Part shown: positions 1 to 64,000 of the stretch, piece after piece
Position numbering within the stretch: position 1 is the stretch's first letter
Layout: every line of letters begins with the position of its first letter
From: Microbacterium sp. Marseille-Q6648
GTDB lineage: Bacteria; Actinomycetota; Actinomycetes; Actinomycetales; Microbacteriaceae
NCBI RefSeq assembly: GCF_943181415.1
Contig: NZ_CALPBZ010000006.1
Coordinates: 1-64,000 of the forward strand
DNA length: 64,000 bases
Reading direction: 5' to 3'
Position numbers and translations under genes: made by a program
The notes under the pieces: model-generated
The model's input: the letters and a program-made list of their open reading frames with translations, nothing else
Told to the model about the DNA's origin: nothing
The model's database searches: none

Positions 1-19
1 GTACCGATCGATAGCGCGG

Positions 20-215
20 ATGCCGCGAGGTGGCGCGTCGGCGGGGTCCAGGCGCCGCGAGCTGGCGCGGATGCCGCAAGGTGGCGCGTCGGTGGGATCT
101 ACCCGCCGCGAGCTGGCGCGAATGCCGCAAAGTGGCGCGTCGGTGGGGTCCACGCGCCGCGAGGTGGCGCGGATGCCGCGAGGTGCCGCGGCGGTGGGAC
201 CGCCTTCCGGCGTCG
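20..215. repeat. 51-bp tandem repeat array (about 3.7 copies)
   Basis: Copies of a 51-bp unit begin at 20, 71 and 122, with a shorter diverging copy at 173. Each unit opens with ATGCCGC(A/G)A and contains GGTGGCGCGTCGG; a related GCCGCGAG-TGGCGCG block occurs again within each unit, so the repeat is internally duplicated. Because 51 is a multiple of three the array is open in several frames, but there is no ribosome binding site or recognisable protein, so I treat it as non-coding. It abuts the stop codon of the next gene and fills the left edge of the window; it may continue outside. Confidence 0.8.
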
Positions 216-2252
216 TCAGCGGTTGGCGCGGGCGTCGCGCTCGGCCAGGCGCGCGAGCTGCTCGTTGTAGGCCTCGAGCTCGGCGTCGCCCGTGCGGTCG
301 GCGTGCCGGTCGCGCCGACGCGTCTCACGGGTGTCGCTGCGCGACCACTGGATCGCCACCATCACGGCGAGGATCAGCGTGGGGATCTCGCCGATCGACC
401 AGGCCGCACCACCACCGGTGTACTGGTCCTCGAGCGGCGTCGCGCCCCACGTACGGCCCATCGCGCCGAACCACTCGGCGACCATGAGGCCCTCCTGCAT
501 CATGATGGCGATGCCGAAGAACGCGTGCATCGCCATGACGCCGATGAGCAGCAGCAGCCGACCCGCGTAGGGCAGCCGGTACGGCACCGGGTCGATGCCC
601 ACGAGCGACAGTACGAAGAGGTAGCCGGTGATGAGGAAGTGGGCGATCATCCACTCGTGCCCGAGGTGGTCGTAGAGCGACCAGCGGAACAGGTCGGTGT
701 AGTAGAACACCCACAGCGACCCGATGAACAGGCCGGCGGCCACGAACGGATGCGTGATCACGCGCGAGACGGGCGAGTGCACGGCCCACAGGATCCACTC
801 CCGCCCGCCGCGCGTCCCGTCGTCGCGCTTGCGGATGGCGCGCGCCGCCAGCGTGACCGGAGCACCCAGGACGAGCAGCAGCGGAATCGCCATCGTCAGC
901 AGCATGTGGCCGATCATGTGCATGCTGAACAGGTAGTCCTGGTAGACGTTGACGACCCCGCCCGTCACCCAGACGAGCAGAGCCAGTCCCGCCAGCCACA
1001 GCACGGCGCGGTGGATCGGCCACGCGTCGCCCCGACGTCGCAGCCGCCACACGCCGGCGAGGTAGAAGAAGGCGCCGAAGCCGGCGAGCACCGCCCACAG
1101 CAGGTCGATGTCCCACGCCGTGATCCACGACGCCAACGTCGGTTCGGGCGGCAGAGGCCCGCCGGTGAGGATCTCGGCCGGCGTCTGCTGCAGCGGAAGC
1201 CCCGCGTCCGCGGGTGGAGGCGTGCGGGCCAGGGCCGCGGCCGCGCCGCTGGCGACGCCCATGAGTGCCAGCTCGAACGCGATGAGACTCCAGAAGGCGC
1301 GCGAAGCGGCATCCTCGTGCAGGCGCGTGATGACCCGGCGGCGGTACCACGCGCCGAGGACGCCCATGGCCACGAGCGCGCCGACCTTGACCACGAGGAT
1401 CAGTCCGTAGGGCGACAGCAGCGCATCCCAGACGCGCAAGCCGACCGCGGCCCGCACGACGCCCGAGACCGATACGACGACGAAGGCGGCGAGGGCCAGG
1501 CTCGAGTAGCGCGCGACGATGTGGACGAGGCGCGAGCGTTCCAGCGCGGGTCGCACGATGACCAGCGCGAGGAGCCCGCCGAGCCACACCGCCGCGGCGA
1601 TCATGTGGAGCACCAGCGCGACGACGGCGGAGTTGTGGTCGGCCTCGTCGCCGGAGTGTCCCTGCGTGCCCATCGGCACCAGCGCCGCAGCCGAGAGCAG
1701 GGCGACGAAGAACACGGCGGTGAACGAGCGGACGGCGAAGGTCAGGATCGTCAGGACCGCTCCGGCCACCGTGGTGATGAGCCACGTGCGGCCGACCTCG
1801 GTCTCGACCAGGAAGCGAGCCAGCTGAGCCCCGAACTCGGGCCCCGCGCTCACCTCGGGGTTGAAGGCGTCGACGAATGTGAGGAACCCGGTCGCGGCGG
1901 CCGCGACGGTGAAGATCGACGCCGAGACGGATGCCGCATCCAGCGCGACGTCGAACTCGCGCTCGCCGGAGCGCAGGGCGAAGAGGGCGAGGACGAGGAC
2001 GCCGACGAGCCCGGCGGCCGACAGGTTCACCAGCAGCTTCGCCACCGGCAGACCCCAGCGCACGAGAGGCCCGGGGTCGCCGATCGCCAGTGGCTCGGCC
2101 GCGCCGCCGTACGCGAGCGCCCACGTCAGGACGACCAGCGCGGACCCGACCAGGATCAGTGGGCCCGCGATGCGCAACCGGCCCGCGGATCCGGCGCGTT
2201 CCCGCCCCTCGCGCGGCGCCGCGGCGGCGGGCGAAAGGGCGGTCGGGTTCAC
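216..2252 (-). CDS. CopD/CtaG fusion: copper-transport and cytochrome c oxidase assembly membrane protein
   Basis: The 678-residue protein looks like a fusion of two polytopic membrane domains. Roughly residues 30-330 resemble CopD (copper resistance D, with conserved His such as the GTQGHSGDEADHN segment). Roughly residues 370-640 resemble the caa3-type CtaG family, with SMHMIGHMLLTM and the HEWMIAHF histidines. About 14-15 hydrophobic segments are visible. Such actinobacterial fusions are thought to handle copper for cytochrome oxidase assembly at the plasma membrane; that role is inferred from family. The start is a GTG at 2252. The C terminus is hydrophilic and charged. The gene is monocistronic here, separated from upstream HU by a strong hairpin. 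Confidence 0.88.
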   Translation of the reverse strand: MNPTALSPAAAAPREGRERAGSAGRLRIAGPLILVGSALVVLTWALAYGGAAEPLAIGDPGPLVRWGLPVAKLLVNLSAAGLVGVLVLALFALRSGEREFDVALDAASVSASIFTVAAAATGFLTFVDAFNPEVSAGPEFGAQLARFLVETEVGRTWLITTVAGAVLTILTFAVRSFTAVFFVALLSAAALVPMGTQGHSGDEADHNSAVVALVLHMIAAAVWLGGLLALVIVRPALERSRLVHIVARYSSLALAAFVVVSVSGVVRAAVGLRVWDALLSPYGLILVVKVGALVAMGVLGAWYRRRVITRLHEDAASRAFWSLIAFELALMGVASGAAAALARTPPPADAGLPLQQTPAEILTGGPLPPEPTLASWITAWDIDLLWAVLAGFGAFFYLAGVWRLRRRGDAWPIHRAVLWLAGLALLVWVTGGVVNVYQDYLFSMHMIGHMLLTMAIPLLLVLGAPVTLAARAIRKRDDGTRGGREWILWAVHSPVSRVITHPFVAAGLFIGSLWVFYYTDLFRWSLYDHLGHEWMIAHFLITGYLFVLSLVGIDPVPYRLPYAGRLLLLIGVMAMHAFFGIAIMMQEGLMVAEWFGAMGRTWGATPLEDQYTGGGAAWSIGEIPTLILAVMVAIQWSRSDTRETRRRDRHADRTGDAELEAYNEQLARLAERDARANR

Positions 2253-2273
2253 CCTGCAAGCCTAATCGCGCAA

Positions 2274-2312
2274 CAGAAGGGGGATGCCGCGCGGTGCGGC
2301 ATCCCCCTTCTG
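2274..2312 (-). terminator. Perfect 17-bp stem hairpin after the HU gene
   Basis: An inverted repeat with arms 2274-2290 and 2296-2312 pairs perfectly over 17 bp around a 5-nt loop. It lies between the HU stop codon (2330) and the start of the CtaG-like gene (2252), so it probably ends HU transcription. The trailing T content is weak (TTCTGTTGCG on the minus strand). Both arms contain the GGATGCC/GGCATCC word that recurs throughout the window. Confidence 0.75.
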
Positions 2313-2329
2313 GCGAGGCGTGGGGCGTC

Positions 2330-2617
2330 TTACTTGACGGCAGCCTTGAGCTTCGAGCCGGCGGTCACCTTGACGCGCTTGCCGGCCGGGATCTTGATCT
2401 CTTCACCGGTCTGCGGGTTGCGGCCGGTGCGAGCCGACGTGTCGACCTGCTCGAACGCGATCCAGCCCGGGATCGAGACCTTGTTGCCCTTGGCGACCGC
2501 GTCGGACACGGTGGAGAAGAGGGAGTCGAGCACGCCCGAGACAGCGGACTGGCTCTGGCCCGTCGCGCTGGCGATGCTCGCGACGAGTTCGGTCTTGGTG
2601 ATGGACTTGTCGGCCAT
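2330..2617 (-). CDS. hup: HU-family nucleoid-associated DNA-binding protein
   Basis: The 95-residue protein matches HU in length and order: an N-terminal helical dimerisation half (SITKTELVASIASATGQSQ), the GWIAFEQ turn, and the DNA-binding beta arm with TARTGRNPQTGEEI-like sequence (here SARTGRNPQTGEEI, about residues 61-74), which carries the conserved RNPQTG. It lacks the long Lys/Ala-rich C-terminal tail of mycobacterial HupB, so it is the short bacterial form. HU bends and compacts DNA in the nucleoid. The start is set by GGAGGA about eight bases upstream of the ATG at 2617; an upstream in-frame extension has no family support. Confidence 0.95.
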   Translation of the reverse strand: MADKSITKTELVASIASATGQSQSAVSGVLDSLFSTVSDAVAKGNKVSIPGWIAFEQVDTSARTGRNPQTGEEIKIPAGKRVKVTAGSKLKAAVK

Positions 2618-2821
2618 AGGTATGTCCTCCAAAGGCGCGGGATCCGCCGCCTTCTTCATTGCTCGGACCGGACGGCGCATGCCCTCCGGCTGGTCGGATC
2701 GACCGCCTCGACTATAGCCAGAAACCGCGGAAATTCGCGGATTTTGACCCTTTACGGCCTTTCGCCCCGGCGTGTCGGGGTCTGGAGTGGCCAATGGGAC
2801 CCGTGAGGTGAGGTGCGGCCG

Positions 2822-2833
2822 TACTCTGAGGCC
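2822..2833 (+). promoter_or_regulatory. -10-like TACTCT six bases before the ion-channel ATG
   Basis: TACTCT (2822-2827) is followed by GAGGCC and then ATG at 2834, the spacing expected if transcription starts at the A of the start codon. No good -35 is visible. The same geometry recurs at several other genes here, which favours 2834 over the in-frame GTG at 2813. Confidence 0.4.
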
Positions 2834-3315
2834 ATGGTCATCGTGAGCAATGTCATCGGCACGGCGCTCATCCTGATCGCCTTGAACGACGTGTTCCAGA
2901 CGCTCCTGCGCCCGAGCGCCACCGGTCGTCTGACGCACGTCGTCTTCCGCCTCGCATGGGCTCTGGCGCGGCGTCGCCGGCGTTCGCTGTTCTCGAGCGG
3001 GGCTCTCACGGTGCTTATGACCATCGCGATGTGGCTGGCGCTCGTCACGGTCGGCTGGGCCCTCGTCTACCTGCCGCACGTGCCCGAGGGGTTCTCGTAC
3101 TCCGGCGTGGATCCCGAGCGTTACGTGCCGTTCGTCGAAGCGCTGACCTTCTCGATGGTGGCCCTGACGACCTTGGGCCTGGGCGATGTGATCCCGGCCG
3201 AGCCGTGGATCCGCGCGCTCTCGCCCCTGGAAGCGCTCACCATGTGCGGGGCGAGTCGCCGGCCGAGGTGCTCGACCACGTCGCCAGCAGCCACGGGCAC
3301 TCCGCCCACGACTGA
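2834..3315 (+). pseudogene. Remnant of a two-TM potassium-channel-like gene, internally deleted and frameshifted
   Basis: From the ATG at 2834 the frame reads as an ion channel (Ion_trans_2 type): two membrane segments flanking a pore loop with the filter-like TTLGLGDV. It continues through the post-filter segment SPLEALT, then changes abruptly to low-complexity residues with no family resemblance. In the frame shifted by one, the bases directly after the break read GESPAEVLDHVASSHGHSAHD and stop at 3315, which looks like an authentic hydrophilic C terminus. The simplest reading is a deletion of the last membrane helix and much of the cytoplasmic tail, fusing the gene's two ends out of frame. 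Assignment as a channel is fairly sure; loss of function is inferred. Confidence 0.7.
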
Positions 3316-3324
3316 TCGTCGCTG

Positions 3325-3448
3325 GGGGCGCGTGCGCACGCGTCCCCGGCAGGGTGCCAGGGGGGTAGGTTTCGGGGCGCGTGCGCACGTGTCACCGCCG
3401 GGGTGCCAGGGGGGTAGGTCTCGGGGCGCGTGCGCACGCGTCACCGCG
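3325..3448. repeat. 49-bp tandem intergenic repeat with palindromic core CGTGCGCACG
   Basis: Three copies of GGGGCGCGTGCGCACG start at 3325, 3374 and 3423, spaced exactly 49 bp. The rest of the unit is GGGTGCCAGGGGGGTAGGT and is well conserved between the first two copies. The core CGTGCGCACG is a perfect 10-bp palindrome. The array fills the gap between the channel remnant and the convergent esterase gene. No coding or terminator function is evident. Confidence 0.85.
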
Positions 3449-3462
3449 AGACGGCGCGCTCG

Positions 3463-4581
3463 TCAGGCGTGCAGGCGCCGCAGCGCCGAGACGACATCGT
3501 CGTGCCAGCGGCGGGCGGCGGGCAGCGCGCCGGTGAAGACCGGAGTGTCGTGGGTCACCCCCTGGTAGCGCACGACCGAGGCGTCGACGCCGGCCGCACG
3601 CAGCGCCGCACCATAGGCGTCGCCATCGCCGCGCAGGGGGTCGTACTCCGCCGTGAGGATCACCGCCGGCGGCAGGTCGGCGTGCGAGGTGGCGCGCAAC
3701 GGCGACGCGTACGGCTCGCGAGCGAGCTCGGCCCGGGGCAGGTACGTGCGCGCAACCGAGCGCAGCTCGCGCCGGGCGAGAACGTTCGGCACCCCGAGGG
3801 CACGCGTCGCGCGCAGATCGAGCATGCGCCCGGTCAGGTCGACCACCGGCACCTCGAGCACCTGCAGTCTCAGCGGACGACGCCCGCGATCGCGGTTGAG
3901 CAGCGTGAGCGCGGCGGCGACGTTCGCGCCCGCCGACGTACCTGCCACGGCGATGCGCCCGGCGTCCACCCCGAGCGCGTCGGCGTTGTCGAACAGCCAC
4001 TCCAGCGCCGCGTGCGCCTGCTCCACCTGCGTGGGGTAGCGGTGCTCAGGTGCCAGGGCGTAGTCCACGGCCACCATCGCGACTCCCGCGTCCGCGGCGC
4101 GACGCCGGAATGCGGCATCCGTGGTCGGGTAGTCGATGCCCCCGATGCGGAACGCTCCGCCGAAGAACGCCAGCGCCCCCGGAACCGGCCTATCGGCATC
4201 GGGGTGGTAGATGCGCACGCGCACGGCCGGATAGCCGGGCACGTCGACCTCGTGCTCGGTGGTCCGGATGCCGGGGCCCGGCGTCCCGACCGTCCGAAGC
4301 TCGGTGCGATCCCACGCCAGCGCCGCCCTCCGGTGCTTCGCCCGAGCTCGTGCGCGCGGCCCCGGCCCGGCCGCACGTGCGCCTGCCGCGGTGCCCGCCG
4401 GAGCCGCGTGCGGCTGCCGTGGTGCGGACACCTGCCCGGAAGGCGCGGACGCGGCCGACCAGGGCAGGCGAAGCGGGTCGAGAAGGCTGCGCACGCGCGA
4501 GCGGACGGTGCCGAGCGCCTGGTCGAACAGGTAGCGGCGGTGCACGCGCAGGCGCTCCGAGAAGAACGGGTCGAGCGGCAT
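3463..4581 (-). CDS. Alpha/beta hydrolase of the hormone-sensitive-lipase-like esterase family
   Basis: The protein is 372 residues from the ATG at 4581. After an Ala/Arg/Pro-rich stretch of unknown role (about residues 40-90) comes an HSL-type esterase fold with GTSAGAN (nucleophile Ser), TAEYDPLRGDG (acid) and VTHDTPVF (catalytic His). The family's HGGG oxyanion-hole motif appears as FFGGAF, so the usual leading His is Phe. It probably hydrolyses short acyl esters in the cytoplasm; the substrate is unknown. An in-frame ATG at 4668 would start inside the upstream terminator hairpin, so 4581 is preferred. It is convergent with the channel remnant. Confidence 0.85.
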   Translation of the reverse strand: MPLDPFFSERLRVHRRYLFDQALGTVRSRVRSLLDPLRLPWSAASAPSGQVSAPRQPHAAPAGTAAGARAAGPGPRARARAKHRRAALAWDRTELRTVGTPGPGIRTTEHEVDVPGYPAVRVRIYHPDADRPVPGALAFFGGAFRIGGIDYPTTDAAFRRRAADAGVAMVAVDYALAPEHRYPTQVEQAHAALEWLFDNADALGVDAGRIAVAGTSAGANVAAALTLLNRDRGRRPLRLQVLEVPVVDLTGRMLDLRATRALGVPNVLARRELRSVARTYLPRAELAREPYASPLRATSHADLPPAVILTAEYDPLRGDGDAYGAALRAAGVDASVVRYQGVTHDTPVFTGALPAARRWHDDVVSALRRLHA

Positions 4582-4633
4582 GCGCCTATCCTCACCCGTC
4601 GCGGAGGCGTGGACCCGGTGGTTGACAACGCGA

Positions 4634-4665
4634 AAGGCCCGGAGTTCCGAGGAACTCCGGGCCTT
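4634..4665 (-). terminator. Rho-independent terminator of the rpmB-rpmG-rpsN operon
   Basis: Arms 4634-4648 and 4651-4665 are perfectly complementary over 15 bp (effectively 13 bp with a small loop), GC-rich, and followed on the minus strand by TTTCG. The hairpin lies about 50 bp after the rpsN stop codon and just before the esterase start. Confidence 0.85.
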
Positions 4666-4716
4666 CAAGCGAGGCGTGCTGGCTTACCAGCTCGCCCGTG
4701 CCGTATGCGTGCTGGC

Positions 4717-5022
4717 TTACCAGCTCGACTTGGTCACGCCGGGCAGCTCGCCGCGGTGCGCCATGTCACGGAAGCGGACACGCGAGATGCCGAACTTCGT
4801 GAGGACACCGCGGGGGCGGCCGTCGATGACGTCGCGCGAGCGCAGGCGAACCGGCGACGCGTTCTTGGGAAGCTTCTGCAGACCGAGGCGAGCGGCTTCG
4901 CGCTCCTCGTCGGTCGACGTCGGCGAAACGAGCGCCTTCTTCAGCTCTGCGCGCTTGGCGGCGTAGCGGTCGACGACCTCCTGGCGCTGCTGGTTGCGCG
5001 CGATCTTGCTCTTCTTGGCCAT
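4717..5022 (-). CDS. rpsN: 30S ribosomal protein S14, long zinc-independent form
   Basis: The 101-residue protein has the full-length S14 layout: basic N terminus ([14 protein letters not shown]), central KLPKNASP and C-terminal [19 protein letters not shown]. The short zinc-ribbon form has about 61 residues and two CxxC pairs; this one has no cysteine, so it is the C-minus type. It binds the 3' domain of 16S rRNA in the small-subunit head. It is third in the operon rpmB-rpmG-rpsN, starting three bases after the rpmG stop, and is followed by a strong terminator. Confidence 0.97.
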
Positions 5023-5025
5023 GGA

Positions 5026-5196
5026 TCAGCGCTCCTCTCGGAATTCGACGTGCTTGCGGATGACCGGGTCGTACTTCTTCAGCACGATGCGGTCGGGGTT
5101 GTTGCGGCGGTTCTTGCGCGTCACGTAGGTGTACCCCGTGCCGGCGGTCGAACGCAGCTTGATGATCGGACGGACGTCCTGAGCCTTCTTGGCCAT
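5026..5196 (-). CDS. rpmG: 50S ribosomal protein L33, cysteine-free form
   Basis: The 56-residue protein reads [20 protein letters not shown] and continues with the L33 signature [15 protein letters not shown] and a C terminus ending HVEFREER. The CxxC pairs of zinc-binding L33 are absent, so this is the C-minus paralogue type. Its ATG overlaps the rpmB stop codon (TGATG on the minus strand), indicating translational coupling. L33 sits near the E site of the large subunit. Confidence 0.96.
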
Positions 5197-5432
5197 CAGA
5201 GCTTCACACCCTTCGCGATCAGGTCCTTCACGACCGACTCGATGCCGCGGACGTCAATGACCTTGATGCCCTTGGCCGACACGTTCAGCGTGATCTTGCG
5301 ACCGAGCGAAGGAACGAAGTAGGTCTTCTTCTGCACGTTCGGGTCGAAGCGACGCTTCGTCCGGCGGTGCGAGTGCGAGATGTTGTGACCGAAGCCGGGA
5401 ACTGCTCCAGTCACCTGGCACACTGCTGCCAT
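5196..5432 (-). CDS. rpmB: 50S ribosomal protein L28
   Basis: The 78-residue protein has the L28 N terminus [20 protein letters not shown], then [14 protein letters not shown] and the C-terminal hydrophobic segment. It has one cysteine only, not the paired CxxC of zinc-binding L28. It opens the operon rpmB-rpmG-rpsN. Zinc-free versions of exactly these three proteins are known to be Zur-controlled in some actinobacteria, but I found no convincing Zur palindrome in 5433-5600. It may be the only copy of these proteins in the genome. Confidence 0.96.
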
Positions 5433-5444
5433 AGTGATTTCTCC

Positions 5445-6311
5445 CTAGTACCGTGGAGCCGGACGGCCCCACCCAAGATCCCTTGTCTGCATCTCGTCGC
5501 ACACGTCACCCACGCCCGGAACACCGGTCGTGGAGCGAACGAAGAGTGACGAAACGCGAACTGCGTGCTGGAGTGCGCGCAGACAAAGAGTCAGTCTAGC
5601 ACGGGAGCTGTCCCGCCCCTCCGGCCCCGCCCCCTGCGCCGCCTGCCCCCGACGGCCCTGCGCCCGCCCCCAGCGGAACACCGACACGGTCGGCTCGTCG
5701 GGGACCCAAAACCGCCACGGGAACGTTTCGCCGCCGGCCACGCCGGCGACCCCGACCCGAGGTCCTGTCGCGACGCGCTCCAGCGGCTCCCGCCGAAGGT
5801 GAAGGCGCGCGACGGCGCCCGCGCGCTCCTCCCCGGTGACGGCGTCGATGCCGTCGTGGATCGGATGCCGCAGGCCGACCGCGTCGCCGAGCCGACCGGG
5901 CCCCCGGGCGAGGTCGATCGGACGCCGCGCCGCCGGGCGACGCCGGAAGGCGGCATCCCGCCCTTCGACGATCTCGCCCCCGCGCAGCAGCACACCGCCG
6001 GCCACCCCGTCGGGCCCGCATACGACGTTCACGCACGAATGGATGCCGTGACTCAGGTACACGTAGAGATGGCCCGGCTCGCCCCACATCGTGGCGTTGC
6101 GGGCGGTGGGTCCCATCCGCGCGTGCGACCCGGGGTCGGGCACCTCGCCGGTGCCGCGCCCGTGATATGCCTCGACCTCGGTGAGCCGCACGGTGACGTG
6201 CTCGCCGTCGACGACGGTCGACAGGTGCGCGCCCAGCAGTCGCGGTGCGACCTCGAGCGGAAGCGCGCTCAGCTGCTCCCGCGTCGCGGGCACAAGAGGC
6301 GGCGCAGACAT
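5445..6311 (-). CDS. 3-methyladenine DNA glycosylase (AAG/MPG family) with an extended C terminus
   Basis: Residues 1 to about 215 form an MPG-type base-excision glycosylase: LLGAHLSTVVDGEHVTVRLT, the active-site region EVEAYHGR with catalytic Glu, then GHLYVYLSHGIHSCVNVVC and ARGPGRL. It flips out alkylated purines and cuts the N-glycosidic bond. Family members normally end shortly after PTVSVFRWG; this frame runs about 70 residues further in an Arg/Ser-rich tail that reads through what should be the rpmB promoter and leader, ending 13 bp before rpmB. The tail is probably a lost-stop extension. TAGACT lies seven bases upstream of the ATG, suggesting a leaderless message. Confidence 0.85.
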   Translation of the reverse strand: MSAPPLVPATREQLSALPLEVAPRLLGAHLSTVVDGEHVTVRLTEVEAYHGRGTGEVPDPGSHARMGPTARNATMWGEPGHLYVYLSHGIHSCVNVVCGPDGVAGGVLLRGGEIVEGRDAAFRRRPAARRPIDLARGPGRLGDAVGLRHPIHDGIDAVTGEERAGAVARLHLRREPLERVATGPRVGVAGVAGGETFPWRFWVPDEPTVSVFRWGRAQGRRGQAAQGAGPEGRDSSRARLTLCLRALQHAVRVSSLFVRSTTGVPGVGDVCDEMQTRDLGWGRPAPRY

Positions 6312-6318
6312 GGCGAGC

Positions 6319-6344
6319 AGTCTAGAACTCCGCGGCGATAGTCT
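6319..6344. promoter_or_regulatory. Divergent -10 elements for the glycosylase and the MFS gene
   Basis: On the minus strand TAGACT (6319-6324) lies seven bases before the glycosylase ATG at 6311. On the plus strand TAGTCT (6339-6344) lies six bases before the MFS ATG at 6351. Neither gene has a Shine-Dalgarno sequence in the available space, so both messages are probably leaderless. The -35 regions are not recognisable. Confidence 0.5.
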
Positions 6345-6350
6345 TCGCGC

Positions 6351-8081
6351 ATGAGCCGATGGTTCGCACTGGCCCTGCTGGGCGTCTCGCAGTTCGTCAT
6401 GGTCCTCGACAGCACGGTCATGAACGTGTCGATCTCGACCGTCGCCGCCGACCTCGGCACCGACATCTCGGGAATGCAGGCCGCGATCACCTTCTACGCC
6501 CTCACGATGGCGGCGTTCATGCTGACCGGCGGAAAGCTCGGCGACCGCTGGGGGCGGGTCACCGCGTTCCGCGTCGGGGCGATCGTCTACGGACTGGGCT
6601 CGCTCGCCACCGCGCTCAGCCCGAATCTCACCGTGCTGCTGCTCGGCTGGTCGCTGGTCGAGGGACTCGGAGCCGTGCTGGTCATCCCGGCCATCGCCGC
6701 ACTGGCGGCGGCGAGCTACACCGGTCGCGATCGCGTCGTGGCGTTCTCAGCACTGGGCGCCATCACCGGTGTCGCCGCGGCGGCGGGTCCCCTGATCGGC
6801 GGGCTGGTCACCACCTACTCGTCGTGGCGGTACGTCTTCGTCGCCGAGACGGTGATCATGATCGTCGTCCTGCTGCTGTCGGGCCGCCTGCACGACGCCC
6901 CCGCGCAGCGCGGCGTGCGCATCGACCCGCTGAGCGTCGTCCTGTCGGCGGGCGGCATGGCGCTGCTGGTCTTCGGTGTTCTGCAGAGCAAGGTCTGGGG
7001 ATGGGTCGTGCCGCTGGATCCGCCGCGGATCGGCGACACGGTCATCGCCCCCTTCGGCATCTCACCGGTGGCGTACCTGCTGCTGGCCGCGGTCGTCGTG
7101 CTGTGGGCTTTCGTTAACCGGCAGCGCCGGCTCGAGAGCACCGGCCGCGCGCCGCTGCTGAAGGTGAGCATGCTCGCGATCCCCGCGCTGCGCAGCGGGT
7201 TGACGCTGTTCATGGCCCAGTACTTCGCGATCGCCGCGCTGTTCTTCGTCGTCCCCGTGTACCTGCAGACGATCCTGGGCGACGACGCCCTCGAGACCGG
7301 TCTGAAGATCCTCCCCCTGTCGGCCGGGCTCATCGTCTTCTCGATCGTCGGCTCGAAGCTCGCGACGGTGCACTCGGCGCGTCACATCGCCCGGCTCGGG
7401 CAGATCGCGCTGGCGGCGGGACTGCTGTTCATCGTTGTCGCCGTGCAGCCGACGCTCGCGGGCGGGCTGTTCGCCGTCGGGATGTTCGTCGTCGGCGCGG
7501 GATTCGGCCTGCTGGCCTCGCAGCTGGGGAACGTCAACATGTCGGCGGTGTCGACGGAGGACACCTCCGAGGTGGGTGGTCTTCAGGGCACCTTCCAGAA
7601 CCTCGGCTCGTCGTTCGGCACCGCCATCGTGGGCTCGGTCTTCATCCTGCTGCTGACGTCGGGCTTCACCACGGCTATCCAGAACAGCGACGATCTGCCC
7701 GACGACGTGCGGCAGCAGATCACCGCCGAGACGTCGACGGGTGCGCCGATCGTCTCCCGACAGCAGGCCGAGGATGCCGTCCTGGCCGCGGGCGCCGATG
7801 CCGACGTCGCCGCGTCGGTCGCTCAGACCTACGTCGACACGCAGGTGACGGCGCTGCGGCAGTCGCTCTTCTTCGTCTTCGCGCTGTCGGTGATCGCCCT
7901 GCTGCTCTCACGCGGACTGCCGGCGACGATCGCACCCCAGCCGGATGCCGCGCCCGACACTCCCGCCGGCTCGGCGGCAACGGATGCCGCACCCGCCGAT
8001 CGGGTCCCGCCTACTGGGGCGGGGTCTGGCACCACGAGATCGAAGAGCCGGCCAGGGCGACGACCTCATCGCCCGTCGTGA
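6351..8081 (+). CDS. MFS transporter of the DHA2 (EmrB/QacA, 14-TM) drug-exporter family
   Basis: The 576-residue protein has about 14 hydrophobic segments. The first is LLGVSQFVMVLDSTVMNVSI, whose Asp in TM1 (motif D1, LDSTVMNVS) is typical of DHA2; GKLGDRWGRV is motif A in the loop after TM2, and GPLIGG is the TM5 antiporter motif C. It should export a hydrophobic compound in exchange for protons; the substrate is unknown. The cytoplasmic C-terminal tail (about 70 residues, Ala/Pro/Asp-rich then Arg-rich) overlaps the 3' end of the convergent propeller gene by 71 bp. Confidence 0.9.
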   Translation: MSRWFALALLGVSQFVMVLDSTVMNVSISTVAADLGTDISGMQAAITFYALTMAAFMLTGGKLGDRWGRVTAFRVGAIVYGLGSLATALSPNLTVLLLGWSLVEGLGAVLVIPAIAALAAASYTGRDRVVAFSALGAITGVAAAAGPLIGGLVTTYSSWRYVFVAETVIMIVVLLLSGRLHDAPAQRGVRIDPLSVVLSAGGMALLVFGVLQSKVWGWVVPLDPPRIGDTVIAPFGISPVAYLLLAAVVVLWAFVNRQRRLESTGRAPLLKVSMLAIPALRSGLTLFMAQYFAIAALFFVVPVYLQTILGDDALETGLKILPLSAGLIVFSIVGSKLATVHSARHIARLGQIALAAGLLFIVVAVQPTLAGGLFAVGMFVVGAGFGLLASQLGNVNMSAVSTEDTSEVGGLQGTFQNLGSSFGTAIVGSVFILLLTSGFTTAIQNSDDLPDDVRQQITAETSTGAPIVSRQQAEDAVLAAGADADVAASVAQTYVDTQVTALRQSLFFVFALSVIALLLSRGLPATIAPQPDAAPDTPAGSAATDAAPADRVPPTGAGSGTTRSKSRPGRRPHRPS

Positions 8082-9420
8082 GGTCGAGCACGCGGGTCTC
8101 GAGCCGCTCGGGCAGCGGCAGCAGGTACGTGTCGTAGCGGTTGTCCACGACATCCGGGGCGACGAGGACGCTCAGATACCGCGCGCTGGGCGAGACGCAC
8201 GTCTGCAGCACCGCTTCGGTGGATGCCGCCTGGTACACAACCTCGGAAGCGCCATCGGGGGCCACCACCGCGATCGCGGTCTCGCCGGTCGGGACGTCGT
8301 CCTCGAGCACGGCGGCGGAGCGGATGGTCCCGCCGTCCGGCAGCGGCGTGAGGGAGTCGAGGGGACCGAGGGACGGCTCGGCGTCGACGACGGGTTCCTC
8401 ACCGGCATCCGTGAGATCGATCGCCACGAGACTCTCGAGCCGCTCGACGACCGCGACCGACGAGCCGCGCGCGATGCCCTGGATCGACAGCGCGTTCCCC
8501 AGCGACGTCGCGTTCTCACCCTCGGACCCGGTGAGCAGCAGCGATCCGTCGAACGACAGCAGCAGGATGCTGTCGGTGTCGGGCACGAACCGCCACTCCG
8601 CCACACGCGGGTCGGCGCCCGACGGAGCCACGGCCCGCGGCTCGAGCGCGTCGTCCGCGAGCGAGACCGTGAACAGCTCGCTCTCGCGTCCGCCGTCGGC
8701 GCCGAGATCGGCGTCCGAGAACACGAAGCCGACGAGCTCGCCGCGGTCGGCCGACTGCAGCGCCGAGACGAAGCCGTCGCCCGGGAGCTCCACCTCGCGA
8801 GCGTTCCCGCCGTCCAGATCGGTGACGATCAGTGCCGCCCGGTCGTCGTCGGTGCGCACCGACACGATCAGATGACCCGCCGTCGTGCGGAAGTCCTCGA
8901 TGTGCGGATGCCGGAACACCGGCACCCCGTTCTCACCGCCGAGATCGGTCGAGAACACGACGTCCTCGTCCGCGCCCCGCTGGAGCAGGTGCGTCTGCGT
9001 GGCCGGCGTGCGGAACGTGTGCTCGAGCGACGCGTCCGGACCCCCGCCCACCCCGGTGACACCGTCGATGCGCACCGTGTACTCGGTCTCGTCCCACAGC
9101 GGAAGGGTGAAGCGGATGCCGACGCTGCGACCCGAGGTGTCGACGGCGAACGGCGTCGCGGGCTCGACCGTGACCTGCGCAGGGTCGACCTCGGCGAGCG
9201 ACTGCGACGTCGTGAAGATGAGACGGGAACCGGATGCCGCGACCGCCGCCTCGGCATCGACCTGCACGCTCGAGACCCGCGGCCCCTGGATCACCGTGAT
9301 CACCGCGCCGATGAGGCTGAGCACCGCGAGCACACCTACCACGAGGCCGAAGCTCGCGGCGAAGGCGCGTCCGCGGCGGCTCCGTGTCTGAGCGCGCCGG
9401 GTCGGGCCGTCAGTACTCAT
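8011..9420 (-). CDS. Membrane-anchored secreted beta-propeller-like protein with an Ig-like domain
   Basis: The protein is 469 residues. A basic N terminus and one membrane segment (about residues 20-45) anchor a large extracytoplasmic part. Residues about 50-140 resemble a SbsA-type Ig-like domain (AEVDPAQVTVEPATPF, then EYTVRIDGVTGVGG). The remainder is a run of beta-rich repeats of TolB/WD40-like propeller type, for example HLIVSVRTDDDRAALIVTDL. No catalytic motif is visible. It is last in the zinc operon, overlapping the previous gene by 11 bp, so a role in metal acquisition or envelope sensing is possible but not shown. Its 3' end overlaps the convergent MFS gene. Confidence 0.75.
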   Translation of the reverse strand: MSTDGPTRRAQTRSRRGRAFAASFGLVVGVLAVLSLIGAVITVIQGPRVSSVQVDAEAAVAASGSRLIFTTSQSLAEVDPAQVTVEPATPFAVDTSGRSVGIRFTLPLWDETEYTVRIDGVTGVGGGPDASLEHTFRTPATQTHLLQRGADEDVVFSTDLGGENGVPVFRHPHIEDFRTTAGHLIVSVRTDDDRAALIVTDLDGGNAREVELPGDGFVSALQSADRGELVGFVFSDADLGADGGRESELFTVSLADDALEPRAVAPSGADPRVAEWRFVPDTDSILLLSFDGSLLLTGSEGENATSLGNALSIQGIARGSSVAVVERLESLVAIDLTDAGEEPVVDAEPSLGPLDSLTPLPDGGTIRSAAVLEDDVPTGETAIAVVAPDGASEVVYQAASTEAVLQTCVSPSARYLSVLVAPDVVDNRYDTYLLPLPERLETRVLDLTTGDEVVALAGSSISWCQTPPQ

Positions 9421-10192
9421 ACGGGTCCTCGGGCTCGTCGATCACCGCAAGCTCCGTCGCGTCGATCGTGAGCCGGCCGTCGGAGGTCGACCGGACGGTT
9501 CCGGTCACCGTGACCCATTGACCGGTCGACGGCACGTCGTCGGCGCTCACCGGCACGCTCGCCGACTGGGCGTCGATGACGCAGTGGGTGATCACCAGGC
9601 GGCTGAGGTCGAAGTCGCCGTCCTCACCGGGCGTGACGAAGCCGGTGAGCTCGACCGTCTCGCCGTCGAACGCCTCGGGATTCGTCGAGGTGGCGAACAC
9701 CGCCGACCACTCCCCGACCCCGAACGACGCCGTGTCGCCGGTGGAGGCCAGTGTGACGGCATCCGATCCGGCGAACAGCGGCGGTGCGCCGACGTCGCGT
9801 GAGATCGCGAGCTCGGCCGACAGCGATGCCGGCGGCAGCAGCAGGGTCAGCAGCACGACACCCGACGCGAGGGCGCCGCCGGTGACCGTGGCGACGGTGC
9901 CGAGCTTCGTCGTCGGGTACGTGTGTCCGTGGCCCTCGCCCGGCGAGTGGTCATGCGAGGCGGGCGTGCCGTGGTCGTGCCCGTGGTCTTCTTCGGCGCC
10001 GAGCGGCAGCGCGAACGACGCGACCGCGCCGACGACGACGAGGACCGACATCGAGATGGCGAACCAGGTCGAGTCCGGGTTGATGTAGAGACCGAGACGA
10101 CCGGTGAGCGCGAGCGAGATCGTGACGACCGCCATGACTGTCGACAGCCCCACTCCGAGCCAGCGGGTGGCGAGCGCGTGACGCCTAGACAA
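9410..10192 (-). CDS. TIGR03943-family membrane protein (DUF1980), partner of the DUF318 permease
   Basis: The 260-residue protein has N-terminal membrane segments, a His/Asp-rich loop at about residues 68-90 (HGHDHGTPASHDH and GEGHGH), another membrane segment, and a C-terminal extracytoplasmic OB-like domain with VTHCVIDAQ-type sequence (LVITHCVIDA). This family (YcgQ in Bacillus) is regularly encoded next to a DUF318 permease, as here. The His-rich loop suggests a divalent metal, probably zinc. The start appears to be a TTG at 10192, overlapping the permease stop by eight bases. Confidence 0.85.
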   Translation of the reverse strand: MSRRHALATRWLGVGLSTVMAVVTISLALTGRLGLYINPDSTWFAISMSVLVVVGAVASFALPLGAEEDHGHDHGTPASHDHSPGEGHGHTYPTTKLGTVATVTGGALASGVVLLTLLLPPASLSAELAISRDVGAPPLFAGSDAVTLASTGDTASFGVGEWSAVFATSTNPEAFDGETVELTGFVTPGEDGDFDLSRLVITHCVIDAQSASVPVSADDVPSTGQWVTVTGTVRSTSDGRLTIDATELAVIDEPEDPYEY

Positions 10193-11213
10193 CGAGGTTC
10201 ACCCCCGTCCCGATCGCGAATGCGGCGAGGACGACCACGACGACGATGCCCGCAAGCGTGCGCGTCGTGAAGGTCGTCCGCAGCAGCGCGAGCATCTTCA
10301 CGTCGACGAGCGGCCCGACCAGCAGGAACGCCACGATCGAGCCCGGTGTGAAGGTCGAGGCGAATGACAGCGCGAAGAACGAGTCGACGTTCGAGCAGAT
10401 CGACACCACCATCGCCAGCGCGATCATCGCCACGATCGACAGGGCGGGGTTCGAGCCGATCGCCAGGAGCGCCTCGCGGGGCACGAGCACCTGGACCGCA
10501 CCTGCGATCGCCGAGCCGATGACGAGGGCCGGCATGACCGCGCGCAGCTCGACGACGAACTGGGCGAGGGTGCGCCGCCAGCGGCTGCCCGGCTCGTGGG
10601 TGACGAGTGCGCACGTGTCACGGAAGCGGTCGGTGAGCAGGGCGTCGGGCGAGGGATGCCGGCTGTACAGCCACCCGATGAGGTTGGCGATCAGGTACCC
10701 GCCGATGAGGCGCACCACCAGGATGCCGTCGTCGAAGCCGAACGCCTGATGGGTGGTGATGATGACGATGGGGTTGACGATGGGCGCCGCGATGAGGAAC
10801 GACAGGGTCTCGGAGACGGTGAACCCGCGCATCAGGAGGCCGCGGGCGAACGGCACGTTGCCGCACTCGCAGACCGGGATGAACATGCCCAGAAGCGAGA
10901 GGACCGCGCGGCGCGCCCACGCCCGGCGCGGCATCCATCTCTCGATGACGCCCGGAGGAACCCACACCTGCACGACGATCGACAGCACCACGCCGAGCGC
11001 CACGAAGGGCAGCGACTCGATGAGCACGCTGATGGCGAGGGTGAGGCCGTCCTGCGTGCGGGTCGACAGGGGCGCCGGGAACAGTGCCGGAGCGAACGCG
11101 TCGAGCACGAACAGCACGGCGATGACCGCCGCACCGATGCCCAGTGCGGCGAACGCGCGCGCCGTCGGAGTCGGATCCAGGCGCGCGGTGCGGGGCGGGT
11201 CAGTCCGCGTCAC
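10185..11213 (-). CDS. DUF318/ArsP-type permease
   Basis: The 342-residue protein has about eight to ten hydrophobic segments. It carries the family hallmark PVCECGNVPFARGLL (about residues 113-127) and a second half with the related VSICSNVDSFFALSF segment, both lined with Cys/Asn near membrane helices. It pairs with the TIGR03943 protein encoded next. Family members are linked to arsenical or metal efflux or uptake; the neighbouring zur and znu genes point to zinc. A GTG start at 11213 overlaps the zur stop by 14 bp, so it is probably translated with zur. Confidence 0.87.
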   Translation of the reverse strand: MTRTDPPRTARLDPTPTARAFAALGIGAAVIAVLFVLDAFAPALFPAPLSTRTQDGLTLAISVLIESLPFVALGVVLSIVVQVWVPPGVIERWMPRRAWARRAVLSLLGMFIPVCECGNVPFARGLLMRGFTVSETLSFLIAAPIVNPIVIITTHQAFGFDDGILVVRLIGGYLIANLIGWLYSRHPSPDALLTDRFRDTCALVTHEPGSRWRRTLAQFVVELRAVMPALVIGSAIAGAVQVLVPREALLAIGSNPALSIVAMIALAMVVSICSNVDSFFALSFASTFTPGSIVAFLLVGPLVDVKMLALLRTTFTTRTLAGIVVVVVLAAFAIGTGVNLVV

Positions 11214-11625
11214 GCTTCTCGGCCGCGTCGGTCACGGAGGCCTGGGCGCACGCGGCGCACAGTCCGAAGATGTCGACGATGTGCTCGGCGTCGCGGAAGC
11301 CGTGCGTCGCGGCGGTGCGCTGCGCCCACTCTTCGACGTCGGTCGCGGCGATCTCGACGGTGAGCCCGCAGGAGCGGCAGATCAGATGGTGATGGTGGCC
11401 GGTGCTGGTGCACGCACGATAGAGCGATTCACCTTCGGGGCTCTGCAGCGAATCGGCGTCGCCCTGTGCGGCGAGTCCGGCGAGTGCGCGGTAGACGGTG
11501 GCGAGTCCGATGCCGGTGTTCTCGTCGCGCAGTGTCGCGTGCAGGGCCTGGGCGCTGACGAACCCGGGCGCGCCGGCGAGCGCTTCGCGCACGCGTTCGC
11601 GCTGCCAGGTGTTGCGCTGAGCCAT
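11200..11625 (-). CDS. zur: Fur-family zinc uptake regulator
   Basis: The 141-residue protein has the Fur layout: a winged helix (residues 1-80; TVYRALAGLAAQG is the recognition region), then the metal-binding dimerisation half with GHHHHLICRSCG and a C-terminal FGLCAAC. The two CxxC pairs form the structural zinc site and the HHHH cluster the sensory site. Its place inside a znuABC operon marks it as Zur rather than Fur. It should repress zinc uptake when zinc is plentiful, including its own operon through the box at 14417-14431. TAGACT seven bases before the ATG gives it a likely internal leaderless promoter. Confidence 0.9.
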   Translation of the reverse strand: MAQRNTWQRERVREALAGAPGFVSAQALHATLRDENTGIGLATVYRALAGLAAQGDADSLQSPEGESLYRACTSTGHHHHLICRSCGLTVEIAATDVEEWAQRTAATHGFRDAEHIVDIFGLCAACAQASVTDAAEKRDAD

Positions 11626-11632
11626 GGCGGGG

Positions 11633-11638
11633 AGTCTA
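11633..11638 (-). promoter_or_regulatory. -10 element TAGACT seven bases before the zur start
   Basis: TAGACT on the minus strand, followed by CCCCGCC and the zur ATG. No Shine-Dalgarno sequence fits between, so a leaderless transcript beginning at zur is likely. This would let zur and the three downstream genes be expressed even when the znuA promoter is shut. No -35 consensus is seen. Confidence 0.45.
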
Positions 11639-11678
11639 CCGGCGCGTCCTGATCAGGTTCCTGGGAGCGAGGTGGTGC

Positions 11679-12548
11679 TCACGCGTTCTCGGCGGTGCGC
11701 GCGTAGCGGCCGCGACGCGAGCCCACCACGCGGCACACGAGGTAGATCGCGAACGAGATCGTCGTGATGTACGGGCTGACCGGGAGCGTGCCGGCGATCG
11801 CCAGCAGGATGCCCCCCACCGCCGAAACGAACCCGAACAGTGCGGACAGCACGGGAACCGACACCGGGCCGGACGCGACGCGCATCGCCGCGGCGGCGGG
11901 GGTGACGAGCAGGGCCATCACCAGAAGCGCGCCGATGATGTGGACGGCGACGGCGACGATGAGCCCGAGCAGCAGCATGAACGTCAGCGAGACCGCTGTC
12001 GTGGGGACGCCGCGGGCGGCTGCGGCCTGGGGGTCGAGCGAGTCGAAGCGCAGGGGCCGCCACACGAGCACCAGCCCGAGTAGGACGACAGCACCGATGC
12101 CGATCAGCCAGCCGAGCTGTCCGCTCTGCACCGAGACGATCTGCCCGGTGAGCAGGCTGAAGCGGTTGGCGCTGCGGCCGTCGTAGAGCGACAGGAAAAG
12201 GATGCCGAGGCCCAGACCGAAGGGCATGAGCACGCCGATGATCGAATTGCGCTCGCGAGCCCTCGCTCCGAACCAGCCGATGAGGGCGGCAGCGACGAGG
12301 GATCCGACGATGGAGCCGGTGACGACATCGAAGCCGATCAGCAGCGCGGCCGCGGCGCCGGCGAACGACAGCTCGCTGATGCCGTGCACCGCGAAGGCCA
12401 TGTCCCGCTGGATGACGAACACGCCGATCAGTCCGCCGACGAGGCCGAGGACCGCGCCCGCCCACACCGAATTCGACACGAGCGCGAGGATCTCGCCGTA
12501 GACGGGGAGGCCCCCGAACATGGCGTCGCCGATCTCGTCCCAGTTCAC
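11679..12548 (-). CDS. znuB: Zinc ABC transporter permease
   Basis: The 289-residue ABC-3 family permease has about eight to nine membrane helices, with DMAFAVHGISELSFAGAA near the N terminus and LLVMALLVTPAAAA typical of ZnuB/MntB. With ZnuC it carries zinc released by ZnuA across the membrane. The start is a GTG at 12548 overlapping the znuC stop (GTGA), so the two are translationally coupled. About 50 bp separate it from zur. Confidence 0.93.
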   Translation of the reverse strand: MNWDEIGDAMFGGLPVYGEILALVSNSVWAGAVLGLVGGLIGVFVIQRDMAFAVHGISELSFAGAAAALLIGFDVVTGSIVGSLVAAALIGWFGARARERNSIIGVLMPFGLGLGILFLSLYDGRSANRFSLLTGQIVSVQSGQLGWLIGIGAVVLLGLVLVWRPLRFDSLDPQAAAARGVPTTAVSLTFMLLLGLIVAVAVHIIGALLVMALLVTPAAAAMRVASGPVSVPVLSALFGFVSAVGGILLAIAGTLPVSPYITTISFAIYLVCRVVGSRRGRYARTAENA

Positions 12549-13354
12549 AGGTGTCCCTCGTGGTGATGGTGGGAGGCCTCGGCGTCGGGGGCGCCCACGA
12601 CGACCAGGCGGTCGCCGGCGCGCAGCACGAAGACCGGAGCGCCGTACAGGTCGGTGAGCACCTGTGAGGTGAGGACGTCCTTGGGCTTGCCGAGGGTGAA
12701 CCGTCCGCCGGCGAGGTAGAGGATGCGGTCGACCTTGCCGAGGACGGGGTTGATGTCGTGGGTGACGAGCAGGACGGCCGCTCCGGTGTTCTTGCGATGG
12801 CGGTCGATGAGGTTCACGACGGCGCGCTGGTTGGCGAGGTCGAGGCTCGTGAGCGGTTCGTCGCACAGCAGCAGACGCGGGTCGTCGGCCAGGGCCTGCC
12901 CCACGCGGAGGCGCTGCTGCTCGCCGCCCGACAGCAGGCCGACCGGCCGATCGGCGAAGTCCTGCGCGCCGACCGCGGCGATGAGCTCATCGACCCGGCG
13001 GGCGTCGCCTCGACGCGGGAGCGGCGGTCCGAAGCGGTGGCCGTCGACGCCCAGGCGCACGAGATCGCGACCGCGCAGAGCGGTCTCGCGCGGCAGCGGA
13101 CGCTGCTGGGGGATGTAGCCGATCCGGCGATTGCCCTTGCGGTGCACGGGCTCGCCGAGGGCGGTGATGGTTCCCGTGCTCAGCTGCTCAAGGCCGAGGA
13201 TGGCGCGCAGCAGGGTCGTCTTGCCGGAGCCGCTGGGCCCCAGAACGGCGATGAGCTCGCCGGGCTCGACGGTCAGGTCGAGCCCGCTCCAGAGTTCGCG
13301 GTCCTCGCGGTGGAGTCCCGCCCCGCGGATCTTGAGGGGAGCGGCGTCCGTCAC
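12545..13354 (-). CDS. znuC: Zinc ABC transporter ATP-binding protein with a histidine-rich tail
   Basis: The 269-residue ATPase has Walker A GPSGSGKTT, a Q-loop at YIPQQRPLP, the signature LLSGGEQQRLRVGQAL, Walker B RLLLCDEPLTSLD and the switch THDINP. The last residues are EASHHHHEGHL, a cluster of five histidines not needed for ATPase function and plausibly binding zinc. The GTG start at 13354 overlaps the znuA stop (GTGA); an in-frame ATG 15 codons upstream would lie inside znuA and is unlikely. It powers the ZnuABC importer. Confidence 0.93.
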   Translation of the reverse strand: MTDAAPLKIRGAGLHREDRELWSGLDLTVEPGELIAVLGPSGSGKTTLLRAILGLEQLSTGTITALGEPVHRKGNRRIGYIPQQRPLPRETALRGRDLVRLGVDGHRFGPPLPRRGDARRVDELIAAVGAQDFADRPVGLLSGGEQQRLRVGQALADDPRLLLCDEPLTSLDLANQRAVVNLIDRHRKNTGAAVLLVTHDINPVLGKVDRILYLAGGRFTLGKPKDVLTSQVLTDLYGAPVFVLRAGDRLVVVGAPDAEASHHHHEGHL

Positions 13355-14397
13355 GCCTCGAGCGCTTCGCCGAGCGCTGCGATGTTCTCCTGCATCCACG
13401 AGATGTAAGTCTGGCCCTCGGGAAGGGTCTCTGTGAACTCGACGACCGGAATGGACGCGGTTTCGGCTTCGTCGAGCACCTGCGTGGTCTCGGCGCCACC
13501 GGTCTGCGCGTTGGCGATCACCACGTCCACTTCGCCGTCGCGCAGCAGGGTGAGCGCCTCGAGCAGCGTCGCGGGGGGAACGTCCTGCCCCTCCTCGACG
13601 GCCTCGCTGAACGCATCCGGTGTGACGATGTCGAGACCGGCCGCTGCGGCGAGGTACACCGACACGGGCTCGGTCACGAAGACCTGGGCGCCGCCGAAGG
13701 AGGACTCGAGCTGGGCGAGCTCGGACTCGAGTCCCTCGATCTCAGCGAGGAGTGCGTCGGCGTTGGCGCTGAACGTCTCGGCGTCGTCGGGGCTCAGCTC
13801 TGCGAGCTCGGCCGCGATCTCCTCCACGACATAGGCCATCGTGTGCGGGTCGTACCAGACGTGCTCGTTGAAGCCCTCGACGTGGCCGTGGTCCGCGTGC
13901 TCGTCCTCGGCGTGCTCGTCCTCAGCGTGCTCGTCCTCAGCGTGCTCGTCCTCGGCATGCTCGTCCTCGGCATGCTCGTCCTCGGCGTGCTCGTCCTCGT
14001 GGCCGGCGTTCTCGGGCCACGAGTGCGAGAACTCCACCGCCGTGATGACATGGGCTTCGCTGCCGCTGGACTCCAGGAGGGCGTCGATGAAGGCGTCGTA
14101 CCCGCCGCCGTTCTCGATGACGAGCTGCGCGTCGGCGACGGTCAGCTGGTCGCGGGCGCTGGGCTCGAACGAGTGCGGGTCCTGCGAGGCGGAGTCGACG
14201 ATCGAGGTGACCTCGACCAGGTCGCCCCCGACCTCCTCGGCGAGCTGGCCGTACACGTTCGTCGACGCCACGACCGCGATCGCACCGTCCGCGGCTTCCC
14301 CGCTCGCGGGTCCCGGGCCGGAGGCGCATCCGGCGAGGGCGAGGGAGGAGGCGGCGGTCAAGCCGAGGATCGTCGAGGCGCGATGAAGTGCGGGCAT
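13351..14397 (-). CDS. znuA: Zinc-binding lipoprotein of the ZnuABC importer
   Basis: The 348-residue protein has a lipoprotein signal peptide (SSLALAGC; Cys at about 24) and the cluster A-I substrate-binding fold: AVVASTNVYGQLAEEVGGD, DPHSFEPSARD (first metal His), HVWYDPHTMAYVVEEIAAEL (second), and the C-terminal lobe with VFVTEPVSVYLA and TYISWMQENI. A flexible loop between them holds seven tandem EDEHA pentapeptides plus HADHGH, the charged His loop typical of ZnuA but here unusually regular. It captures zinc outside the membrane and delivers it to ZnuB. The start codon is six bases after a -10 hexamer, so the message is probably leaderless. Confidence 0.93.
   Translation of the reverse strand: MPALHRASTILGLTAASSLALAGCASGPGPASGEAADGAIAVVASTNVYGQLAEEVGGDLVEVTSIVDSASQDPHSFEPSARDQLTVADAQLVIENGGGYDAFIDALLESSGSEAHVITAVEFSHSWPENAGHEDEHAEDEHAEDEHAEDEHAEDEHAEDEHAEDEHADHGHVEGFNEHVWYDPHTMAYVVEEIAAELAELSPDDAETFSANADALLAEIEGLESELAQLESSFGGAQVFVTEPVSVYLAAAAGLDIVTPDAFSEAVEEGQDVPPATLLEALTLLRDGEVDVVIANAQTGGAETTQVLDEAETASIPVVEFTETLPEGQTYISWMQENIAALGEALEA
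13896..14000. repeat. Seven perfect-to-near-perfect 15-bp tandem repeats in znuA
   Basis: Seven units of CGTGCTCGTCCTCGG (plus strand; a few G/A changes at the third-codon positions) run end to end from 13896 to 14000. On the coding strand each unit encodes EDEHA or its circular permutation. The array is in frame, so gain or loss of units would alter the length of the zinc-binding loop without breaking the gene. Confidence 0.95.
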
Positions 14398-14403
14398 GCG
14401 CCC

Positions 14404-14432
14404 AGAATAGCGGTATTGATAATCGTTCTCAA
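14404..14432 (-). promoter_or_regulatory. znuA promoter overlapped by a Zur-box-like palindrome
   Basis: On the minus strand TTGAGA (14427-14432) and TATTCT (14404-14409) are separated by exactly 17 bp, and six bases later comes the znuA ATG, so transcription should start at the start codon. The palindrome TGATAATCGTTCTCA on the plus strand (14417-14431) matches the actinobacterial Zur box form TGA-AA-TTTTCA in its arms (TGATAAT / GTTCTCA, five of seven pairs) and overlaps the -35 and spacer. Zinc-loaded Zur bound here would exclude RNA polymerase. Confidence 0.75.
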
Positions 14433-14562
14433 ACCGAAGGGGTGGTTCAGACCCTATGAGTGTGGGGTTCTGAAGTGGTTGTAGGCCCAGGGCCTCACGG
14501 TGCAGATTCGTGGATCATCCCGAGGAGTGGCCTTGGGATGCCGACATGCAGCGGAGGCCCTG

Positions 14563-15666
14563 GTGTTCAACGAGCGTACGGCGATCGGTTTGGATGTGCA
14601 CGCGCGGAGCGTGCGAGCGGCGGCGATCGACTCGTCGACGGGTGAGGTGATCGAGGCGCGATTGCCCGCTACGACGGCGGAGGTCGTGGCGTGGGTGACG
14701 CAGATCGCGGCCCGGCTGGGGCCGGCGCATGCCGCGTATGAGGCGGGCCCGACCGGGTTCGGGCTGGCCCGGAGACTCGACGCGGCCGGTATCGCGGTGA
14801 CGGTCGCGGCGCCGTCGAAGATCATCCGGCCCGCAGGGGATCGGATCAAGACCGACGCGCGGGACGCGCTGCTGCTAAGTCGGCTGCTACGGATGGACGA
14901 GCTGGTCGCGGTGCGGGTGCCGACCGAGGCGGAGGAGTCGGCCAGGGATCTGGTGCGGGCGCGCGATGATGCCCGGGTGGAGCTGATGGCCGCCCGGCAT
15001 CGGCTATCCAAGCTGCTGCTGCGGCGCGGGATCGTGTATGCCGGAACCAACGCCTGGAGTCGAGACCACGACCGTTGGCTGCGCGCGGAACGCCGTGACG
15101 GGCTGGACGGCGCGGGCATCGGGACGTTGGCCGCGTTCGATGCCGGCTACGACGCGGTCACGCAGATCGTCGCTCGCAAGGACGGCCTGGACCGGGACAT
15201 CACCGCGATGGCGGCGGATTCGGAGTTCACTGCGGTCACAACGAGGTTGGGATGTCTGCGTGGGATCTCGACGTTGACCGGGTTCGCTCTCGCGGTCGAG
15301 ATCGGCGACTGGAACCGGCTCACCGGGTCGAGTATCGCCGCCTACCTCGGGCTGGTCCCATCGGAGCACTCCTCCGGCGGGTCCCGTACGTTGGGTCCGA
15401 TCACCAAGACCGGGAACACCCACGCCCGCCGGCTGCTGATCGAGTCCGCCTGGTATCACAAGCATCCCTACAGGATCGGGAAAATCATGCGGGACCGGTG
15501 GGCTCACGCGCCAGCCACCGCGGCAGCCCGCGGCGATGCCGGCAATCGGCGTCTTCACCACCGCTGGATGGTGCTGTCCGCGAAACAGAAGAAGCACACC
15601 GTCGCGAACACCGCGATCGCCCGCGAACTCGCCGGCTGGTGCTGGTCCCTGGCCGTCATGGACTGA
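14563..15666 (+). CDS. IS110-family DEDD transposase
   Basis: The 367-residue protein has the N-terminal RuvC-like DEDD domain (IGLDVHARSVRAAAID with the first Asp; YEAGPTGFGLARRL with Glu; KTDARDALLLSRLL with the DxxD pair) and the C-terminal Transposase_20 domain with LRGISTLTGFALAVEIGDW and the catalytic Ser in GLVPSEHSSGGS. The start is set by GGAGG at 14553-14557, six bases before the GTG at 14563; a longer frame from 14500 has no such site. It appears intact. It catalyses insertion of its own element, in this family guided by an RNA from the element's non-coding end. Confidence 0.93.
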   Translation: MFNERTAIGLDVHARSVRAAAIDSSTGEVIEARLPATTAEVVAWVTQIAARLGPAHAAYEAGPTGFGLARRLDAAGIAVTVAAPSKIIRPAGDRIKTDARDALLLSRLLRMDELVAVRVPTEAEESARDLVRARDDARVELMAARHRLSKLLLRRGIVYAGTNAWSRDHDRWLRAERRDGLDGAGIGTLAAFDAGYDAVTQIVARKDGLDRDITAMAADSEFTAVTTRLGCLRGISTLTGFALAVEIGDWNRLTGSSIAAYLGLVPSEHSSGGSRTLGPITKTGNTHARRLLIESAWYHKHPYRIGKIMRDRWAHAPATAAARGDAGNRRLHHRWMVLSAKQKKHTVANTAIARELAGWCWSLAVMD

Positions 15667-15956
15667 CCTTCCCGAGCCCGTCCCCGGACATCGGACACCG
15701 GAACGCATGCAGCGTGAAGAGAACACCAGCGATTCGACTGTGAGCAGCCAGGCCCCAGGCCACGGCCACGCTCGACCTCAGACAAGCTCGGATGCTCTCG
15801 CCGAAACAGGGTCCTGCGGTAACCAACCCGCGAATATCAGACTGACCACGCGTCGAAAGACACGCCGCACCCCGGCCCCACCCCCGCGGACGAAGAAGCG
15901 CCACCGAGCAGCCAGCCCGGTGGCGCTTCACCCTGCCCACTTGACAAGAAGCCCTA
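15667..15956 (+). ncRNA. Candidate bridge-RNA region of the IS110-family element
   Basis: These 290 bases after the transposase stop contain no gene. Near the end is a hairpin with 12-bp perfect arms (15895-15906 and 15918-15929, GAAGCGCCACCG and its complement) around an 11-nt loop. In IS110-family elements the non-coding end next to the recombinase gene encodes a structured bridge RNA specifying donor and target; elements with the longer right side resemble the IS1111 group. That this stretch encodes such an RNA is inference from size, position and the hairpin. Confidence 0.4.
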
Positions 15957-15960
15957 CATA

Positions 15961-17373
15961 TCAGTCGAGCAGCAGCGCGGGCTCCTCGAGGATCGACGCG
16001 ACGTCGGCGATGAAGCGCGACATGCCGTCACCGTCGATGACGCGGTGGTCGAACGATCCCGCGACCGTCGTCACCCAGCGCGGGCGCACCTCGCCGTCGA
16101 CCACCCACGGCTTCTGACGGATGGTGCCGAGTGCGACGATGCCCGACTCTCCGGGGTTGATGATCGGGGTTCCGGCGTCCATGCCGAACACGCCGATGTT
16201 GGTGATGGTGATCGTGCCGTTCTGCTGATCGGCCGGCGAGGTCTTGCCCTCGCGTGCGGTCAGGGTCAGGCGCTCGAGCGCGCGGGCGAGGTCGCGCATG
16301 GACAGGTCCTGGGCGTCCTTGATGTTCGGGACGAGAAGGCCGCGCGGGGTCGCCGCCGCGATCCCGAGGTTGACGTAACGGCGCACGCGGATCTCGGCGC
16401 CGGCCTCGCTCTCGACCCACGCGGCGTTCACCATCGGGGTGCGCCGCGCCGCCCAGATGACCGCGCGGGCCATGATGAGCAGCGGCGAGACCTTGACGTC
16501 TGCGAAGTCGGGCGACGCCTTCAGCCGCTTGACGAGCTCCATCGTGCGCGTGGCGTCGACGTCGGTCCACACCGACACGTGCGGGGCGGTGTACGCGGAC
16601 TGCACCATCGCGGACGACGTGGCCTTGCGCACGCCCTTGACCGCGATCGTCTCCTCACGGTCGGAGTCGGCGGACGCCGGCGGACGCGACGAGACGGATG
16701 CCGCGGCGGACGGCTGCGGGGCGGCGGGCGCCGCGGGGGCGCCTCCCCGCGACGACGGCGCCCCGACCGGGATGGACTCCTCGCGGACGTCTCCCCACTC
16801 GGGTGTCTGGATGTTGCGGAACACGCTGGCCTGCGAGGCGTGGCCGAGGACGTCCGCGCGCAGCACCTCTCCTGCGGGGCCGGTGGGCGACACCGCGGCC
16901 AGGTCGACGCCGAGGTCGCGCGCGAGCTTGCGGATGGGGGGCTTCGCGATCACCCCGACCGAGGAGGCGACGCGCTCGGTGGCGCTCGGAGCCGGCTTGC
17001 GGCGGCGGGACTGGACGTGTCCGCCGGTCCCGTAGCCGACCAGCACCGCCCCGTCGCCCTCGGGCGTGGCGGGCTCGGCGGGTTCACCATGCTCGCTCTG
17101 ACCGATCGTCGCGGGCTGGGCCGCGGCATCCGGTGCCGATTCGATCGTGATGATCGGTGCGCCGACGTTCACCGTCTGACCTTCGGCCGCCACCAGCTCG
17201 CCCACCGTGCCGGCGAAGGGAGACGGCAGCTCGACGAGCGACTTGGCCGTCTCGATCTCGACGAGCACGTCGTTGACGGCCACCGTGTCGCCGGGCGCGA
17301 CCCGCCACGACACGATCTCGGCCTCGGTGAGGCCCTCGCCGACATCGGGGAGGACGAAGGTCTGCGTGCTCAT
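15961..17373 (-). CDS. Dihydrolipoamide acyltransferase, E2 of a 2-oxoacid dehydrogenase complex
   Basis: The 470-residue protein has one lipoyl domain (residues 3-78; [14 protein letters not shown] with lipoylated Lys), an Ala/Pro-rich linker, a peripheral-subunit-binding domain (about 125-165; [20 protein letters not shown]), a second linker, and the catalytic acyltransferase domain ending in [15 protein letters not shown], whose His and Asp are the active site. It moves the acyl group from E1 to Co[13 protein letters not shown] and the E1 types favour a branched-chain complex. GAGGAGAT precedes the ATG at 17373. The stop codon lies only a few bases from the IS element. No E3 gene is nearby. 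Confidence 0.92.
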
Positions 17374-17429
17374 GAAGATCTCCTCTGCGGGATCGCTCTG
17401 CGGGATCGGTGGCGCATCCGGTGACGGGT

Positions 17430-18413
17430 TCAGTAGGCGAGCGCTCGATCGACGGCTTCGAGGACCCGGTCGGCGTCCGGCAGGTAGGTGCCCTCGAGCT
17501 TCGCGGGCGGGAACGGGGTGTCGAAGCCCGATACGCGCAGCACCGGCGCCTCGAGCGCGTAGAACGCCTGCTCCATGACCGTGGCCGAGATCTCGCTGCC
17601 CAGCGAGGTGAATCCGGGCGCCTCCTGCGCGTAGACCATGCGGCCGGTGCGCCGGACGGAGTCGAGGATCGGGCCGTAGTCGACCGGCGAGAGCGACCGC
17701 AGGTCGATGACCTCGCACGACGTGCCCTCGCCCTCGGCGACGGCGGCCGCCTGCAGCAGCGTGTGCACCATCGCGCCGTGGCCGACGAGGGTCACGTCGG
17801 TGCCGCGGCGCACGACGCGACTGGCGTGCAGCGCCAGCGCCGGCGCGGCGGTGTCGACCTCGTCCTTGAACCAGTACTTGCTCTTGGGCTCGAGGAAGAT
17901 CACCGGGTCGGGCGAGGCGATGGCGTGCTGGATCATCCAGTACCCGTCGTTCGGAGTGGACGGGCTCACCACCCGCAGGCCCGGGGTGTGCGTGAAGTAC
18001 GCCTCGGGGCTCTCCTGGTGATGCTCGACCGCCCCGATGTGACCGCCGTAGGGGATGCGGATGACGACAGGCATCTGCAGGGCGCCCTCGTGCCGGTACG
18101 TGATCTTGGCCAGCTGCGACGTGATCTGGTCGAAGGCGGGGAAGACGAACCCGTCGAACTGGATCTCGACGACCGGCCGGAAGCCGGTCATGGCCAGCCC
18201 GATCGCGGTGCCGACGATGCCGGACTCGGCAAGGGGCGTGTCGAGGACGCGTCGCTCGCCGAACTCCGCCTGCAGCCCCTCGGTGACGCGGAACACGCCA
18301 CCCAGGCGCCCGATGTCCTCGCCCATGAGCAGGACGCGGTCGCTGTCGGCGAGGGCGGCACGCAGGCCCGCGTTGATCGCACGGCTCAGCGGCATCGTCG
18401 TGACGTCGCTCAC
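17430..18413 (-). CDS. 2-oxoacid dehydrogenase E1 component, beta subunit
   Basis: The 327-residue protein is a transketolase-type E1 beta chain: [20 protein letters not shown] (Glu contacting ThDP), [39 protein letters not shown] and a C-terminal half with [20 protein letters not shown]. With the alpha subunit it decarboxylates the 2-oxo acid and acylates the E2 lipoyl arm. The start is a GTG at 18413 overlapping the E1alpha stop (GTGA), implying balanced synthesis of the two subunits. Confidence 0.93.
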
Positions 18414-19579
18414 GAGGCGCTCCCCTCGTCGAAGGATGCCTCGTACGAGGCGAGCCACGCCCGCTGCTCGTCGACGCGCGGGTGCGGCTCGGAGTAGACG
18501 TTCTCGAAGATCACGTCGCGGTCGAGTCCGCCGAGTTCGGTCGTGCGCACGCGCACATCGTCCGCCACGGCGTCGGCATCGGCATCCACCCCTGCGAAGA
18601 ACGCCTCACTCGCGCCGCGCCCCCGCAGGTACGCCGCCATGCGCGCGATCGGGTCGCGGCCGGCCCAGCTCTCCTCTTCGTCCGAGGTGCGGTACTTCGT
18701 CGGGTCGTCACTGGTCGTGTGCGCCCCCATGCGGTAGGTCATGGCCTCGATAGCGCGGGGGCCGGCACCACCGCGGGCCTCGTCGAGCGCCACGCGGGTG
18801 ACGGCGTAGCTGGCGAGCACGTCGTTTCCGTCGAGGGGGATGCTGGGCATGCCGTAGCCGTCGCCGCGCCGGTACAGCGGCGAGCGCGACTGCGTGGCGA
18901 CGGGCACCGAGATCGCCCACTGGTTGTTCTGCAGGAAGAACACCTCGGGGGTGTTGTAGCTGGCGGCGAAGACCATCGCCTCGTGGACGTCTCCCTGGCT
19001 GGACGCCCCGTCGCCGTAGTACACGATGACGGCTTCGTCCCGCTCGGGATCGCCGGTGCCGCAGCGTCCGTCGAACACCAGCCCCATGCCGAATCCGGTC
19101 GCATGGAGGGTCTGCGCGCCGAGGACCAGCGTGTACGGGTGCGTGTTGCCGTTCTTCGGGTCGAACGGGTTCCAGCCGCCGTGGGTGAGGCCGCGCATGA
19201 GCCGGATGATGTCGATGCCGTCGACACCCCGGATGCGCGTCACGACGTGCTCGCGATACGAGGGGAAGAGGTGGTCCTGCGTGCGCGCCGCCCGGGCGGA
19301 GCCGACCTGCGCGGCCTCCTGCCCGAGGCTCGGCGGCCAGAGGGCCAGCTGCCCCTGCCGCTGGAGGTTCGTGGCCTGGCGGTCGAAGGCGCGGATGATC
19401 ACCATGTCGCGGTACAGGCCCTCGAGCTCGACGTCGGCGAGCCCGTCGATGACCGACAGGTAGGGCTCGGCGGCGGCGGACGGGGCGAACGAGCCGTCCG
19501 CGGCGAGCACGCGCACGAGGCGCGGGTCGTCCGAGGGTGCCGCTGCGTCGGCGGGGGCCGAGATCTCAGGCGGGGTCAC
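18410..19579 (-). CDS. 2-oxoacid dehydrogenase E1 component, alpha subunit (branched-chain type)
   Basis: The 389-residue protein contains the thiamine-diphosphate motif [14 protein letters not shown]...NNQWAIS (about residues 190-230), [16 protein letters not shown], and the phosphorylation-loop-like [16 protein letters not shown]. The YRxGxHTTSDDPxxYR pattern is characteristic of branched-chain 2-oxoacid E1 alpha. It starts at a GTG directly after the aminotransferase gene; TAGCGT lies six bases before that GTG, so it may have its own leaderless promoter as well as readthrough. Confidence 0.92.
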
Positions 19580-19585
19580 CGTTCC

Positions 19586-19591
19586 ACGCTA
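19586..19591 (-). promoter_or_regulatory. -10-like TAGCGT six bases before the E1alpha start
   Basis: TAGCGT on the minus strand overlaps the stop codon of the upstream aminotransferase gene and is followed by GGAACG and GTG. It fits the leaderless arrangement seen at neighbouring genes and could give the dehydrogenase genes independent expression. No -35 consensus. Confidence 0.35.
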
Positions 19592-20725
19592 GCCCCTCGC
19601 CCGATGGGCCTCTGGGAGGTCGCTCACAACGGATGCCGCGATTCGTAGGACCTTGTCGACAGCCTCCTCCTCACCGACCGAGATCCGGATGCCGTCACCG
19701 GCGAACGCGCGCACGATCAGGCCCGCCTCGTCGAACGCCTGCGCGACCTCCACGGTGTCGCCGGCCGTGGGAAGCCACACGAAATTCCCCTGCGCCTCGG
19801 GCACGGCCCACCCGATGTCGCGGAGGCCCGCCGCCAGGCGATCGCGTCGCTCCGCGACGACGGCCACGCGCCCCAGCAGCTCGGACTCCGCGTCCAGGCT
19901 CGCCAAAGCCGCCGTCTCGGCCTGCCCGGTCACCGACAGCGGGATGCTCGTGCTGCGGGCGGCATCCAGCACACGGGGGTGACCGACCGCGAAGCCGACC
20001 CGCAGACCTGCGAGCCCGAACGCCTTGGAGAAGGTGCGCAGCACCACGACATTCGCGCGCGCGGGCCCGCCCGGCTCGCGAAGGCCGTTCACCGCGGTGG
20101 CGTCGGTCACGAACTCGGCGTAGGCCTCGTCGAGGATCACGAGCACGTCGCCCGGGACGCGCTCGACGAACGCGTCGAACTCCGCCTGCGTGACGATCGG
20201 GCCGGTGGGGTTGTTCGGGGTGCAGACGATGATCGCGCGGGTGCGATCGGTGACCGCGTCGGCCATGGCGTCGAGGTCGTGACGCGCCCCCTCGGCCAGG
20301 GGCACCATCACCGGCTTCGCCCCGGCCAGCACGGCCAGCCATGGGTACGCCTCGAACGAGCGCCACGCGAAGATCACCTCGTCGCCGGGAGAACAGGTCG
20401 CCTGTACGAGCTGGGCGAGGATCGAGACGCTTCCTGCTCCGACGTGAACTCCCTCGTCGGTCACCCCGAACCGCTCGGCCAGGCGCGCCCGCAGGCGACC
20501 GGCGGTGGCGTCGGGGTAGCGATTGAACGCGGATGCCGCGGCGACGGCCTCGACGACACCGGGCAGCGGTTCGAACGGGTTCTCGTTGCTCGAGAGCTTG
20601 AACGCCTCGGCGCCGGCCTGACGGCCCTGTTTGTAGGGCGGGAGCGCGGCGATCTCGGGACGGACCCGCACGGGGATGCCGGATGCCGGATGGTCAGGGG
20701 GCACGGGGCCGGGTTGCGCTGTCAC
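19589..20725 (-). CDS. Histidinol-phosphate/aromatic aminotransferase family (PLP fold type I)
   Basis: The 378-residue protein follows the HisC/Pat pattern: KLSSNENPFEPLPGV (substrate-binding), GAGSVSILAQLVQA (phosphate cup), CTPNNPTGPIVTQAEFDAF, ILDEAYAEFV and RTFSKAFGLAGLRVGF, in which the Lys of SKAF binds PLP. It could be histidinol-phosphate aminotransferase or the actinobacterial Pat enzyme acting on phenylalanine and other amino acids. Its position nine bases upstream of a branched-chain 2-oxoacid dehydrogenase, not in a his operon, favours a catabolic or broad role. The GTG start is preceded by TAGACT at a six-base distance. Confidence 0.88.
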   Translation of the reverse strand: MTAQPGPVPPDHPASGIPVRVRPEIAALPPYKQGRQAGAEAFKLSSNENPFEPLPGVVEAVAAASAFNRYPDATAGRLRARLAERFGVTDEGVHVGAGSVSILAQLVQATCSPGDEVIFAWRSFEAYPWLAVLAGAKPVMVPLAEGARHDLDAMADAVTDRTRAIIVCTPNNPTGPIVTQAEFDAFVERVPGDVLVILDEAYAEFVTDATAVNGLREPGGPARANVVVLRTFSKAFGLAGLRVGFAVGHPRVLDAARSTSIPLSVTGQAETAALASLDAESELLGRVAVVAERRDRLAAGLRDIGWAVPEAQGNFVWLPTAGDTVEVAQAFDEAGLIVRAFAGDGIRISVGEEEAVDKVLRIAASVVSDLPEAHRARG

Positions 20726-20731
20726 GAGCCG

Positions 20732-20737
20732 AGTCTA
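20732..20737 (-). promoter_or_regulatory. -10 element TAGACT six bases before the aminotransferase start
   Basis: TAGACT on the minus strand, then CGGCTC and the GTG start at 20725. No Shine-Dalgarno sequence is available, so a leaderless message covering aminotransferase and dehydrogenase genes is likely. Confidence 0.45.
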
Positions 20738-20834
20738 CGAGCCCGGTCCCGACCCCCGCTGGCCGAAGATCTCACAACGCGGCCCCTCCGCGCGGCTGAT
20801 TGCGCGGCGGCCGGGGCACTGGGAAACTGCCCGC

Positions 20835-21227
20835 ATGGGACTCCTCCTCCGCATCGTCGTGAACGCGTTCGCGATCTGGATCGTCACCCTCATCGATCCG
20901 CTCCAGGTCTCGGTCATCCCCTTCGAGCCCGGCGACACCCTGCAGCTGGTGCTCACCCTGCTGCTGGTCGCCCTCATCTTCGCGCTGGTGAACACCCTCA
21001 TCGGCACGGTGATCAAAGTGCTCGCCTTTCCGCTGTACATCCTCACGCTGGGGCTGATCGGCCTCATCATCAACGCCTTCCTGCTGTGGCTCACCGGGTG
21101 GATCACAGAGTTCTGGAGCTTCGGGCTGCGGGTCGAGGACTTCTGGTGGGGAGTCGTGGCCGCCCTCATCATCACGCTCATCAACTGGGTCTTCGGCCTG
21201 TTCCTGCGTCCCAAGAAGCAGGACTGA
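20835..21227 (+). CDS. Small membrane protein of the phage-holin-like family (Phage_holin_4_2)
   Basis: The 130-residue protein has four hydrophobic segments separated by short loops (LLRIVVNAFAIWIVTLI near the start, VLTLLLVALIFALVNTLIG, FPLYILTLGLIGLIINAF, and ALIITLINWVFGLFL at the end) and a basic C terminus RPKKQD. This is the layout of the widespread chromosomal 'phage holin family' proteins, which are not tied to prophages; function is unknown. No lysis genes are nearby. Confidence 0.75.
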   Translation: MGLLLRIVVNAFAIWIVTLIDPLQVSVIPFEPGDTLQLVLTLLLVALIFALVNTLIGTVIKVLAFPLYILTLGLIGLIINAFLLWLTGWITEFWSFGLRVEDFWWGVVAALIITLINWVFGLFLRPKKQD

Positions 21228-21228
21228 C

Positions 21229-22554
21229 CTACCCCCGCGTCGCGGCATACTCCACCGCATCGACGTCGACGGCCCGCCCGAGTTCGTCGAACACGTCGTG
21301 CACCGCGCCGACGCGCGGGTCCGCGGACGCATCGACGAGCTCGGCGGTCTCGGCGTAGCTCGCGAGACTGTGCGCCGGCACACGCAGATCCGCCGCGTCG
21401 GCCGAGGGGTGGAACTCCCGCTCGGCGATCAGGCTGCCCGGACCGCCGACACCACCCATGTGCCCGCCCCCCGCGAGGGCGCTCACCGGGTCGTCCGTGT
21501 GACGGATCGAGACGTTCAGCGTCGATGCCGACACATCGGCTTCGACGGGTGACCCGTACGACACCAGCGTGCGCACGTCGTAATCGCCCTCGAGCGCGAG
21601 ATGCGACGTGATCATCGCGCCCTGCGAGTGCCCGAACGCGTGAACGGCGTCGCCGGGGCGGGCACCCGCCGCCTCGAGCGCCTCGACGGTCGCCTGGTAC
21701 GACGTCGACCGCTCACCGCGATACAGCTGCACGTTCGACTTCGCGTCCCACGGGTCCGCACCGCCGAGCGTCGGCGACCGTGTGCCGGCGACGTACACGG
21801 CGTACTGCCGGGAGCCGTCGGCCATCGTGTACCGCTCGACCCGGACCCGCGCATCGCCGCCCTGAGGCATCCGTTCGGCCGCCGAGCGCAGGCCGGTCGG
21901 GGACGTCGCCGCGACGGCGGGCGCGGCGACGAGGGCGACCGGTGGCGGCGGACCGGTGAGGCGCGCGTCGCGCGGGATGCGGCCCCAGCCGCCGATGCCG
22001 ACCGTCACCGCCGTGCCCAGCACGAATCCGCCCACGCCCACCCCGCCGATGACGCCTCCGGCCATCCCGAAGACGCTCCCGACGTCTTGGCCGAATTCGG
22101 TGGACTGCCGCACCAGGTGGGCCGGCCACATGACCGCGCGGCCGGCTTCGAATCCGCGCGCGGCCTCCATCGCGTCGGGGTCGGCGGCCATGATCTGCGC
22201 ACGCCGCGCGTCGATACGCTCCATCGCGGCCGCGTCTCCGGCGAAGAACGCCGCCTGGTGCCGGGCGTTCAGCTCGACCAGCTCGTAGATCGCCGCCGCC
22301 GCCCGGAGCCGTTCGGCCAGCAGTGCCGCGGTGTCGCTCACTTCGCGGATGCGGAGGCCGAGCGCCGACGATGCCGCCGCCGCCTCCCAGGCGAGCCCGC
22401 GGTGTTCCAGAAGCAGCAGCTGCACGGGTCCGAGCTGAGCGCACACCGCGTCGAGCTCGCTCGCCGTCGCGTCGAATCGAGCCGCGGTGCGGCGGAGGGT
22501 CTCGGTGTCGACGGCGATCGCCCCGCCCCCGCGCAGTTCGATCCCCTCTGTCAC
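21229..22554 (-). CDS. Helical WXG-like N terminus fused to a lipase-like alpha/beta hydrolase domain
   Basis: The protein is 441 residues from a GTG at 22554. Residues 1-130 are predicted helical and Ala-rich, resembling secretion-associated WXG/LXG modules. A Gly-rich hydrophobic stretch follows at about 165-190 (GMAGGVIGGVGVGGFVLG). The C-terminal half is an alpha/beta hydrolase related to DUF1023: YAVYVAGTRSP, the nucleophile elbow FGHSQGAMI, an acid in RHTDDPVSAL and a late His in PAHSLASYAE. A secreted or surface esterase is plausible. Start and upstream stop overlap (GTGA), coupling it to the small WXG-like protein. Confidence 0.7.
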   Translation of the reverse strand: MTEGIELRGGGAIAVDTETLRRTAARFDATASELDAVCAQLGPVQLLLLEHRGLAWEAAAASSALGLRIREVSDTAALLAERLRAAAAIYELVELNARHQAAFFAGDAAAMERIDARRAQIMAADPDAMEAARGFEAGRAVMWPAHLVRQSTEFGQDVGSVFGMAGGVIGGVGVGGFVLGTAVTVGIGGWGRIPRDARLTGPPPPVALVAAPAVAATSPTGLRSAAERMPQGGDARVRVERYTMADGSRQYAVYVAGTRSPTLGGADPWDAKSNVQLYRGERSTSYQATVEALEAAGARPGDAVHAFGHSQGAMITSHLALEGDYDVRTLVSYGSPVEADVSASTLNVSIRHTDDPVSALAGGGHMGGVGGPGSLIAEREFHPSADAADLRVPAHSLASYAETAELVDASADPRVGAVHDVFDELGRAVDVDAVEYAATRG

Positions 22555-22847
22555 GGGCAGCTCCAGGCGAGGAGTCCTGCGTGGTCGCTCGCCCGTCGCG
22601 CCTCGTGGCGGGCCGTGTCGCCGACGCCGGTGAGCGCCACGGCGTCGTTCGCCCACGCGTCGGCCTGCGCGTGGAACTCGCGGGCCGCACGCGCCTGCCA
22701 GTCCGTGTCGGCGGCGAGCGACCACGTTCCCGACACGGCGTCGTGCAGGCGATCGAGGACCTTATCGAGCTCGCCGAGAGCGATCTGCAGGTCGACATGA
22801 GCGGATGCCGCCGCCGACGAGGTGGACGAGCAATACGCGAGGGTCAT
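22551..22847 (-). CDS. Small WXG100-like helical protein
   Basis: The 98-residue protein has two helical stretches around a central GTWSLAADTDWQ, followed by ARAAREFHAQADAWANDA. Size (about 100 residues), helical hairpin and the Trp-containing turn resemble WXG100 proteins exported by type VII systems, though a strict WxG is not present. It is translationally coupled to the lipase-like gene, as WXG-type chaperones or partners often are. CACGAT six bases before the ATG at 22847 suggests a leaderless start. Confidence 0.6.
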   Translation of the reverse strand: MTLAYCSSTSSAAASAHVDLQIALGELDKVLDRLHDAVSGTWSLAADTDWQARAAREFHAQADAWANDAVALTGVGDTARHEARRASDHAGLLAWSCP

Positions 22848-22883
22848 GCCCCCATCGTGTGCGCCGCGGCGGGGTCGAAAGGG

Positions 22884-22925
22884 CCCGGGCCGCGAACCTG
22901 TGTCGAGACAGGTCCGCGGCCCGGG
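22884..22925 (-). terminator. Terminator of the extracellular nuclease gene
   Basis: Arms 22884-22901 and 22908-22925 pair over 18 bp with a single A-C mismatch around a six-nt loop, followed on the minus strand by CCCTTTCG. It lies 36 bp after the nuclease stop codon. Confidence 0.85.
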
Positions 22926-22960
22926 TTGGGGAGGAGCCGATGGCTCCCGCACTCAGTCGA

Positions 22961-25900
22961 TCACTGCGGAGCGAGGAGACCCGGCGGTGCGACCTGGACC
23001 GTGACCGTGGCGGTCGCGGTGTTGCCCGCGGCGTCCGTCGCGGTGTACTCGAAGGTGTACACCGCCCTGTTCGCCGCGACGACCTCGAAGGTCGTGTCGT
23101 CGATCTGCTCCACCGCGGCCTTTCGCGACCCCGACACCGTGGTGTCGGTCAGGGCGACGGTGACCTCGCCGCTGTCGTCGGCCGCGTCGATGTCGATCGT
23201 GACCAGTCGCTCCTTGTTGTTCGGCGGGAAGATCACGCCGGGCGAAGCCGTGGCGGCGATCGTCGGATCCGTCGTGTCGGGAGCGGTCAGCTCGAGGCCC
23301 ACCAGAACCGGGTCGTGGTCGCTCGATCGGTACGGATCGGGCGCGAACAGCGCGTCCTGGGCGTCCTGCTTGAACGACATGTCGTAGTCGATGAGGCTCG
23401 GCTCGTCGGCGTTGATGCGCCACACGGCCGCGCCGGTCACGTCCTCCGTCAGATCGGTGCCCGCCAGCGCGTAGTCGAGGTAGCCGAGCTGCCCGTCGAA
23501 CACGTAGGAGTAGGCGTTCTCGCCCTCGTACTCGTAGATGAGGTCGGTGTACCCGGCGTCGACGAGCACGTCGATCGGGTCTTCCTTGTCGTACGAGTTG
23601 AGGTCGCCGATGATCAGCTCACGACCCGCGCCCTGACCGGTGGGGTCACCGGCCAGCCAGTCCACCATCGCGGCGGCGGCGTCGGCGCGGACGCCGGCGC
23701 AGTTGGCCTGGCCGTCGCCGGTGTCGGGGTCGCCGACATCCGAGCACGACGATCCCTTGGACTTGAGGTGGTTGACCACGACGGTCACCGTCTCGCCCGA
23801 CTCGATCTCGGCGAACGTCTGCGCGAGAGCGGGCCGGTTCTTGTCGTCGAGCCAGCGCTCGTCGACGGCCTCGGTGAGCAGGGCGAAGTCCCCCACCGGT
23901 TCGACCGTCGCGGTCTTGTAGACCAGCGCTGTGGTGATCGCGTCCGTTCCGACGAGGCCGGTGTCGACGTATCCGTAGACGTCCTCGCCGATGGCGTCGT
24001 TCAGGGCCTCGGTGAGGGTGGCGACGGCCGTGCCATTGTTCTCGATCTCGATGAGCCCGAACACGTCGGCGTCGATCTCGCGCATCGCGGCGACGATCTT
24101 CGCCTCCTGCCGCTCGAACTCCTCGGCCGTGTCGGCACCGCGGGCGTCGGAGTCCTCGGACGTCAGCGTCGTGAAGTAGTTCAGCACGTTGAAGCTCGCC
24201 ACCGTCACGTCCCCGCCGACCTCGGGCACCTCGGGTCGCGGGTTCTCGACGGCGAAGTCGGCGCCCTGCGTGGGCTGGATCGCCCACGTGTCGAACCGGT
24301 AGTCGAGGATGCCGGTGACGTCGGTGACGGTGTCGCCGCCGCGGAACGAGTTCTCGAGGGTGAACTCCTCGCCGTTCGGGTGGATCGCCGGGTCGGGGTT
24401 CTGCGCGCTGCGGCCGTCGTCGATCGTGATGCGCTCGAGCAGGTTCTGCTCGGTGAGCTCGTCCGCCTCGGGCGAGCCGGGCTCGAAGACGGCGGTCGGG
24501 GTCATCTGCCGGTCGAGGCCGACATCGATCGTGCCGTAGCGGCCGAACTCGAAGTACTCGAGGATCGACAGCGTCTGGGGCAGCGTCACCCGCATGCCCT
24601 CGAGCGGCTCGTAGTCCTCGGGTGCGACGGGCAGCACCAGCTCGGTGGCCGCAGGCAGTTCTCCTCCAGCGGCGCAGATCGCGACATCATCCGCGACGAT
24701 CTCGGTGAGGCCCTCGAACTCGGTGACCTCGCCGATCACGTGCACGGCGTCGCCCGGGGCGACCTCGTCGCCGCCGGGAGCGTAGACGAAGATCGCGTCC
24801 GACGTCGCCGGGTCGCCGTCTGAGGCATCCTGCACGAAGTAGCCGCTGAAGCCGCCGGCCTGGAAGTCGCCGGTCACGACGCCCTCGATGCGGACGGTGG
24901 TGTCGACGACGGGCGACGTGTCGCCGGGGCCCTGAACCGAGCCGATCGTCACGACGGTCGCCCCGCAGTCCGCGACGCCCGTGCCCGGGTCGGTCGAGAC
25001 CTCGGTGGTGTTCTCGGCGGCGGGGGTGTTGACGGCCTCGCCGTCGACGAGTGTGCCGGTGAAACCGGGGATGCCGGCCAGGTCGAAGTCGTTGCGCACC
25101 CAGTCCGACGTCGTGTCGGTGTCGGTGCCGTCGGGGATGCGGCTGGCGCCGCCCGGTGCGAAGGACTGGCCGTCGTAGGCCACGCCGAGAGTGGTGCCGC
25201 CATAGGTGAGGTCGCCCGCACCGGCGTCGTTCACGGCGATGGCATCGACGACGGTGAAGCCGAAGCCGTCGTCGATGGTGCCGTCGTCGTTCGCGTCGAG
25301 GTCGGTGCCCGCCGCCGGGAGGTCGCCGGTGACCAGCAGCAGGCTGATGGTGCCGTTCTCGAGCGTGTTCGCCGCGAGGTCCGCCGTCGCGCGACCGTCG
25401 GCGTCGGCGGCGCCGAACGTCGTGATGGAGTCGAGGGTGCCCATGGGCGAGGACGCGTCGCCTTCGATCTGCAGCACCGCGTAGCCGGTGAGGTCCGCGC
25501 CTCCCATGGCGAGGAGTTCGATGAACTCCACGTCTGTGCCGGCGGTCGAGGCCGAGAACTCGTTGATGACGACGGTCGGGTCGGTCGGGACGATGTCGCC
25601 GCACTGGGCCGCGTGGGCGCCGAGGCCGTCGAACGTGTCGGTCGCGAAGCCCTGCCACTGCGCGGCCGGGTCGAACGCGTCGCTGCCGTCGGGGTCGCCG
25701 ACGCAGATGTCGGCGTTGCGACGAAGGGTGTTGTCGACCGTGGAGATCGCGTCGGATCCCCACCGGGTGCCGGGGTCGACGCCGATCTGGCCGATCACGT
25801 CGACGAACGCTCCGCCCTTCACGAGGGCCACCGCGTCATCGCCGTTGAACAGACCCGAACCCGTCGTCTGGTCGGCCTGATCGCGGATCGCGGGGATCGC

Positions 25901-26203
25901 CGACGAGTGCGCCACCACGTACACGTCGCCGGGCGCGAGGGTGCCGGCGAGGTTCAGGGTGAGGCCCGCCGATGCGCTTCCGTTGGAGTACTGCCTGATC
26001 GCGTACTCCCCCGCCGCAAGGTCGATGGGCGCCGCGGTGGGGTTGTAGATCTCGATCGCCTTATTGTTCGACGATCCTTCGATGTACTCGCTGATGAACG
26101 GTTCGACGGGCTCGGCCGCGGCAGCGGCGGGCGCGACGAGAGCCGTCACGGCGAGGGCGGCAGCTGTCGCGAGGACAGCGGCCTTTCGGGCAGGACGGTG
26201 CAC
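22961..26203 (-). CDS. ExeM/NucH-family extracellular endonuclease
   Basis: The 1080-residue secreted protein has a signal peptide (about residues 1-30, ending in PAAAAAEP), a lamin-tail-like domain (FISEYIEGSSNNKAIEIYN, about 35-190), a second lamin-tail-like domain (VVINEFSAS, about 215-400), an OB-fold region (about 420-560), and an endonuclease/exonuclease/phosphatase domain (about 660-990: VASFNVLNYF, FGLIEIENNG, VVNHLKSKGS, IIGDLNSY and RSSDHDPVL, the Asn/His/Asp catalytic set). An Ig-like C-terminal domain follows. It degrades external DNA, probably for nutrients or matrix remodelling. AGGAGGAT precedes the GTG at 26203. Confidence 0.92.
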   Translation of the reverse strand: MHRPARKAAVLATAAALAVTALVAPAAAAAEPVEPFISEYIEGSSNNKAIEIYNPTAAPIDLAAGEYAIRQYSNGSASAGLTLNLAGTLAPGDVYVVAHSSAIPAIRDQADQTTGSGLFNGDDAVALVKGGAFVDVIGQIGVDPGTRWGSDAISTVDNTLRRNADICVGDPDGSDAFDPAAQWQGFATDTFDGLGAHAAQCGDIVPTDPTVVINEFSASTAGTDVEFIELLAMGGADLTGYAVLQIEGDASSPMGTLDSITTFGAADADGRATADLAANTLENGTISLLLVTGDLPAAGTDLDANDDGTIDDGFGFTVVDAIAVNDAGAGDLTYGGTTLGVAYDGQSFAPGGASRIPDGTDTDTTSDWVRNDFDLAGIPGFTGTLVDGEAVNTPAAENTTEVSTDPGTGVADCGATVVTIGSVQGPGDTSPVVDTTVRIEGVVTGDFQAGGFSGYFVQDASDGDPATSDAIFVYAPGGDEVAPGDAVHVIGEVTEFEGLTEIVADDVAICAAGGELPAATELVLPVAPEDYEPLEGMRVTLPQTLSILEYFEFGRYGTIDVGLDRQMTPTAVFEPGSPEADELTEQNLLERITIDDGRSAQNPDPAIHPNGEEFTLENSFRGGDTVTDVTGILDYRFDTWAIQPTQGADFAVENPRPEVPEVGGDVTVASFNVLNYFTTLTSEDSDARGADTAEEFERQEAKIVAAMREIDADVFGLIEIENNGTAVATLTEALNDAIGEDVYGYVDTGLVGTDAITTALVYKTATVEPVGDFALLTEAVDERWLDDKNRPALAQTFAEIESGETVTVVVNHLKSKGSSCSDVGDPDTGDGQANCAGVRADAAAAMVDWLAGDPTGQGAGRELIIGDLNSYDKEDPIDVLVDAGYTDLIYEYEGENAYSYVFDGQLGYLDYALAGTDLTEDVTGAAVWRINADEPSLIDYDMSFKQDAQDALFAPDPYRSSDHDPVLVGLELTAPDTTDPTIAATASPGVIFPPNNKERLVTIDIDAADDSGEVTVALTDTTVSGSRKAAVEQIDDTTFEVVAANRAVYTFEYTATDAAGNTATATVTVQVAPPGLLAPQ

Positions 26204-26389
26204 GGATCCTCCTCGTGGGAACGGGGGCCGACCGACCCCCATCGGCCACGCTAGGCGAGGGCCGCGACACGCCAGAAGAGCGCCAACATGAGAGTCTCGT
26301 GAACTTTTTCCCGCCCCGGAGTGTCCCGGCGATCATTCGACGACGGAAACCCCTGTAATCCCGGCCCGGGTGTGCACACAATGGTCCTC

Positions 26390-26896
26390 ATGACCCTGAG
26401 CACCGTCGCACCTTTCCGCGTCGTGTTCGTCTGCACCGGCAACATCTGCCGCTCCCCCATGGCGGATGTCGTCTTCCGCGAGTTCGCGGATGCCGCGGGA
26501 CTGGGTGCGCGGGTGGCGTCCACCAGCGCCGGAACGGGCGACTGGCATGTGGGCGAGCGCGCCGACGAGCGAACCCTCGATGCCCTGGTGCGGCGCGGCT
26601 ACGACGGTGCGCACCACCGCGCCCGCCAGTTCACTCAGCAGGACTTCGCGCGCAACGACCTCGTGGTGGCCCTCGACCGCAGTCACGAACGGATCCTCCG
26701 CGGCTGGGCCCACGACGAATCGGATGCCGACAAGATCGCGCTCCTGCTCTCGTTCGATCCGGGCGCGGTCACCCTCGACGTCCCCGACCCGTACTACGCG
26801 GGGCCGGGGATGTTCGACGAGGTGCTCGCTATGATCGAGAGCGCGAGCCGGGCGCTCTTCCGGCAGCTCGAACCCGCGATCCGACCGGCGATGTGA
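26390..26896 (+). CDS. Low-molecular-weight protein-tyrosine phosphatase
   Basis: The 168-residue protein opens with the P-loop VFVCTGNICRSPMA (CX5RS; the nucleophile Cys and Arg bind phosphate) and has the general acid in DVPDPYYAG near residue 138. It should dephosphorylate tyrosines in the cytoplasm or act on polysaccharide-synthesis kinases; no such kinase is adjacent. Two start codons are possible, ATG at 26381 and at 26390; I prefer the second because CACAAT lies about seven bases before it, but this is weak. Confidence 0.92.
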   Translation: MTLSTVAPFRVVFVCTGNICRSPMADVVFREFADAAGLGARVASTSAGTGDWHVGERADERTLDALVRRGYDGAHHRARQFTQQDFARNDLVVALDRSHERILRGWAHDESDADKIALLLSFDPGAVTLDVPDPYYAGPGMFDEVLAMIESASRALFRQLEPAIRPAM

Positions 26897-26942
26897 TGCC
26901 GGCGGCATCCTCGCGCGCACCGCGCCTCATGACGGGAGCACC

Positions 26943-28325
26943 GTGACCTCTCTCCCCCCGCAGCCCCTCAGCCCGCTCGACGGCCGCTACCGCGCGGCGG
27001 TCTCGCCGCTGGCCGACCACCTCTCGGAGGCGGGTCTCAACCGCGCCCGCGTCGAGGTCGAGGTCGAGTGGCTGATCGCCCTCACCGATCGGTACCTCTT
27101 CGACACGGCCCCGCTGTCGGAGTCTCAGAAGGACCGGCTTCGCGTGCTGTACCTCGACTTCGGTCAGGTCGAGATCGATTGGCTCGCCGCCAAGGAGGCG
27201 GTCACCCGCCACGATGTGAAGGCCGTCGAGTACCTCGTGCGCGACCGTCTGACGCAGATGGGGCTGGACGGCATCGCCGAGCTCACGCACTTCGCGTGCA
27301 CGAGCGAGGACATCAACTCCACCGCCTACGCCCTGACCGTCAAGCGCGCGGTGCACGACGTGTGGCTGCCCAAGCTCCGCGAGGTCATCGCGACGCTCAA
27401 GAACCTCGCCGAGAAGCACCGCGACGCACCCATGCTGTCGCGCACGCACGGGCAGCCGGCCACCCCGACGACGATGGGCAAAGAGCTCGCCGTCTTCGCC
27501 TGGCGGCTGCAGCGCGTCGCGGCGCAGGTTGCGGCATCCGATCACCTGGCCAAGTTCTCGGGGGCGACCGGCACCTGGTCGGCGCACCTCGCAGCCGACC
27601 CGACAGTGGACTGGCCGCTCGTCTCACGCGAGTTCATCGAGTCGCTGGGTCTGGGGTTCAATCCGCTGACCACGCAGATCGAGTCGCACGACTGGCAGGT
27701 CGAGCTCTACGACCGCATCCGGCACGCGGGCGGCATCCTCCACAACCTCGCCACCGACATCTGGACGTACATCTCTCTCGGGTTCTTCTCGCAGATCCCG
27801 GTCGCCGGGGCAACCGGATCGTCGACGATGCCGCACAAGATCAACCCGATCCGGTTCGAGAACGCCGAGGCCAACCTCGAGATCGCCGGCGGGCTGCTCG
27901 CGACCCTGTCGCAGACGCTCGTGACCTCGCGACTGCAGCGCGACCTGACCGACTCGACGACGCAGCGAAACATCGGAGTGGCGCTCGGGCACTCGCTGCT
28001 GGCCCTGGACAACCTCAAGCGCGGCCTCGGGGAGATCTCCCTCGCCCAGCACGTGCTCGACGCCGATCTCGACGCCAACTGGGAAGTTCTGGCCGAGGCC
28101 ATCCAGACCGTGGTGCGCGCCGAGATCACCGCCGGCCGGTCGGCCATCACCGACCCGTACGCGCTGCTGAAGGACCTCACCCGCGGTCGCCGGGTCGGAG
28201 GGCCCGAGCTGGCCGAGTTCGTGCAGGGTCTCGACATCGGCGACGACGCGAAGCAGCGCCTGCTCGCACTGACCCCCGCCGGGTACGTCGGTGTGGCGGG
28301 GTCGCTGGTCGACACGCTCCGCTGA
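26943..28325 (+). CDS. purB: Adenylosuccinate lyase
   Basis: The 460-residue protein is of the fumarase/aspartase superfamily: SPLDGRYR at the start, CTSEDINSTAYAL, SRTHGQPATPTTMGKE (catalytic His) and the signature GSSTMPHKINPIRFENAE with the mobile catalytic Ser loop. It catalyses two steps of purine synthesis: SAICAR to AICAR, and adenylosuccinate to AMP plus fumarate. The start is a GTG at 26943 preceded by GGGAGC. The gene is alone; other pur genes are not in this window. It follows the phosphatase by 46 bp. Confidence 0.96.
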   Translation: MTSLPPQPLSPLDGRYRAAVSPLADHLSEAGLNRARVEVEVEWLIALTDRYLFDTAPLSESQKDRLRVLYLDFGQVEIDWLAAKEAVTRHDVKAVEYLVRDRLTQMGLDGIAELTHFACTSEDINSTAYALTVKRAVHDVWLPKLREVIATLKNLAEKHRDAPMLSRTHGQPATPTTMGKELAVFAWRLQRVAAQVAASDHLAKFSGATGTWSAHLAADPTVDWPLVSREFIESLGLGFNPLTTQIESHDWQVELYDRIRHAGGILHNLATDIWTYISLGFFSQIPVAGATGSSTMPHKINPIRFENAEANLEIAGGLLATLSQTLVTSRLQRDLTDSTTQRNIGVALGHSLLALDNLKRGLGEISLAQHVLDADLDANWEVLAEAIQTVVRAEITAGRSAITDPYALLKDLTRGRRVGGPELAEFVQGLDIGDDAKQRLLALTPAGYVGVAGSLVDTLR

Positions 28326-28471
28326 GACGTGCTTCGGGAGCGGGAGCTGAGACGTGCTCCGGGCGGCGGATCGGCACGCTGAAGAGTGCCGTGCGCCCCG
28401 GGAACGGGGCTACAGGGTACGCCCCCTTCGCCGTGCTGGCAACGGGGGTGAGCGGCACGGCCGCGGTCGCC

Positions 28472-28477
28472 TAGCGT
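28472..28477 (+). promoter_or_regulatory. -10-like TAGCGT six bases before a membrane-protein ATG
   Basis: TAGCGT followed by CCGAAT and ATG at 28484; the preceding 160 bases after purB hold no gene, only short GC-rich inverted repeats. No Shine-Dalgarno sequence, so a leaderless message is likely. Confidence 0.35.
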
Positions 28478-28483
28478 CCGAAT

Positions 28484-29254
28484 ATGACCGACAACCGCTC
28501 GCCCGAGTCCGACCGACCGATCCGCAACGAACCCGTGCGCAACGAGCCCGTCCGCAACGAGCCCGTCCGCGATGGGCGCGTTCACGACGAGAATGTCCGC
28601 GATGGCCGCGTCCATGATGGCCGCGTCCACGACGAGCCCGTGACCCGCGCCTACGACACCGACCGGGATGCCGCGACCGCCGCCGCCGTGCAGCACGACG
28701 TCCTGCAGCGCGAACGCGAGAAGTTCGGCGGGATGAAGTTCGGATCCGCCTTCTTCGGGTGGCTCACCGCTATGGGCGCCGCCATCCTCCTCACCGCCCT
28801 GGTCGCCGCGATCGGCGGCGCGCTCGGACTCGGAAACCCCGAGGCCGTCGACGACGCGGCCGCCGCGGCCGAGGCCAACCCCACCGCCGCCACGATCATC
28901 GGCGCCATCGCGATCGCGCTCGTGCTGTTCATCGCGTACTTCGCCGGAGGCTACGTCGCCGGCCGCATGGCGCGCTTCAGCGGAGCGAAGCAGGGTGTCG
29001 CCGTGTGGCTGTGGGCTGTCGTCATCGCGATCGTGATCGCCATCATCACCGCGCTCGGCGGCAGCCAGTGGGACATCCTCGCCAACCTCGGCGGCTTCCC
29101 CCGCATCCCGGTGAGCGCCGAGACGGCCACGACCACCGGCATCCTCACCGCCATCGGCGCGGCGATCGTGACGCTCGCCGCTGCGGTCCTCGGCGGCATG
29201 GCCGGCATGCGCTACCACCGTCGCGTGGACCGCGTCGGCTTCGGCGCCGCCTGA
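28484..29254 (+). CDS. Membrane protein with an N-terminal pentapeptide repeat
   Basis: The 256-residue protein is of unknown function. Residues 14-53 are eight tandem charged pentapeptides of form (R/H)(N/D)(E/G)xV, such as RNEPV and HDGRV. A short helical stretch (AAAVQHDVLQREREKFGGM) follows, then four membrane segments: about 85-108, 140-162, 170-195 and 220-245, including GYVAGRMARFSGAKQG, which resembles the YrzE/TIGR04086-like small-membrane-protein pattern. The charged repeat would lie in the cytoplasm. No operon partner is visible. Confidence 0.7.
   Translation: MTDNRSPESDRPIRNEPVRNEPVRNEPVRDGRVHDENVRDGRVHDGRVHDEPVTRAYDTDRDAATAAAVQHDVLQREREKFGGMKFGSAFFGWLTAMGAAILLTALVAAIGGALGLGNPEAVDDAAAAAEANPTAATIIGAIAIALVLFIAYFAGGYVAGRMARFSGAKQGVAVWLWAVVIAIVIAIITALGGSQWDILANLGGFPRIPVSAETATTTGILTAIGAAIVTLAAAVLGGMAGMRYHRRVDRVGFGAA
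28523..28642. repeat. Eight 15-bp tandem repeats in a membrane-protein gene
   Basis: Eight consecutive 15-bp units of pattern CGCAACGAGCCCGTC and degenerate CGCGATGGCCGCGTC encode the eight pentapeptides. The first three copies are nearly identical at DNA level and the later ones diverge, suggesting recent expansion at one end. Confidence 0.9.
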
Positions 29255-29265
29255 GTCCGAGTCTT

Positions 29266-29305
29266 GGAACCCCCGGCGTCAGCTCTTGCGGATGCCGGGG
29301 GTTCC
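29266..29305. terminator. Hairpin between convergent genes
   Basis: Arms 29266-29277 and 29294-29305 (GGAACCCCCGGC and its complement) pair perfectly over 12 bp around a 16-nt loop that holds the stop codon of the minus-strand gene; the right arm is inside that gene's last codons. It could terminate both converging transcripts. Confidence 0.6.
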
Positions 29306-29605
29306 GGCATCCGGCTCATCGTCGTCGTCAGGAAGAAGCACGGGCTTGTCGACGGTCTTCGCGACCTGCGCGGGATCGACCGCGAGTAGCAGCAGCGCCA
29401 TGATCAGCAGCACGGCGATGAACGAGATTCCGGCCACGACGAGGGCCAGGACGAGCGCGCTCTGCGCCTCGTCGGCCGTCCGCTGCTGGAAGAAGCCCAT
29501 CGACACGAGCGTGACGACGCCCGCGAACGCGGCGGCGACGAATGCGAACCCGAGCAGCTGCACGGGCTTCATGAGGTCGCGGCGGGTGGGGCGGTCGTCG
29601 GTCAC
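29279..29605 (-). CDS. Small two-TM membrane protein of unknown function
   Basis: The 108-residue protein has a charged N terminus (MTDDRPTRRDLMKP), two membrane segments (about 15-38 and 48-70; LVLALVVAGISFIAVLLIMA) and an acidic tail DDDDEPDAG. It resembles small amino-acid-transporter-like or DUF-type actinobacterial membrane proteins without a defined role. Its ATG overlaps the stop of the upstream membrane-protein gene, so the two are co-translated and may form a unit. Confidence 0.75.
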   Translation of the reverse strand: MTDDRPTRRDLMKPVQLLGFAFVAAAFAGVVTLVSMGFFQQRTADEAQSALVLALVVAGISFIAVLLIMALLLLAVDPAQVAKTVDKPVLLPDDDDEPDAGTPGIRKS

Positions 29606-30384
29606 GGGGTGTCCTTCGGGTCGGCGGAGGCGCGGACGCCCTCGCTCGCGGTAGCCGTCGCGGCATCCGGGTGCACGGCGACGGTCGGGGACGCGGCGGC
29701 CGGGTCACCCGAGTCGGCGCGCGGGGTGAAGCCGGCGATCGCGAGGTAGACCGCGACGATGGCGGCGTACCCGCCGAAGACGCCGACGGCGATGGTGATC
29801 CCGGTGAGGGTGAACGACTGGCCGGCCTCGGCGATCGTGTAGTCGAGGGCGTAGCCGGCGGGGACGAACAGCAGCGCGATGCCCAGGACGAGCGAGAGGA
29901 TGCCGACCGTCACACCGTCGCGCGACTCGGCCCGCGGTGCCTGCGGCGCCTCACCGGCAGCGCTCACCCACGGAGCGACCGCGCCACGACGAGGCGCGGC
30001 GTCGGCCGGGCGGGTACGACCGCGCAGCTCCCGCCAACCGGCGAGCGCCTCGACGAGGCCCGAGAGCAGGGCCCACGCGATGACGACGACGAAGAAGCCG
30101 GTGCCGGTGCGGAGGGTGGGGATGCCGCTCACCATGCCCGCGACCAGCGTGAGGAGTCCGAGCAGGAGTGCCGGCGCCCGTCGTCCGGCAGGGAAGACCA
30201 GCCACAGCGACAGCATCCAGATGAGGCCCGTCGCGACGGCGAAGCCGCCGAAGACCGCCAGCCCCACCGGCGCGGAGTGATCGGGCGAGAAGGTGATCAT
30301 GACCGCCGCGATCGCCGCGAAGAGGGCTCGGCCGAACTGCACGTGTCGCACGTCGAACGTGCGAGAAGAAGGCGTTGCGGTCAC
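29602..30384 (-). CDS. Polytopic membrane protein of unknown function
   Basis: The 260-residue protein from a GTG at 30384 (AGGAAA nine bases upstream) has about six membrane helices in two groups: GRALFAAIAAVMITF through SGLVEALAGW, then after a hydrophilic loop (GRTRPADAAPRRG) VGILSLVLGIALLFVPAGY and the last near YAAIVAVYLAIAGF. The C-terminal tail is Ala/Ser/Asp-rich. No transport motif is recognised. It is coupled by a four-base overlap to the small membrane protein downstream. Confidence 0.7.
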   Translation of the reverse strand: MTATPSSRTFDVRHVQFGRALFAAIAAVMITFSPDHSAPVGLAVFGGFAVATGLIWMLSLWLVFPAGRRAPALLLGLLTLVAGMVSGIPTLRTGTGFFVVVIAWALLSGLVEALAGWRELRGRTRPADAAPRRGAVAPWVSAAGEAPQAPRAESRDGVTVGILSLVLGIALLFVPAGYALDYTIAEAGQSFTLTGITIAVGVFGGYAAIVAVYLAIAGFTPRADSGDPAAASPTVAVHPDAATATASEGVRASADPKDTP

Positions 30385-30559
30385 GAGCGTTTCCTGCGGA
30401 AGAAGACGGGAGGCCTCCAGTCTAAGTCGTGGCCGTGAAAGGCAGGTCAGAGGGGTGCTCGCCCGGCTGGACGTTCGTCGGCGGGCTGTCAACCCCGATG
30501 CGGCATCCGCGTCGGGCGGGGTACCGTGCGTGTTCGGCGACGAGGACGGAGGAACCGAC

Positions 30560-31156
30560 ATGTCTCAGCCGAACCATCACGGCGCGGAGCCGGACGAGAA
30601 GCAGCGACAGCGCGGGATGTACCTGCGCTTCGCAGCCGCCATCCTGACGAGCATGGTGGTGATGTACGCCGCGATGTTCCTCGGATCGTGGGAGTGGGGT
30701 CACGTGCAGTTCAGCCAGAGTCGCGTGTTCATGGCTCTCACCATGGGCGGCACGATGGGGCTGATCATGCTCGCCTGGATGCTGGGGATGTACAAGAGCA
30801 CGAAGGTCAACATCGCGATCGTGGTCATCAGCATCCTGATGATCGGGGGCGGGGTGGCCCTGGACCGCAGCCAGGCGACCGTGGATTCGACCGCCTTCAT
30901 GCGGGGCATGATCCCCCACCATTCCCTTGCCATCACCAGGTCGGAGCGCTCTCAGCTCGCCGATGTGCGGGTGTGCGAACTCGCTCAGGAGATCAGCGCC
31001 GCTCAGCGCCGCGAGATCGCCGAGATGGAGTGGTTGATCGCCGACATCGCCGAGAACGGCGCGGTGACCTCAGCGTCCGAGGCCGCCGAGCGAGCGGTGC
31101 CGACCTTCGAGGGCGTCGCGGACCGGACGTGCGGCGCCGAGGCGGCGGGGTCCTGA
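30560..31156 (+). CDS. DUF305-domain membrane protein
   Basis: The 198-residue protein has three N-terminal membrane segments (about 22-42, 52-72 and 80-100) followed by a DUF305/ferritin-like segment with MRGMIPHHSLAI, AQEISAAQRREIAEM and EWLIADI. The MIPHH motif of DUF305 is associated with metal (often copper) binding outside the membrane. GGAGGA lies seven bases before the ATG at 30560. No copper genes are adjacent. Role unknown. Confidence 0.82.
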   Translation: MSQPNHHGAEPDEKQRQRGMYLRFAAAILTSMVVMYAAMFLGSWEWGHVQFSQSRVFMALTMGGTMGLIMLAWMLGMYKSTKVNIAIVVISILMIGGGVALDRSQATVDSTAFMRGMIPHHSLAITRSERSQLADVRVCELAQEISAAQRREIAEMEWLIADIAENGAVTSASEAAERAVPTFEGVADRTCGAEAAGS

Positions 31157-31177
31157 GGGCTAGCGCCGGGCCAGGGG

Positions 31178-31257
31178 TGCCGAACACGTGTTGTGGCCGA
31201 GATGACACGTCCTGCGCGCATCGGACGGGTGCCCTCGGCGAGAACACGTGATCTGGG
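31178..31257. repeat. CACGTG-core intergenic repeat, two copies
   Basis: Two copies of an element with core GAACACGTG lie at about 31178-31192 (GAACACGTGTTGTGGCC) and 31235-31257 (AGAACACGTGATCTGGGCG), with a degenerate piece (GACACGTC) between. The second matches the array at 37367-37552 in both core and GATCTGGGCG flank. They occupy the gap between the convergent DUF305 and hydrolase genes. Confidence 0.75.
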
Positions 31258-31290
31258 CGCCCCAGGGCGGGGGGCGCCCGGGCTGAAGGT

Positions 31291-32088
31291 TCAGCGAGCC
31301 CGGAAGAACTCCACGGCCTCGGCGCGGAAGACGCGTGACCCTGGCGTGTTGAAGTGGTGACGCTCGGGGATCTCGACGAACGTGCCGTTCGGGGTCGCGG
31401 CCGCCAGGCCGCGCGATCGCTCGAGGATGGCGTCCTCGCTGCCGGTGGCGAAGAGGATCGGCTGCAGCGGCGGATTCTCGGGATCGGGGTCGGCGTCGCC
31501 CTGCCGCATCCCCTCGCCGAGCGCGACGAGCGCCCGCAGGTCGTTGCCGGCCACCCGCTCGGCCAGGGTGATGTAGTTGCGGGTGACCTGATCCTCGACC
31601 GGCGTGCCGTCGTCGGCGTAGGCGCGCGCCTGCTCGAGCTGCAGCCGCGCGAGCGGGCGTCCGTCCGGGATGCCGCCGAGCACAGCCCTCGTCACGCGTG
31701 CCGGCGCATCGACGGCGAACTGCCAGCCGACGCGCGCGCCGAGCGAGTATCCGGCGTAGCGGACCGCGTCGATCAGGTACGTGTCGAGGACGATGTGAAG
31801 GTCGCCGACGAGGGCGTCCATCGAGTAGTCGCGCGGGTCGTGCGGCTTGTCGCTCGCGCCGTGCCCCCGCTGGTCGACACCCACGACGCGGAAGCCGGCG
31901 CGCGTCAGGTCGCGCACCCACCCGGTGCTCACCCAGTTGTCGCGGCAGCTCGACGAGAAGCCGTGCACGCAGAGCACCGGTTCGGCGTCGGGATCGCCCC
32001 ACGTGTAGGTGGCGATGCGGTGACCCTCGGGCGACATGACGAACTGCGGATCGGGCATCTCGGTCAGCAGTGAGGGCGCGGCATCCAT
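31291..32088 (-). CDS. Alpha/beta-fold hydrolase
   Basis: The 265-residue protein has VLCVHGFSSSC (oxyanion-hole HG), VGVDQRGHGASDKP, the nucleophile elbow YAGYSLGARVG, a late acid in FATGSEDAIL and catalytic His in PERHHFNTPG. It is like epoxide hydrolases and haloperoxidase-type esterases but lacks distinguishing residues. The likely substrate is a small ester or lactone. I place the start at the ATG 32088, which has CAAGAT six bases upstream; an in-frame ATG exists at 32109. It is divergent from the quinone-reductase gene. Confidence 0.85.
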   Translation of the reverse strand: MDAAPSLLTEMPDPQFVMSPEGHRIATYTWGDPDAEPVLCVHGFSSSCRDNWVSTGWVRDLTRAGFRVVGVDQRGHGASDKPHDPRDYSMDALVGDLHIVLDTYLIDAVRYAGYSLGARVGWQFAVDAPARVTRAVLGGIPDGRPLARLQLEQARAYADDGTPVEDQVTRNYITLAERVAGNDLRALVALGEGMRQGDADPDPENPPLQPILFATGSEDAILERSRGLAAATPNGTFVEIPERHHFNTPGSRVFRAEAVEFFRAR

Positions 32089-32157
32089 GGCACCATCTTG
32101 GTCCTCCATCGCGTCCGGCGAGGAATATGTTGCCGACGCGACCGGTTGGCCCGACGC

Positions 32158-33084
32158 ATGAAGGCACTCGTCTACCGCGAGTTCGGCGGCGCCGACCGCT
32201 TCGAACTCACCGACATCGACACCCCCCACATCGGGCCCGACACCATGCTCGTCAAGGTCGTGGCGGCCGGCATCAACCCGGTCGACTACAAGATCCGCGA
32301 GGGCTACCTCGAGGGGCTCATCGACACCGCGCTTCCCGCCGTTCCGGGATGGGACGTCGCGGGCATCGTCGAGAAGCCCGGCCTGGACACTCCGGAGTTC
32401 CAGGAAGGCGACGCCATCCTCGCGTACGCCCGCACCGACGTCGTGCGCGGCGGCACGCTCGCCGAGTACGTCGCGGTGCCCGTGCGCACCGCGACCCGCA
32501 AGCCCGAGGCGCTGTCGTTCGAAGATGCGGCGGCGATCCCGCTCACGGGCCTGACGGCGCTCCAGAGCGTCGAGCGCTCCGGCCTCGGCGAGGGCGACAC
32601 GGTGCTGATCCACGGCGCGGCCGGTGGCGTCGCGTCGTTCGCCGTCCAGCTCGCGGTCCGGGCGGGCGCGCGCGTGATCGGCACCGCATCGCCGGCGAAC
32701 CACGACTACCTGCGCGAACTCGGCGCCGAACCGGTCGCCTACGGCGACGGCCTGGTGGATGCCGCGCGCGCACTCGTGCCGGACGGATACGACGTGATCC
32801 TCGACTTCGCCGGCGGCGATTCGCTCGACTCGACCGGCGCGCTGCGGCGTGACGGCGGCCACGTCGTCTCGATCGCGGACCCGCGTGCCCGCACCGACTT
32901 CGGGGGCGACTACGTGTGGGTGCGACCGAACCCGGAGCAGCTGGCGCATCTGGCAGAGCTCGCTGTCGCGGGCGAGCTGCGGGTCGAGCGCAGCGCGACG
33001 TTCACCCTCGACGACGCCGCCGATGCGTACCGTTCGCTGGAGGAAGGCCACACCCGCGGCAAGATCGTCGTCCGGGTCTCCTGA
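32158..33084 (+). CDS. NADPH:quinone reductase-like medium-chain dehydrogenase, zinc-free
   Basis: The 308-residue MDR-superfamily protein has an N-terminal GroES-like half (VAAGINPVDYKIREG), the substrate region PLTGLTALQSV and a Rossmann half with VLIHGAAGGVASFAVQLA; the A-rich AAGGVG-type motif binds NADPH. The zinc-ligand cysteines of alcohol dehydrogenases are absent. It probably reduces quinones or other enones in the cytoplasm. The gene is monocistronic and divergent from the hydrolase gene; a clear ribosome binding site is not seen before ATG 32158. Confidence 0.9.
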   Translation: MKALVYREFGGADRFELTDIDTPHIGPDTMLVKVVAAGINPVDYKIREGYLEGLIDTALPAVPGWDVAGIVEKPGLDTPEFQEGDAILAYARTDVVRGGTLAEYVAVPVRTATRKPEALSFEDAAAIPLTGLTALQSVERSGLGEGDTVLIHGAAGGVASFAVQLAVRAGARVIGTASPANHDYLRELGAEPVAYGDGLVDAARALVPDGYDVILDFAGGDSLDSTGALRRDGGHVVSIADPRARTDFGGDYVWVRPNPEQLAHLAELAVAGELRVERSATFTLDDAADAYRSLEEGHTRGKIVVRVS

Positions 33085-33091
33085 CGCCCTC

Positions 33092-33240
33092 GCGAGACCG
33101 GGGATGCGCGGCGAGACCCGGGGGCATCGCCCTCGGTCTCGGGCGAGACCCCTGGTTTCGGCGCCGCCTCGGTGAGACCGGGCGTGCGCGGTGAGACCGG
33201 GGGAACGCGGTGAGACCGGGGGAACGCGGTGAGACGGATG
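33092..33240. repeat. 19-bp intergenic repeat with GGTGAGACCGGGGG unit
   Basis: Copies of (G)GTGAGACCGGG begin at 33171, 33190, 33209 and 33228, spaced exactly 19 bp; two older copies (GCGAGACC at 33092 and 33111) are also 19 bp apart. Between the groups a perfect inverted repeat GGTCTCG-GG-CGAGACC sits at 33135-33150. The tract continues to about 33290 with alternating GGTTTCGG blocks. It fills the space between convergent genes and has no coding support. Confidence 0.8.
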
Positions 33241-33307
33241 CCGCTGCCCGCGGTTTCGGGCCGGATCCCCGGTTTCGGCGGTGCGAACCGCACCAGCGCC
33301 GCGGTGG

Positions 33308-33595
33308 TCAGCGGGCGGCGCGGTCGGCGTGCCCGAGGACGCGGCCGGGGGCGATACGGTCGCGCACCAGGCGCTTGAGCGCCACGATGTCGGGGAAGCC
33401 GCCGTCGTCCTTGCGCGACCAGACCCGGTCGCCGTCGGCGTGCACCTCGAAGATCCCGCCGGTGCCCGGCTCCAGCGTGACGCCGCCGCCGGTGAGCTCG
33501 TCCTGGAACGTGGACAGCAGCTCCTGCGCCACCCACGCGGCGCGCAACAGCCAGTTGCACTGCGTGCAGTAGACGATCCGCACCTCGTGGGCCAC
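33308..33595 (-). CDS. Rdx/SelT-SelW-SelH family redox protein
   Basis: The 95-residue thioredoxin-like protein opens with VRIVYCTQCNWLLRA; the CxxC replaces the Cys-x-x-Sec of selenoproteins. The middle has TLEPGTGGIFEV and the end KRLVRDRIAPGR. It probably has thiol-redox function; the partner is unknown. GGGAGG directly abuts an ATG at 33601, too close to work, but is six bases from the GTG at 33595, so I take the GTG; TACGAT further upstream could be its -10. Confidence 0.87.
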   Translation of the reverse strand: MAHEVRIVYCTQCNWLLRAAWVAQELLSTFQDELTGGGVTLEPGTGGIFEVHADGDRVWSRKDDGGFPDIVALKRLVRDRIAPGRVLGHADRAAR

Positions 33596-33724
33596 CGGCA
33601 TCCTCCCGCTCGATCCGTCCGCCCATCGTAGGCCGTACCCGCTGACGAGCGGACCGTCAAGCGCCTGCACGGCGACGCCGGCGTGGGCGAGGCTGGAGTG
33701 ACCGACCAGACCGGAGGACATGCC

Positions 33725-33985
33725 ATGAACCGCGATTCCACCATCGAACCCGAAACGCCCGGCGTCGAGCCCATGGCCGCCGAGACCGACGGCATCGACG
33801 GCAGCGAGGTCCCCGCCGTCGACACCCACGCGGGCGACATCGACCAGCCCGACACGCAGGGCGAAGACCCCATCGAAGCGGAGCTCGGCGAGGACGGGCA
33901 GGGCGACCTCGCACCCGAGGACGACCCGGCCGCCGCGTCGAGCCTCGAGGACGACGGCCCGACCGACCTCCGCACCGAGATCTGA
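33725..33985 (+). CDS. Small, very acidic hypothetical protein
   Basis: The 86-residue protein is rich in Asp, Glu, Gly and Pro with no hydrophobic core (MNRDSTIEPETPGVEPMA at the start; ASSLEDDGPTDLRTEI at the end), so it is probably disordered. GGAGGACA lies eight bases before the ATG at 33725, which fixes the start and supports translation. It precedes the FAD-oxidoreductase gene by 49 bp and may share its transcript. No known family. Confidence 0.65.
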   Translation: MNRDSTIEPETPGVEPMAAETDGIDGSEVPAVDTHAGDIDQPDTQGEDPIEAELGEDGQGDLAPEDDPAAASSLEDDGPTDLRTEI

Positions 33986-34034
33986 CCCACCCGGCTCGCG
34001 CGCGACCATCGCCGAACCACCCGGAGATCTCGAT

Positions 34035-35333
34035 ATGAGCGACGACGGCGCCGATCGCGTCCGCCCGGCGACCGGCCGGGAGACGGTCGTGATCGGCGCC
34101 GGGCTCGCGGGTCTGCGGTGCGCGATCCGGCTCGCCGCGAACGGATGCCGCGTGGTCGTCCTCGAGCGCGAAGAGGTCGTGGGCGGCAGACAGCGGACGG
34201 ACCGGATCGACGGTTTCCTCCTCGACCGCGGGTTCCAGGTGCTCAACCCGGCGTATCCGGCCGTCCGGCGCTGGGTGGACGTCGACGGACTGCACCTGCG
34301 GCGGTTCCCGGTCGGGGTCCGCGTGCGCCGCGAGGACCGCGTCGTCGCGCTCGCGCATCCGCTCCGGCATCCGGGCCGCCTCCCGCTCACCCTCGCGAGC
34401 GGGCTCGTCGACCCGCGCGATCTCATCGCGCTGGCGCGCTGGGCGACACCGGCCCTGCTGCAGCCCCGTCGGGTGATCGCCGGACCCGACCGCACTCTGC
34501 AGAAGGGGTGGGACCGCGTCGGCCTGCGCGGGCCGCTGCGGACCGAGGTGCTCGAGCCGTTCCTCGCGGGCGTCCTGGCCGAAGGTGTCGGCGCGTCGTC
34601 GGACACCTTCGCCAAGCTGCTCGTGCGCATGTTCGCGCTCGGCGGCCCGGGGGTGCCCGAACAGGGGATCGCCGCGCTCCCCGCTCAGCTCGAGCAGGAG
34701 GCCCGAGAACTGGGGGTCGAGTTCCGCCTCGGCGCGGGGGTCCGCGGCATCCGCGCCCCGGGCGGCCGGGTCGAGGTCGACATCGACGGCGGCGATGTCG
34801 TGTCAGCCGATGCGGTCGTGGTCGCCGCGGGGCCGGATGCCGTGAGCGCGCTCGTCGACCTTCCGGCGCCTGCCACGCGCGGGCTGCAGACATGGTGGTT
34901 CGAGGCGGATGCCGGGGCTCCGGCATCCCCGTTGCTCACCGTCGACGGACGCAGGGCCGGTCCGATCGTGAACACGGTCGTGATGTCGCGGACGGCGCCT
35001 TCGTACGCACCGCCCGGGCGTCACCTGGTGCAGGCCACCTGCCTGCTGCCCGCCGCGGCTCGCGAGAAGCCCGCGACGGCCGCGCAGGAGTCAGACGTGC
35101 GGCGCCAGCTGTCGGAACTGTGGGGTCCGGCCGCCGCGTCATGGCCGCTCCTCCGCCGCGACGACGTGTTCGATGCGCTGCCGTCGCAGCCTCCGCCGCT
35201 GCGGACGACGAGCCCGGCGCGACTGACGGACGGCCTGTACGTGGCAGGCGACCACCGCGACACCGCGTCCATCCAGGGCGCGCTGGTGTCAGGCGACCGC
35301 GTCGCACGGGCGGTGCTCGCCGACCTCGCGTGA
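34035..35333 (+). CDS. FAD-dependent oxidoreductase (amine-oxidase / phytoene-desaturase-like)
   Basis: The 432-residue protein has the dinucleotide-binding VVIGAGLAGLRCAIRLA (residues 17-33), VVVLEREEVVGGRQRT, and the C-terminal FAD signature LYVAGDHRDTASIQGAL. The middle (FLAGVLAEGVGASSDTFAKL) matches the flavin amine-oxidase superfamily. The substrate could be an amine, carotenoid intermediate or other enone; no carotenoid genes are near. GGAGAT precedes the ATG at 34035. Confidence 0.87.
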   Translation: MSDDGADRVRPATGRETVVIGAGLAGLRCAIRLAANGCRVVVLEREEVVGGRQRTDRIDGFLLDRGFQVLNPAYPAVRRWVDVDGLHLRRFPVGVRVRREDRVVALAHPLRHPGRLPLTLASGLVDPRDLIALARWATPALLQPRRVIAGPDRTLQKGWDRVGLRGPLRTEVLEPFLAGVLAEGVGASSDTFAKLLVRMFALGGPGVPEQGIAALPAQLEQEARELGVEFRLGAGVRGIRAPGGRVEVDIDGGDVVSADAVVVAAGPDAVSALVDLPAPATRGLQTWWFEADAGAPASPLLTVDGRRAGPIVNTVVMSRTAPSYAPPGRHLVQATCLLPAAAREKPATAAQESDVRRQLSELWGPAAASWPLLRRDDVFDALPSQPPPLRTTSPARLTDGLYVAGDHRDTASIQGALVSGDRVARAVLADLA

Positions 35334-35432
35334 GTGCCGATGCCCGGCGCGTCGTCGACCTCATCGACCTCGCGTGAGACAGCCGGCGCCCGGTCGTCTC
35401 GTCGGCGTGCTCACCGCCTGGTGCCGACGCCG

Positions 35433-36098
35433 TCAGTACCGCGCCGAGAAGCCGCCGTCGCTGTGGAGCAGCTGGCCCGAGATCCAGCGGCCTTCGGGCG
35501 AGATGAGGAACGACACGAACGCCGCGATGTCGGCGGGCGTGCCCATGCGACCGAGCGGATGGTGAGCGGTCAGCTGCGCGCGCGTGGCGTCGTCCATCCA
35601 CCCGGTGTCGATGGGCCCCGGGTTGAGCACGTTCGCCGAGATGCCGCGGGGTCCGAGCTCGCGCGCGGCCGAGATGACGATCCGATCCAGCGCCCCCTTC
35701 GACGCGCCGTACGGCAGATTTCCGGTCGTGTGATCGCTCGTGAGCGCCACGACGGCGCCGCCGTCCGGGCCGACCTGCCGCGCGAAGGCCGCGATCAGCA
35801 GGAGTGAGGCGCGGGCGTTGACGGCGACGTGCCGGTCGAACTCCTCCGCGGTGGTGTCGAGGATGCCGGACTCGATGTCGTGGGCATGGCTGAGGATCAG
35901 CGCGTCGACGACCCCGTGATCGCGGACGACGGCGGCCATGAGGTCATCGGGCCCGGTGCGCGTCGACAGGTCGCCGGCATAGTCGGCATCCGTCAGATCA
36001 TTCGTGACGACCGTCCAGCCGTCGCGGCGCAGACGCGGCACGATGCCGGCGGCGATGCTGTTCGCGCGGGCGGCGCCGGTGACGAGGGCGAGAGGCAT
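35433..36098 (-). CDS. Short-chain dehydrogenase/reductase
   Basis: The 221-residue SDR has an N terminus MPLALVTGAARANSIAAGIV that resembles the enoyl-reductase-like nucleotide motif more than classical TGxxxGIG, then SHAHD (in place of NNAG), VALTSDHTTGNLPYGASKGA with catalytic Ser, Tyr and Lys, and LNPGPIDTGW. It likely reduces a carbonyl using NAD(P)H. TACCCT lies six bases before the ATG, again a leaderless arrangement. It is convergent with the FAD-oxidoreductase. Confidence 0.88.
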   Translation of the reverse strand: MPLALVTGAARANSIAAGIVPRLRRDGWTVVTNDLTDADYAGDLSTRTGPDDLMAAVVRDHGVVDALILSHAHDIESGILDTTAEEFDRHVAVNARASLLLIAAFARQVGPDGGAVVALTSDHTTGNLPYGASKGALDRIVISAARELGPRGISANVLNPGPIDTGWMDDATRAQLTAHHPLGRMGTPADIAAFVSFLISPEGRWISGQLLHSDGGFSARY

Positions 36099-36104
36099 CC
36101 GTCG

Positions 36105-36110
36105 AGGGTA
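36105..36110 (-). promoter_or_regulatory. -10-like TACCCT six bases before the SDR start
   Basis: TACCCT on the minus strand is followed by CGACGG and ATG at 36098. It lies in the 38-bp gap after the alcohol dehydrogenase, so the SDR may have its own transcript. Confidence 0.35.
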
Positions 36111-36136
36111 CTCGACGCCCCGTCACCGGCGCGGGC

Positions 36137-37153
36137 TCACATCGTCAGGAGCGCCTTGATCGCGCGGCGCTCGTCCATCGCGCGGTAGGCCTCGGCCGCC
36201 TCGGCGAGCGGCACCTGCAGGTCGAACACCTTGCCCGGGTCGATCTTGCGGTCCCAGATGAGCTGGATCAGCTCGGGAAGGAACCGGCGGACGGGTGCGG
36301 GACCGCCGTGCAGGGTCACGAGCGAGAAGAACAGCTCGAAGCCGTCGAGCGACACGTCGTGCGCGACGCCGACGTACCCGACGTGCCCACCGGGGCGGGT
36401 CGCGCGGATCGCCTGCGTCATCGACTCCTGCGTGCCGACCGCCTCGATCACGCTGTCGGCGCCGAGCCCGTCGGTGAGCTCCTTGATGCGGGCCACGCCC
36501 TCGTCGCCGCGTTCCTCGACGATGTCGGTGGCGCCGAATTCCCGCGCGAGAGCCTGCCGGTCGGCGTGGCGCGACATGGCGATGATGCGCTCGGCGCCCA
36601 GCTGCTTGGCGGCGAGGATGCCGAGCAGACCCACCGCGCCGTCACCGACGACTGCGACGGTCTTGCCCGGTCCGGCCTCGGCGGCGACGGCGGCGAACCA
36701 GCCGGTGCCGAGCACGTCCGAAGCGGCCAGCAGCGACGGGATCATGTCGGCGTCGGGCTGACCGGGCGTGGCGACGAGCGTTCCATCGGCCAGCGGCACG
36801 CGCATGTACTCGGCCTGCGAGCCGCCGACGCCCTTCCGGTGCACGCAGCCGGTGTGATACCCGGCCTGACAGATCGCGCAGGTGTTGTCCGACGCGAAGA
36901 ACGAGCCGACGACGAAGTCGCCGGGCTTCACCGTCGTGACCTCGGCGCCGACCTCTTCGACCGTGCCGCAGTACTCGTGGCCCATCGCCACGGGCTCGGT
37001 GACCTCGTCGGTGCCGCGATATGGCCACAGGTCGGATCCGCACACGCACGCGGCAGCGAGCTTGATGACGGCGTCGGTCGGGTGCTGGATGCCGGGGCGG
37101 TCGCGCTCTTCGACGCGGACGTCGCGGGGACCGTAGAGGATGGTGGCTTTCAT
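36137..37153 (-). CDS. Zinc-dependent alcohol dehydrogenase (threonine/sorbitol dehydrogenase-like MDR)
   Basis: The 338-residue protein has catalytic zinc ligands in ACVCGSDLWPY (Cys) and GHEYCGTVEEVG (His-Glu), part of the structural zinc lobe in SDNTCAICQAGYHTGC (three Cys visible), and the NAD(P)-binding VAVVGDGAVGLLGILAAKQL. It oxidises a secondary alcohol or polyol in the cytoplasm. GAAGGAG precedes the ATG at 37153. It is followed by the SDR gene 38 bp away, so the two may be linked functionally. Confidence 0.92.
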   Translation of the reverse strand: MKATILYGPRDVRVEERDRPGIQHPTDAVIKLAAACVCGSDLWPYRGTDEVTEPVAMGHEYCGTVEEVGAEVTTVKPGDFVVGSFFASDNTCAICQAGYHTGCVHRKGVGGSQAEYMRVPLADGTLVATPGQPDADMIPSLLAASDVLGTGWFAAVAAEAGPGKTVAVVGDGAVGLLGILAAKQLGAERIIAMSRHADRQALAREFGATDIVEERGDEGVARIKELTDGLGADSVIEAVGTQESMTQAIRATRPGGHVGYVGVAHDVSLDGFELFFSLVTLHGGPAPVRRFLPELIQLIWDRKIDPGKVFDLQVPLAEAAEAYRAMDERRAIKALLTM

Positions 37154-37366
37154 CGAGGGGGCTCCTTCGTGGGGCTTCGGTTGCCGGGTTCGGCTTCTCG
37201 GGGTCGCGGGGGTCCGGGGTCGTGCCGCGAGATCGGCCGTCAACAAGCATCCGCCCTCTCGCCCGGTCCAGGGAGTGCCTGACGAGACGGGTACTCGCAG
37301 GGCACCCCTCGCGAGGGTACGCGGGCGCTGTGAGCATCGCCCCGCCCCCGCGCACACTCGGGCGTG

Positions 37367-37552
37367 CCCAGGTCACGTGTTCTGGCCGGGCAAACCCGCC
37401 CGCGGCGTGCGCACTCGCGCCCAGAACACGTGACCTGGGCGATAACACTCGCCCGCGGCGTGCCCAAGCGCGCCCAGAACACGTGACCTGGGCGAGAACA
37501 CATGCTCCAGGCGCGCGATACGGGTGGTCTCGGCGAGGACACGTGATCCGGC
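37367..37552. repeat. CACGTG-core palindromic repeats, four copies in mixed orientation
   Basis: Within the 573-bp gene-free gap 37154-37726, copies of CCAGAACACGTGACCTGGGC lie at 37421-37440 and 37474-37493, in 53-bp tandem register with a shared CGCCCGCGGCGTGC block. An inverted copy is at 37367-37387 and a degenerate copy (AGGACACGTGATCCGG) at about 37535-37550. Each has arms CGCCCAG and CTGGGCG around CACGTG, so it could fold into a hairpin. The remainder of the gap is GC-rich sequence in which I see no gene; the kinase promoter must lie near its right end. Confidence 0.85.
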
Positions 37553-37726
37553 CCGGCCCGCCTGCCGGCCCCGCCCCGCCCCGGCCCGCCGGTCGGGGCC
37601 GGTCCAGACCGACCGCGACGACGTCGCAGAGGGTCCACGGCGCCGCCGTCAAGCGGGAGCGGACTTTCGCCCGATCCGCGTAGGGTGAAGGGTCGTCCGT
37701 CGCACCCGCGACGCGGACGGAGGAAG

Positions 37727-39292
37727 ATGAGCGACCCGAACGCGAGCGAGTATCCCCCCACCGGCGAGATCCTCGACGGCCGGTACCGCCTTGTCGAGCG
37801 CATCGGCGAGGGCGGCATGGCACGGGTGTACCGCGCCGACGACACGGCGCTGGGCCGCACCGTGGCCATCAAGGTGCTGCGAGGGGCCGCCGGCGACATG
37901 CAGGTGATCGAGCGGGCGCGCTCCGAGACGACCCTGCTCGCCTCGCTGAACCACCACGCGCTCGTCACCCTGTTCGATGCCCGCATCGACGACGACGCCG
38001 TCGGCTACCTCGTGATGGAGTACGTCGACGGGATCACCCTGCGCGACCTGATCGCGCGCGGACCCGTCGACCCCGAGGAGCTCGCCGGCATCGCCGCCGA
38101 CGTGGCCGAGGCGCTGCACTACGCCCACGAGGCGGGCGTCGTCCACCGCGACGTCAAGCCGGGGAACGTGCTGCTCACCGCCTCGCCCCGGCCGGACCGG
38201 CAGTGGCGGGCGAAGCTCGCCGACTTCGGCATCGCCCACCTCCTCGACTCCGACCGGGTGACCACCCCTGGCCTCATCGTCGGCACCATGGCGTATCTCG
38301 CGCCCGAGCAGGCGCGCGGCGCCGCCCCCGCACCGCCCGCCGACATCTACGCGTTCGGGCTGATGCTGCTCGAGGCGCTCACCGCGACGCGCCCGTTCGG
38401 CGACGTCGAGGGGATCGCCGCCGTCACCGCGCGCCTGGCGGCGGCTCCGGTCGTCCCCGACACGCTGGCCCCCGGCTGGCAGGACCTGCTGTCTCGCATG
38501 ACCGCCATGATCCCCGCCGACCGGCCGACCGCACTGGATGTCGCCCTCGCCTCCGAACAGCTGAGATCCTCGGATGCCGCGGCCGGCGCCGGGCGCGACG
38601 ACACCGTCACCCGGGCGATGCCGCCGGGATTCGCGGAATCCGGGATGCCGCCTCTGCCGGCCGTGCCGGCCGCGGTCGCGGCGGGTGGACTCGCCGCAGG
38701 CGGCCTGGGTGCGGCCGCGGTCGCCGACGGCGGCGTCGCTCCCGCCCCGCATGCGGCTCCGACGGCGGTCGGCTCCGACGCGCCTACGGCTGTCCTGACG
38801 GGTGCGACCCCAGGCTCGCGGGCGGGTGCCGGCGCAGCCGCGGGAGGCGGTGCGTGGGCAGCCGGCGGCGCGTTGGCGGGCGGCGCGTTGGCGGGCGCCG
38901 GCGCCGCAGCGGGAGGTGCCGCCACCGCTGAAGGCGGTGCAGCCGCGGGCTCGTCCCCCGCACGCGACGGCGGCTCGCGCGGTCGCCGAGCACTGATCGT
39001 CGGCGCCGTGATCGCGGGCGCGATCCTGCTCGGCGCGGTGCTGCTCGCGGTCTGGCTCGGGTCGCTCGCAGCCACGCCGACCCCGGCATCCACCTCGACA
39101 CCGACGCCCACCGCGACCTCCACCCCCACGCCCACGCCGACGCCCGAGGAGCCCGCACCTGCGCCTCCCGCGGATGACGACGACGAGGGCGACGACGAGG
39201 GCAACGAGAACAGCGGTCCCGGCAACAACAGCGGGAACAACGGCGACGAGAACGGCAACGGCAAGGACAAGGGCAAGAAGAAGGACGACTGA
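37727..39292 (+). CDS. Transmembrane Ser/Thr protein kinase (PknB-like, no PASTA)
   Basis: The 521-residue protein has a kinase domain (about 18-275: RIGEGGMARVYRADD glycine loop, TVAIKVL Lys, VVHRDVKPGNVLLT catalytic loop, KLADFGIAHLL DFG, GTMAYLAPEQARG). A 150-residue Ala/Gly-rich cytoplasmic linker and one membrane helix (about 420-445, ALIVGAVIAGAILLGAVLLA) follow. The outer part is a Thr/Pro tract, an acidic DDDDEGDDEG block, a Gly/Asn-rich stretch and a Lys-rich end KDKGKKKDD. There are no PASTA domains, so it is not a muropeptide sensor of the usual kind. Start from GGAGGAAG before ATG 37727. Confidence 0.9.
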   Translation: MSDPNASEYPPTGEILDGRYRLVERIGEGGMARVYRADDTALGRTVAIKVLRGAAGDMQVIERARSETTLLASLNHHALVTLFDARIDDDAVGYLVMEYVDGITLRDLIARGPVDPEELAGIAADVAEALHYAHEAGVVHRDVKPGNVLLTASPRPDRQWRAKLADFGIAHLLDSDRVTTPGLIVGTMAYLAPEQARGAAPAPPADIYAFGLMLLEALTATRPFGDVEGIAAVTARLAAAPVVPDTLAPGWQDLLSRMTAMIPADRPTALDVALASEQLRSSDAAAGAGRDDTVTRAMPPGFAESGMPPLPAVPAAVAAGGLAAGGLGAAAVADGGVAPAPHAAPTAVGSDAPTAVLTGATPGSRAGAGAAAGGGAWAAGGALAGGALAGAGAAAGGAATAEGGAAAGSSPARDGGSRGRRALIVGAVIAGAILLGAVLLAVWLGSLAATPTPASTSTPTPTATSTPTPTPTPEEPAPAPPADDDDEGDDEGNENSGPGNNSGNNGDENGNGKDKGKKKDD

Positions 39293-39327
39293 GTCCTCGA
39301 CACCCTCACCGGTCCCGTCGACGCCCG

Positions 39328-39341
39328 GCCCGCGTGCGGGC
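39328..39341 (+). terminator. Short hairpin after the kinase gene
   Basis: GCCCGC-GT-GCGGGC followed by TTGC, 36 bp after the kinase stop. The stem is only six bp and there is no real T tract, so this is a weak candidate. Confidence 0.3.
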
Positions 39342-39348
39342 TTGCATC

Positions 39349-39409
39349 AATCATGATTAACCGCTTGACCATCGTCTGAGCCGCCTGCTAGCGTCTGCGT
39401 AACCGATTA
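39349..39409 (+). promoter_or_regulatory. Promoter and two LacI-type operator candidates for the GH32 / sugar-importer operon
   Basis: TTGACC (39365-39370) and TAGCGT (39389-39394) are separated by 18 bp. A perfect 10-bp palindrome AATCATGATT sits at 39349-39358, just upstream of the -35, and TAACCGATTA (39400-39409; eight of ten bases symmetric, central CG) covers the start site. GATTAACC occurs in both positions as a direct repeat. The LacI-family gene at 44202-45221, last intact gene of the operon, is the natural candidate regulator. Confidence 0.6.
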
Positions 39410-39455
39410 ACCATCCATTTCGGATCGGTCGCAACGACGCAGCGAAGAGGTATTC

Positions 39456-40928
39456 ATGGACCAGCGAGGGTTCTTCCGACCGACCGACGCATGGGTCGGC
39501 GACGTCATACCCTGGCAGGAAGACGGCGTCTTCCACCTCTTCTACCTCCACGAGTCCCGCCGCGTCCCGAAGATCGGGATGCCGTGGCACCGGGTCGTGA
39601 CCGACGACCTCGTCGACTTCCGCGAAGCCGGGTCGGCGCTGGCGTCCGGCGGACCGCACGCCGACGACTTCAACGTGTACACCGGCAGCATCGTGGTCGA
39701 CGAGCACGGCACGCACCACGTCTTCTACACCGGCCAGAACCCCGAGCGTCGCGGACCCGACGGCCTGCCGCTGCAGCTCGTCCTGCACGCCACTAGCCGT
39801 GACGGCATGCAGACCTGGCAGCGCCACCCCGCCGACACCTTCGGCGCGACCGCCGGCTACGAGAGCGCCGACTGGCGCGACCCGTTCGTCTTCCGCGATG
39901 AGAAGGCGGGGGTGTGGCGCATGCTCATCACGGCACGCCACGCGACCGGGCCCGCCCGTCGCCGGGGCGTCATCGCCCAGTGCGTCTCGCGCGATCTGCG
40001 GACGTGGGAGCCGGCCGAGCCGTTCTGGGACCCGCGCCGCTACATCGCGCACGAGTGCCCCGAGGTCTTCGAGTGGAACGGCTGGTGGTACCTGGTCTAC
40101 TCCGAGTTCAGCGAGTCGTTCACCACCCGGTACCGCATGGCACGTTCCCTCGAGGGCCCCTGGACGGTTCCCGTGAACGACTCGCTCGACGGGCGCGCGT
40201 ACTACGCGGCGAAATCGGCCGAACGCGACGGCCGCAGGTTCTTCTTCGGCTGGATCGCGTCCCGCGAGGGCGCACGCGACGACGGCGCGTGGCAGTGGGC
40301 GGGGACGCTCTCGGTGCTCGAGGCCGAGCAGAACGCCGACGGCACGCTGCGCTTCCACCCGCCCCGCGAGCTGGCCGCCACCTTCGACCAGCCCGCGGCC
40401 GGAATCCCGGCCGGGACCGCTCTGCATGCACCCGACGGGTACGCCGACGCGCTCGCGTCGGTCGAGTCGCCGCCGGCGTTCCGCCTCGTGGCACGGTTCG
40501 ACATCGCGCCCGGCACCACCGAGTGCGGTGTGCTGCTGCGGGCGAGCGCCGACGGCGACGAGGGCTACGCCCTCCGACTCGAGCCGCGCCGCAACCGGCT
40601 GGTCTTCGATCGGTGGCCGCGACGGACCACCGGCGGCGAGCAGTGGCAGATCTCCGGCGACGTGCCGTACGCCATCGAGCTCGAGAGGCCCGTGGACCTC
40701 GCGCCCGGCGCGCATCGGCTGGAGGTCATCGTCGACGGCGACATCTGCGTCGCGACCGTCGACGACTCGACGGTGCTCAGCACCCGGCTCTACGACCGGC
40801 CGACCGGCAGGGTCGGCGCGTTCGTCGGCGAAGGCGCCCTGGTCGTCCATGAATTCATCGTCACCACCCGTGACGGATCCCCCGCCCCCGCGGTCCGCGC
40901 CGATGAACTCGTCGCAGCCCTCGGGTGA
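39456..40928 (+). CDS. GH32-like glycoside hydrolase (clan GH-J)
   Basis: The 490-residue protein has an N-terminal five-bladed-propeller half with WVGDVIPWQEDGVFHLFYLH (Asp of VGD in place of the usual WMNDPNG), ESADWRDPFVF (the RDP transition-state motif) and AHECPEVFEW (EC motif with general acid Glu). A beta-sandwich C-terminal half follows (about 320-480). There is no signal peptide, so it acts on imported fructosyl or related sugars. It is first in an operon with a sugar ABC importer and a LacI regulator. GAAGAGG precedes ATG 39456. Confidence 0.82.
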   Translation: MDQRGFFRPTDAWVGDVIPWQEDGVFHLFYLHESRRVPKIGMPWHRVVTDDLVDFREAGSALASGGPHADDFNVYTGSIVVDEHGTHHVFYTGQNPERRGPDGLPLQLVLHATSRDGMQTWQRHPADTFGATAGYESADWRDPFVFRDEKAGVWRMLITARHATGPARRRGVIAQCVSRDLRTWEPAEPFWDPRRYIAHECPEVFEWNGWWYLVYSEFSESFTTRYRMARSLEGPWTVPVNDSLDGRAYYAAKSAERDGRRFFFGWIASREGARDDGAWQWAGTLSVLEAEQNADGTLRFHPPRELAATFDQPAAGIPAGTALHAPDGYADALASVESPPAFRLVARFDIAPGTTECGVLLRASADGDEGYALRLEPRRNRLVFDRWPRRTTGGEQWQISGDVPYAIELERPVDLAPGAHRLEVIVDGDICVATVDDSTVLSTRLYDRPTGRVGAFVGEGALVVHEFIVTTRDGSPAPAVRADELVAALG

Positions 40929-40977
40929 CACCCCGCCCGTTCCCTCCCTCACCCGCGAAAGATCAATGGAGATTCCG

Positions 40978-42318
40978 ATGATGACCACCACACAGCGCTC
41001 GGCGGCCCTGTTCGCCGCCACAGCCGCCGTCGCCCTCACCCTCACCGGCTGCGCCGGCGCGAGCGGCGGCGGCGACCCCACCGATGTGAACCCCGACGGC
41101 GAGATCACGGCTCGCGAGATCTCGTGGCTGCTGTCGCGGCCCGCCGACGGCGGCGTCATCACCGCGATGGAGCAGATCGCCGAGGAGTACGCCGAAGAGA
41201 ACCCGGGCTTCGGGCTGAACCTGATCACCACTCCGGACCGGCCGTCCTACATCCAGAAGTACGAGACCCTCGCCGCGGCGAACAAGCTGCCCGAGCTGTT
41301 CGACACCGACGCCACCCCCTTCGCGCAGAAGCTCGCGGGGCAGGGTCGCATGGTCGACATCGACCTGCTGCTCGAGGACCTCGGGCTCGACGGCGAGTTC
41401 CGCGAGGCGGCGCTGAACTACCAGCGCTTCGACGACGGCTCGCTGTACACGATCCCGTTCGAGTTCCAGCTCGAGGTGTTCTGGTACAACGCCGACCTGC
41501 TCGCCGAGGCCGGCGTCGAGATCCCGGCGACCCTCGACGACTTCGCACCGATGTGCGAGGCGCTCCGCGCGCAGGGGATCACCCCGATCGCCCTCGACGG
41601 CCAGGACGGCTGGCCGCTCGAGCGCTACATGGCCTACTACCCGTTCCGCATGGCCGGTCCTCAATACGTGCAGGACCTCAAGAACGGCGAGGCGTCGTTC
41701 TCCGACGAGACCGGACGCGCCGCCGTCGAGTGGCTCTACGGTCTCGGGCAGGCCGGATGCTTCCAGGAGGGCTTCTCGTCGACCGGCTACGCAGATGCGC
41801 AGGCGCAGTTCACCTCGGGACGCGCCGCCGTGTACAACATCGGCACCTGGGAGCTGGGCAACCTCGCCACCGAGGCGCTGGATCCCGCCGTGCGCGACGC
41901 GGTCGATTACTTCACCCTGCCGACCATCGACGGGGCCGTGACCGCCGACAACGAGTACGTCACCCCCTCGGGGATCGGCATGGCCGTCAACGCCGCGACG
42001 TACGACCCGCTGGTGCGCGACTTCCTCGCCTACGCCCTGGAGCGGTACCCCGAGGTCTACGCCGCCTCGGGCGCCCTGTCGCCGACGACCGGTGTCGAGA
42101 CCACGATCCCCGACGGCGCCACACCGCTGTACGCCCGGGCCGTGGAGCAGGCCGAGACCGTCGGCTCGGCGATCGCGATGCCGTGGGACACGCAGCTGGA
42201 CCCGGCGACGAACACGCGCCTGCAGCAGGAGCTGACCCTGCTCGTGCAGGGCGACAGCACGCCCGATGAGTTCATCGAGACGATGGACGCGACCCTTGCG
42301 GAGAACGTCGGTGACTGA
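40978..42318 (+). CDS. Sugar ABC transporter substrate-binding lipoprotein
   Basis: The 446-residue protein has a lipoprotein signal (AVALTLTGCAG; Cys at about 24) and a cluster-B (MalE/UgpB-like) binding fold: SYIQKYETLAAANKLPELFD, LYTIPFEFQLEVFWYNADLL and an EYVTPSGIGMAVNA segment. GGAG lies seven bases before the ATG ATG pair at 40978/40981. It delivers an oligosaccharide, probably containing fructose given the flanking GH32 genes, to the two permeases encoded next. No ATPase gene is present; such systems usually share a common MsmX-like ATPase. Confidence 0.92.
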   Translation: MMTTTQRSAALFAATAAVALTLTGCAGASGGGDPTDVNPDGEITAREISWLLSRPADGGVITAMEQIAEEYAEENPGFGLNLITTPDRPSYIQKYETLAAANKLPELFDTDATPFAQKLAGQGRMVDIDLLLEDLGLDGEFREAALNYQRFDDGSLYTIPFEFQLEVFWYNADLLAEAGVEIPATLDDFAPMCEALRAQGITPIALDGQDGWPLERYMAYYPFRMAGPQYVQDLKNGEASFSDETGRAAVEWLYGLGQAGCFQEGFSSTGYADAQAQFTSGRAAVYNIGTWELGNLATEALDPAVRDAVDYFTLPTIDGAVTADNEYVTPSGIGMAVNAATYDPLVRDFLAYALERYPEVYAASGALSPTTGVETTIPDGATPLYARAVEQAETVGSAIAMPWDTQLDPATNTRLQQELTLLVQGDSTPDEFIETMDATLAENVGD

Positions 42319-43282
42319 GATCACCCAGACCGGGGTGCGCGCGGTCCGTCCGCGCGCGCCCCGGCGCCCCACCCCCGCACGCACGTCGATGCGGACGTCG
42401 ATGCTGCCCCGGCGCTCGGGACTGTCGGTCGCGATCTTCCTGCTGCCGCCGCTGGTGCTCTACGGCGCGGCCGTGCTGCTGCCCATCGTGCAGTCGCTGG
42501 TGCTCAGCGTGTTCTCGTGGGACGGCATCACCGACATGGCCTTCGTCGGCCTGGACAACTACGTCAAGATGTTCACCCGCGACGACGTGTTCTGGACCGC
42601 CTTCGGCAACGCCCTCGGCTACCTGGCCATCTGCCTCGTGCTGCAGCTCGGCGGAGCGCTGGCCGTCGCGGGCCTGCTCACCGCGCTGCCCCGAGCGCGC
42701 GAGCTCGTCAAGACGCTGTACCTGCTGCCGGCGGTCATCTCGACCGTGGCGATCGCGTTCCTCTTCATCCGCATCTACTCGCTCGAGCCCGTCGGGCTGT
42801 TCAACCAGCTGCTCGCATGGGTGGGCCTCGACAGTCTGCAGACGGCCTGGCTGTCCAACGTGCAGACGGTCCTCGCGGCCGTGTCCATCCCCGAGGGCTG
42901 GCGCTTCACCGGGCTCTACATGCTCATCATCTACGCGGCCCTCATCGCCGTGCCGCGCGAGCTGGAAGAAGCCGCCCGCCTGGACGGCGCCACATGGTGG
43001 CAGACGTTCTGGCGCATCCGCTTCCCCTACATCCGTCCGGTGTGGATCACCACGACGGTGATGGCCACCACCTTCGCCCTGCGCGGGTTCGACATCCCCT
43101 ACCTCCTCACCAACGGCGGGCCCGGACAGTCCTCCGAGCTCCTGACGACGTACATGTACAAGACCGCGTTCGTCCACACCGACTACGGCTACGCCAGCGC
43201 GATCTCGGTCTTCATCGTGATCGAGTGCCTCGTCGCCGTCGGCCTCATCATCCTGCTGCTCCGTCGGAGGGACGACGCATGA
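42311..43282 (+). CDS. Sugar ABC transporter permease (MalF-like)
   Basis: The 323-residue protein has six membrane helices after a basic N terminus, and the coupling motif EEAARLDGATWWQTFWRIRF (the EAA loop that docks the ATPase, about residues 218-237). The GTG start at 42311 overlaps the binding-protein stop by eight bases. Works with the next permease as the heterodimeric channel. Confidence 0.93.
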   Translation: MTEITQTGVRAVRPRAPRRPTPARTSMRTSMLPRRSGLSVAIFLLPPLVLYGAAVLLPIVQSLVLSVFSWDGITDMAFVGLDNYVKMFTRDDVFWTAFGNALGYLAICLVLQLGGALAVAGLLTALPRARELVKTLYLLPAVISTVAIAFLFIRIYSLEPVGLFNQLLAWVGLDSLQTAWLSNVQTVLAAVSIPEGWRFTGLYMLIIYAALIAVPRELEEAARLDGATWWQTFWRIRFPYIRPVWITTTVMATTFALRGFDIPYLLTNGGPGQSSELLTTYMYKTAFVHTDYGYASAISVFIVIECLVAVGLIILLLRRRDDA

Positions 43283-44205
43283 CCGCCTCGCTCATCACCC
43301 GTCCGGCCGCGTCCGCGCCGACACCGCCTCCGGCGGGGCCGCCCCGCGAGACCCGGTCCCGTGCGGTTCGCTCGCCCCGTCAGCGGGCGCAGCGCACCCT
43401 GCTGACGGTCACCGTCATCCTGATCGTCATCGTCCAGGTCTATCCGCTGGCGTGGCTGTTCCTGACGAGTTTCCGCACGGCATCCGATTTCGCCGGCGGC
43501 GACCCGTTCGCCCTCCCCTCCGAGTTCACGCTCGACAACTACACGCGCGCCTTCGCCACCGGCAACCTGTGGCTGAACATCGCCAACAGCCTCATCGTGA
43601 CGCTGGGCGCGAGCGCCCTCATCGTGGTGGCGGGCATGATGGCCGCGTACGCCCTGCAGGTGCTCGGGTTCCGCTTCAGCGGACTCGTGCGCTCGCTGTT
43701 CCTGCTCGGGATCATCGTGCCGGTGCAGATCGCCCTCGTGCCGCTGTTCATCGACTACTCGCAAGTGGGGCTGCTCGACACCCATATGTCGATGATCCTG
43801 CCGCTGGCCGCGTTCTCGCTGCCGATGGCGGTCTACCTGTTCTCGTCGTTCTACGAGTACATTCCGCGCGAGATGTACGAAGCGGCATCCCTGGACGGCG
43901 CGGGTCCGTACCGCATCTTCCTGCAGATCACGTTCCCGTTGTCGGTCAACACGATCATCACCGTCGTGCTGGTCAACAGCATCTTCATCTGGAACGACTT
44001 CATCTTCGCGAACACGTTCGTCCTCTCGGACGGGCTGAAGACGATCCCGCTGGGCCTGCAAAACTACATCGGAGCGATGGGCAACACCGACTGGACGGCG
44101 ACGTTCGCCGCCGTCTGCGTGACGGTGACGCCGTTGCTGCTGGTCTTTCTCGTGCTGAACAAGGCGATGATCAACGGACTCGAGAGCGGAGCCACCAAGG
44201 GATGA
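43279..44205 (+). CDS. Sugar ABC transporter permease (MalG-like)
   Basis: The 308-residue protein has a Pro/Arg-rich cytoplasmic N terminus, six membrane helices and the EAA motif YEAASLDGAGPYRIFLQITF (about 197-216). ATGA overlap with the previous permease. It ends MINGLESGATKG, the usual MalG-type C terminus reaching the ATPase. Confidence 0.93.
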   Translation: MTASLITRPAASAPTPPPAGPPRETRSRAVRSPRQRAQRTLLTVTVILIVIVQVYPLAWLFLTSFRTASDFAGGDPFALPSEFTLDNYTRAFATGNLWLNIANSLIVTLGASALIVVAGMMAAYALQVLGFRFSGLVRSLFLLGIIVPVQIALVPLFIDYSQVGLLDTHMSMILPLAAFSLPMAVYLFSSFYEYIPREMYEAASLDGAGPYRIFLQITFPLSVNTIITVVLVNSIFIWNDFIFANTFVLSDGLKTIPLGLQNYIGAMGNTDWTATFAAVCVTVTPLLLVFLVLNKAMINGLESGATKG

Positions 44206-45221
44206 GTGCAATGGAGCACGGCAGAGCCACCTCGGCGGTGACGATGCGCGACGTCGCCAAAGCGGCGGGGGTGTCGGTGGCCACCGTGTCGCACGTGGTC
44301 AACGACAAGCCGGGCGCCCGCATCGGCGACGATGCCCGGCGTCGTGTGCACGAAGCCGTGGCGGCCCTCGGATACCGCCCGAACGCGCTGGCGAAGACGC
44401 TGTCCGAGGGGACCTCCCGCTTCATCGGCCTGGTCGCGGACGCGATCGCCACCACCCCTTTCGCCGGGCAGATCATCCACGGGGCGCAGGATGAGGCGTG
44501 GCGGCACGGGTTCGTGCTGCTGGTGGCCAACACCGAGAGCAACACCGCCGTCGAGAACGACGCGATCGCCATGATGCTCGAGCATCAGGTGCGCGGCATC
44601 CTGTACTCGACCTGGTATCACCGGCGCATCGACGTCCCGCCGCTGCTGCAGAACACCGACACCGTGCTGGTGAACTGCTTCGCCGAAGACGACGCGTTCC
44701 CCGCCGTCGTGCCCGACGAGGAGCAGGGCGGCCGCGCGGCGACCGAAGGACTGCTCGCGGCAGGGCACCGCCGCATCGCGTTCATCAACACCACGTCGCC
44801 GTCACCGGCGCAGACCGGGAGGCTCGCGGGCTACCGCGCCGCGCTCGACGCGGCCGGCATCGCCTACGACGACGCCCTCGTCTTCTCGGCCGAACCCGCC
44901 CAGGAGGGCGGATACGCGGCCGCCGGGGCGGTCATCGACTCCGGGGCGACGGGCGTGTTCTGCCACAACGACCGTGTGGCGATGGGTCTCTACGACGGTC
45001 TGCGCGAGCGGGGCCTGCGCATTCCCGATGACGTCGCGGTGATGGGCTTCGACAACCAGGACGTGATCGCCGCCCACCTGCGCCCGCCGCTGTCGACCGT
45101 CGCGCTGCCGCACTACGAACTCGGCGCCGCGGGGGTGCGGACGCTGCTCGGGCTCGAGCCCGCCGGCGCCCCCGACCGCCTTCTCGTCACGTGCCCGCTC
45201 GTGCCGCGGGCATCGCTCTGA
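44202..45221 (+). CDS. LacI-family transcriptional regulator of the GH32/importer operon
   Basis: The 339-residue protein has an N-terminal helix-turn-helix (TMRDVAKAAGVSVATVSHVV, about 13-32), a hinge helix (PNALAKTLSEG) and a periplasmic-binding-like effector domain (GLVADAIATTPFAGQIIHGA to the end). Its ATG overlaps the permease stop (ATGA); a second ATG at 44211 is possible. As part of the operon, it should feed back on the promoter at 39349-39409. The effector is probably the imported sugar or its breakdown product. Confidence 0.9.
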   Translation: MSAMEHGRATSAVTMRDVAKAAGVSVATVSHVVNDKPGARIGDDARRRVHEAVAALGYRPNALAKTLSEGTSRFIGLVADAIATTPFAGQIIHGAQDEAWRHGFVLLVANTESNTAVENDAIAMMLEHQVRGILYSTWYHRRIDVPPLLQNTDTVLVNCFAEDDAFPAVVPDEEQGGRAATEGLLAAGHRRIAFINTTSPSPAQTGRLAGYRAALDAAGIAYDDALVFSAEPAQEGGYAAAGAVIDSGATGVFCHNDRVAMGLYDGLRERGLRIPDDVAVMGFDNQDVIAAHLRPPLSTVALPHYELGAAGVRTLLGLEPAGAPDRLLVTCPLVPRASL

Positions 45222-45228
45222 GGCGCGC

Positions 45229-46304
45229 ATGTCGGGCAGCGAGATGGTGCGGCCGGCGTTCCACCTGACGCCCTCACGACACTGGATGAACGATCCCAAC
45301 GGGCTCACGGCACTCAGCGCTGGATCCTTCTGGCCGTCGAGGCGGTCGAGCGCCGCGTGCTCTTCTACGCCTCCGCCGATCTGGAGCACTGGGATCCCGT
45401 CGGATCCTTCGGCCCGGTGGGCGACGACGGCGTCGTGTGGGAGTGTCCCGACCTCGTGCGTCTTCGCGTGGACGGCGACGATGCCCACAGCCGCTGGGTG
45501 CTGCTGCTGAGCACCAACCCGATCGGTGAGGATGCCGCTCCCGCCGGCTCTGCGATGCACTACGTCGTCGGCGACTTCGACGGCCGCAGCTTCACCGCCG
45601 ACCAGCCTGTGCTCGTGCGGGCCGACCACGGGCGCGACATGTACGCCGGGGTCACGTTCGACAGCGCCCCCGACGGCGCCGCGATCATGCTCGGCTGGAT
45701 GAGCAACTGGCGGTATGCGCACGCGGTGCCCAGCGCCCCGTGGAGGGGGGCCATGTCGCTGCCGCGCACGCTGTCACTGCGCACCGTCGACGGCGCGGAG
45801 CGCCTGGTTCAGCGCCCGGCGTCGTTCGTCGACGAGTACCTGTCCGGCGCGGCATCCGTCGATCTGCTCGCCGACCGGCCCCGCACGCTGACGCTGAGCG
45901 GGCACTCCCTGGTCGAGCTGAGCTGGGATCCGACCCGCACCGGCGCCCTGCGCATCCGCCTCGACGGCGAAACGGACGACGCGGCGGAGATCGTGCATGA
46001 CCCGGATGCCGGGATGCTGACCGTCTCGCGCACCGGCAGGGCGGCCGCGGCCCTGCATCCGGACTTCGCGTCGACGAGCGTCGCCCCGCTCCGCGCGGAC
46101 GACGCCGGACGCCTGCTCGTGAGCCTGGACGGACCCCTCCTCGAGGTCTTCGCCGGAGACGGCGAAAGCCTCGTGTCAAACCTCGTGACGCTGGGCGCCG
46201 GCCCGATCTCGCTCACCGTCGACGCGGCAGCCCGGTCCCCGATCGGCGCGCGCTCGGTCGACGTCGACGTCGCACGAAGGAGCACGGCGACAGCCGCCGC
46301 CTGA
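45229..46304 (+). pseudogene. GH32 fructosidase gene broken by an internal deletion and frameshift
   Basis: The frame from ATG 45229 gives FHLTPSRHWMNDPNGLT, the classic GH32 start with nucleophile Asp, then loses resemblance at about 45305. From about 45321 another frame resumes the family: WILLAVEAVERRVLFYASAD, WECPDL (EC motif), DMYAGVTFDSAP, MLGWMSNWRYAHAVPSAPWR and a C-terminal beta-sandwich to 46304. Roughly 130 residues between, including the RDP motif, are missing and the halves are out of frame. The gene should be inactive unless the break is a sequencing fault; the ORF tail is intact. It follows the lacI gene by eight bases, so it was the last member of the operon. Confidence 0.85.
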
Positions 46305-46330
46305 TCCGAACGCCGCGGTCGGCTCGCGTG

Positions 46331-47848
46331 TCAGTCCAGCGCGAGCTCGACCGTGGCGAAGGAGTGCGGCGGGAGCGTCACGACGAGCGCGTCGTCTTCG
46401 ATGCGGGCCTCGAGCGGGCGCGGCGCGACGCGGTCCGGGGCGTCGGCGTCGTTGTAGGCGCCGACGCTCTCGCCGGTGAGCACCCGGGCGCGGGTGACAC
46501 GCGCTGCGCGCCCCCGCAGCGAAACGGTCACGGTGCACTCCGCGTCGGCGGACAGATGCGACAGCGACACCAGCGCGGTGTCGTCCTTGGTCGACGCCGA
46601 CATCGACACCAGCTGCAGCTGCTGCCCGCGGACGGTGGCGGTCGGTACCTCGCGCAGGTGCGCTGTCAGGTTCTCGGCGTCCTGGTGCCCCTTGTTCATC
46701 TCGAACACGTGATACGTGGGGGTAAGCACGAGCCGGTCCCCGTCGGTGAGCACCATCGCCTGCAGCACGTTGACGGTCTGGGCGATGTTGGCCATCGTCA
46801 CCCGTCGCGCGTATCGGTGGAAGACGTCGAAGTGGATGCCGGCCACGAGCGCGTCGCGCACGGTGTTCTGCTGGAAGAGGAACCCCGGATTGGTGCCCTC
46901 CTCGACGTTCCACCACGTGCCCCATTCGTCGCAGACGAGACCGACGCGGTTGTCGGGGTCGTACGAGTCCATGACCGCGACGTGTCCGCGCACGATCCGC
47001 TCGATGCCCGCCGCGTACGCCATGGTCTCGTAGTACTGGCGCTCGTCGAACCCGGTGGCGTCCTCGGTGTTGATGCCCGATCCGGAGTGCGTGTAGTAGT
47101 GGAACGACACGGCCTGGTACGCCAGGTTGCCGTAGAGCGTGCACCCGTGGCATTCCATGAGGGTCTTCATGAGCACGCGCGTCCAGTCGAGGTCGTCCTC
47201 GTTGGCGCCGGCGGCGATGCGGGTCAGGCGGTTGCCGCCGTGGTTGTGAGCGAAGGTGGCGTACCGCCGGGCCTCTTCGGCGTAGTACTCGGCCGACATC
47301 CCGCCGCCGCATCCCCACGCCTCGTTGCCGAGTCCCCAGAAGGGCACCTTCCACGGCTCGTCGCGCCCGTTCTCGCGCCGTAGCCGCGCCATCGGGCTGT
47401 CGTCGTCACGCGTGAGGTACTCGACCCAGTCCGCCATCTCCTGCACGGTGCCGCTTCCGATGTTGCCGTTGACGTAGGCGTCGGCTCCGAGCAGATCGCA
47501 CAGGTCCATGAACTCGTGCGTGCCGAAGTGGTTGTTCTCGATGACGTCGCCCCAGTTGGTGTTGGCGATGCGGGGTCGCTCGTCACGCGGGCCGATGCCG
47601 TCGCGCCAATGGTAGGTGTCGGCGAAGCATCCTCCGGGCCACCGCAGGTTCGGGATGTCGAGTTCCCGCAGAGCTTCGACGATGTCCGATCGGATGCCGC
47701 GGACGTTCGGGATCTCGGAATCCTCACCGACCCAGAAACCGTCGTAGATGCACCGTCCGAGGTGCTCGGCGAAATGCCCGTACACGTGACGGCTGATCCG
47801 GTCGCCCGGCAGGTCGAGGTCGATGACGGCCCGGGCGGTGGTGGTCAT
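46331..47848 (-). CDS. Alpha-L-arabinofuranosidase, GH51
   Basis: The 505-residue protein has an intact (beta/alpha)8 catalytic domain: HVYGHFAEHLGRCIYDGFWV, WPGGCFADTYHWRDGIGP, FWGLGNEAWGCGG (acid/base Glu), VSFHYYTHSG and GLVCDEWGTWW (nucleophile Glu). A C-terminal beta domain ends with LPPHSFATVELALD. There is no signal peptide, so it removes arabinofuranosyl groups from imported arabino-oligosaccharides. ATGA overlap with the ThuA gene upstream fixes the start at 47848. Convergent with the broken GH32. Confidence 0.95.
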   Translation of the reverse strand: MTTTARAVIDLDLPGDRISRHVYGHFAEHLGRCIYDGFWVGEDSEIPNVRGIRSDIVEALRELDIPNLRWPGGCFADTYHWRDGIGPRDERPRIANTNWGDVIENNHFGTHEFMDLCDLLGADAYVNGNIGSGTVQEMADWVEYLTRDDDSPMARLRRENGRDEPWKVPFWGLGNEAWGCGGGMSAEYYAEEARRYATFAHNHGGNRLTRIAAGANEDDLDWTRVLMKTLMECHGCTLYGNLAYQAVSFHYYTHSGSGINTEDATGFDERQYYETMAYAAGIERIVRGHVAVMDSYDPDNRVGLVCDEWGTWWNVEEGTNPGFLFQQNTVRDALVAGIHFDVFHRYARRVTMANIAQTVNVLQAMVLTDGDRLVLTPTYHVFEMNKGHQDAENLTAHLREVPTATVRGQQLQLVSMSASTKDDTALVSLSHLSADAECTVTVSLRGRAARVTRARVLTGESVGAYNDADAPDRVAPRPLEARIEDDALVVTLPPHSFATVELALD

Positions 47849-48558
47849 CGGCTGCGAGTCGCCCACAGCATTCCCCTTTCGATGATGGTGCGAACGCTGA
47901 CGTCGCGGAGTACGGACAGACTGTGACCGGGGGTCGCTACGAACACGCGGCCCTGACCCCATTCGCGCGTCCACACCGCCGGCGAGGTGATCGGCCGGTG
48001 CCAGGGGTGGTACGGCTGAACGGGGTGGGTGGTGGTGGCCAGCACGTCGTTGAGATCGTCGGTGAGCACCCAGTACTGCTCGGTGCGAAGGGTGAAGTCC
48101 TCGACGCCGGCCATGATCTCGTGCGAGCGGCCGAGGTCGGTGACGTCGACCGTGTAACAGAGGAAGTTGTCGCTCTCGTCGCCCTCGCGCGCGTCGGGAT
48201 GCTTGGACGGATGCGTGGCGAACTGACCGCCGATCAGCTGCAGATAGTCGGAGCTGTTCCGGTACGAGTCGGCGATGCCGCCGTGCCAGCCGGCCAGTCC
48301 CGTGCCGCGCTCGACGGCGCCGCGCAGGCCTGCGAGCGCATCGGCCGAGATCTCCGACATCGTCACGCACTGCACGATCAGGTCGGTGCGATCCATCTCG
48401 TCACGATCGGCATAGACCTCGTTGGACTCCTCGATGCGCACGTCGAAGCCCTGCTGCTCGAGGAACGGCAGGAACATCTCGGTCGCCTCGACGGGTCGGT
48501 GACCCTCCCATCCACCGCGCACGATCACGGCGCGGCGTCCCTCGTGAGTCGTCGTCAT
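47845..48558 (-). CDS. ThuA-domain protein (class I glutamine-amidotransferase-like fold)
   Basis: The 237-residue protein has the ThuA/trehalose-utilisation fold: RAVIVRGGWEGHRPVEATEM, GTGLAGWHGGIADSYR, QLIGGQFATHPS and GQGRVFVATPGH. The catalytic triad of true amidotransferases is not present. In sugar clusters ThuA acts with Gfo/Idh-type dehydrogenases on keto-sugars; here it is coupled with GH51. GGAGGGAGGAAG precedes its ATG. It is divergent from lacI 48650 across 91 bp that hold a TTTGCGCAAA palindrome. Confidence 0.88.
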   Translation of the reverse strand: MTTTHEGRRAVIVRGGWEGHRPVEATEMFLPFLEQQGFDVRIEESNEVYADRDEMDRTDLIVQCVTMSEISADALAGLRGAVERGTGLAGWHGGIADSYRNSSDYLQLIGGQFATHPSKHPDAREGDESDNFLCYTVDVTDLGRSHEIMAGVEDFTLRTEQYWVLTDDLNDVLATTTHPVQPYHPWHRPITSPAVWTREWGQGRVFVATPGHSLSVLRDVSVRTIIERGMLWATRSR

Positions 48559-48630
48559 CGACTTCCTCCCTCCGCATCGACGGGTGCTACGCCGTCACAT
48601 TGCCACCGCCCGGATGCGAACCGGATGAAC

Positions 48631-48640
48631 TTTGCGCAAA
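48631..48640. promoter_or_regulatory. Palindromic operator TTTGCGCAAA in the divergent thuA/lacI gap
   Basis: A perfect 10-bp palindrome with central CG, typical of LacI-family operators, in the 91-bp gap between the ThuA-GH51 operon and the lacI gene at 48650. It overlaps AAAACT, which lies six bases before the lacI ATG, so the regulator could repress itself and its divergent neighbours. Confidence 0.6.
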
Positions 48641-48649
48641 ACTGGCTTC

Positions 48650-49669
48650 ATGACGGAAGGTTCACGGGTGACCCTCAGCGCCGTGGCCGAACGCGCGGGG
48701 GTGAGTGTCGCCACGGCCTCGCGGGCGCTCCGCGCGCGCGGCGAGATGGCCGCCGATACGCGAGCGCGCGTGCTCCGCGCTGCGAGCGAGCTCGGCTACC
48801 CGGGCACCACCGCGGGGCGCGGCCGGCCGCGCCGGGGCACCGCGCTGATGTTCGACCTCGTGCTCGGTCACTTCCACGACCCGTACACCGAGGAGATCAC
48901 CGCCGGCGCCCGCACCACCGCTTCGTCGCTGGGCTACGACCTCGTGCTGACAGCCGAGCGGGACGACCCGGCCGACGACTGGCCCGAACGCATCCGCTCC
49001 CGCGGGTCCGCCGGCGTCGTCACCGGTCTGATCACCCCCACGAGCGCACAGATCCTCGCTATGCACCGCGCCGGGATCCCCCTGGTGCTGATGGAACCGC
49101 CGTCCGAGGCGTCCAGGCCTCTGCCGAGCATACGCACGACCGACCGGGCCGGAGGGTCGGCGGCCGCGGAGCACCTCATCTCGCGGGGAGCCCGTCGCTT
49201 CGTCGTCATCGGCGGCGCGCCCTCGTACCGCTACGGCCGAGCGCGCGTCGACGGGTTCACCGCCACCCTGGGCGAGCTTGCGCCCGGGGCGCCCTGCGTG
49301 CGGACGAGCGCGGACTGGAGCGCGTGGGACGCTCGCCGCGCGTGCGCGCGGGCGCTGTCGGAGCTCGGCGGCGAAGGCCCGGTGGGGATCTTCGCCTGCT
49401 CGGACGAGATGGCCGCAGGAGCTTACCGGGCGGTCGCCGACAGCAGACTCGGCATCCCCCGCGATGTGCTCGTCGTCGGCTTCGACGATGTTCGGGGCGC
49501 GCGGTGGCTGCATCCGTCGCTCACGACCATCCGCCAGCCGATCCGAGAGATGGCGGCGACCGCGGTGCGGCTCCTCGCCCGTTCCGCAGCGGGGGAAGAG
49601 GTGGCCCCCGACGCGATCGTCATGCCGACCGAACTCGTCGAGCGGGGCTCGACCCGAACGCTCGCCTAG
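48650..49669 (+). CDS. LacI-family transcriptional regulator (GH51/ThuA neighbour)
   Basis: The 339-residue protein has helix-turn-helix TLSAVAERAGVSVATASRAL (about 8-27) and an effector-binding domain from TALMFDLVLGHFHDPYTEEI onwards, ending with PTELVERGSTRTLA. A TTG at 48632 would add six residues, but ATG 48650 is six bases after a possible -10 and has the normal LacI spacing to the HTH. It probably controls the divergent arabinofuranosidase genes. Seven bases separate its stop from that of GH127. Confidence 0.9.
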   Translation: MTEGSRVTLSAVAERAGVSVATASRALRARGEMAADTRARVLRAASELGYPGTTAGRGRPRRGTALMFDLVLGHFHDPYTEEITAGARTTASSLGYDLVLTAERDDPADDWPERIRSRGSAGVVTGLITPTSAQILAMHRAGIPLVLMEPPSEASRPLPSIRTTDRAGGSAAAEHLISRGARRFVVIGGAPSYRYGRARVDGFTATLGELAPGAPCVRTSADWSAWDARRACARALSELGGEGPVGIFACSDEMAAGAYRAVADSRLGIPRDVLVVGFDDVRGARWLHPSLTTIRQPIREMAATAVRLLARSAAGEEVAPDAIVMPTELVERGSTRTLA

Positions 49670-49676
49670 CTCGCCG

Positions 49677-51563
49677 TCACGAGGCCGGACGCACCGGGAA
49701 GTACACCGAGTAGCGCTCGTCGACCACCTCGTGCAACGGCACGAACCGGGTCGCCTGCGCCTGCCCCACGCTGCGGTAGCGCGTGAGCCACTGCGTCCAT
49801 TGCCGCTCGTCGTCCGGCGCGAGCATCGTGGTCGCATCGTCCGGATCGCCCACGAGCGCCACCTCGCGGTCGATCAGGCCCGCCAGCACGGTCGGGCCCT
49901 CCACGAAGGCGACCGTGGACGGCTCGTCGGGGATCGGAACCGTCCGCACGGAGAACGGGAATTCCACGGCGATCTCGGTCTCGCCCCCGCGATGATCGAC
50001 CTCGAGCCACCGGTCGGCGAGGTGCCACGACGCGTCGGTGTGCACGCGGGGCCCGGCCGAAGTCCACGCCGGAACGCGCAGGCGCACCCGGTTCGCGCTT
50101 CCGGTGACGGTGACGCGCACCCGGAGCGCTCGCGGGCGATGCCGGTCGCCGCCGGGTCCGGCATTCGCGTCGGGGCCGACGTAGCGCGCGTCGTCGAGGA
50201 GGACGATGTCGATGCGCGCGTCCTGATCGGGCAGCTCGGCCCGGACCGGTGCGTACTGCGCCACCGTCAGGGCGGTGCCGGGTCCGGCGTAGACGGCCCA
50301 CTGAGCATGACGGGTGTGCGCCTGCACGAGAGTGCCGTGGCAGCACCAGAAGTCCTCGGTCGGGCTCCCCCACTCCTTGCGCGCGCCGCCTTCGAGCGGG
50401 AGGAAGTACGCCACCATGCCGGTGCGCGGGTTCTGCTGCGCGAGCAGACCGTTGTGCAGGTTGGTCTCGATGTAGTCCAGGGCCGCGACGTCTCCGGTCC
50501 ACCGGAAGATCACGTCCGCCAGCCGGATCATGTTGTAGACCGAGCAGTGCTCCTGGGTCTTCGGCCCCCGGCGGGCGGCGAAGGCGAAGGGCGGCGTCCA
50601 GATCTCGCCCGAGGTCTGGCCGCCGGTGCAGAACGTGCCTCGCTCGACGACCGCCGACCGCCAGTAGGCGGTCACGACCCCGCGCCAGCGCTCATCACCG
50701 GTGACCTCGTACGCGCGAGCGGCTCCGAGCACCTCGGGGATCGTGGTGTTGGCGTGCATGTTGGTGAGCACGTCCTCGCCCTCCCGCAGCGGGTCGAAGA
50801 GGGCTCGGTGCCAGTAGCGATCGAGCAGATCGCGGTACCGCTCGTCGCCCGTGGCGTCGAGCAGATCGGCCCAGACCTCCAGCATCCCGCCGGTCTCGAC
50901 GTCCAGGATCTGCTGGAACCTGTCGGTGTCGAATCCGCGCGCCCACCGCGCGATCGCCCCCGCCGCGCGGTGCGCGATGCCGAGCGCGCGCTCGTCGCCG
51001 AGGTCTCGCCACACGTCGAGGAGTCCCATGAAGGTCTTGTGGATCGCATACTGGGGCGCCCAGGTCTCACGACCCTCACCCAGTCGCCGCAGGAAGGACT
51101 CCGGGGTGGCGAAGACCCACTCGCCGCCGTTCTCGTCCTGGCACCGCTCCAGCCCCGCCACCACGTTCTCGAGGCGACCGCGCAGCAGCGGATCCCCCGT
51201 GGTGGCGACCTCGCGCGCCGCCGCCGACATCCAGTGCCCGAGGAAGTGCCCGCGCAGCAGCGAGCCGGGGGTCTCCCAGCCCCAGTGGCGATCAAGGCCA
51301 CGGTCGGCGACGTCCGAGCGCGACGGGTGCAGGTGCCAGGCCTGATCGGTGACCCCGGCCTCGAGAAGGTGGTTCTGAAGGAGATTCCGCTCGGTGAGCG
51401 AAGCGACGTACTCGCGGTTGAGGCGTCGACGGCTCTCGAATGTTCCCGCCGCGAGCCGGACGCGGCCGGGCGCGAGGGCGGTGACGGCCGGAGCGGGCGT
51501 GCCGGGGCCATAAGCGGCAGAGCGGGGCGTGCCAGAGCGGGGGGCGGCAGGGTTCGCAGTCAC
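49677..51563 (-). CDS. Beta-L-arabinofuranosidase-like GH127 (DUF1680)
   Basis: The 628-residue protein has an (alpha/alpha)6 barrel: LNREYVASLTERNLLQNHL, GHFLGHWMSAAA, YAIHKTFMGLLDVW, VLTNMHANTTIPEVLG, then GGQTSGEIW (Glu), KTQEHCSVYNMIRL (Cys) and TEDFWCCHGT (Cys-Cys). The Glu and three Cys match the zinc-thiolate active site of HypBA1, where Cys is the nucleophile. C-terminal beta domains follow. There is no signal peptide. GAGGAGAACC precedes GTG 51563. Removes beta-L-arabinofuranose from imported oligosaccharides or glycopeptides. Confidence 0.9.
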   Translation of the reverse strand: MTANPAAPRSGTPRSAAYGPGTPAPAVTALAPGRVRLAAGTFESRRRLNREYVASLTERNLLQNHLLEAGVTDQAWHLHPSRSDVADRGLDRHWGWETPGSLLRGHFLGHWMSAAAREVATTGDPLLRGRLENVVAGLERCQDENGGEWVFATPESFLRRLGEGRETWAPQYAIHKTFMGLLDVWRDLGDERALGIAHRAAGAIARWARGFDTDRFQQILDVETGGMLEVWADLLDATGDERYRDLLDRYWHRALFDPLREGEDVLTNMHANTTIPEVLGAARAYEVTGDERWRGVVTAYWRSAVVERGTFCTGGQTSGEIWTPPFAFAARRGPKTQEHCSVYNMIRLADVIFRWTGDVAALDYIETNLHNGLLAQQNPRTGMVAYFLPLEGGARKEWGSPTEDFWCCHGTLVQAHTRHAQWAVYAGPGTALTVAQYAPVRAELPDQDARIDIVLLDDARYVGPDANAGPGGDRHRPRALRVRVTVTGSANRVRLRVPAWTSAGPRVHTDASWHLADRWLEVDHRGGETEIAVEFPFSVRTVPIPDEPSTVAFVEGPTVLAGLIDREVALVGDPDDATTMLAPDDERQWTQWLTRYRSVGQAQATRFVPLHEVVDERYSVYFPVRPAS

Positions 51564-51576
51564 GGTTCTCCTCGGT

Positions 51577-51588
51577 GAGATCGATCTC
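51577..51588. promoter_or_regulatory. Operator GAGATCGATCTC between GH127 and GH36
   Basis: A perfect 12-bp palindrome with central CG in the 66-bp divergent gap. The same inner ten bases occur upstream of lacI at 62711-62720, and a one-base variant upstream of the second sugar importer (62544-62555). Overlapping -10-like hexamers TGTACT (plus) and TACAGT (minus) lie at 51591-51598. Confidence 0.65.
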
Positions 51589-51629
51589 TGACTGTACTCC
51601 TCCGCCCTTGCACCACCACAATGGGGCGT

Positions 51630-53813
51630 ATGAGTGAACTCCGCGTGGTCCATCTGTCGTCCGCCGACGTGTCGCTGGTGGTGACCCAGCGCGGCGACGA
51701 GCTGCCGGCGATCGTGCACTGGGGCGCGCGCCTGGACGTGTCGGACGACGACCTGCGCACGCTCGCTGCCATCGGCGATCGGCCCGGATTGTCGGCGGAT
51801 TCGGACGTGCCGTACCGACCGAGCGTGCTCCCGGAGCACTCGCGCGGCTGGTTCGGACGCCCCGGTCTGAGCGTGCACCGCCGTGGTCGCGCGTGGTCTC
51901 CGCGGTTCCGTGCCATGCCGATGGGCGTGGCGGGGACGCCGGCTCCCGCCGGCGCGACCTCGCACGGAGCCGGGAGCATCACCGTCGAAGCGAGCGACGA
52001 AGGGGCCGGCATCGGCATCGTCCTGGAGATCGATCTCACCGCCGCGGGCCTGTTGCGCACACGTGTCGGGGTGCGCAATCTCGGCATGGGAGCGGACGAG
52101 GTGGACGTCGTCGAAGCGCTGCCTGCGCTGCCGGTGCCCCTGCGCGCGAACGAGATCCTCGATTTCAGCGGCAGGTGGGCCCACGAGCGGATCCCGCAGC
52201 GTCACCCCGTCGTCCGCGGCACGCATGCGCGCGTCTCGCGTCGCGGCCGCACCGGCCTCGATGCCACCACGGTCCTCGCCCTCGGCGTGCCGGGCTTCGC
52301 CGCCGACGCGGGTGAGACGTGGCTCTTCCACGTGGGATTCAGCGGTGACCACGAGCACGCCGTCGAGCGCACCGACGGCTTCCTGGCCTTCCGCGGCGGC
52401 GAACTGCTCCTGCCCGGGGAGGTGCGGCTGAAGGCGGGGGGCGAGTATGTGTCACCGTGGATCTTCGGCGCGTACGGCGACGGGTGGGACGCGGCATCCG
52501 CGCGCTTCCACGCCTACCTGCGGGATCGCAACCGCGCCGGCACGCGTCCGCGACCGGTCACGCTGAACGTGTGGGAGGCGGTCTACTTCGATCAGGATGC
52601 CGCAACCTTGACCGCGCTGGCCGAACAGGGCGCCGCCCTCGGCGTCGAACGATTCGTGCTGGACGACGGCTGGTTCCGCGGGCGACGGGATGACCGCGCC
52701 GGCCTCGGCGATTGGGAGCCGGATCCGCACGCGTGGCCGAACGGGCTCCGTCCTCTCGCCGATCGGGTGCGCTCGCTGGGGATGGAGTTCGGACTGTGGG
52801 TCGAGCCCGAGATGATCAACGAGGACTCCGACCTCGCCCGAGCCCACCCCGACTGGATCCTCCGAGCCCGCGACACCCTGCCCGCGCGCTACCGCTTCCA
52901 GCAGGTCCTCGACCTCACCAACCCCGACGCGTACGCGCACATCCTCGGCCGCCTGGACGCCCTCGTCACCGAGATCGGCGTGAGCTACCTGAAGTGGGAC
53001 CACAACCGCGATCTCGTCGACGCCGGGCATCCGGCCACCGGCGCCCCGGCCGTCCACGAGCAGACCCTGGCGGTGTATCGGCTCCTCGACGACCTGCGGC
53101 ACCGGCATCCGGAGCTCGAGATAGAGAGCTGCGCGTCGGGCGGAGGGCGGGTCGACCTCGGCATCCTCGAGCGCACCGACCGCATCCACCCCTCGGACAG
53201 CCACGACCCCGTCGACCGCTTCCACATCCTCGGCTGGACGGGCCTGCTCGTGCCGCCCGAGATGATGGGGTCGCACGTCGCCTCGGCGGTCTCGAGCACC
53301 ACCGGGCGCACCTCGACGCTCGCCTACCGCTGCGCCGTCGCCCTCCTCGGGCATTTCGGTATCGAATGGGACATCCGCGAACTGACCGACGACGAACGGG
53401 AGATGCTCTCGACCTGGATCGCGCGCTGGCGTCGTCACCGCGACCTCATCTCCACCGGACGAGCCGTGTCGGGCTCCAGCGACCTCGCGGGCCCGTCGCT
53501 GCGGGGTGTCGTCTCCCCCACCGGCGACGAGGCGATCTACACCGTGGTCACGCCGGCCACGAGCGCCGACGCGATGGCGCACCTGCGTCTTCCCGGGCTG
53601 GACCCGAACCGCCGCTACCGCCTGAGGGCGAGTGCGCCCGAATCGCTGGGTCCGCCCTGGCAGGTGCCGGCCTGGCTCGACGCGGCGACGCTGGACGGCG
53701 ACGACGCCTCGGCGCCGGTGCTCAGCGGCGCCGCGCTGGGCGTGGTGGGGCTCGACTTCCCGGTCTTCCATCCCGAGCGCGCGGCCATCCTCCACCTGGA
53801 GGCCATCGCATGA
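51630..53813 (+). CDS. Alpha-galactosidase, GH36
   Basis: The 727-residue protein has an N-terminal beta-sandwich (1-280), a catalytic barrel (about 310-640) and a C-terminal domain. Signatures are PVTLNVWEAVYFDQDAAT, FVLDDGWFRGRRDD, FGLWVEPEMINEDSDL, GVSYLKWDHNRDL (nucleophile Asp), ESCASGGGRVDLG and the acid/base Asp near HPSDSHDPVDR, where SDN-D is usual. No signal peptide. It cleaves alpha-1,6-galactosyl groups such as those of raffinose or galactomannan oligosaccharides. ATG 51630 or 51621 are both possible. It has a four-base overlap with GH27. Confidence 0.93.
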   Translation: MSELRVVHLSSADVSLVVTQRGDELPAIVHWGARLDVSDDDLRTLAAIGDRPGLSADSDVPYRPSVLPEHSRGWFGRPGLSVHRRGRAWSPRFRAMPMGVAGTPAPAGATSHGAGSITVEASDEGAGIGIVLEIDLTAAGLLRTRVGVRNLGMGADEVDVVEALPALPVPLRANEILDFSGRWAHERIPQRHPVVRGTHARVSRRGRTGLDATTVLALGVPGFAADAGETWLFHVGFSGDHEHAVERTDGFLAFRGGELLLPGEVRLKAGGEYVSPWIFGAYGDGWDAASARFHAYLRDRNRAGTRPRPVTLNVWEAVYFDQDAATLTALAEQGAALGVERFVLDDGWFRGRRDDRAGLGDWEPDPHAWPNGLRPLADRVRSLGMEFGLWVEPEMINEDSDLARAHPDWILRARDTLPARYRFQQVLDLTNPDAYAHILGRLDALVTEIGVSYLKWDHNRDLVDAGHPATGAPAVHEQTLAVYRLLDDLRHRHPELEIESCASGGGRVDLGILERTDRIHPSDSHDPVDRFHILGWTGLLVPPEMMGSHVASAVSSTTGRTSTLAYRCAVALLGHFGIEWDIRELTDDEREMLSTWIARWRRHRDLISTGRAVSGSSDLAGPSLRGVVSPTGDEAIYTVVTPATSADAMAHLRLPGLDPNRRYRLRASAPESLGPPWQVPAWLDAATLDGDDASAPVLSGAALGVVGLDFPVFHPERAAILHLEAIA
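52026..52037. promoter_or_regulatory. Second GAGATCGATCTC palindrome, inside the GH36 gene
   Basis: The same 12-bp palindrome as at 51577 recurs 449 bp downstream, in frame as Glu-Ile-Asp-Leu. The Asp codon is GAT although GAC is the norm here. The position is similar to auxiliary operators of LacI-regulated genes. It could also be chance. Confidence 0.35.
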
Positions 53814-55078
53814 ACCCCACCCGCCGTGCCGCAGCGATCACGCCCCCGATGGGCTGGAACAGCTGGGACTGCTTCGGGTCCTCGGTCACCGAGGCCGAGG
53901 TGGTCGCGAACGCCGAGTTCCTCGCGGCCCACCTTCGAGACGCCGGCTGGGACACCGTCGTGGTCGACATCCAGTGGTACGAGCCCGACCCGGGCACCCA
54001 CGACTACAACACCGTGTCGAACCCCGTTCTCGACGACTGGGGACGACCGCGGCCGGCCGTCGGACGCTTCCCGTCGGCGTCGGACGGCACCTTCCGCGCG
54101 CTCGCCGACCGCGTGCACACGCTCGGCCTGAAGTTCGGCGTGCACCTCATGCGGGGCGTGCCCCGCGCCGCCGCGGAGCGGGCGCTCCCCATCCTCGGAG
54201 CGTCCGGGGCGACGTGCGCGAGCATCGCCGACCCGGCCAACGTGTGCCCGTGGAATCCCGACAACCTGGGTGTGGACATGTCGCAGCCGGGTGCCCAGGA
54301 GTACTACGACTCGGTCATGTCGATGCTCGCCGAGTGGGGCGTGGACTACGTCAAGCTCGACGACGTGCTGTACCCGCCGGTGCAGACCGCCGAGATCCGC
54401 GCCCTCTCCGACGCCATCGACCGCACCAACCGGCCCATGGCGCTGAGCCTCTCACCGGGCAAAGAGCTGTCGCTCGCGCACCTCGACACCCTTCGGGACA
54501 CCGCGCAGGCGTGGCGTATCTCGGACGACCTGTGGGACGACTGGAGCTCGGTGCGCGAGCAGTTCCAGCGCGCTGCGCGGTGGGCGCCGCACCAGCGTCC
54601 GGGCGCCTGGGCGGACGCCGACATGCTGCCCTTCGGGCGCATCGGCATCCGCGGCCATGTCGGCGCCGACCGGCTCAGCCGGCTGAGCGTCGAGGAGCAG
54701 CGGACGGTGATGACGCTGTGGTGCCTGCTGCGGTCGCCGCTGATGTTCGGCGGCCACCTGCCCGACACCCCCGCCGACACGCTCGCCCTGCTCACGCGCC
54801 GCGAGGTGCTGGCGCTGCAGCGGGCCACCGACGCCCGTGAGCTCGTGAGAGACGGCGACCTGGTGGTGTGGTCGGCACAGCTCGAGGGGCGCACGGCCGC
54901 GGCGGTGTTCCACCTCGGTGACGCGGCGCGCGAGCGACGGGTGCACATCGACGATGTGGGTCGCGGCGACGCCCGCCGGGCGGTCGACGGCTGGTCGGGC
55001 GACTCCGTGCCCCTGACGGACGGCTGGATGACGCTCGAGGTGCCCGCCCACGGCGTGCGGCTGGTGTGGCTCGACTGA
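53810..55078 (+). CDS. GH27 glycoside hydrolase (alpha-galactosidase or beta-L-arabinopyranosidase)
   Basis: The 422-residue protein opens with ITPPMGWNSWDCFGSSVTEA, typical of GH27, then DTVVVDIQWYEPDPG, GVHLMRGVPR, the nucleophile segment WGVDYVKLDDVLYPP and the acid/base RISDDLWDDW. A C-terminal beta domain ends GVRLVWLD. GH27 enzymes cleave alpha-galactose, and some beta-L-arabinopyranose, which has the same stereochemistry; with the GH51 and GH127 neighbours the latter is an option. ATGA overlap couples it to GH36. No signal peptide. Confidence 0.87.
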   Translation: MNPTRRAAAITPPMGWNSWDCFGSSVTEAEVVANAEFLAAHLRDAGWDTVVVDIQWYEPDPGTHDYNTVSNPVLDDWGRPRPAVGRFPSASDGTFRALADRVHTLGLKFGVHLMRGVPRAAAERALPILGASGATCASIADPANVCPWNPDNLGVDMSQPGAQEYYDSVMSMLAEWGVDYVKLDDVLYPPVQTAEIRALSDAIDRTNRPMALSLSPGKELSLAHLDTLRDTAQAWRISDDLWDDWSSVREQFQRAARWAPHQRPGAWADADMLPFGRIGIRGHVGADRLSRLSVEEQRTVMTLWCLLRSPLMFGGHLPDTPADTLALLTRREVLALQRATDARELVRDGDLVVWSAQLEGRTAAAVFHLGDAARERRVHIDDVGRGDARRAVDGWSGDSVPLTDGWMTLEVPAHGVRLVWLD

Positions 55079-55085
55079 CCGGACG

Positions 55086-56168
55086 TCAGCGCGGCGGCGC
55101 GCCGTCCCAGCGCGCGATGGCGTCGGCGACGGCGTGGTCGCCCGCTGCGCGCGCCGCCTCTGCGGCGTGATGGGATGCCGCGGCGAAGACGTCATCGAGG
55201 CGCACCGTCTCACCGGTCCGAGCCGAGGCCAGTGCCGCTTCGACCATCGCGAGGCTCCAGATGTTGGCCCGCACCTCGCCGGAGGGAGTCGGGCCGCCGT
55301 CCAGGGCGGTGACGAACTCGGCCAGCGCGGCATCGAGCCCTTCCTCCGCGTCACCGACACGCACGGTCCGCGGGTCGCCCTCGCGGCCCTGCGCGCTCAC
55401 CCCGACTTCGCCGTCCCACGTCACCGATCCGGCGGCGGCGCTCGCGCGCCACGATCCGTTCCACGAGGTCGTCAGGCCGTCGGCGCACCAGCTGCCCGAA
55501 TAGGAGAATCGCGCGCCGTCGCCGAAACGGAACACCGCTTCGGCCGCCGCGCCCCCGCGGTACCAGCTCCACGGCGGCGAGAACTCGTCGCAGTACACCG
55601 ACACGGGGTCGGCGCCGAGCACGTACCGCGCCTGATCGAACGTGTGGATGGCCATGTCGATGAGGAGGGGCGACTCCATCTCGTCCCGGAATCCGCCGAA
55701 ACGCGGGTTCTGAAAGAACAGTGCCGTCAGCTGGGCAGCGCCGCCGGCGGCGGCCACTTCCTCACGGAAGGCGCGGATGCCGGCGGAGTACCGCCGCGAC
55801 TGGCTGGTGGCGAGCAGCACACCCGTCACCTCGCTGACGGCGGCGAGCGCGAGCGCGTCCGACACCGTCGGCGTGACGGGCTTCTCGCTGAGCACCGGGA
55901 CGCCCTGGCGCAGGGCGGCTTCGCTGACCGCGCGGTGCGCCTCGGGGATGGTGACGTTCAGCAGCATCCCCGGGCGTCCCACCGCCGCGAAGGCCTCGTC
56001 GACCGACGCGACGCACGGGATGTCCCATCCGCGCTGATCGCCGGCCGCACGTGCGGCCTCGACCGACACATCCACGATCGCGCTCACCCGGAGGTCGTCC
56101 CTGCGGGCGACGGTGTCGAGCCACGCGCGGCCCATTCCGCCAGCGCCGACGACGACGACATCCCTCAC
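55086..56168 (-). CDS. Gfo/Idh/MocA-family sugar oxidoreductase
   Basis: The 360-residue protein has the NAD(P)-binding [20 protein letters not shown], then [15 protein letters not shown] with the Glu-Lys-Pro motif of the family, and the C-terminal substrate domain ([19 protein letters not shown], with the conserved His-Asp). It oxidises or reduces a sugar or its derivative. GTG 56168 overlaps the ThuA stop. It is the last gene of a six-gene operon starting at the importer binding protein (62482). It is convergent with GH27, seven bases apart. Confidence 0.9.
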
Positions 56169-56944
56169 GCGAGCACCTCGCCGTCCCACTCGCGGGGCGT
56201 GTCGAACTCGCCGGCGCGATGCATCGCGAGGCGAGGGACGACCCGCGGGCGTTCCTGCCTCGCCCACATCGCGGCGTTGGCGAGCACCCGCTGGATCTCG
56301 GGCTGGTGGTAGACGGGGTAGTCCTGGTCGCCGGGTGAGAAGTAGAAGATGCGACCGTGACCGCGCGAGAACGTCATGCCCGAGCGGAACACCTCGCCGC
56401 CGGTGAAGCTGGACACGAACACCAGCTCGTCCGGGGCGGGCACATCGAAGAACTCGCCGTACATCTCCTGCGAGGGGATCACGATCGGATGCGGGACGCC
56501 GACGGCGATGGGATGCGTCGGCGCGACCGTCCACACCAGCTCGCGATCGTCGGCCTGCCGCCAGCGCAGCGAGCACGTCGTGCCCATCAGGCGGATGAAG
56601 ATCTTCGAGAAGTGACCCGAGTGCAGCACGACGAGCCCCATCCCGGCGAGCACGTGGCGATGGACGCGCTCGACGACAGCGTCGTCGACGGCGCCGTGGC
56701 GCAGATGGCCCCACCAGAACAGCACGTCGGTCGCGGCGAGCCGGTCCTCGGTCAAGCCGTGCTCGGGATCGTCGAGCGTGGCGGTCTCGACGGACGCATC
56801 CTCGGGCAGAAGCCGGCGGAGTCCCGCCGCGATCGTGCCGTGCATGCTGTCGGGATACAGCCGTTGCGTCGTCTCGTCATGCTTCTCGTGGTGGTTCTCG
56901 CCCCACACGAGCACGCGGATTCCCGGGGTCTGTGCTGATGTCAC
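56165..56944 (-). CDS. ThuA-domain protein (trehalose utilisation family)
   Basis: The 259-residue protein has [53 protein letters not shown] and [20 protein letters not shown], the hallmarks of ThuA close to rhizobial trehalose-utilisation proteins. ThuA with a Gfo/Idh partner (ThuB-like) converts imported disaccharides to keto forms in those bacteria; the adjacent oxidoreductase fits. ATGA overlap with GH3 upstream and GTGA overlap downstream. Confidence 0.9.
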
Positions 56945-59259
56945 TGGGTCGGCGTCCCTTCCGTCTCGTCTTCATCCCACGCGGTCCGGCCGGCTCGGGC
57001 CAGGAGGACGCGCCGGTCTCCGGACAGTCGCACCCGCGCCTCGACGGGACGGTCCGCGGCCGACGGCCCGGCCGAGAGCACGACGACACCGGGGTCGACG
57101 GCCAGCCGCCCATCGGCGCCGGTGGCGGCCAGCCTCGCCGCCTCGAGCGTGAAGCGCACGGTGCGCCGTTGCCCCGCGGGCACGTGGATGCGGGCGAAGC
57201 CGACCAGCTGCACCTCGGGACGCACCACGGACGACGAGGGGAAGGATGCGTAGAGCTGGACGACCTCGATGCAGTCGGCGCCGCTGTTGCCGACCGTCAC
57301 CGTCACCTCGGCGGCCCCGGTCGTGGGGACGATGAGCGGCGTGGAGAGATCCTTGTAGGCGATCCGCCCGCGCGTGAGGCCGAAGCCGAACGGATACAGC
57401 GGGGTGGGGTCGGCCACGGTGATGCCGGCATTGTGCCGGCCCAGGGGCGGCTGCAGGTAGGTGCCGGCGGCAGCGGGCGTCCGCGGGATCTGCACCGGCA
57501 GTCTTCCGCTCGGGGCCACGCGCCCCGAGAGGATCCCGGCGACGGCGGCGGCTCCCTCGGCTCCGGGGAAGAACGCCTGCACGATCATGGCGGCAGCGCC
57601 ATAGGCGCCCAGGGCGTACGGCCGCCCCGACACGACGACGAGCGCCGTGGGGGTGCCGGTGGCGAGGACCGCCCGCACGAGTTCGTCCTGGCGACCGGGC
57701 AGTCGCAGATCGTCGGCGTCGCAGCCCTCGCCCGAGGTGCCGGCGCCGAAGAGGCCCGCGACGTCGCCGACGACGAGGATCACCGCGTCGCTGTCCCGCG
57801 CCACATCCACGGCCTCCGCGATCCGGGCGTTCTCTTCGCCCGCGATCGCGCATCCGGGCTCGGCGCGGACGACGGAGGCCTCGAACTCGGCGCGCACCGC
57901 CTGGTCGATCGTCGGGATCGCGATGCCGGGGTCGTGTCCGGGGTACTTGGTGAGGACGTGGTTCGGGAAGGCGTAGCAGCCCAGCAGACTGCGATACTCG
58001 GCGGCCGCCGGCCCGATGAGGCCGATCCGCGCCCCCGGTCCCAGCGGCATCGTGCCGTCGTCCTTGAGCAGGACGATGGATTCCTCGGCCAGCCGAGAAG
58101 ACAGCGCACGATTGCGCTCGCCGTCCAGGCACACCTGCTCCGCACCGTCCGGGACGATCGCCCCGCCGTCGAGCAGTCCCGCCTCGATCTTGTGGCGCAG
58201 GTGCCGGACAGCGGCACGATCGATGTCGCTCTCGTCCACCAGCCCCTCGCGCACCAGACGCGGCAAGGCGGCGTATGCCACCGTCGAGGGCAGTTCGACG
58301 TCCACGCCCGCCCGCAGCGCGAGCGCACCGGCGGCGGCGGCGTCCACGGCCACGCGGTGCATGGACACCAGGAACGGCACCGCCCAGTAGTCGGCGACGA
58401 CCGTGCCGTCGAAGCCCCACTCGGTGCGCAGCACACCGTCCAGCAGTTCCCGGTTGGCGGTGCTCGGGATGCCGTCGACGTCGGTGTACGAGGTCATGAC
58501 GCTGCGGGCCCCGCCCTGCCGGAGGGCTGTCTCGAACGGCGGCAGCACCGTGTCGGCGAATTCGCGCGGGCCCATGCTGACCGGAGCATGGTTGCGGGCA
58601 CCGCGCGACGCGGCGTACCCGGCGAAGTGCTTGAGGGTGGCGATGACGCCTGCGCTCTCGAGCCCGGCGACGTAGGCCGCCCCGAGCTGGCCCACGACAT
58701 ACGGATCCTCGCCGAGGGTCTCTTCGACCCGGCCCCAGCGGTAGTCCCGGACGACGTCGAGGACCGGGGCGAGTCCCTGGTGCACGCCGATCGCCCGCAT
58801 GTCCTCGCCGATGGCGCGGGCCATCTCGCGCACGAGGTCTTCGTCGAAGCTGGCGGCCCACGCCAGTGGGGTGGGGAAGGCGGTGGCGCCGAACGCGGCG
58901 AGACCGGTGAGGCATTCTTCGTGCACCAGCGCCGGGATGCCGAGGCGCTGGTGGGCGGTCACCTTCCGCTGCAGCTCGCGAAGCCGGGCGACGCCTTCGG
59001 CCACGGTCACCGGCGCCGTGCCGAACACCCGGGTCAGCTGTCCCAGGCCGTGGGCGAACGGGTCGCCGGCCTCCGCGTCCGTGTCGCCCTCGAGCTTCGG
59101 GGCGAAGGCGTCGGCGGAATCGGTGAGCCACACCGACCCCAGCTGAGCGACTTTCTCCTCCAAGGTCAGTTCGTCGACCAGTGCCTGGGCGCGCTCGCGC
59201 GCGCTCAGCGTCGTATCGCGCCACCGACCCTCGTCGACGACGCCCGCGTTCGCGCTCAT
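56941..59259 (-). CDS. Glycoside hydrolase family 3 (beta-glucosidase/beta-xylosidase type)
   Basis: The 772-residue protein has an N-terminal barrel ([76 protein letters not shown]), with nucleophile Asp in [11 protein letters not shown], the alpha/beta sandwich ([16 protein letters not shown]), and a C-terminal fibronectin-III-like domain ([23 protein letters not shown]). The WGRVEET and HFAGY patterns resemble GH3 xylosidases. No signal peptide. ATGA overlap with the permease upstream, so it acts on what that importer brings in. Confidence 0.93.
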
Positions 59260-60167
59260 CAGCCCTTGAACGCTCCGTCCATGATTCCCGCGACCATGCG
59301 ACGGCCGACGAAGAAGAAGACGATCAGCAACGGGAGGGTGGCCATGAAGGACCCGCCCATCGTCAGCGCCAGGTCGATTGTGCGGTTGGCCTGCAGCTGC
59401 TTCAGCGCGATCTGCACGGTGAACAGCTCGGGCGACTTCAGCACGATGAACGGCCACATGAAGTCGTTCCACACCGCCGTGAAGGTGATGAGCCCGAGGA
59501 CGAACGCCGCCGGACGCACGACGGGGAAGCCGATGCGCCAGAAGATCTGCCAACTGTTGGCACCGTCGATGCGGGCTGCCTGCATGAGCTCGTCGTTCAG
59601 CGTCGTGGCCATGTGCTGACGCATCCAGAAGATGCCGAAGGCGCTCGCGAGTCCCGGGACGATGATCGCCTGGAGGGTGTCGACCCAGTCGAGCCACGAG
59701 ATGATCAGGTACTGCGGGATCACACTGAGCTGCGCGGGCACTGTCATGGTGAGCAGCACGATGAGGAACAGGGCGTTGCGACCCGGGAACTGCAGCTTGG
59801 CGAAGGCGAAGCCGGCCAGCGCGCACAGCAGCGAGGCGATGACCGCGATCGACAGCGACACGATGGTGCTGTTGAGCAGCGACTGGAAGAACGGCACGGT
59901 GTCGAAGACCTTGCCCGCGATGTCGAAGAAGTTGAACCCGGGATAGAGGCGCGGGGGGATCGAGGTGACCGCCGTCGCGCCCACCGAGGCGATGACGAAC
60001 ATGTAGTACAGCGGGAAGACGCTGATGAGCACCGCGATGATGAGCATCAGGTAGACCGGCCACCCGACGCGGCCCGCTCGGGCACCGCGCCCGGGACGAC
60101 GCTTCTGCGGACGCGTGAGCGCCTCCTGGCCCGCCTGCGGGACCGCCTGATCGATGACGTCGGACAT
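59259..60167 (-). CDS. Sugar ABC transporter permease (MalG-like)
   Basis: The 302-residue protein has a Gln/Arg-rich cytoplasmic start, six membrane helices and the EAA loop MQAARIDGANSWQIFWRIGF (about 188-207). It ends VAGIMDGAFKG. It has ATGA overlaps at both ends, with the partner permease and GH3. Confidence 0.93.
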   Translation of the reverse strand: MSDVIDQAVPQAGQEALTRPQKRRPGRGARAGRVGWPVYLMLIIAVLISVFPLYYMFVIASVGATAVTSIPPRLYPGFNFFDIAGKVFDTVPFFQSLLNSTIVSLSIAVIASLLCALAGFAFAKLQFPGRNALFLIVLLTMTVPAQLSVIPQYLIISWLDWVDTLQAIIVPGLASAFGIFWMRQHMATTLNDELMQAARIDGANSWQIFWRIGFPVVRPAAFVLGLITFTAVWNDFMWPFIVLKSPELFTVQIALKQLQANRTIDLALTMGGSFMATLPLLIVFFFVGRRMVAGIMDGAFKG

Positions 60168-61138
60168 CAGCGCGCCTTCCGGGTGCGAGTGGTCAGGTAG
60201 AAGTTGATGAGCGAGACGACGACGACGATGAGGAACAGCGCCACGCCGATCGCCGAGCCGTATCCGAACTCGAACTGCCCGAAGCCCTGCTCGTAGAGGA
60301 ACAGTGCGAGGGTCTGGCACTGTCGTCCGCCACCGCACGTGAGGCCGGACTCGGGCGCCACCAGCAGCGGCTCGGTGAAGATCTGCAGCCCGCCGATGGT
60401 CGACATGATGACGGTGAAGATGATGATCGGGCGCAGGGACGGGATCGTGAGGTGGATGAACTGCTGCCACCCGGATGCGCCGTCGACCGAGGCCGCCTCG
60501 TACATCTCCCGGGGCAGCGCCTGCAGCCCCGCCAGGTAGAGGAGCGTGTTGTAGCCGAACCAGCGCCACATCACCATCGACGAGATGACGATCCACGACC
60601 CGACCTGGGAGGACAGGAAGTTGACGTCGGGGATGCCGAAGATGTTGAGCACCCAGTTGATGAGGCCGAAGTTGCGGTCGAAGATCTGCGCGAAGACGAG
60701 GGCGGTGGCCGCCACCGACGTGATGTAGGGCACCAGCAGCGCCATGCGGAAGAAGTTCGCCCACTTCAGAGTGGCGTGGTTGAGCAGGTGGGCGAGCCCC
60801 AGCGCCAGCAGAAGCTGCGGGATCGTGGAGATGAGGAAGATGCCGAACGTGTTCACGAATGCGTTCCAGAACCGGGGATCCTGGAACAGCCGCTCGAAGT
60901 TGGCGAGTCCCACGAAGGTCTGCTCACCGATGGGGTTCCAGTCGAACAGCGCCACGTAGAAGGTGAACACGAGCGGGAACAGCCCGAAGATCGCGAAGAT
61001 GACGAAGAACGGCGCGATGTAGACGTAGGGCGCGATGCGTTCGCCGAAGCTCTGTCGGATGCGCGACGGCGGTCGGTCGCGTCGGCGCGTCTTGCGCACG
61101 GAGATCAGGGTGGCGGTCGCGGGAGCGGTGACTGTCAT
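60167..61138 (-). CDS. Sugar ABC transporter permease (MalF-like)
   Basis: The 323-residue protein has six helices and the EAA motif YEAASVDGASGWQQFIHLTI (about 213-232). A short loop, ESGLTCGGGRQCQTLAL, carries two cysteines and faces outside near the last helices. ATG 61138 follows a strong hairpin that separates it from the binding-protein gene, which probably lowers permease relative to binding protein. Confidence 0.93.
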   Translation of the reverse strand: MTVTAPATATLISVRKTRRRDRPPSRIRQSFGERIAPYVYIAPFFVIFAIFGLFPLVFTFYVALFDWNPIGEQTFVGLANFERLFQDPRFWNAFVNTFGIFLISTIPQLLLALGLAHLLNHATLKWANFFRMALLVPYITSVAATALVFAQIFDRNFGLINWVLNIFGIPDVNFLSSQVGSWIVISSMVMWRWFGYNTLLYLAGLQALPREMYEAASVDGASGWQQFIHLTIPSLRPIIIFTVIMSTIGGLQIFTEPLLVAPESGLTCGGGRQCQTLALFLYEQGFGQFEFGYGSAIGVALFLIVVVVSLINFYLTTRTRKAR

Positions 61139-61158
61139 GTTCCTCTGCCTCGGTCGGG

Positions 61159-61188
61159 ACGGTGGCCCGGGCGCGCCCGGGCCACCGT
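61159..61188 (-). terminator. Intercistronic hairpin between binding-protein and permease genes
   Basis: Arms 61159-61171 and 61176-61188 (ACGGTGGCCCGGG and complement) pair perfectly over 13 bp around CGCG. There is no T tract, so it is more likely an attenuating or 3'-end-protecting stem than a full terminator, as is usual between sugar-binding-protein and permease genes. Confidence 0.75.
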
Positions 61189-61201
61189 CTGTCGAAGGGG
61201 G

Positions 61202-62482
61202 TCAGCCCCCGATGGCTGCTTTCGCGCTGTCGAGGCCTGTCTGCCAGGCGTCCTCGGGCGCGACGTTGCCCGCCTGCATGTCGACGAGCGCGTTCAGCAG
61301 CGCACCGCCGATCGCACTGGTGTCGGGACCGTTGTAGAAGGACTGGAAGTTCATCACCGAGTCGCTCATGATCTGCCCGATCGGCGAGTCGCCGTAGAAC
61401 GGGTCGGTGTAGCTCTTGACCTCGTCGCTCTCGAGCGCCGCCTCGGCCGCGGGGAAGGTGCCCGTCGTGGCGAAGTGCTCGGTCTGGCCCTCGGGCGACA
61501 GCATCGTCTCGATGTACTGCCACGCCGCCTCTTTGTTCTCGGCGCGGGCGGGGATGGCGATGACGCTGCCGCCCCAGTTGCCGCCGACACCCGGGATCGA
61601 GGCGATGCGCCACTTGCCCTCGGTGTCGGGGGCGTCGTTCTTGAGACCCGAGAGGATCCACGACGGCGCCGTGGTGACGGCGAACGCGCCGTTGGCCTTG
61701 CCGGGCGCCCAGCCCGACGACCATGCCGGGATGTCGGCGCTCAGGCCGGCCTCGTAGGTGCGCACCGCGACGTCGAAGGCTTCCTCGACCTCGGGGTTGG
61801 TGTCGTAGATGAGCTCACCCTCGGGGGTGTAGTACTTCTGGCTCACCTGGTTGACCGTCGAGAAGAAGATCGACGTCTCGACGTTGTCGACGAAGGGCTC
61901 GCCGGTCGCTTCGGTGTACTGCTCGCCCATGGCGATGAAGTCGTCCCACGTGGACCACATCTCGGCCACCTCGGCCGGGTCGGTGGGCAGGCCCGCCTCT
62001 TCGAACAGGTCGGCACGGTAGGCGAAGGCCAGGCCGCCGACATCGGTGGGGATGCCGATGATCGATCCGTCCTCGGCGGTGGCCCCGTCGATGGCCCAAT
62101 CCAGGTAGCCGTCGCCGATGTCGTCGCCGCCGAGCGTGCGGAGGTCGACGAAGTTGCCGGCGTTCTCGACGAACTTGGGCAGGTCGTCGTTCTGGATCAT
62201 GACGAGGTCGGGCACCCGCCCCCCGGCCAGGGCGGCCGTCAGGGCGGTGGCCGTCTCGGTGGTGCTGCCGACCTCGGAGAGCTTCACCTTCGCGTCGGGG
62301 TTCTTCTCCAGGTACCGGTCGACCGAGTCCTTCTGGCCGATTCCGGTGAACGACCAGAACTCGAACTCGGCGTTCGGGTCTCCGCCTTCGGAGCCGGAGC
62401 CGGAGCCTCCCGAGCATCCGGAGATCAGCAGCGCGAGTGCGCCGACAGCGGCGATGGGCAGGGCCAGTTTGCGACGATTCAC
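61202..62482 (-). CDS. Sugar ABC transporter substrate-binding lipoprotein
   Basis: The 426-residue protein has a lipoprotein signal ALALLISGCSGG (Cys at about 23), a Gly/Ser linker, then a cluster-B binding fold with VKLSEVGSTTETATALTAAL, PDLVMIQNDDLPKFVENAG and IIGIPTDVGGLAFAYRADLF. GAGGAG lies six bases before GTG 62482. First gene of the operon SBP-permease-permease-GH3-ThuA-oxidoreductase. The sugar is unknown; a xyloside or other beta-glycoside is suggested by GH3. Confidence 0.92.
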   Translation of the reverse strand: MNRRKLALPIAAVGALALLISGCSGGSGSGSEGGDPNAEFEFWSFTGIGQKDSVDRYLEKNPDAKVKLSEVGSTTETATALTAALAGGRVPDLVMIQNDDLPKFVENAGNFVDLRTLGGDDIGDGYLDWAIDGATAEDGSIIGIPTDVGGLAFAYRADLFEEAGLPTDPAEVAEMWSTWDDFIAMGEQYTEATGEPFVDNVETSIFFSTVNQVSQKYYTPEGELIYDTNPEVEEAFDVAVRTYEAGLSADIPAWSSGWAPGKANGAFAVTTAPSWILSGLKNDAPDTEGKWRIASIPGVGGNWGGSVIAIPARAENKEAAWQYIETMLSPEGQTEHFATTGTFPAAEAALESDEVKSYTDPFYGDSPIGQIMSDSVMNFQSFYNGPDTSAIGGALLNALVDMQAGNVAPEDAWQTGLDSAKAAIGG

Positions 62483-62539
62483 AACTGCTCCTCTTCTTCG
62501 GGGACATGTGAGTGCGGGAGATGACGGGATCTCGCCGAT

Positions 62540-62598
62540 GTGAGAGATCGTTCTCTCACCCGCGAGCCAGAGTAGCCATGCAACGTTGAAGAGCACAA
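62540..62598 (-). promoter_or_regulatory. Promoter and operator of the second sugar-importer operon
   Basis: On the minus strand TTGTGC (62593-62598) and TACTCT (62569-62574) lie 18 bp apart. Just downstream, at about +3 to +22, is the palindrome GTGAGAGATCGTTCTCTCAC (62540-62559), eight perfect pairs around TCGT. A repressor there would block elongation or initiation. Its inner part differs by one base from the operator at 51577. Confidence 0.65.
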
Positions 62599-62608
62599 GC
62601 CCCGTGTC

Positions 62609-62622
62609 GGAAAACGCTTGTC
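62609..62622. promoter_or_regulatory. Second LacI-family-like site upstream of the importer promoter
   Basis: GGAAAACGCTTGTC matches the general LacI/CRE pattern TGNAANCGNTTNCA at eight of its ten fixed positions, and lies just upstream of the -35 in the divergent gap with lacI. It could be an upstream operator or a site for another LacI regulator. Confidence 0.35.
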
Positions 62623-62710
62623 GCCGACGTCGCCGAGCCGCTTAGGGTAGCGAGAACACGACGAGGCCGACGACGATCGCGGGGACCGTGCAATGATCGA
62701 GGTGGTCGTG

Positions 62711-62720
62711 AGATCGATCT
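62711..62720. promoter_or_regulatory. Operator core AGATCGATCT upstream of lacI
   Basis: A perfect 10-bp palindrome identical to the inner bases of the 51577 operator, 31 bp before the ATG of the lacI gene at 62752. It suggests autoregulation by that LacI protein. Confidence 0.55.
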
Positions 62721-62751
62721 ACGGCCGATGTGCATTCTTCGGAGGGGAGCC

Positions 62752-63753
62752 ATGGCCCGACCCACCATCGTCGACGTCGCCCAGGCTGCGGGCGTCTCAC
62801 GCGCCACGGCCGCGCGCGTGCTCGCCGGGGCCACGAACGTCGACCCCGCGATGACGGAGGCCGTGGCGCGCGAGGCCCGACGGCTGGGGTACGAGACCAA
62901 CTTCGCCGCGCGCGTGCTGCGTGGCGGAAAAGCCGGGTCGATCGGACTGGTCATCGCCTTCGACGAGCTCGGCAGCCTCAGCGGCACCTTCTTCACCGCC
63001 GTGCTCAAGGGTGCCGCGAAGGGACTGTCCGCCGGCGAGGTGCAGCCGGTTCTGCTTCCCGCCGACCACGAGGACCTCGACCGCATCCCCCGGTTCCTGC
63101 GCTCGGGAGCCCTCGACGGCGTGATCGTCATCCTGCAGCACGAGATCACCCATCTCGTCGAGAGCCTCGCCGACTCCCCCATCCCGGTGGCCTGGGTGGG
63201 CAGGCCGCACGCCGACATCGGCCCCGACCCGATCGTGATCGACTCCGACAACTATGGGGGTGGTGTCCAGGCCGCCCGCGCGCTCATCGAGCGGGGGCGG
63301 CGTTCGATCGGGATCATCACCGGTCCGCTCGATCTCGAGCAGGCCCGCGAGCGAACCCGCGGATGGACCGACGAGCTGGCCCGCCACGGCATCGAGCCCG
63401 GCCCTATCGTCCACGGCGACTTCACCCTCGACAGCGGCACCGCGGCGATGGCGCGCCTGCTGCAACGAGCCCCCGACCTCGACGGGGTCTTCGCGTCGTC
63501 CGACCTCATGGCCGCCGGGGCGATCCGCGTCCTCCAGGCCGCCGGGCGCCGCGTGCCCGCGGACGTGTCGGTCGTCGGCTTCGACGACGTGCTCATCGCC
63601 AGCACATCCGACCCACCGCTCACCACCGTCCGGCAGCCGCTGGAAGAGATGGGCCGCGCGGCGGCCGACACGCTTCTGGCCACGATCCGCGGACTGCCTG
63701 CCGAGAAGGAGCAGCTGCTGCCCACGTCGCTCGTCCGTCGCGAGTCGCTCTGA
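62752..63753 (+). CDS. LacI-family transcriptional regulator of the second importer operon
   Basis: The 333-residue protein has helix-turn-helix TIVDVAQAAGVSRATAARVL (residues 5-24), hinge NFAARVLRGGKAG and effector domain from SIGLVIAFDELGSLSG on. GGAGGGG precedes ATG 62752. It is divergent from the importer operon and flanked by GAGATCG-TCTC sites, so it is the best candidate for the protein that recognises them, here and at 51577. Two bases separate its stop from the next gene. Confidence 0.9.
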   Translation: MARPTIVDVAQAAGVSRATAARVLAGATNVDPAMTEAVAREARRLGYETNFAARVLRGGKAGSIGLVIAFDELGSLSGTFFTAVLKGAAKGLSAGEVQPVLLPADHEDLDRIPRFLRSGALDGVIVILQHEITHLVESLADSPIPVAWVGRPHADIGPDPIVIDSDNYGGGVQAARALIERGRRSIGIITGPLDLEQARERTRGWTDELARHGIEPGPIVHGDFTLDSGTAAMARLLQRAPDLDGVFASSDLMAAGAIRVLQAAGRRVPADVSVVGFDDVLIASTSDPPLTTVRQPLEEMGRAAADTLLATIRGLPAEKEQLLPTSLVRRESL

Positions 63754-63754
63754 C

Positions 63755-64000
63755 ATGCCGCTTCCCCCGCACAAGGTGCTCATCAGTACGGATGCCGCGA
63801 ACGAGGTCGACGACCAGTTCGCCGTCGTGCATGCTCTGCTCTCGCCCGTCCTCGACGTACGGGGGATCCTGCCCGCCCACTTCGGACGAGAGGGCAGCCG
63901 CGCCGAATCCCGTGCCGAGGTCGACCTCCTGCACTCCCTGCTCGGAGCCGCCGGGCGCGCTGTCGTCGCCGACGGCGCGGACGCGGCACTGCCGGACGAG
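63755..64000 (+). CDS. Nucleoside hydrolase family protein, 5' part only
   Basis: The first 82 residues are in the window. After MPLPPHKVLIS the calcium-binding motif TDAANEVDDQFAVVHALLS matches the DTDxxxDD pattern of inosine-uridine-preferring nucleoside hydrolases, with the first Asp as Thr-Asp. The next part, VRGILPAHFGREGSRAES, fits the family. It would cleave ribosides to base and sugar; in this context it may act on another N- or O-glycoside. Co-transcribed with lacI (one-base gap). Confidence 0.8.
   Translation, partial: MPLPPHKVLISTDAANEVDDQFAVVHALLSPVLDVRGILPAHFGREGSRAESRAEVDLLHSLLGAAGRAVVADGADAALPDE

Follow-up and report, generated by a model that had tools for sequence, protein, structure and literature searches.

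The window analyzed here, a stretch of 64,000 nucleotides of Microbacterium DNA, holds glycosidase and sugar import genes between two genes of the LacI family. The first of these, LacI2 (48650-49669), codes for a full LacI-family protein and adjoins the gene of a GH127-type beta-L-arabinofuranosidase on the reverse strand (49677..51563; Pfam PF07944, 273 bits; GTG start read from the sequence). Across a divergent gap, a GH36 alpha-galactosidase-type gene runs on the forward strand (51621..53813; Pfam PF02065, 392 bits), with its ATG at 51621 or 51630, and overlaps by 4 bp a GH27 gene on the same strand (53810..55078). The solved structures that match GH36, among the 12 listed, are alpha-galactosidases, and the closest solved relative of GH27 is a beta-L-arabinopyranosidase. 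The importer genes form a run on the reverse strand, headed by a sugar-type solute-binding protein (61202..62482; PF13416/PF01547; GTG at 62482), whose N-terminal LISGC looks like a lipobox. The run continues with two PF00528 ABC permeases (permease 1, 60167..61138; permease 2, 59259..60164, start approximate), a GH3 gene recognized by a profile match (56941..59223, start approximate), a ThuA-domain gene (56165..56944; PF06283) and, last, a Gfo/Idh/MocA oxidoreductase assigned by Pfam (55086..56168). The best model for GH3 was a beta-xylosidase/alpha-L-arabinosidase, with a score under that model's cut-off. Finally, LacI1 (62752..63753, forward strand) matched both PF00356 (37.9 bits) and PF13377 (125.3 bits) over their cut-offs, that is, it combines the LacI helix-turn-helix with the periplasmic-binding-protein-like sensor domain of the family, and it has orthologs in other genomes.

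Four predicted operators built on the core GAGATCGWTCTC lie among these genes. Operator A (GAGATCGATCTC, 51577..51588) is an exact copy in the GH127/GH36 divergent gap, separated by 13 nt from the end of the GH127 GTG start codon (51563). Operator B (GTGAGAGATCGTTCTCTCAC, 62540..62559, with an exact core at 62544-62555) stands ahead of the importer operon, and its 20 bp are palindromic apart from one mismatched pair. Operator C (GAGATCGATCTA, 62710..62721), 30 nt ahead of the lacI1 start codon, has one mismatch to the core and contains the inner AGATCGATCT. An earlier sequence-only reading had listed these three sites, at 51577-51588, 62540-62559 and 62711-62720; all three are real and lie where it placed them, but it missed an exact copy inside a gene, operator D (GAGATCGATCTC, 52026..52037), which brings the number to four. 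Operator D is located within GH36, where it forms the codons GAG ATC GAT CTC (EIDL), 449 bp from A in this genome. The same reading spoke of two separate gene sets, which are instead neighbours within one cluster.

The genome-wide motif search suggested by that reading found exact GAGATCGWTCTC at three places in the whole genome (3,486,506 bases), all inside this 11 kb cluster (51577, 52026 and 62544), and its reversed-pattern control at none. A motif common across the genome and unrelated to sugar genes had been named as an outcome that would speak against the regulon; the exact copies of the genome itself are all in the cluster, but at least one exact copy is present in 142 of 149 genomes of the genus (forward counts 0-9). 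Moreover, the motif has 59 forward matches across the own genome at one mismatch, and it is not enriched in the window at up to two mismatches (18 matches vs 15.8 expected; 37 of 100 shuffles reach as many). Given this background of mismatched and genus-wide copies, the signal beyond chance lies in clustering and conservation, not in the count. Allowing one mismatch, the A/T-flanked form WGAGAWCGWTCTCW has four places across the own genome, and the cluster contains three of these (reversed control: 1).

Conservation was evaluated in the 400 bp upstream of lacI1 in 39 loci carrying this LacI or its orthologs (at least 68% identity, several genera; own genome and four repeat records counted). 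All 39 loci (35/35 without the four repeat records) had a site at no more than one mismatch, and 37 had another at no more than two, the second upstream sites of L122 and L130 being poorly palindromic; among 50 paralog loci, an upstream site at up to one mismatch was found in none. In ten aligned Microbacterium spacers, B and C are kept while most of the spacer diverges, with C at up to two mismatches in all ten. The distance between B and C is 78-81 bp in 12 loci of Arthrobacter, Clavibacter, Rathayibacter and Cryobacterium, and 103-167 bp in Microbacterium and Agromyces. In the intergenic gaps of relatives, which had been proposed for comparison, palindromes A, B and C are conserved. An even palindrome with a central CG, conserved alongside its regulator, is the picture of a local sugar repressor of the LacI family, and the site ahead of the regulator's own gene fits the family as well, as judged by sequence only; in this the system is like most LacI-family factors, which are local, autoregulated and read even palindromes with a central CG (PMC4052901). 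Overall, these comparisons lend good support to a single local LacI regulon, and autoregulation of lacI1 through operator C is probable.

LacI1 likely reads all sites, which would tie the importer, GH3, ThuA and oxidoreductase genes to GH127 and GH36-GH27; the shared control by the LacI at 62752 that had been claimed for these genes is supported by the conserved operators. It could be argued that LacI2, a full LacI-family protein that adjoins GH127 and in several relatives likewise stands near GH127 or GH36, is the reader of operator A in the divergent gap. However, a palindrome of its own, TTTGCGCAAA at 48631-48640, accompanies LacI2; it is unique in the window even at one mismatch, and upstream of LacI2 TTGCGCAA is kept in 7/7 distinct relatives with an intact upstream region, in six of them as TTTGCGCAAA (two further matches ended at the locus edge and were left out). 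This conserved motif makes LacI2 a very unlikely reader of operator A. Moreover, the gap site agrees with the LacI1 motif at every letter, and the Arthrobacter loci L122 and L125 contain the A-D pair, with no LacI2 of at least 45% identity found there.

Operator D was exact in 12 of the 13 GH36 orthologs read, with reading frames set by tblastn; the G148 ortholog lacks the exact site. In a comparison of 16 loci, L065 (G106) aligned partly and was read separately, and L114, L117 and L118 came without a 5' end. GH36 orthologs (at least 62%) occur in 7 of the 10 genomes with LacI1 vs 0 of the 139 others. Codon statistics were obtained from 11 orthologs with the site, a set in which some members are closely related (two pairs at a silent identity of 0.69-0.71) and which is biased in favour of D, as the ortholog with no exact site (L069; G148) and fragments were left out. 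Within this set, D is the sole in-frame 12-nt window identical throughout, and, among 27 invariant Asp columns, only that of D is GAT in every ortholog, GAT being the minority codon (26% of Asp codons). In addition, five of the six CTA codons stand immediately before D; in that comparison three LacI rows (L006, L012 and L013), taken from the wrong strand, were disregarded. In a count of six orthologs, the identical run at D (13 nt) was the third-longest, behind 16 and 15.

Of 366 genomes of the genus, 18 carry a pair of exact sites 436-466 bp apart, as do 2 of 396 genomes of the order; both counts include the own genome, and the reversed control found none. All 19 distinct loci with such pairs are GH36 genes with D in frame, and the base preceding D is A in nine and G in ten. 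As these loci were chosen for both exact sites, and several are more than 90% identical to one another, their evidence is limited to gene identity, frame, spacing and flanking codons. The upstream operator of L120 and L122 carries one mismatch. Among orthologs, A and D are 443-453 bp apart, a range across which no strict helical phasing is conserved.

Coding coincidence, in which D would represent a conserved E-I-D-L peptide written in common codons, could draw on the fact that GAG, ATC and CTC are in frequent use here and that the exact 12-mer also arises in other coding sequence of the genus. Nevertheless, at the aligned place 23 paralogs had neither Asp (19 Glu, 4 Arg) nor the site, the minority GAT is invariant in the 11 aligned orthologs whereas silent positions just outside D vary, and CTA accounts for 5 of the 12 Leu codons preceding D vs 2 of the 1230 in the rest of these stretches, so that coincidence is extremely unlikely. 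There is a somewhat larger, still small, chance that D is the operator of an internal or antisense promoter in GH36 or acts for a long leader of GH127, roles compatible with the sequence; against them, no further stretch within 15-19 codons of D keeps all its silent positions, and the A-D pair accompanies GH36 even where no GH127 is visible across the gap (G014 in L037; L122). The sequence evidence rather portrays D as an operator inside a repressed gene, kept by selection. The Asp of E-I-D-L, its minority GAT codon and the often A-ending codon before it are probably present to serve LacI1, in which case an operator long kept in the gene would have fixed part of the protein.

The plant-sugar cluster of this soil bacterium appears to be under a LacI-type repressor acting via one short palindrome. 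We consider it very probable that LacI1 binds this palindrome at four places and represses the importer operon, lacI1, GH127 and GH36-GH27, with D as an auxiliary site. Binding at B would repress the importer operon (binding protein, two permeases, GH3, ThuA and oxidoreductase), binding at C would repress lacI1 itself, and binding at A, in the divergent gap, would repress GH127 in one direction and GH36-GH27 in the other. Operator D, approximately 450 bp from A, may cooperate with it via a loop between two LacI1 dimers or, alternatively, a dimer bound at D may stop RNA polymerase that got past A. The repressor would be released by a plant oligosaccharide, or by a sugar of the L-arabinose type, once imported. 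In E. coli lac, O2 lies at a distance of approximately 401 bp, and the tetramerisation helix of LacI is C-terminal. LacI1 has 333 amino acids, of which residues 4-331 align to residues 4-327 of E. coli LacI; as only two residues are left past the aligned part, there is no room for a C-terminal helix joining two dimers, and a lac-type tetramer loop is unlikely.

Auxiliary operators inside genes are described for E. coli LacI (O2, inside lacZ) and for PurR in purB (PMC4052901). Like the lac system as presented there, the cluster would combine LacI-family promoter operators with one, here predicted, deep in a repressed glycosidase gene (PMC4052901). It differs in phylum and enzyme, in its even palindrome with a central CG, in a repressor without space for the tetramerisation helix, and in D itself, which persists across genera and falls on an Asp absent from the 23 sampled paralogs. 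BauR1 and BauR2 of Bifidobacterium, described as LacI-family regulators of regulons for beta-arabino-oligosaccharides, are similar by description, as a local LacI-family repressor is predicted over beta-L-arabinofuranosidases and an ABC importer (PMC5928203); unlike the case of D, no intragenic operator is mentioned for them, the word "intragenic" being absent from the main text (PMC5928203). The share of LacI-family sites in coding regions was given as below 1%, with motif discovery spanning -400 to +100 bp around gene starts (PMC4052901), a span with which sites like D could easily be overlooked; "Micrococc" and "Arthrobacter" are absent from the main text of that work. Our literature searches found the 12-mer only in three works unrelated by title, no work joining LacI with "intragenic operator", and none combining LacI, Microbacterium, arabinofuranosidase and transcriptional regulator. 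If correct, the proposed role of D would make it one more operator located approximately 400 bp into a glycosidase gene, seemingly independent of lacO2 and read by a repressor unable to tetramerise in the lac manner, which raises the question of how an auxiliary operator acts without a lac-type tetramer. Such an in-gene operator is also a rare chance to read selection for DNA binding in silent codons and one amino acid.

The enzymes suggest L-arabinose-containing plant glycans as the substrate. The sequence-only reading further implied one substrate that needs all of the enzymes, a claim that is weak: in the fetched stretches of the various species, LacI, the binding protein and the permeases hardly change, whereas GH3, ThuA, the oxidoreductase, GH127, GH36, GH27, GH51, GH95 and a nucleoside-hydrolase homolog are present in some and absent from others, and, as the enzyme set differs among species, a need for all of them is unsupported. 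What was a guess from a single genome would become a regulon that spans several actinobacterial genera and has a defined motif, and its substrate becomes testable. A dispersed regulon was considered and rejected. In the nine other genomes with LacI1, all 18 exact places outside the 20 kb regions were fetched; 14 are within an ORF passing a simple codon filter and 12 have C...G flanks, unlike the cluster sites, and together they look like coding background. One exact place in G052 (4306618), in an ORF and with C...G flanks, is close to a GH36 paralog.

The three palindromes that the sequence-only reading assigned to a single LacI regulator lie where it placed them, namely operator A (51577-51588) in the gap between the divergent GH127 (49677-51563, minus strand) and GH36 (51621-53813, plus strand) genes, operator B (62540-62559, core 62544-62555) before the importer operon, and operator C (62710-62721, one mismatch) before the repressor gene lacI1 (62752-63753, plus strand). 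An additional exact copy, operator D (52026-52037), falls within GH36, and is the fourth site of the cluster. GH27 (53810-55078, plus strand) overlaps GH36 by 4 bp, and the importer operon is one tight minus-strand run encoding a binding protein, two permeases, GH3, ThuA and a Gfo/Idh/MocA oxidoreductase. Directly after lacI1, from 63755 and beyond the window (L004 3756-7015), come a nucleoside-hydrolase homolog and a GH95 gene; homologs recur near LacI1 in other genera.

The genome-wide motif search which that reading proposed found GAGATCGWTCTC at exactly three exact places (51577, 52026 and 62544) in the whole genome (3,486,506 bases), and its reversed-pattern control at none. As 142 of 149 genus genomes carry at least one exact copy, three is an ordinary count; the unusual feature is the confinement of the sites to 11 kb, not their number. 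One mismatch gives 59 forward matches genome-wide, and two mismatches give no enrichment in the window (18 observed versus 15.8 expected). When up to one mismatch is tolerated, the A/T-flanked 14-mer WGAGAWCGWTCTCW occurs at four places, three of them in the cluster (reversed control, 1).

Orthologs of LacI1 (73-98% identity) were found in nine others of the 149 genus genomes, the next best matches being at 43%, and 14 of 398 family genomes, including our own, carry one at E 1e-115 or better. A collection scan added named loci from Microbacterium, Agromyces, Clavibacter, Rathayibacter, Cryobacterium, Arthrobacter, Planctomonas and others; the M. ureisolvens protein shares 98% identity with our LacI1. 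The family genomes G694 and G576 each encode an additional LacI1-like protein (66% and 65%, respectively; L205, L206). In the comparison with related genomes, likewise proposed earlier, the sites upstream of lacI were kept with the orthologs: in the 400 bp upstream, all 39 LacI1 or ortholog loci (own included, four being repeat records) carry a copy that departs from the motif by no more than one mismatch, and in 37 of them a second copy departs by no more than two, whereas none of 50 paralog loci carries a copy within one mismatch. Shuffling our own upstream region produced such sites in 4 (at most one mismatch) and 33 (at most two) of 400 shuffles. Moreover, in ten aligned Microbacterium spacers the sites are conserved amid diverged surrounding sequence, and the recognition segment SRATAAR is common to all 33 ortholog proteins compared. 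Five of the 50 paralog loci carry GAGAGCGCTCTC, a two-mismatch relative of the operator, observed upstream of paralogs of 40-49% identity (L143 7321 and 7423; L141 6422; also L186, L187 and L190). The L141 and L143 paralogs have SRATASR rather than SRATAAR, a pairing that would represent a possible natural specificity switch.

A second LacI, LacI2 (48650-49669), adjoins GH127 and could be a rival regulator. However, TTTGCGCAAA (48631-48640), which has no other copy in the window, lies upstream of LacI2, and TTGCGCAA is kept there in all seven distinct relatives with intact upstream sequence; with this conserved palindrome of its own, the two LacI proteins seem to have separate operators. LacI2 is divergent from a minus-strand gene located between it and GH51, and LacI2 with TTTGCGCAAA perhaps forms a separate small regulon nested within the cluster.

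Operator D, read by LacI1 in our assignment, is conserved with its gene. GH36 orthologs (at least 62%) were found in 7 of the 10 LacI1-bearing genomes, against 0 of the 139 other genus genomes. The codons GAG ATC GAT CTC are present in 12 of 13 orthologs compared; in the exception, G148, the aligned residue is Glu, and GAGATCGACCTC lies two codons upstream. None of 23 paralogs (at most 52%) has the site at the aligned place, and in place of the Asp 19 of them have Glu and the other 4 Arg. Silent identity between the window's GH36 and the seven distant orthologs computed is 0.44-0.58, with 0.41-0.49 expected from independent draws, so that between clades silent positions have come close to saturation; closer relatives agree more often (0.69 for the window's gene and that of M. 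ureisolvens; 0.71 between L116 and L119), and the two Arthrobacter genes reach 0.57 against 0.39 expected. In a codon alignment of eleven site-bearing orthologs (Microbacterium, Agromyces and Arthrobacter), no in-frame 12-nt window other than D is identical throughout, D ranks first of 685, and its Asp column alone among 27 invariant ones is GAT throughout; in a narrower six-ortholog set it is the third-longest identical run. CTA is used six times in the eleven genes, five of them immediately before D. In an overlapping set of 19 loci, five have CTA there, compared with 2 among 1230 Leu codons elsewhere; the base just before D is A in nine loci and G in ten, and never C or T. Exact-site pairs 436-466 bp apart were found in 18 genomes among the 366 of the genus and in 2 among the 396 of the order, our own counted in both. 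At each of the 19 distinct pair loci the gene is GH36, which carries the second site in frame, and the spacing is 443-453 bp.

As to placement, the GH127 start is 13 nt from A, and the GH36 start follows A on the other side by 32 or 41 nt; B lies between a conserved, putatively promoter-like stretch and the binding-protein gene, and C after the largely conserved, likewise promoter-like GTGCAATGAT stretch, ending 30 nt before lacI1. This arrangement fits steric repression and autoregulation, and D may serve as an auxiliary operator. The alignment of LacI1 (333 aa) with E. coli LacI covers residues 4-327 of the latter and leaves two residues over, making lac-type tetramers unlikely; D could then act by dimer-dimer contact or as a roadblock. 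PMC4052901, where candidate motifs were searched from -400 to +100 bp, describes LacI-family motifs as mostly even palindromes with a central CG, autoregulation in more than three-fourths of local regulators, and less than 1% of sites within coding regions (e.g., lacZ and purB). In Bifidobacterium, genes for beta-arabino-oligosaccharides have BauR regulators (PMC5928203). Our literature search, with most subscription journals outside its scope, found no prior report of the LacI1 regulon.

Regarding the substrate, GH27 has a beta-L-arabinopyranosidase as closest solved structure (E 2e-116), and GH127 matches the Pfam beta-L-arabinofuranosidase domain, its second and third structure matches also being beta-L-arabinofuranosidase entries (the best, 5opj, is otherwise named). 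GH3 scores 946 bits against a xylosidase/arabinosidase model, below the cut-off of 1050, and GH36 has alpha-galactosidase matches and a weak one to a beta-L-arabinopyranosidase model (103 bits, cut-off 1100). The binding protein best matches an unspecified family 1 binding protein and a putative cellobiose-binding one. Our best guess, at about even odds, is a plant glycan that contains L-arabinose (arabinogalactan or hydroxyproline-linked arabinans). The earlier suggestion of one substrate needing all these enzymes is unsupported, because enzyme content differs among species. In G034, GH127 is codirectional with GH3 and located after it, and seems to be part of the importer operon.

Further sites were observed in relatives. 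An exact operator precedes a GH51-GH27 gene set in Clavibacter L126 (3555-3566) and L134 (3588-3599), and a GH51 set in L124 (156-167), so that these genes seem to be under a LacI1-type regulator there. Sanguibacter L139 has a perfect extended site, AGAGATCGATCTCT (18899-18912), and two LacI homologs (51-55%) are encoded some 8-9 kb away from it. Lastly, CAGTGAGAGATCGATRTCCATGGG is common to four related Microbacterium loci (L116 19042, L117 19056, L118 19049 and L119 19058), about 9 kb from lacI and immediately before a possible start codon, and the gene behind it is a candidate extra regulon member.
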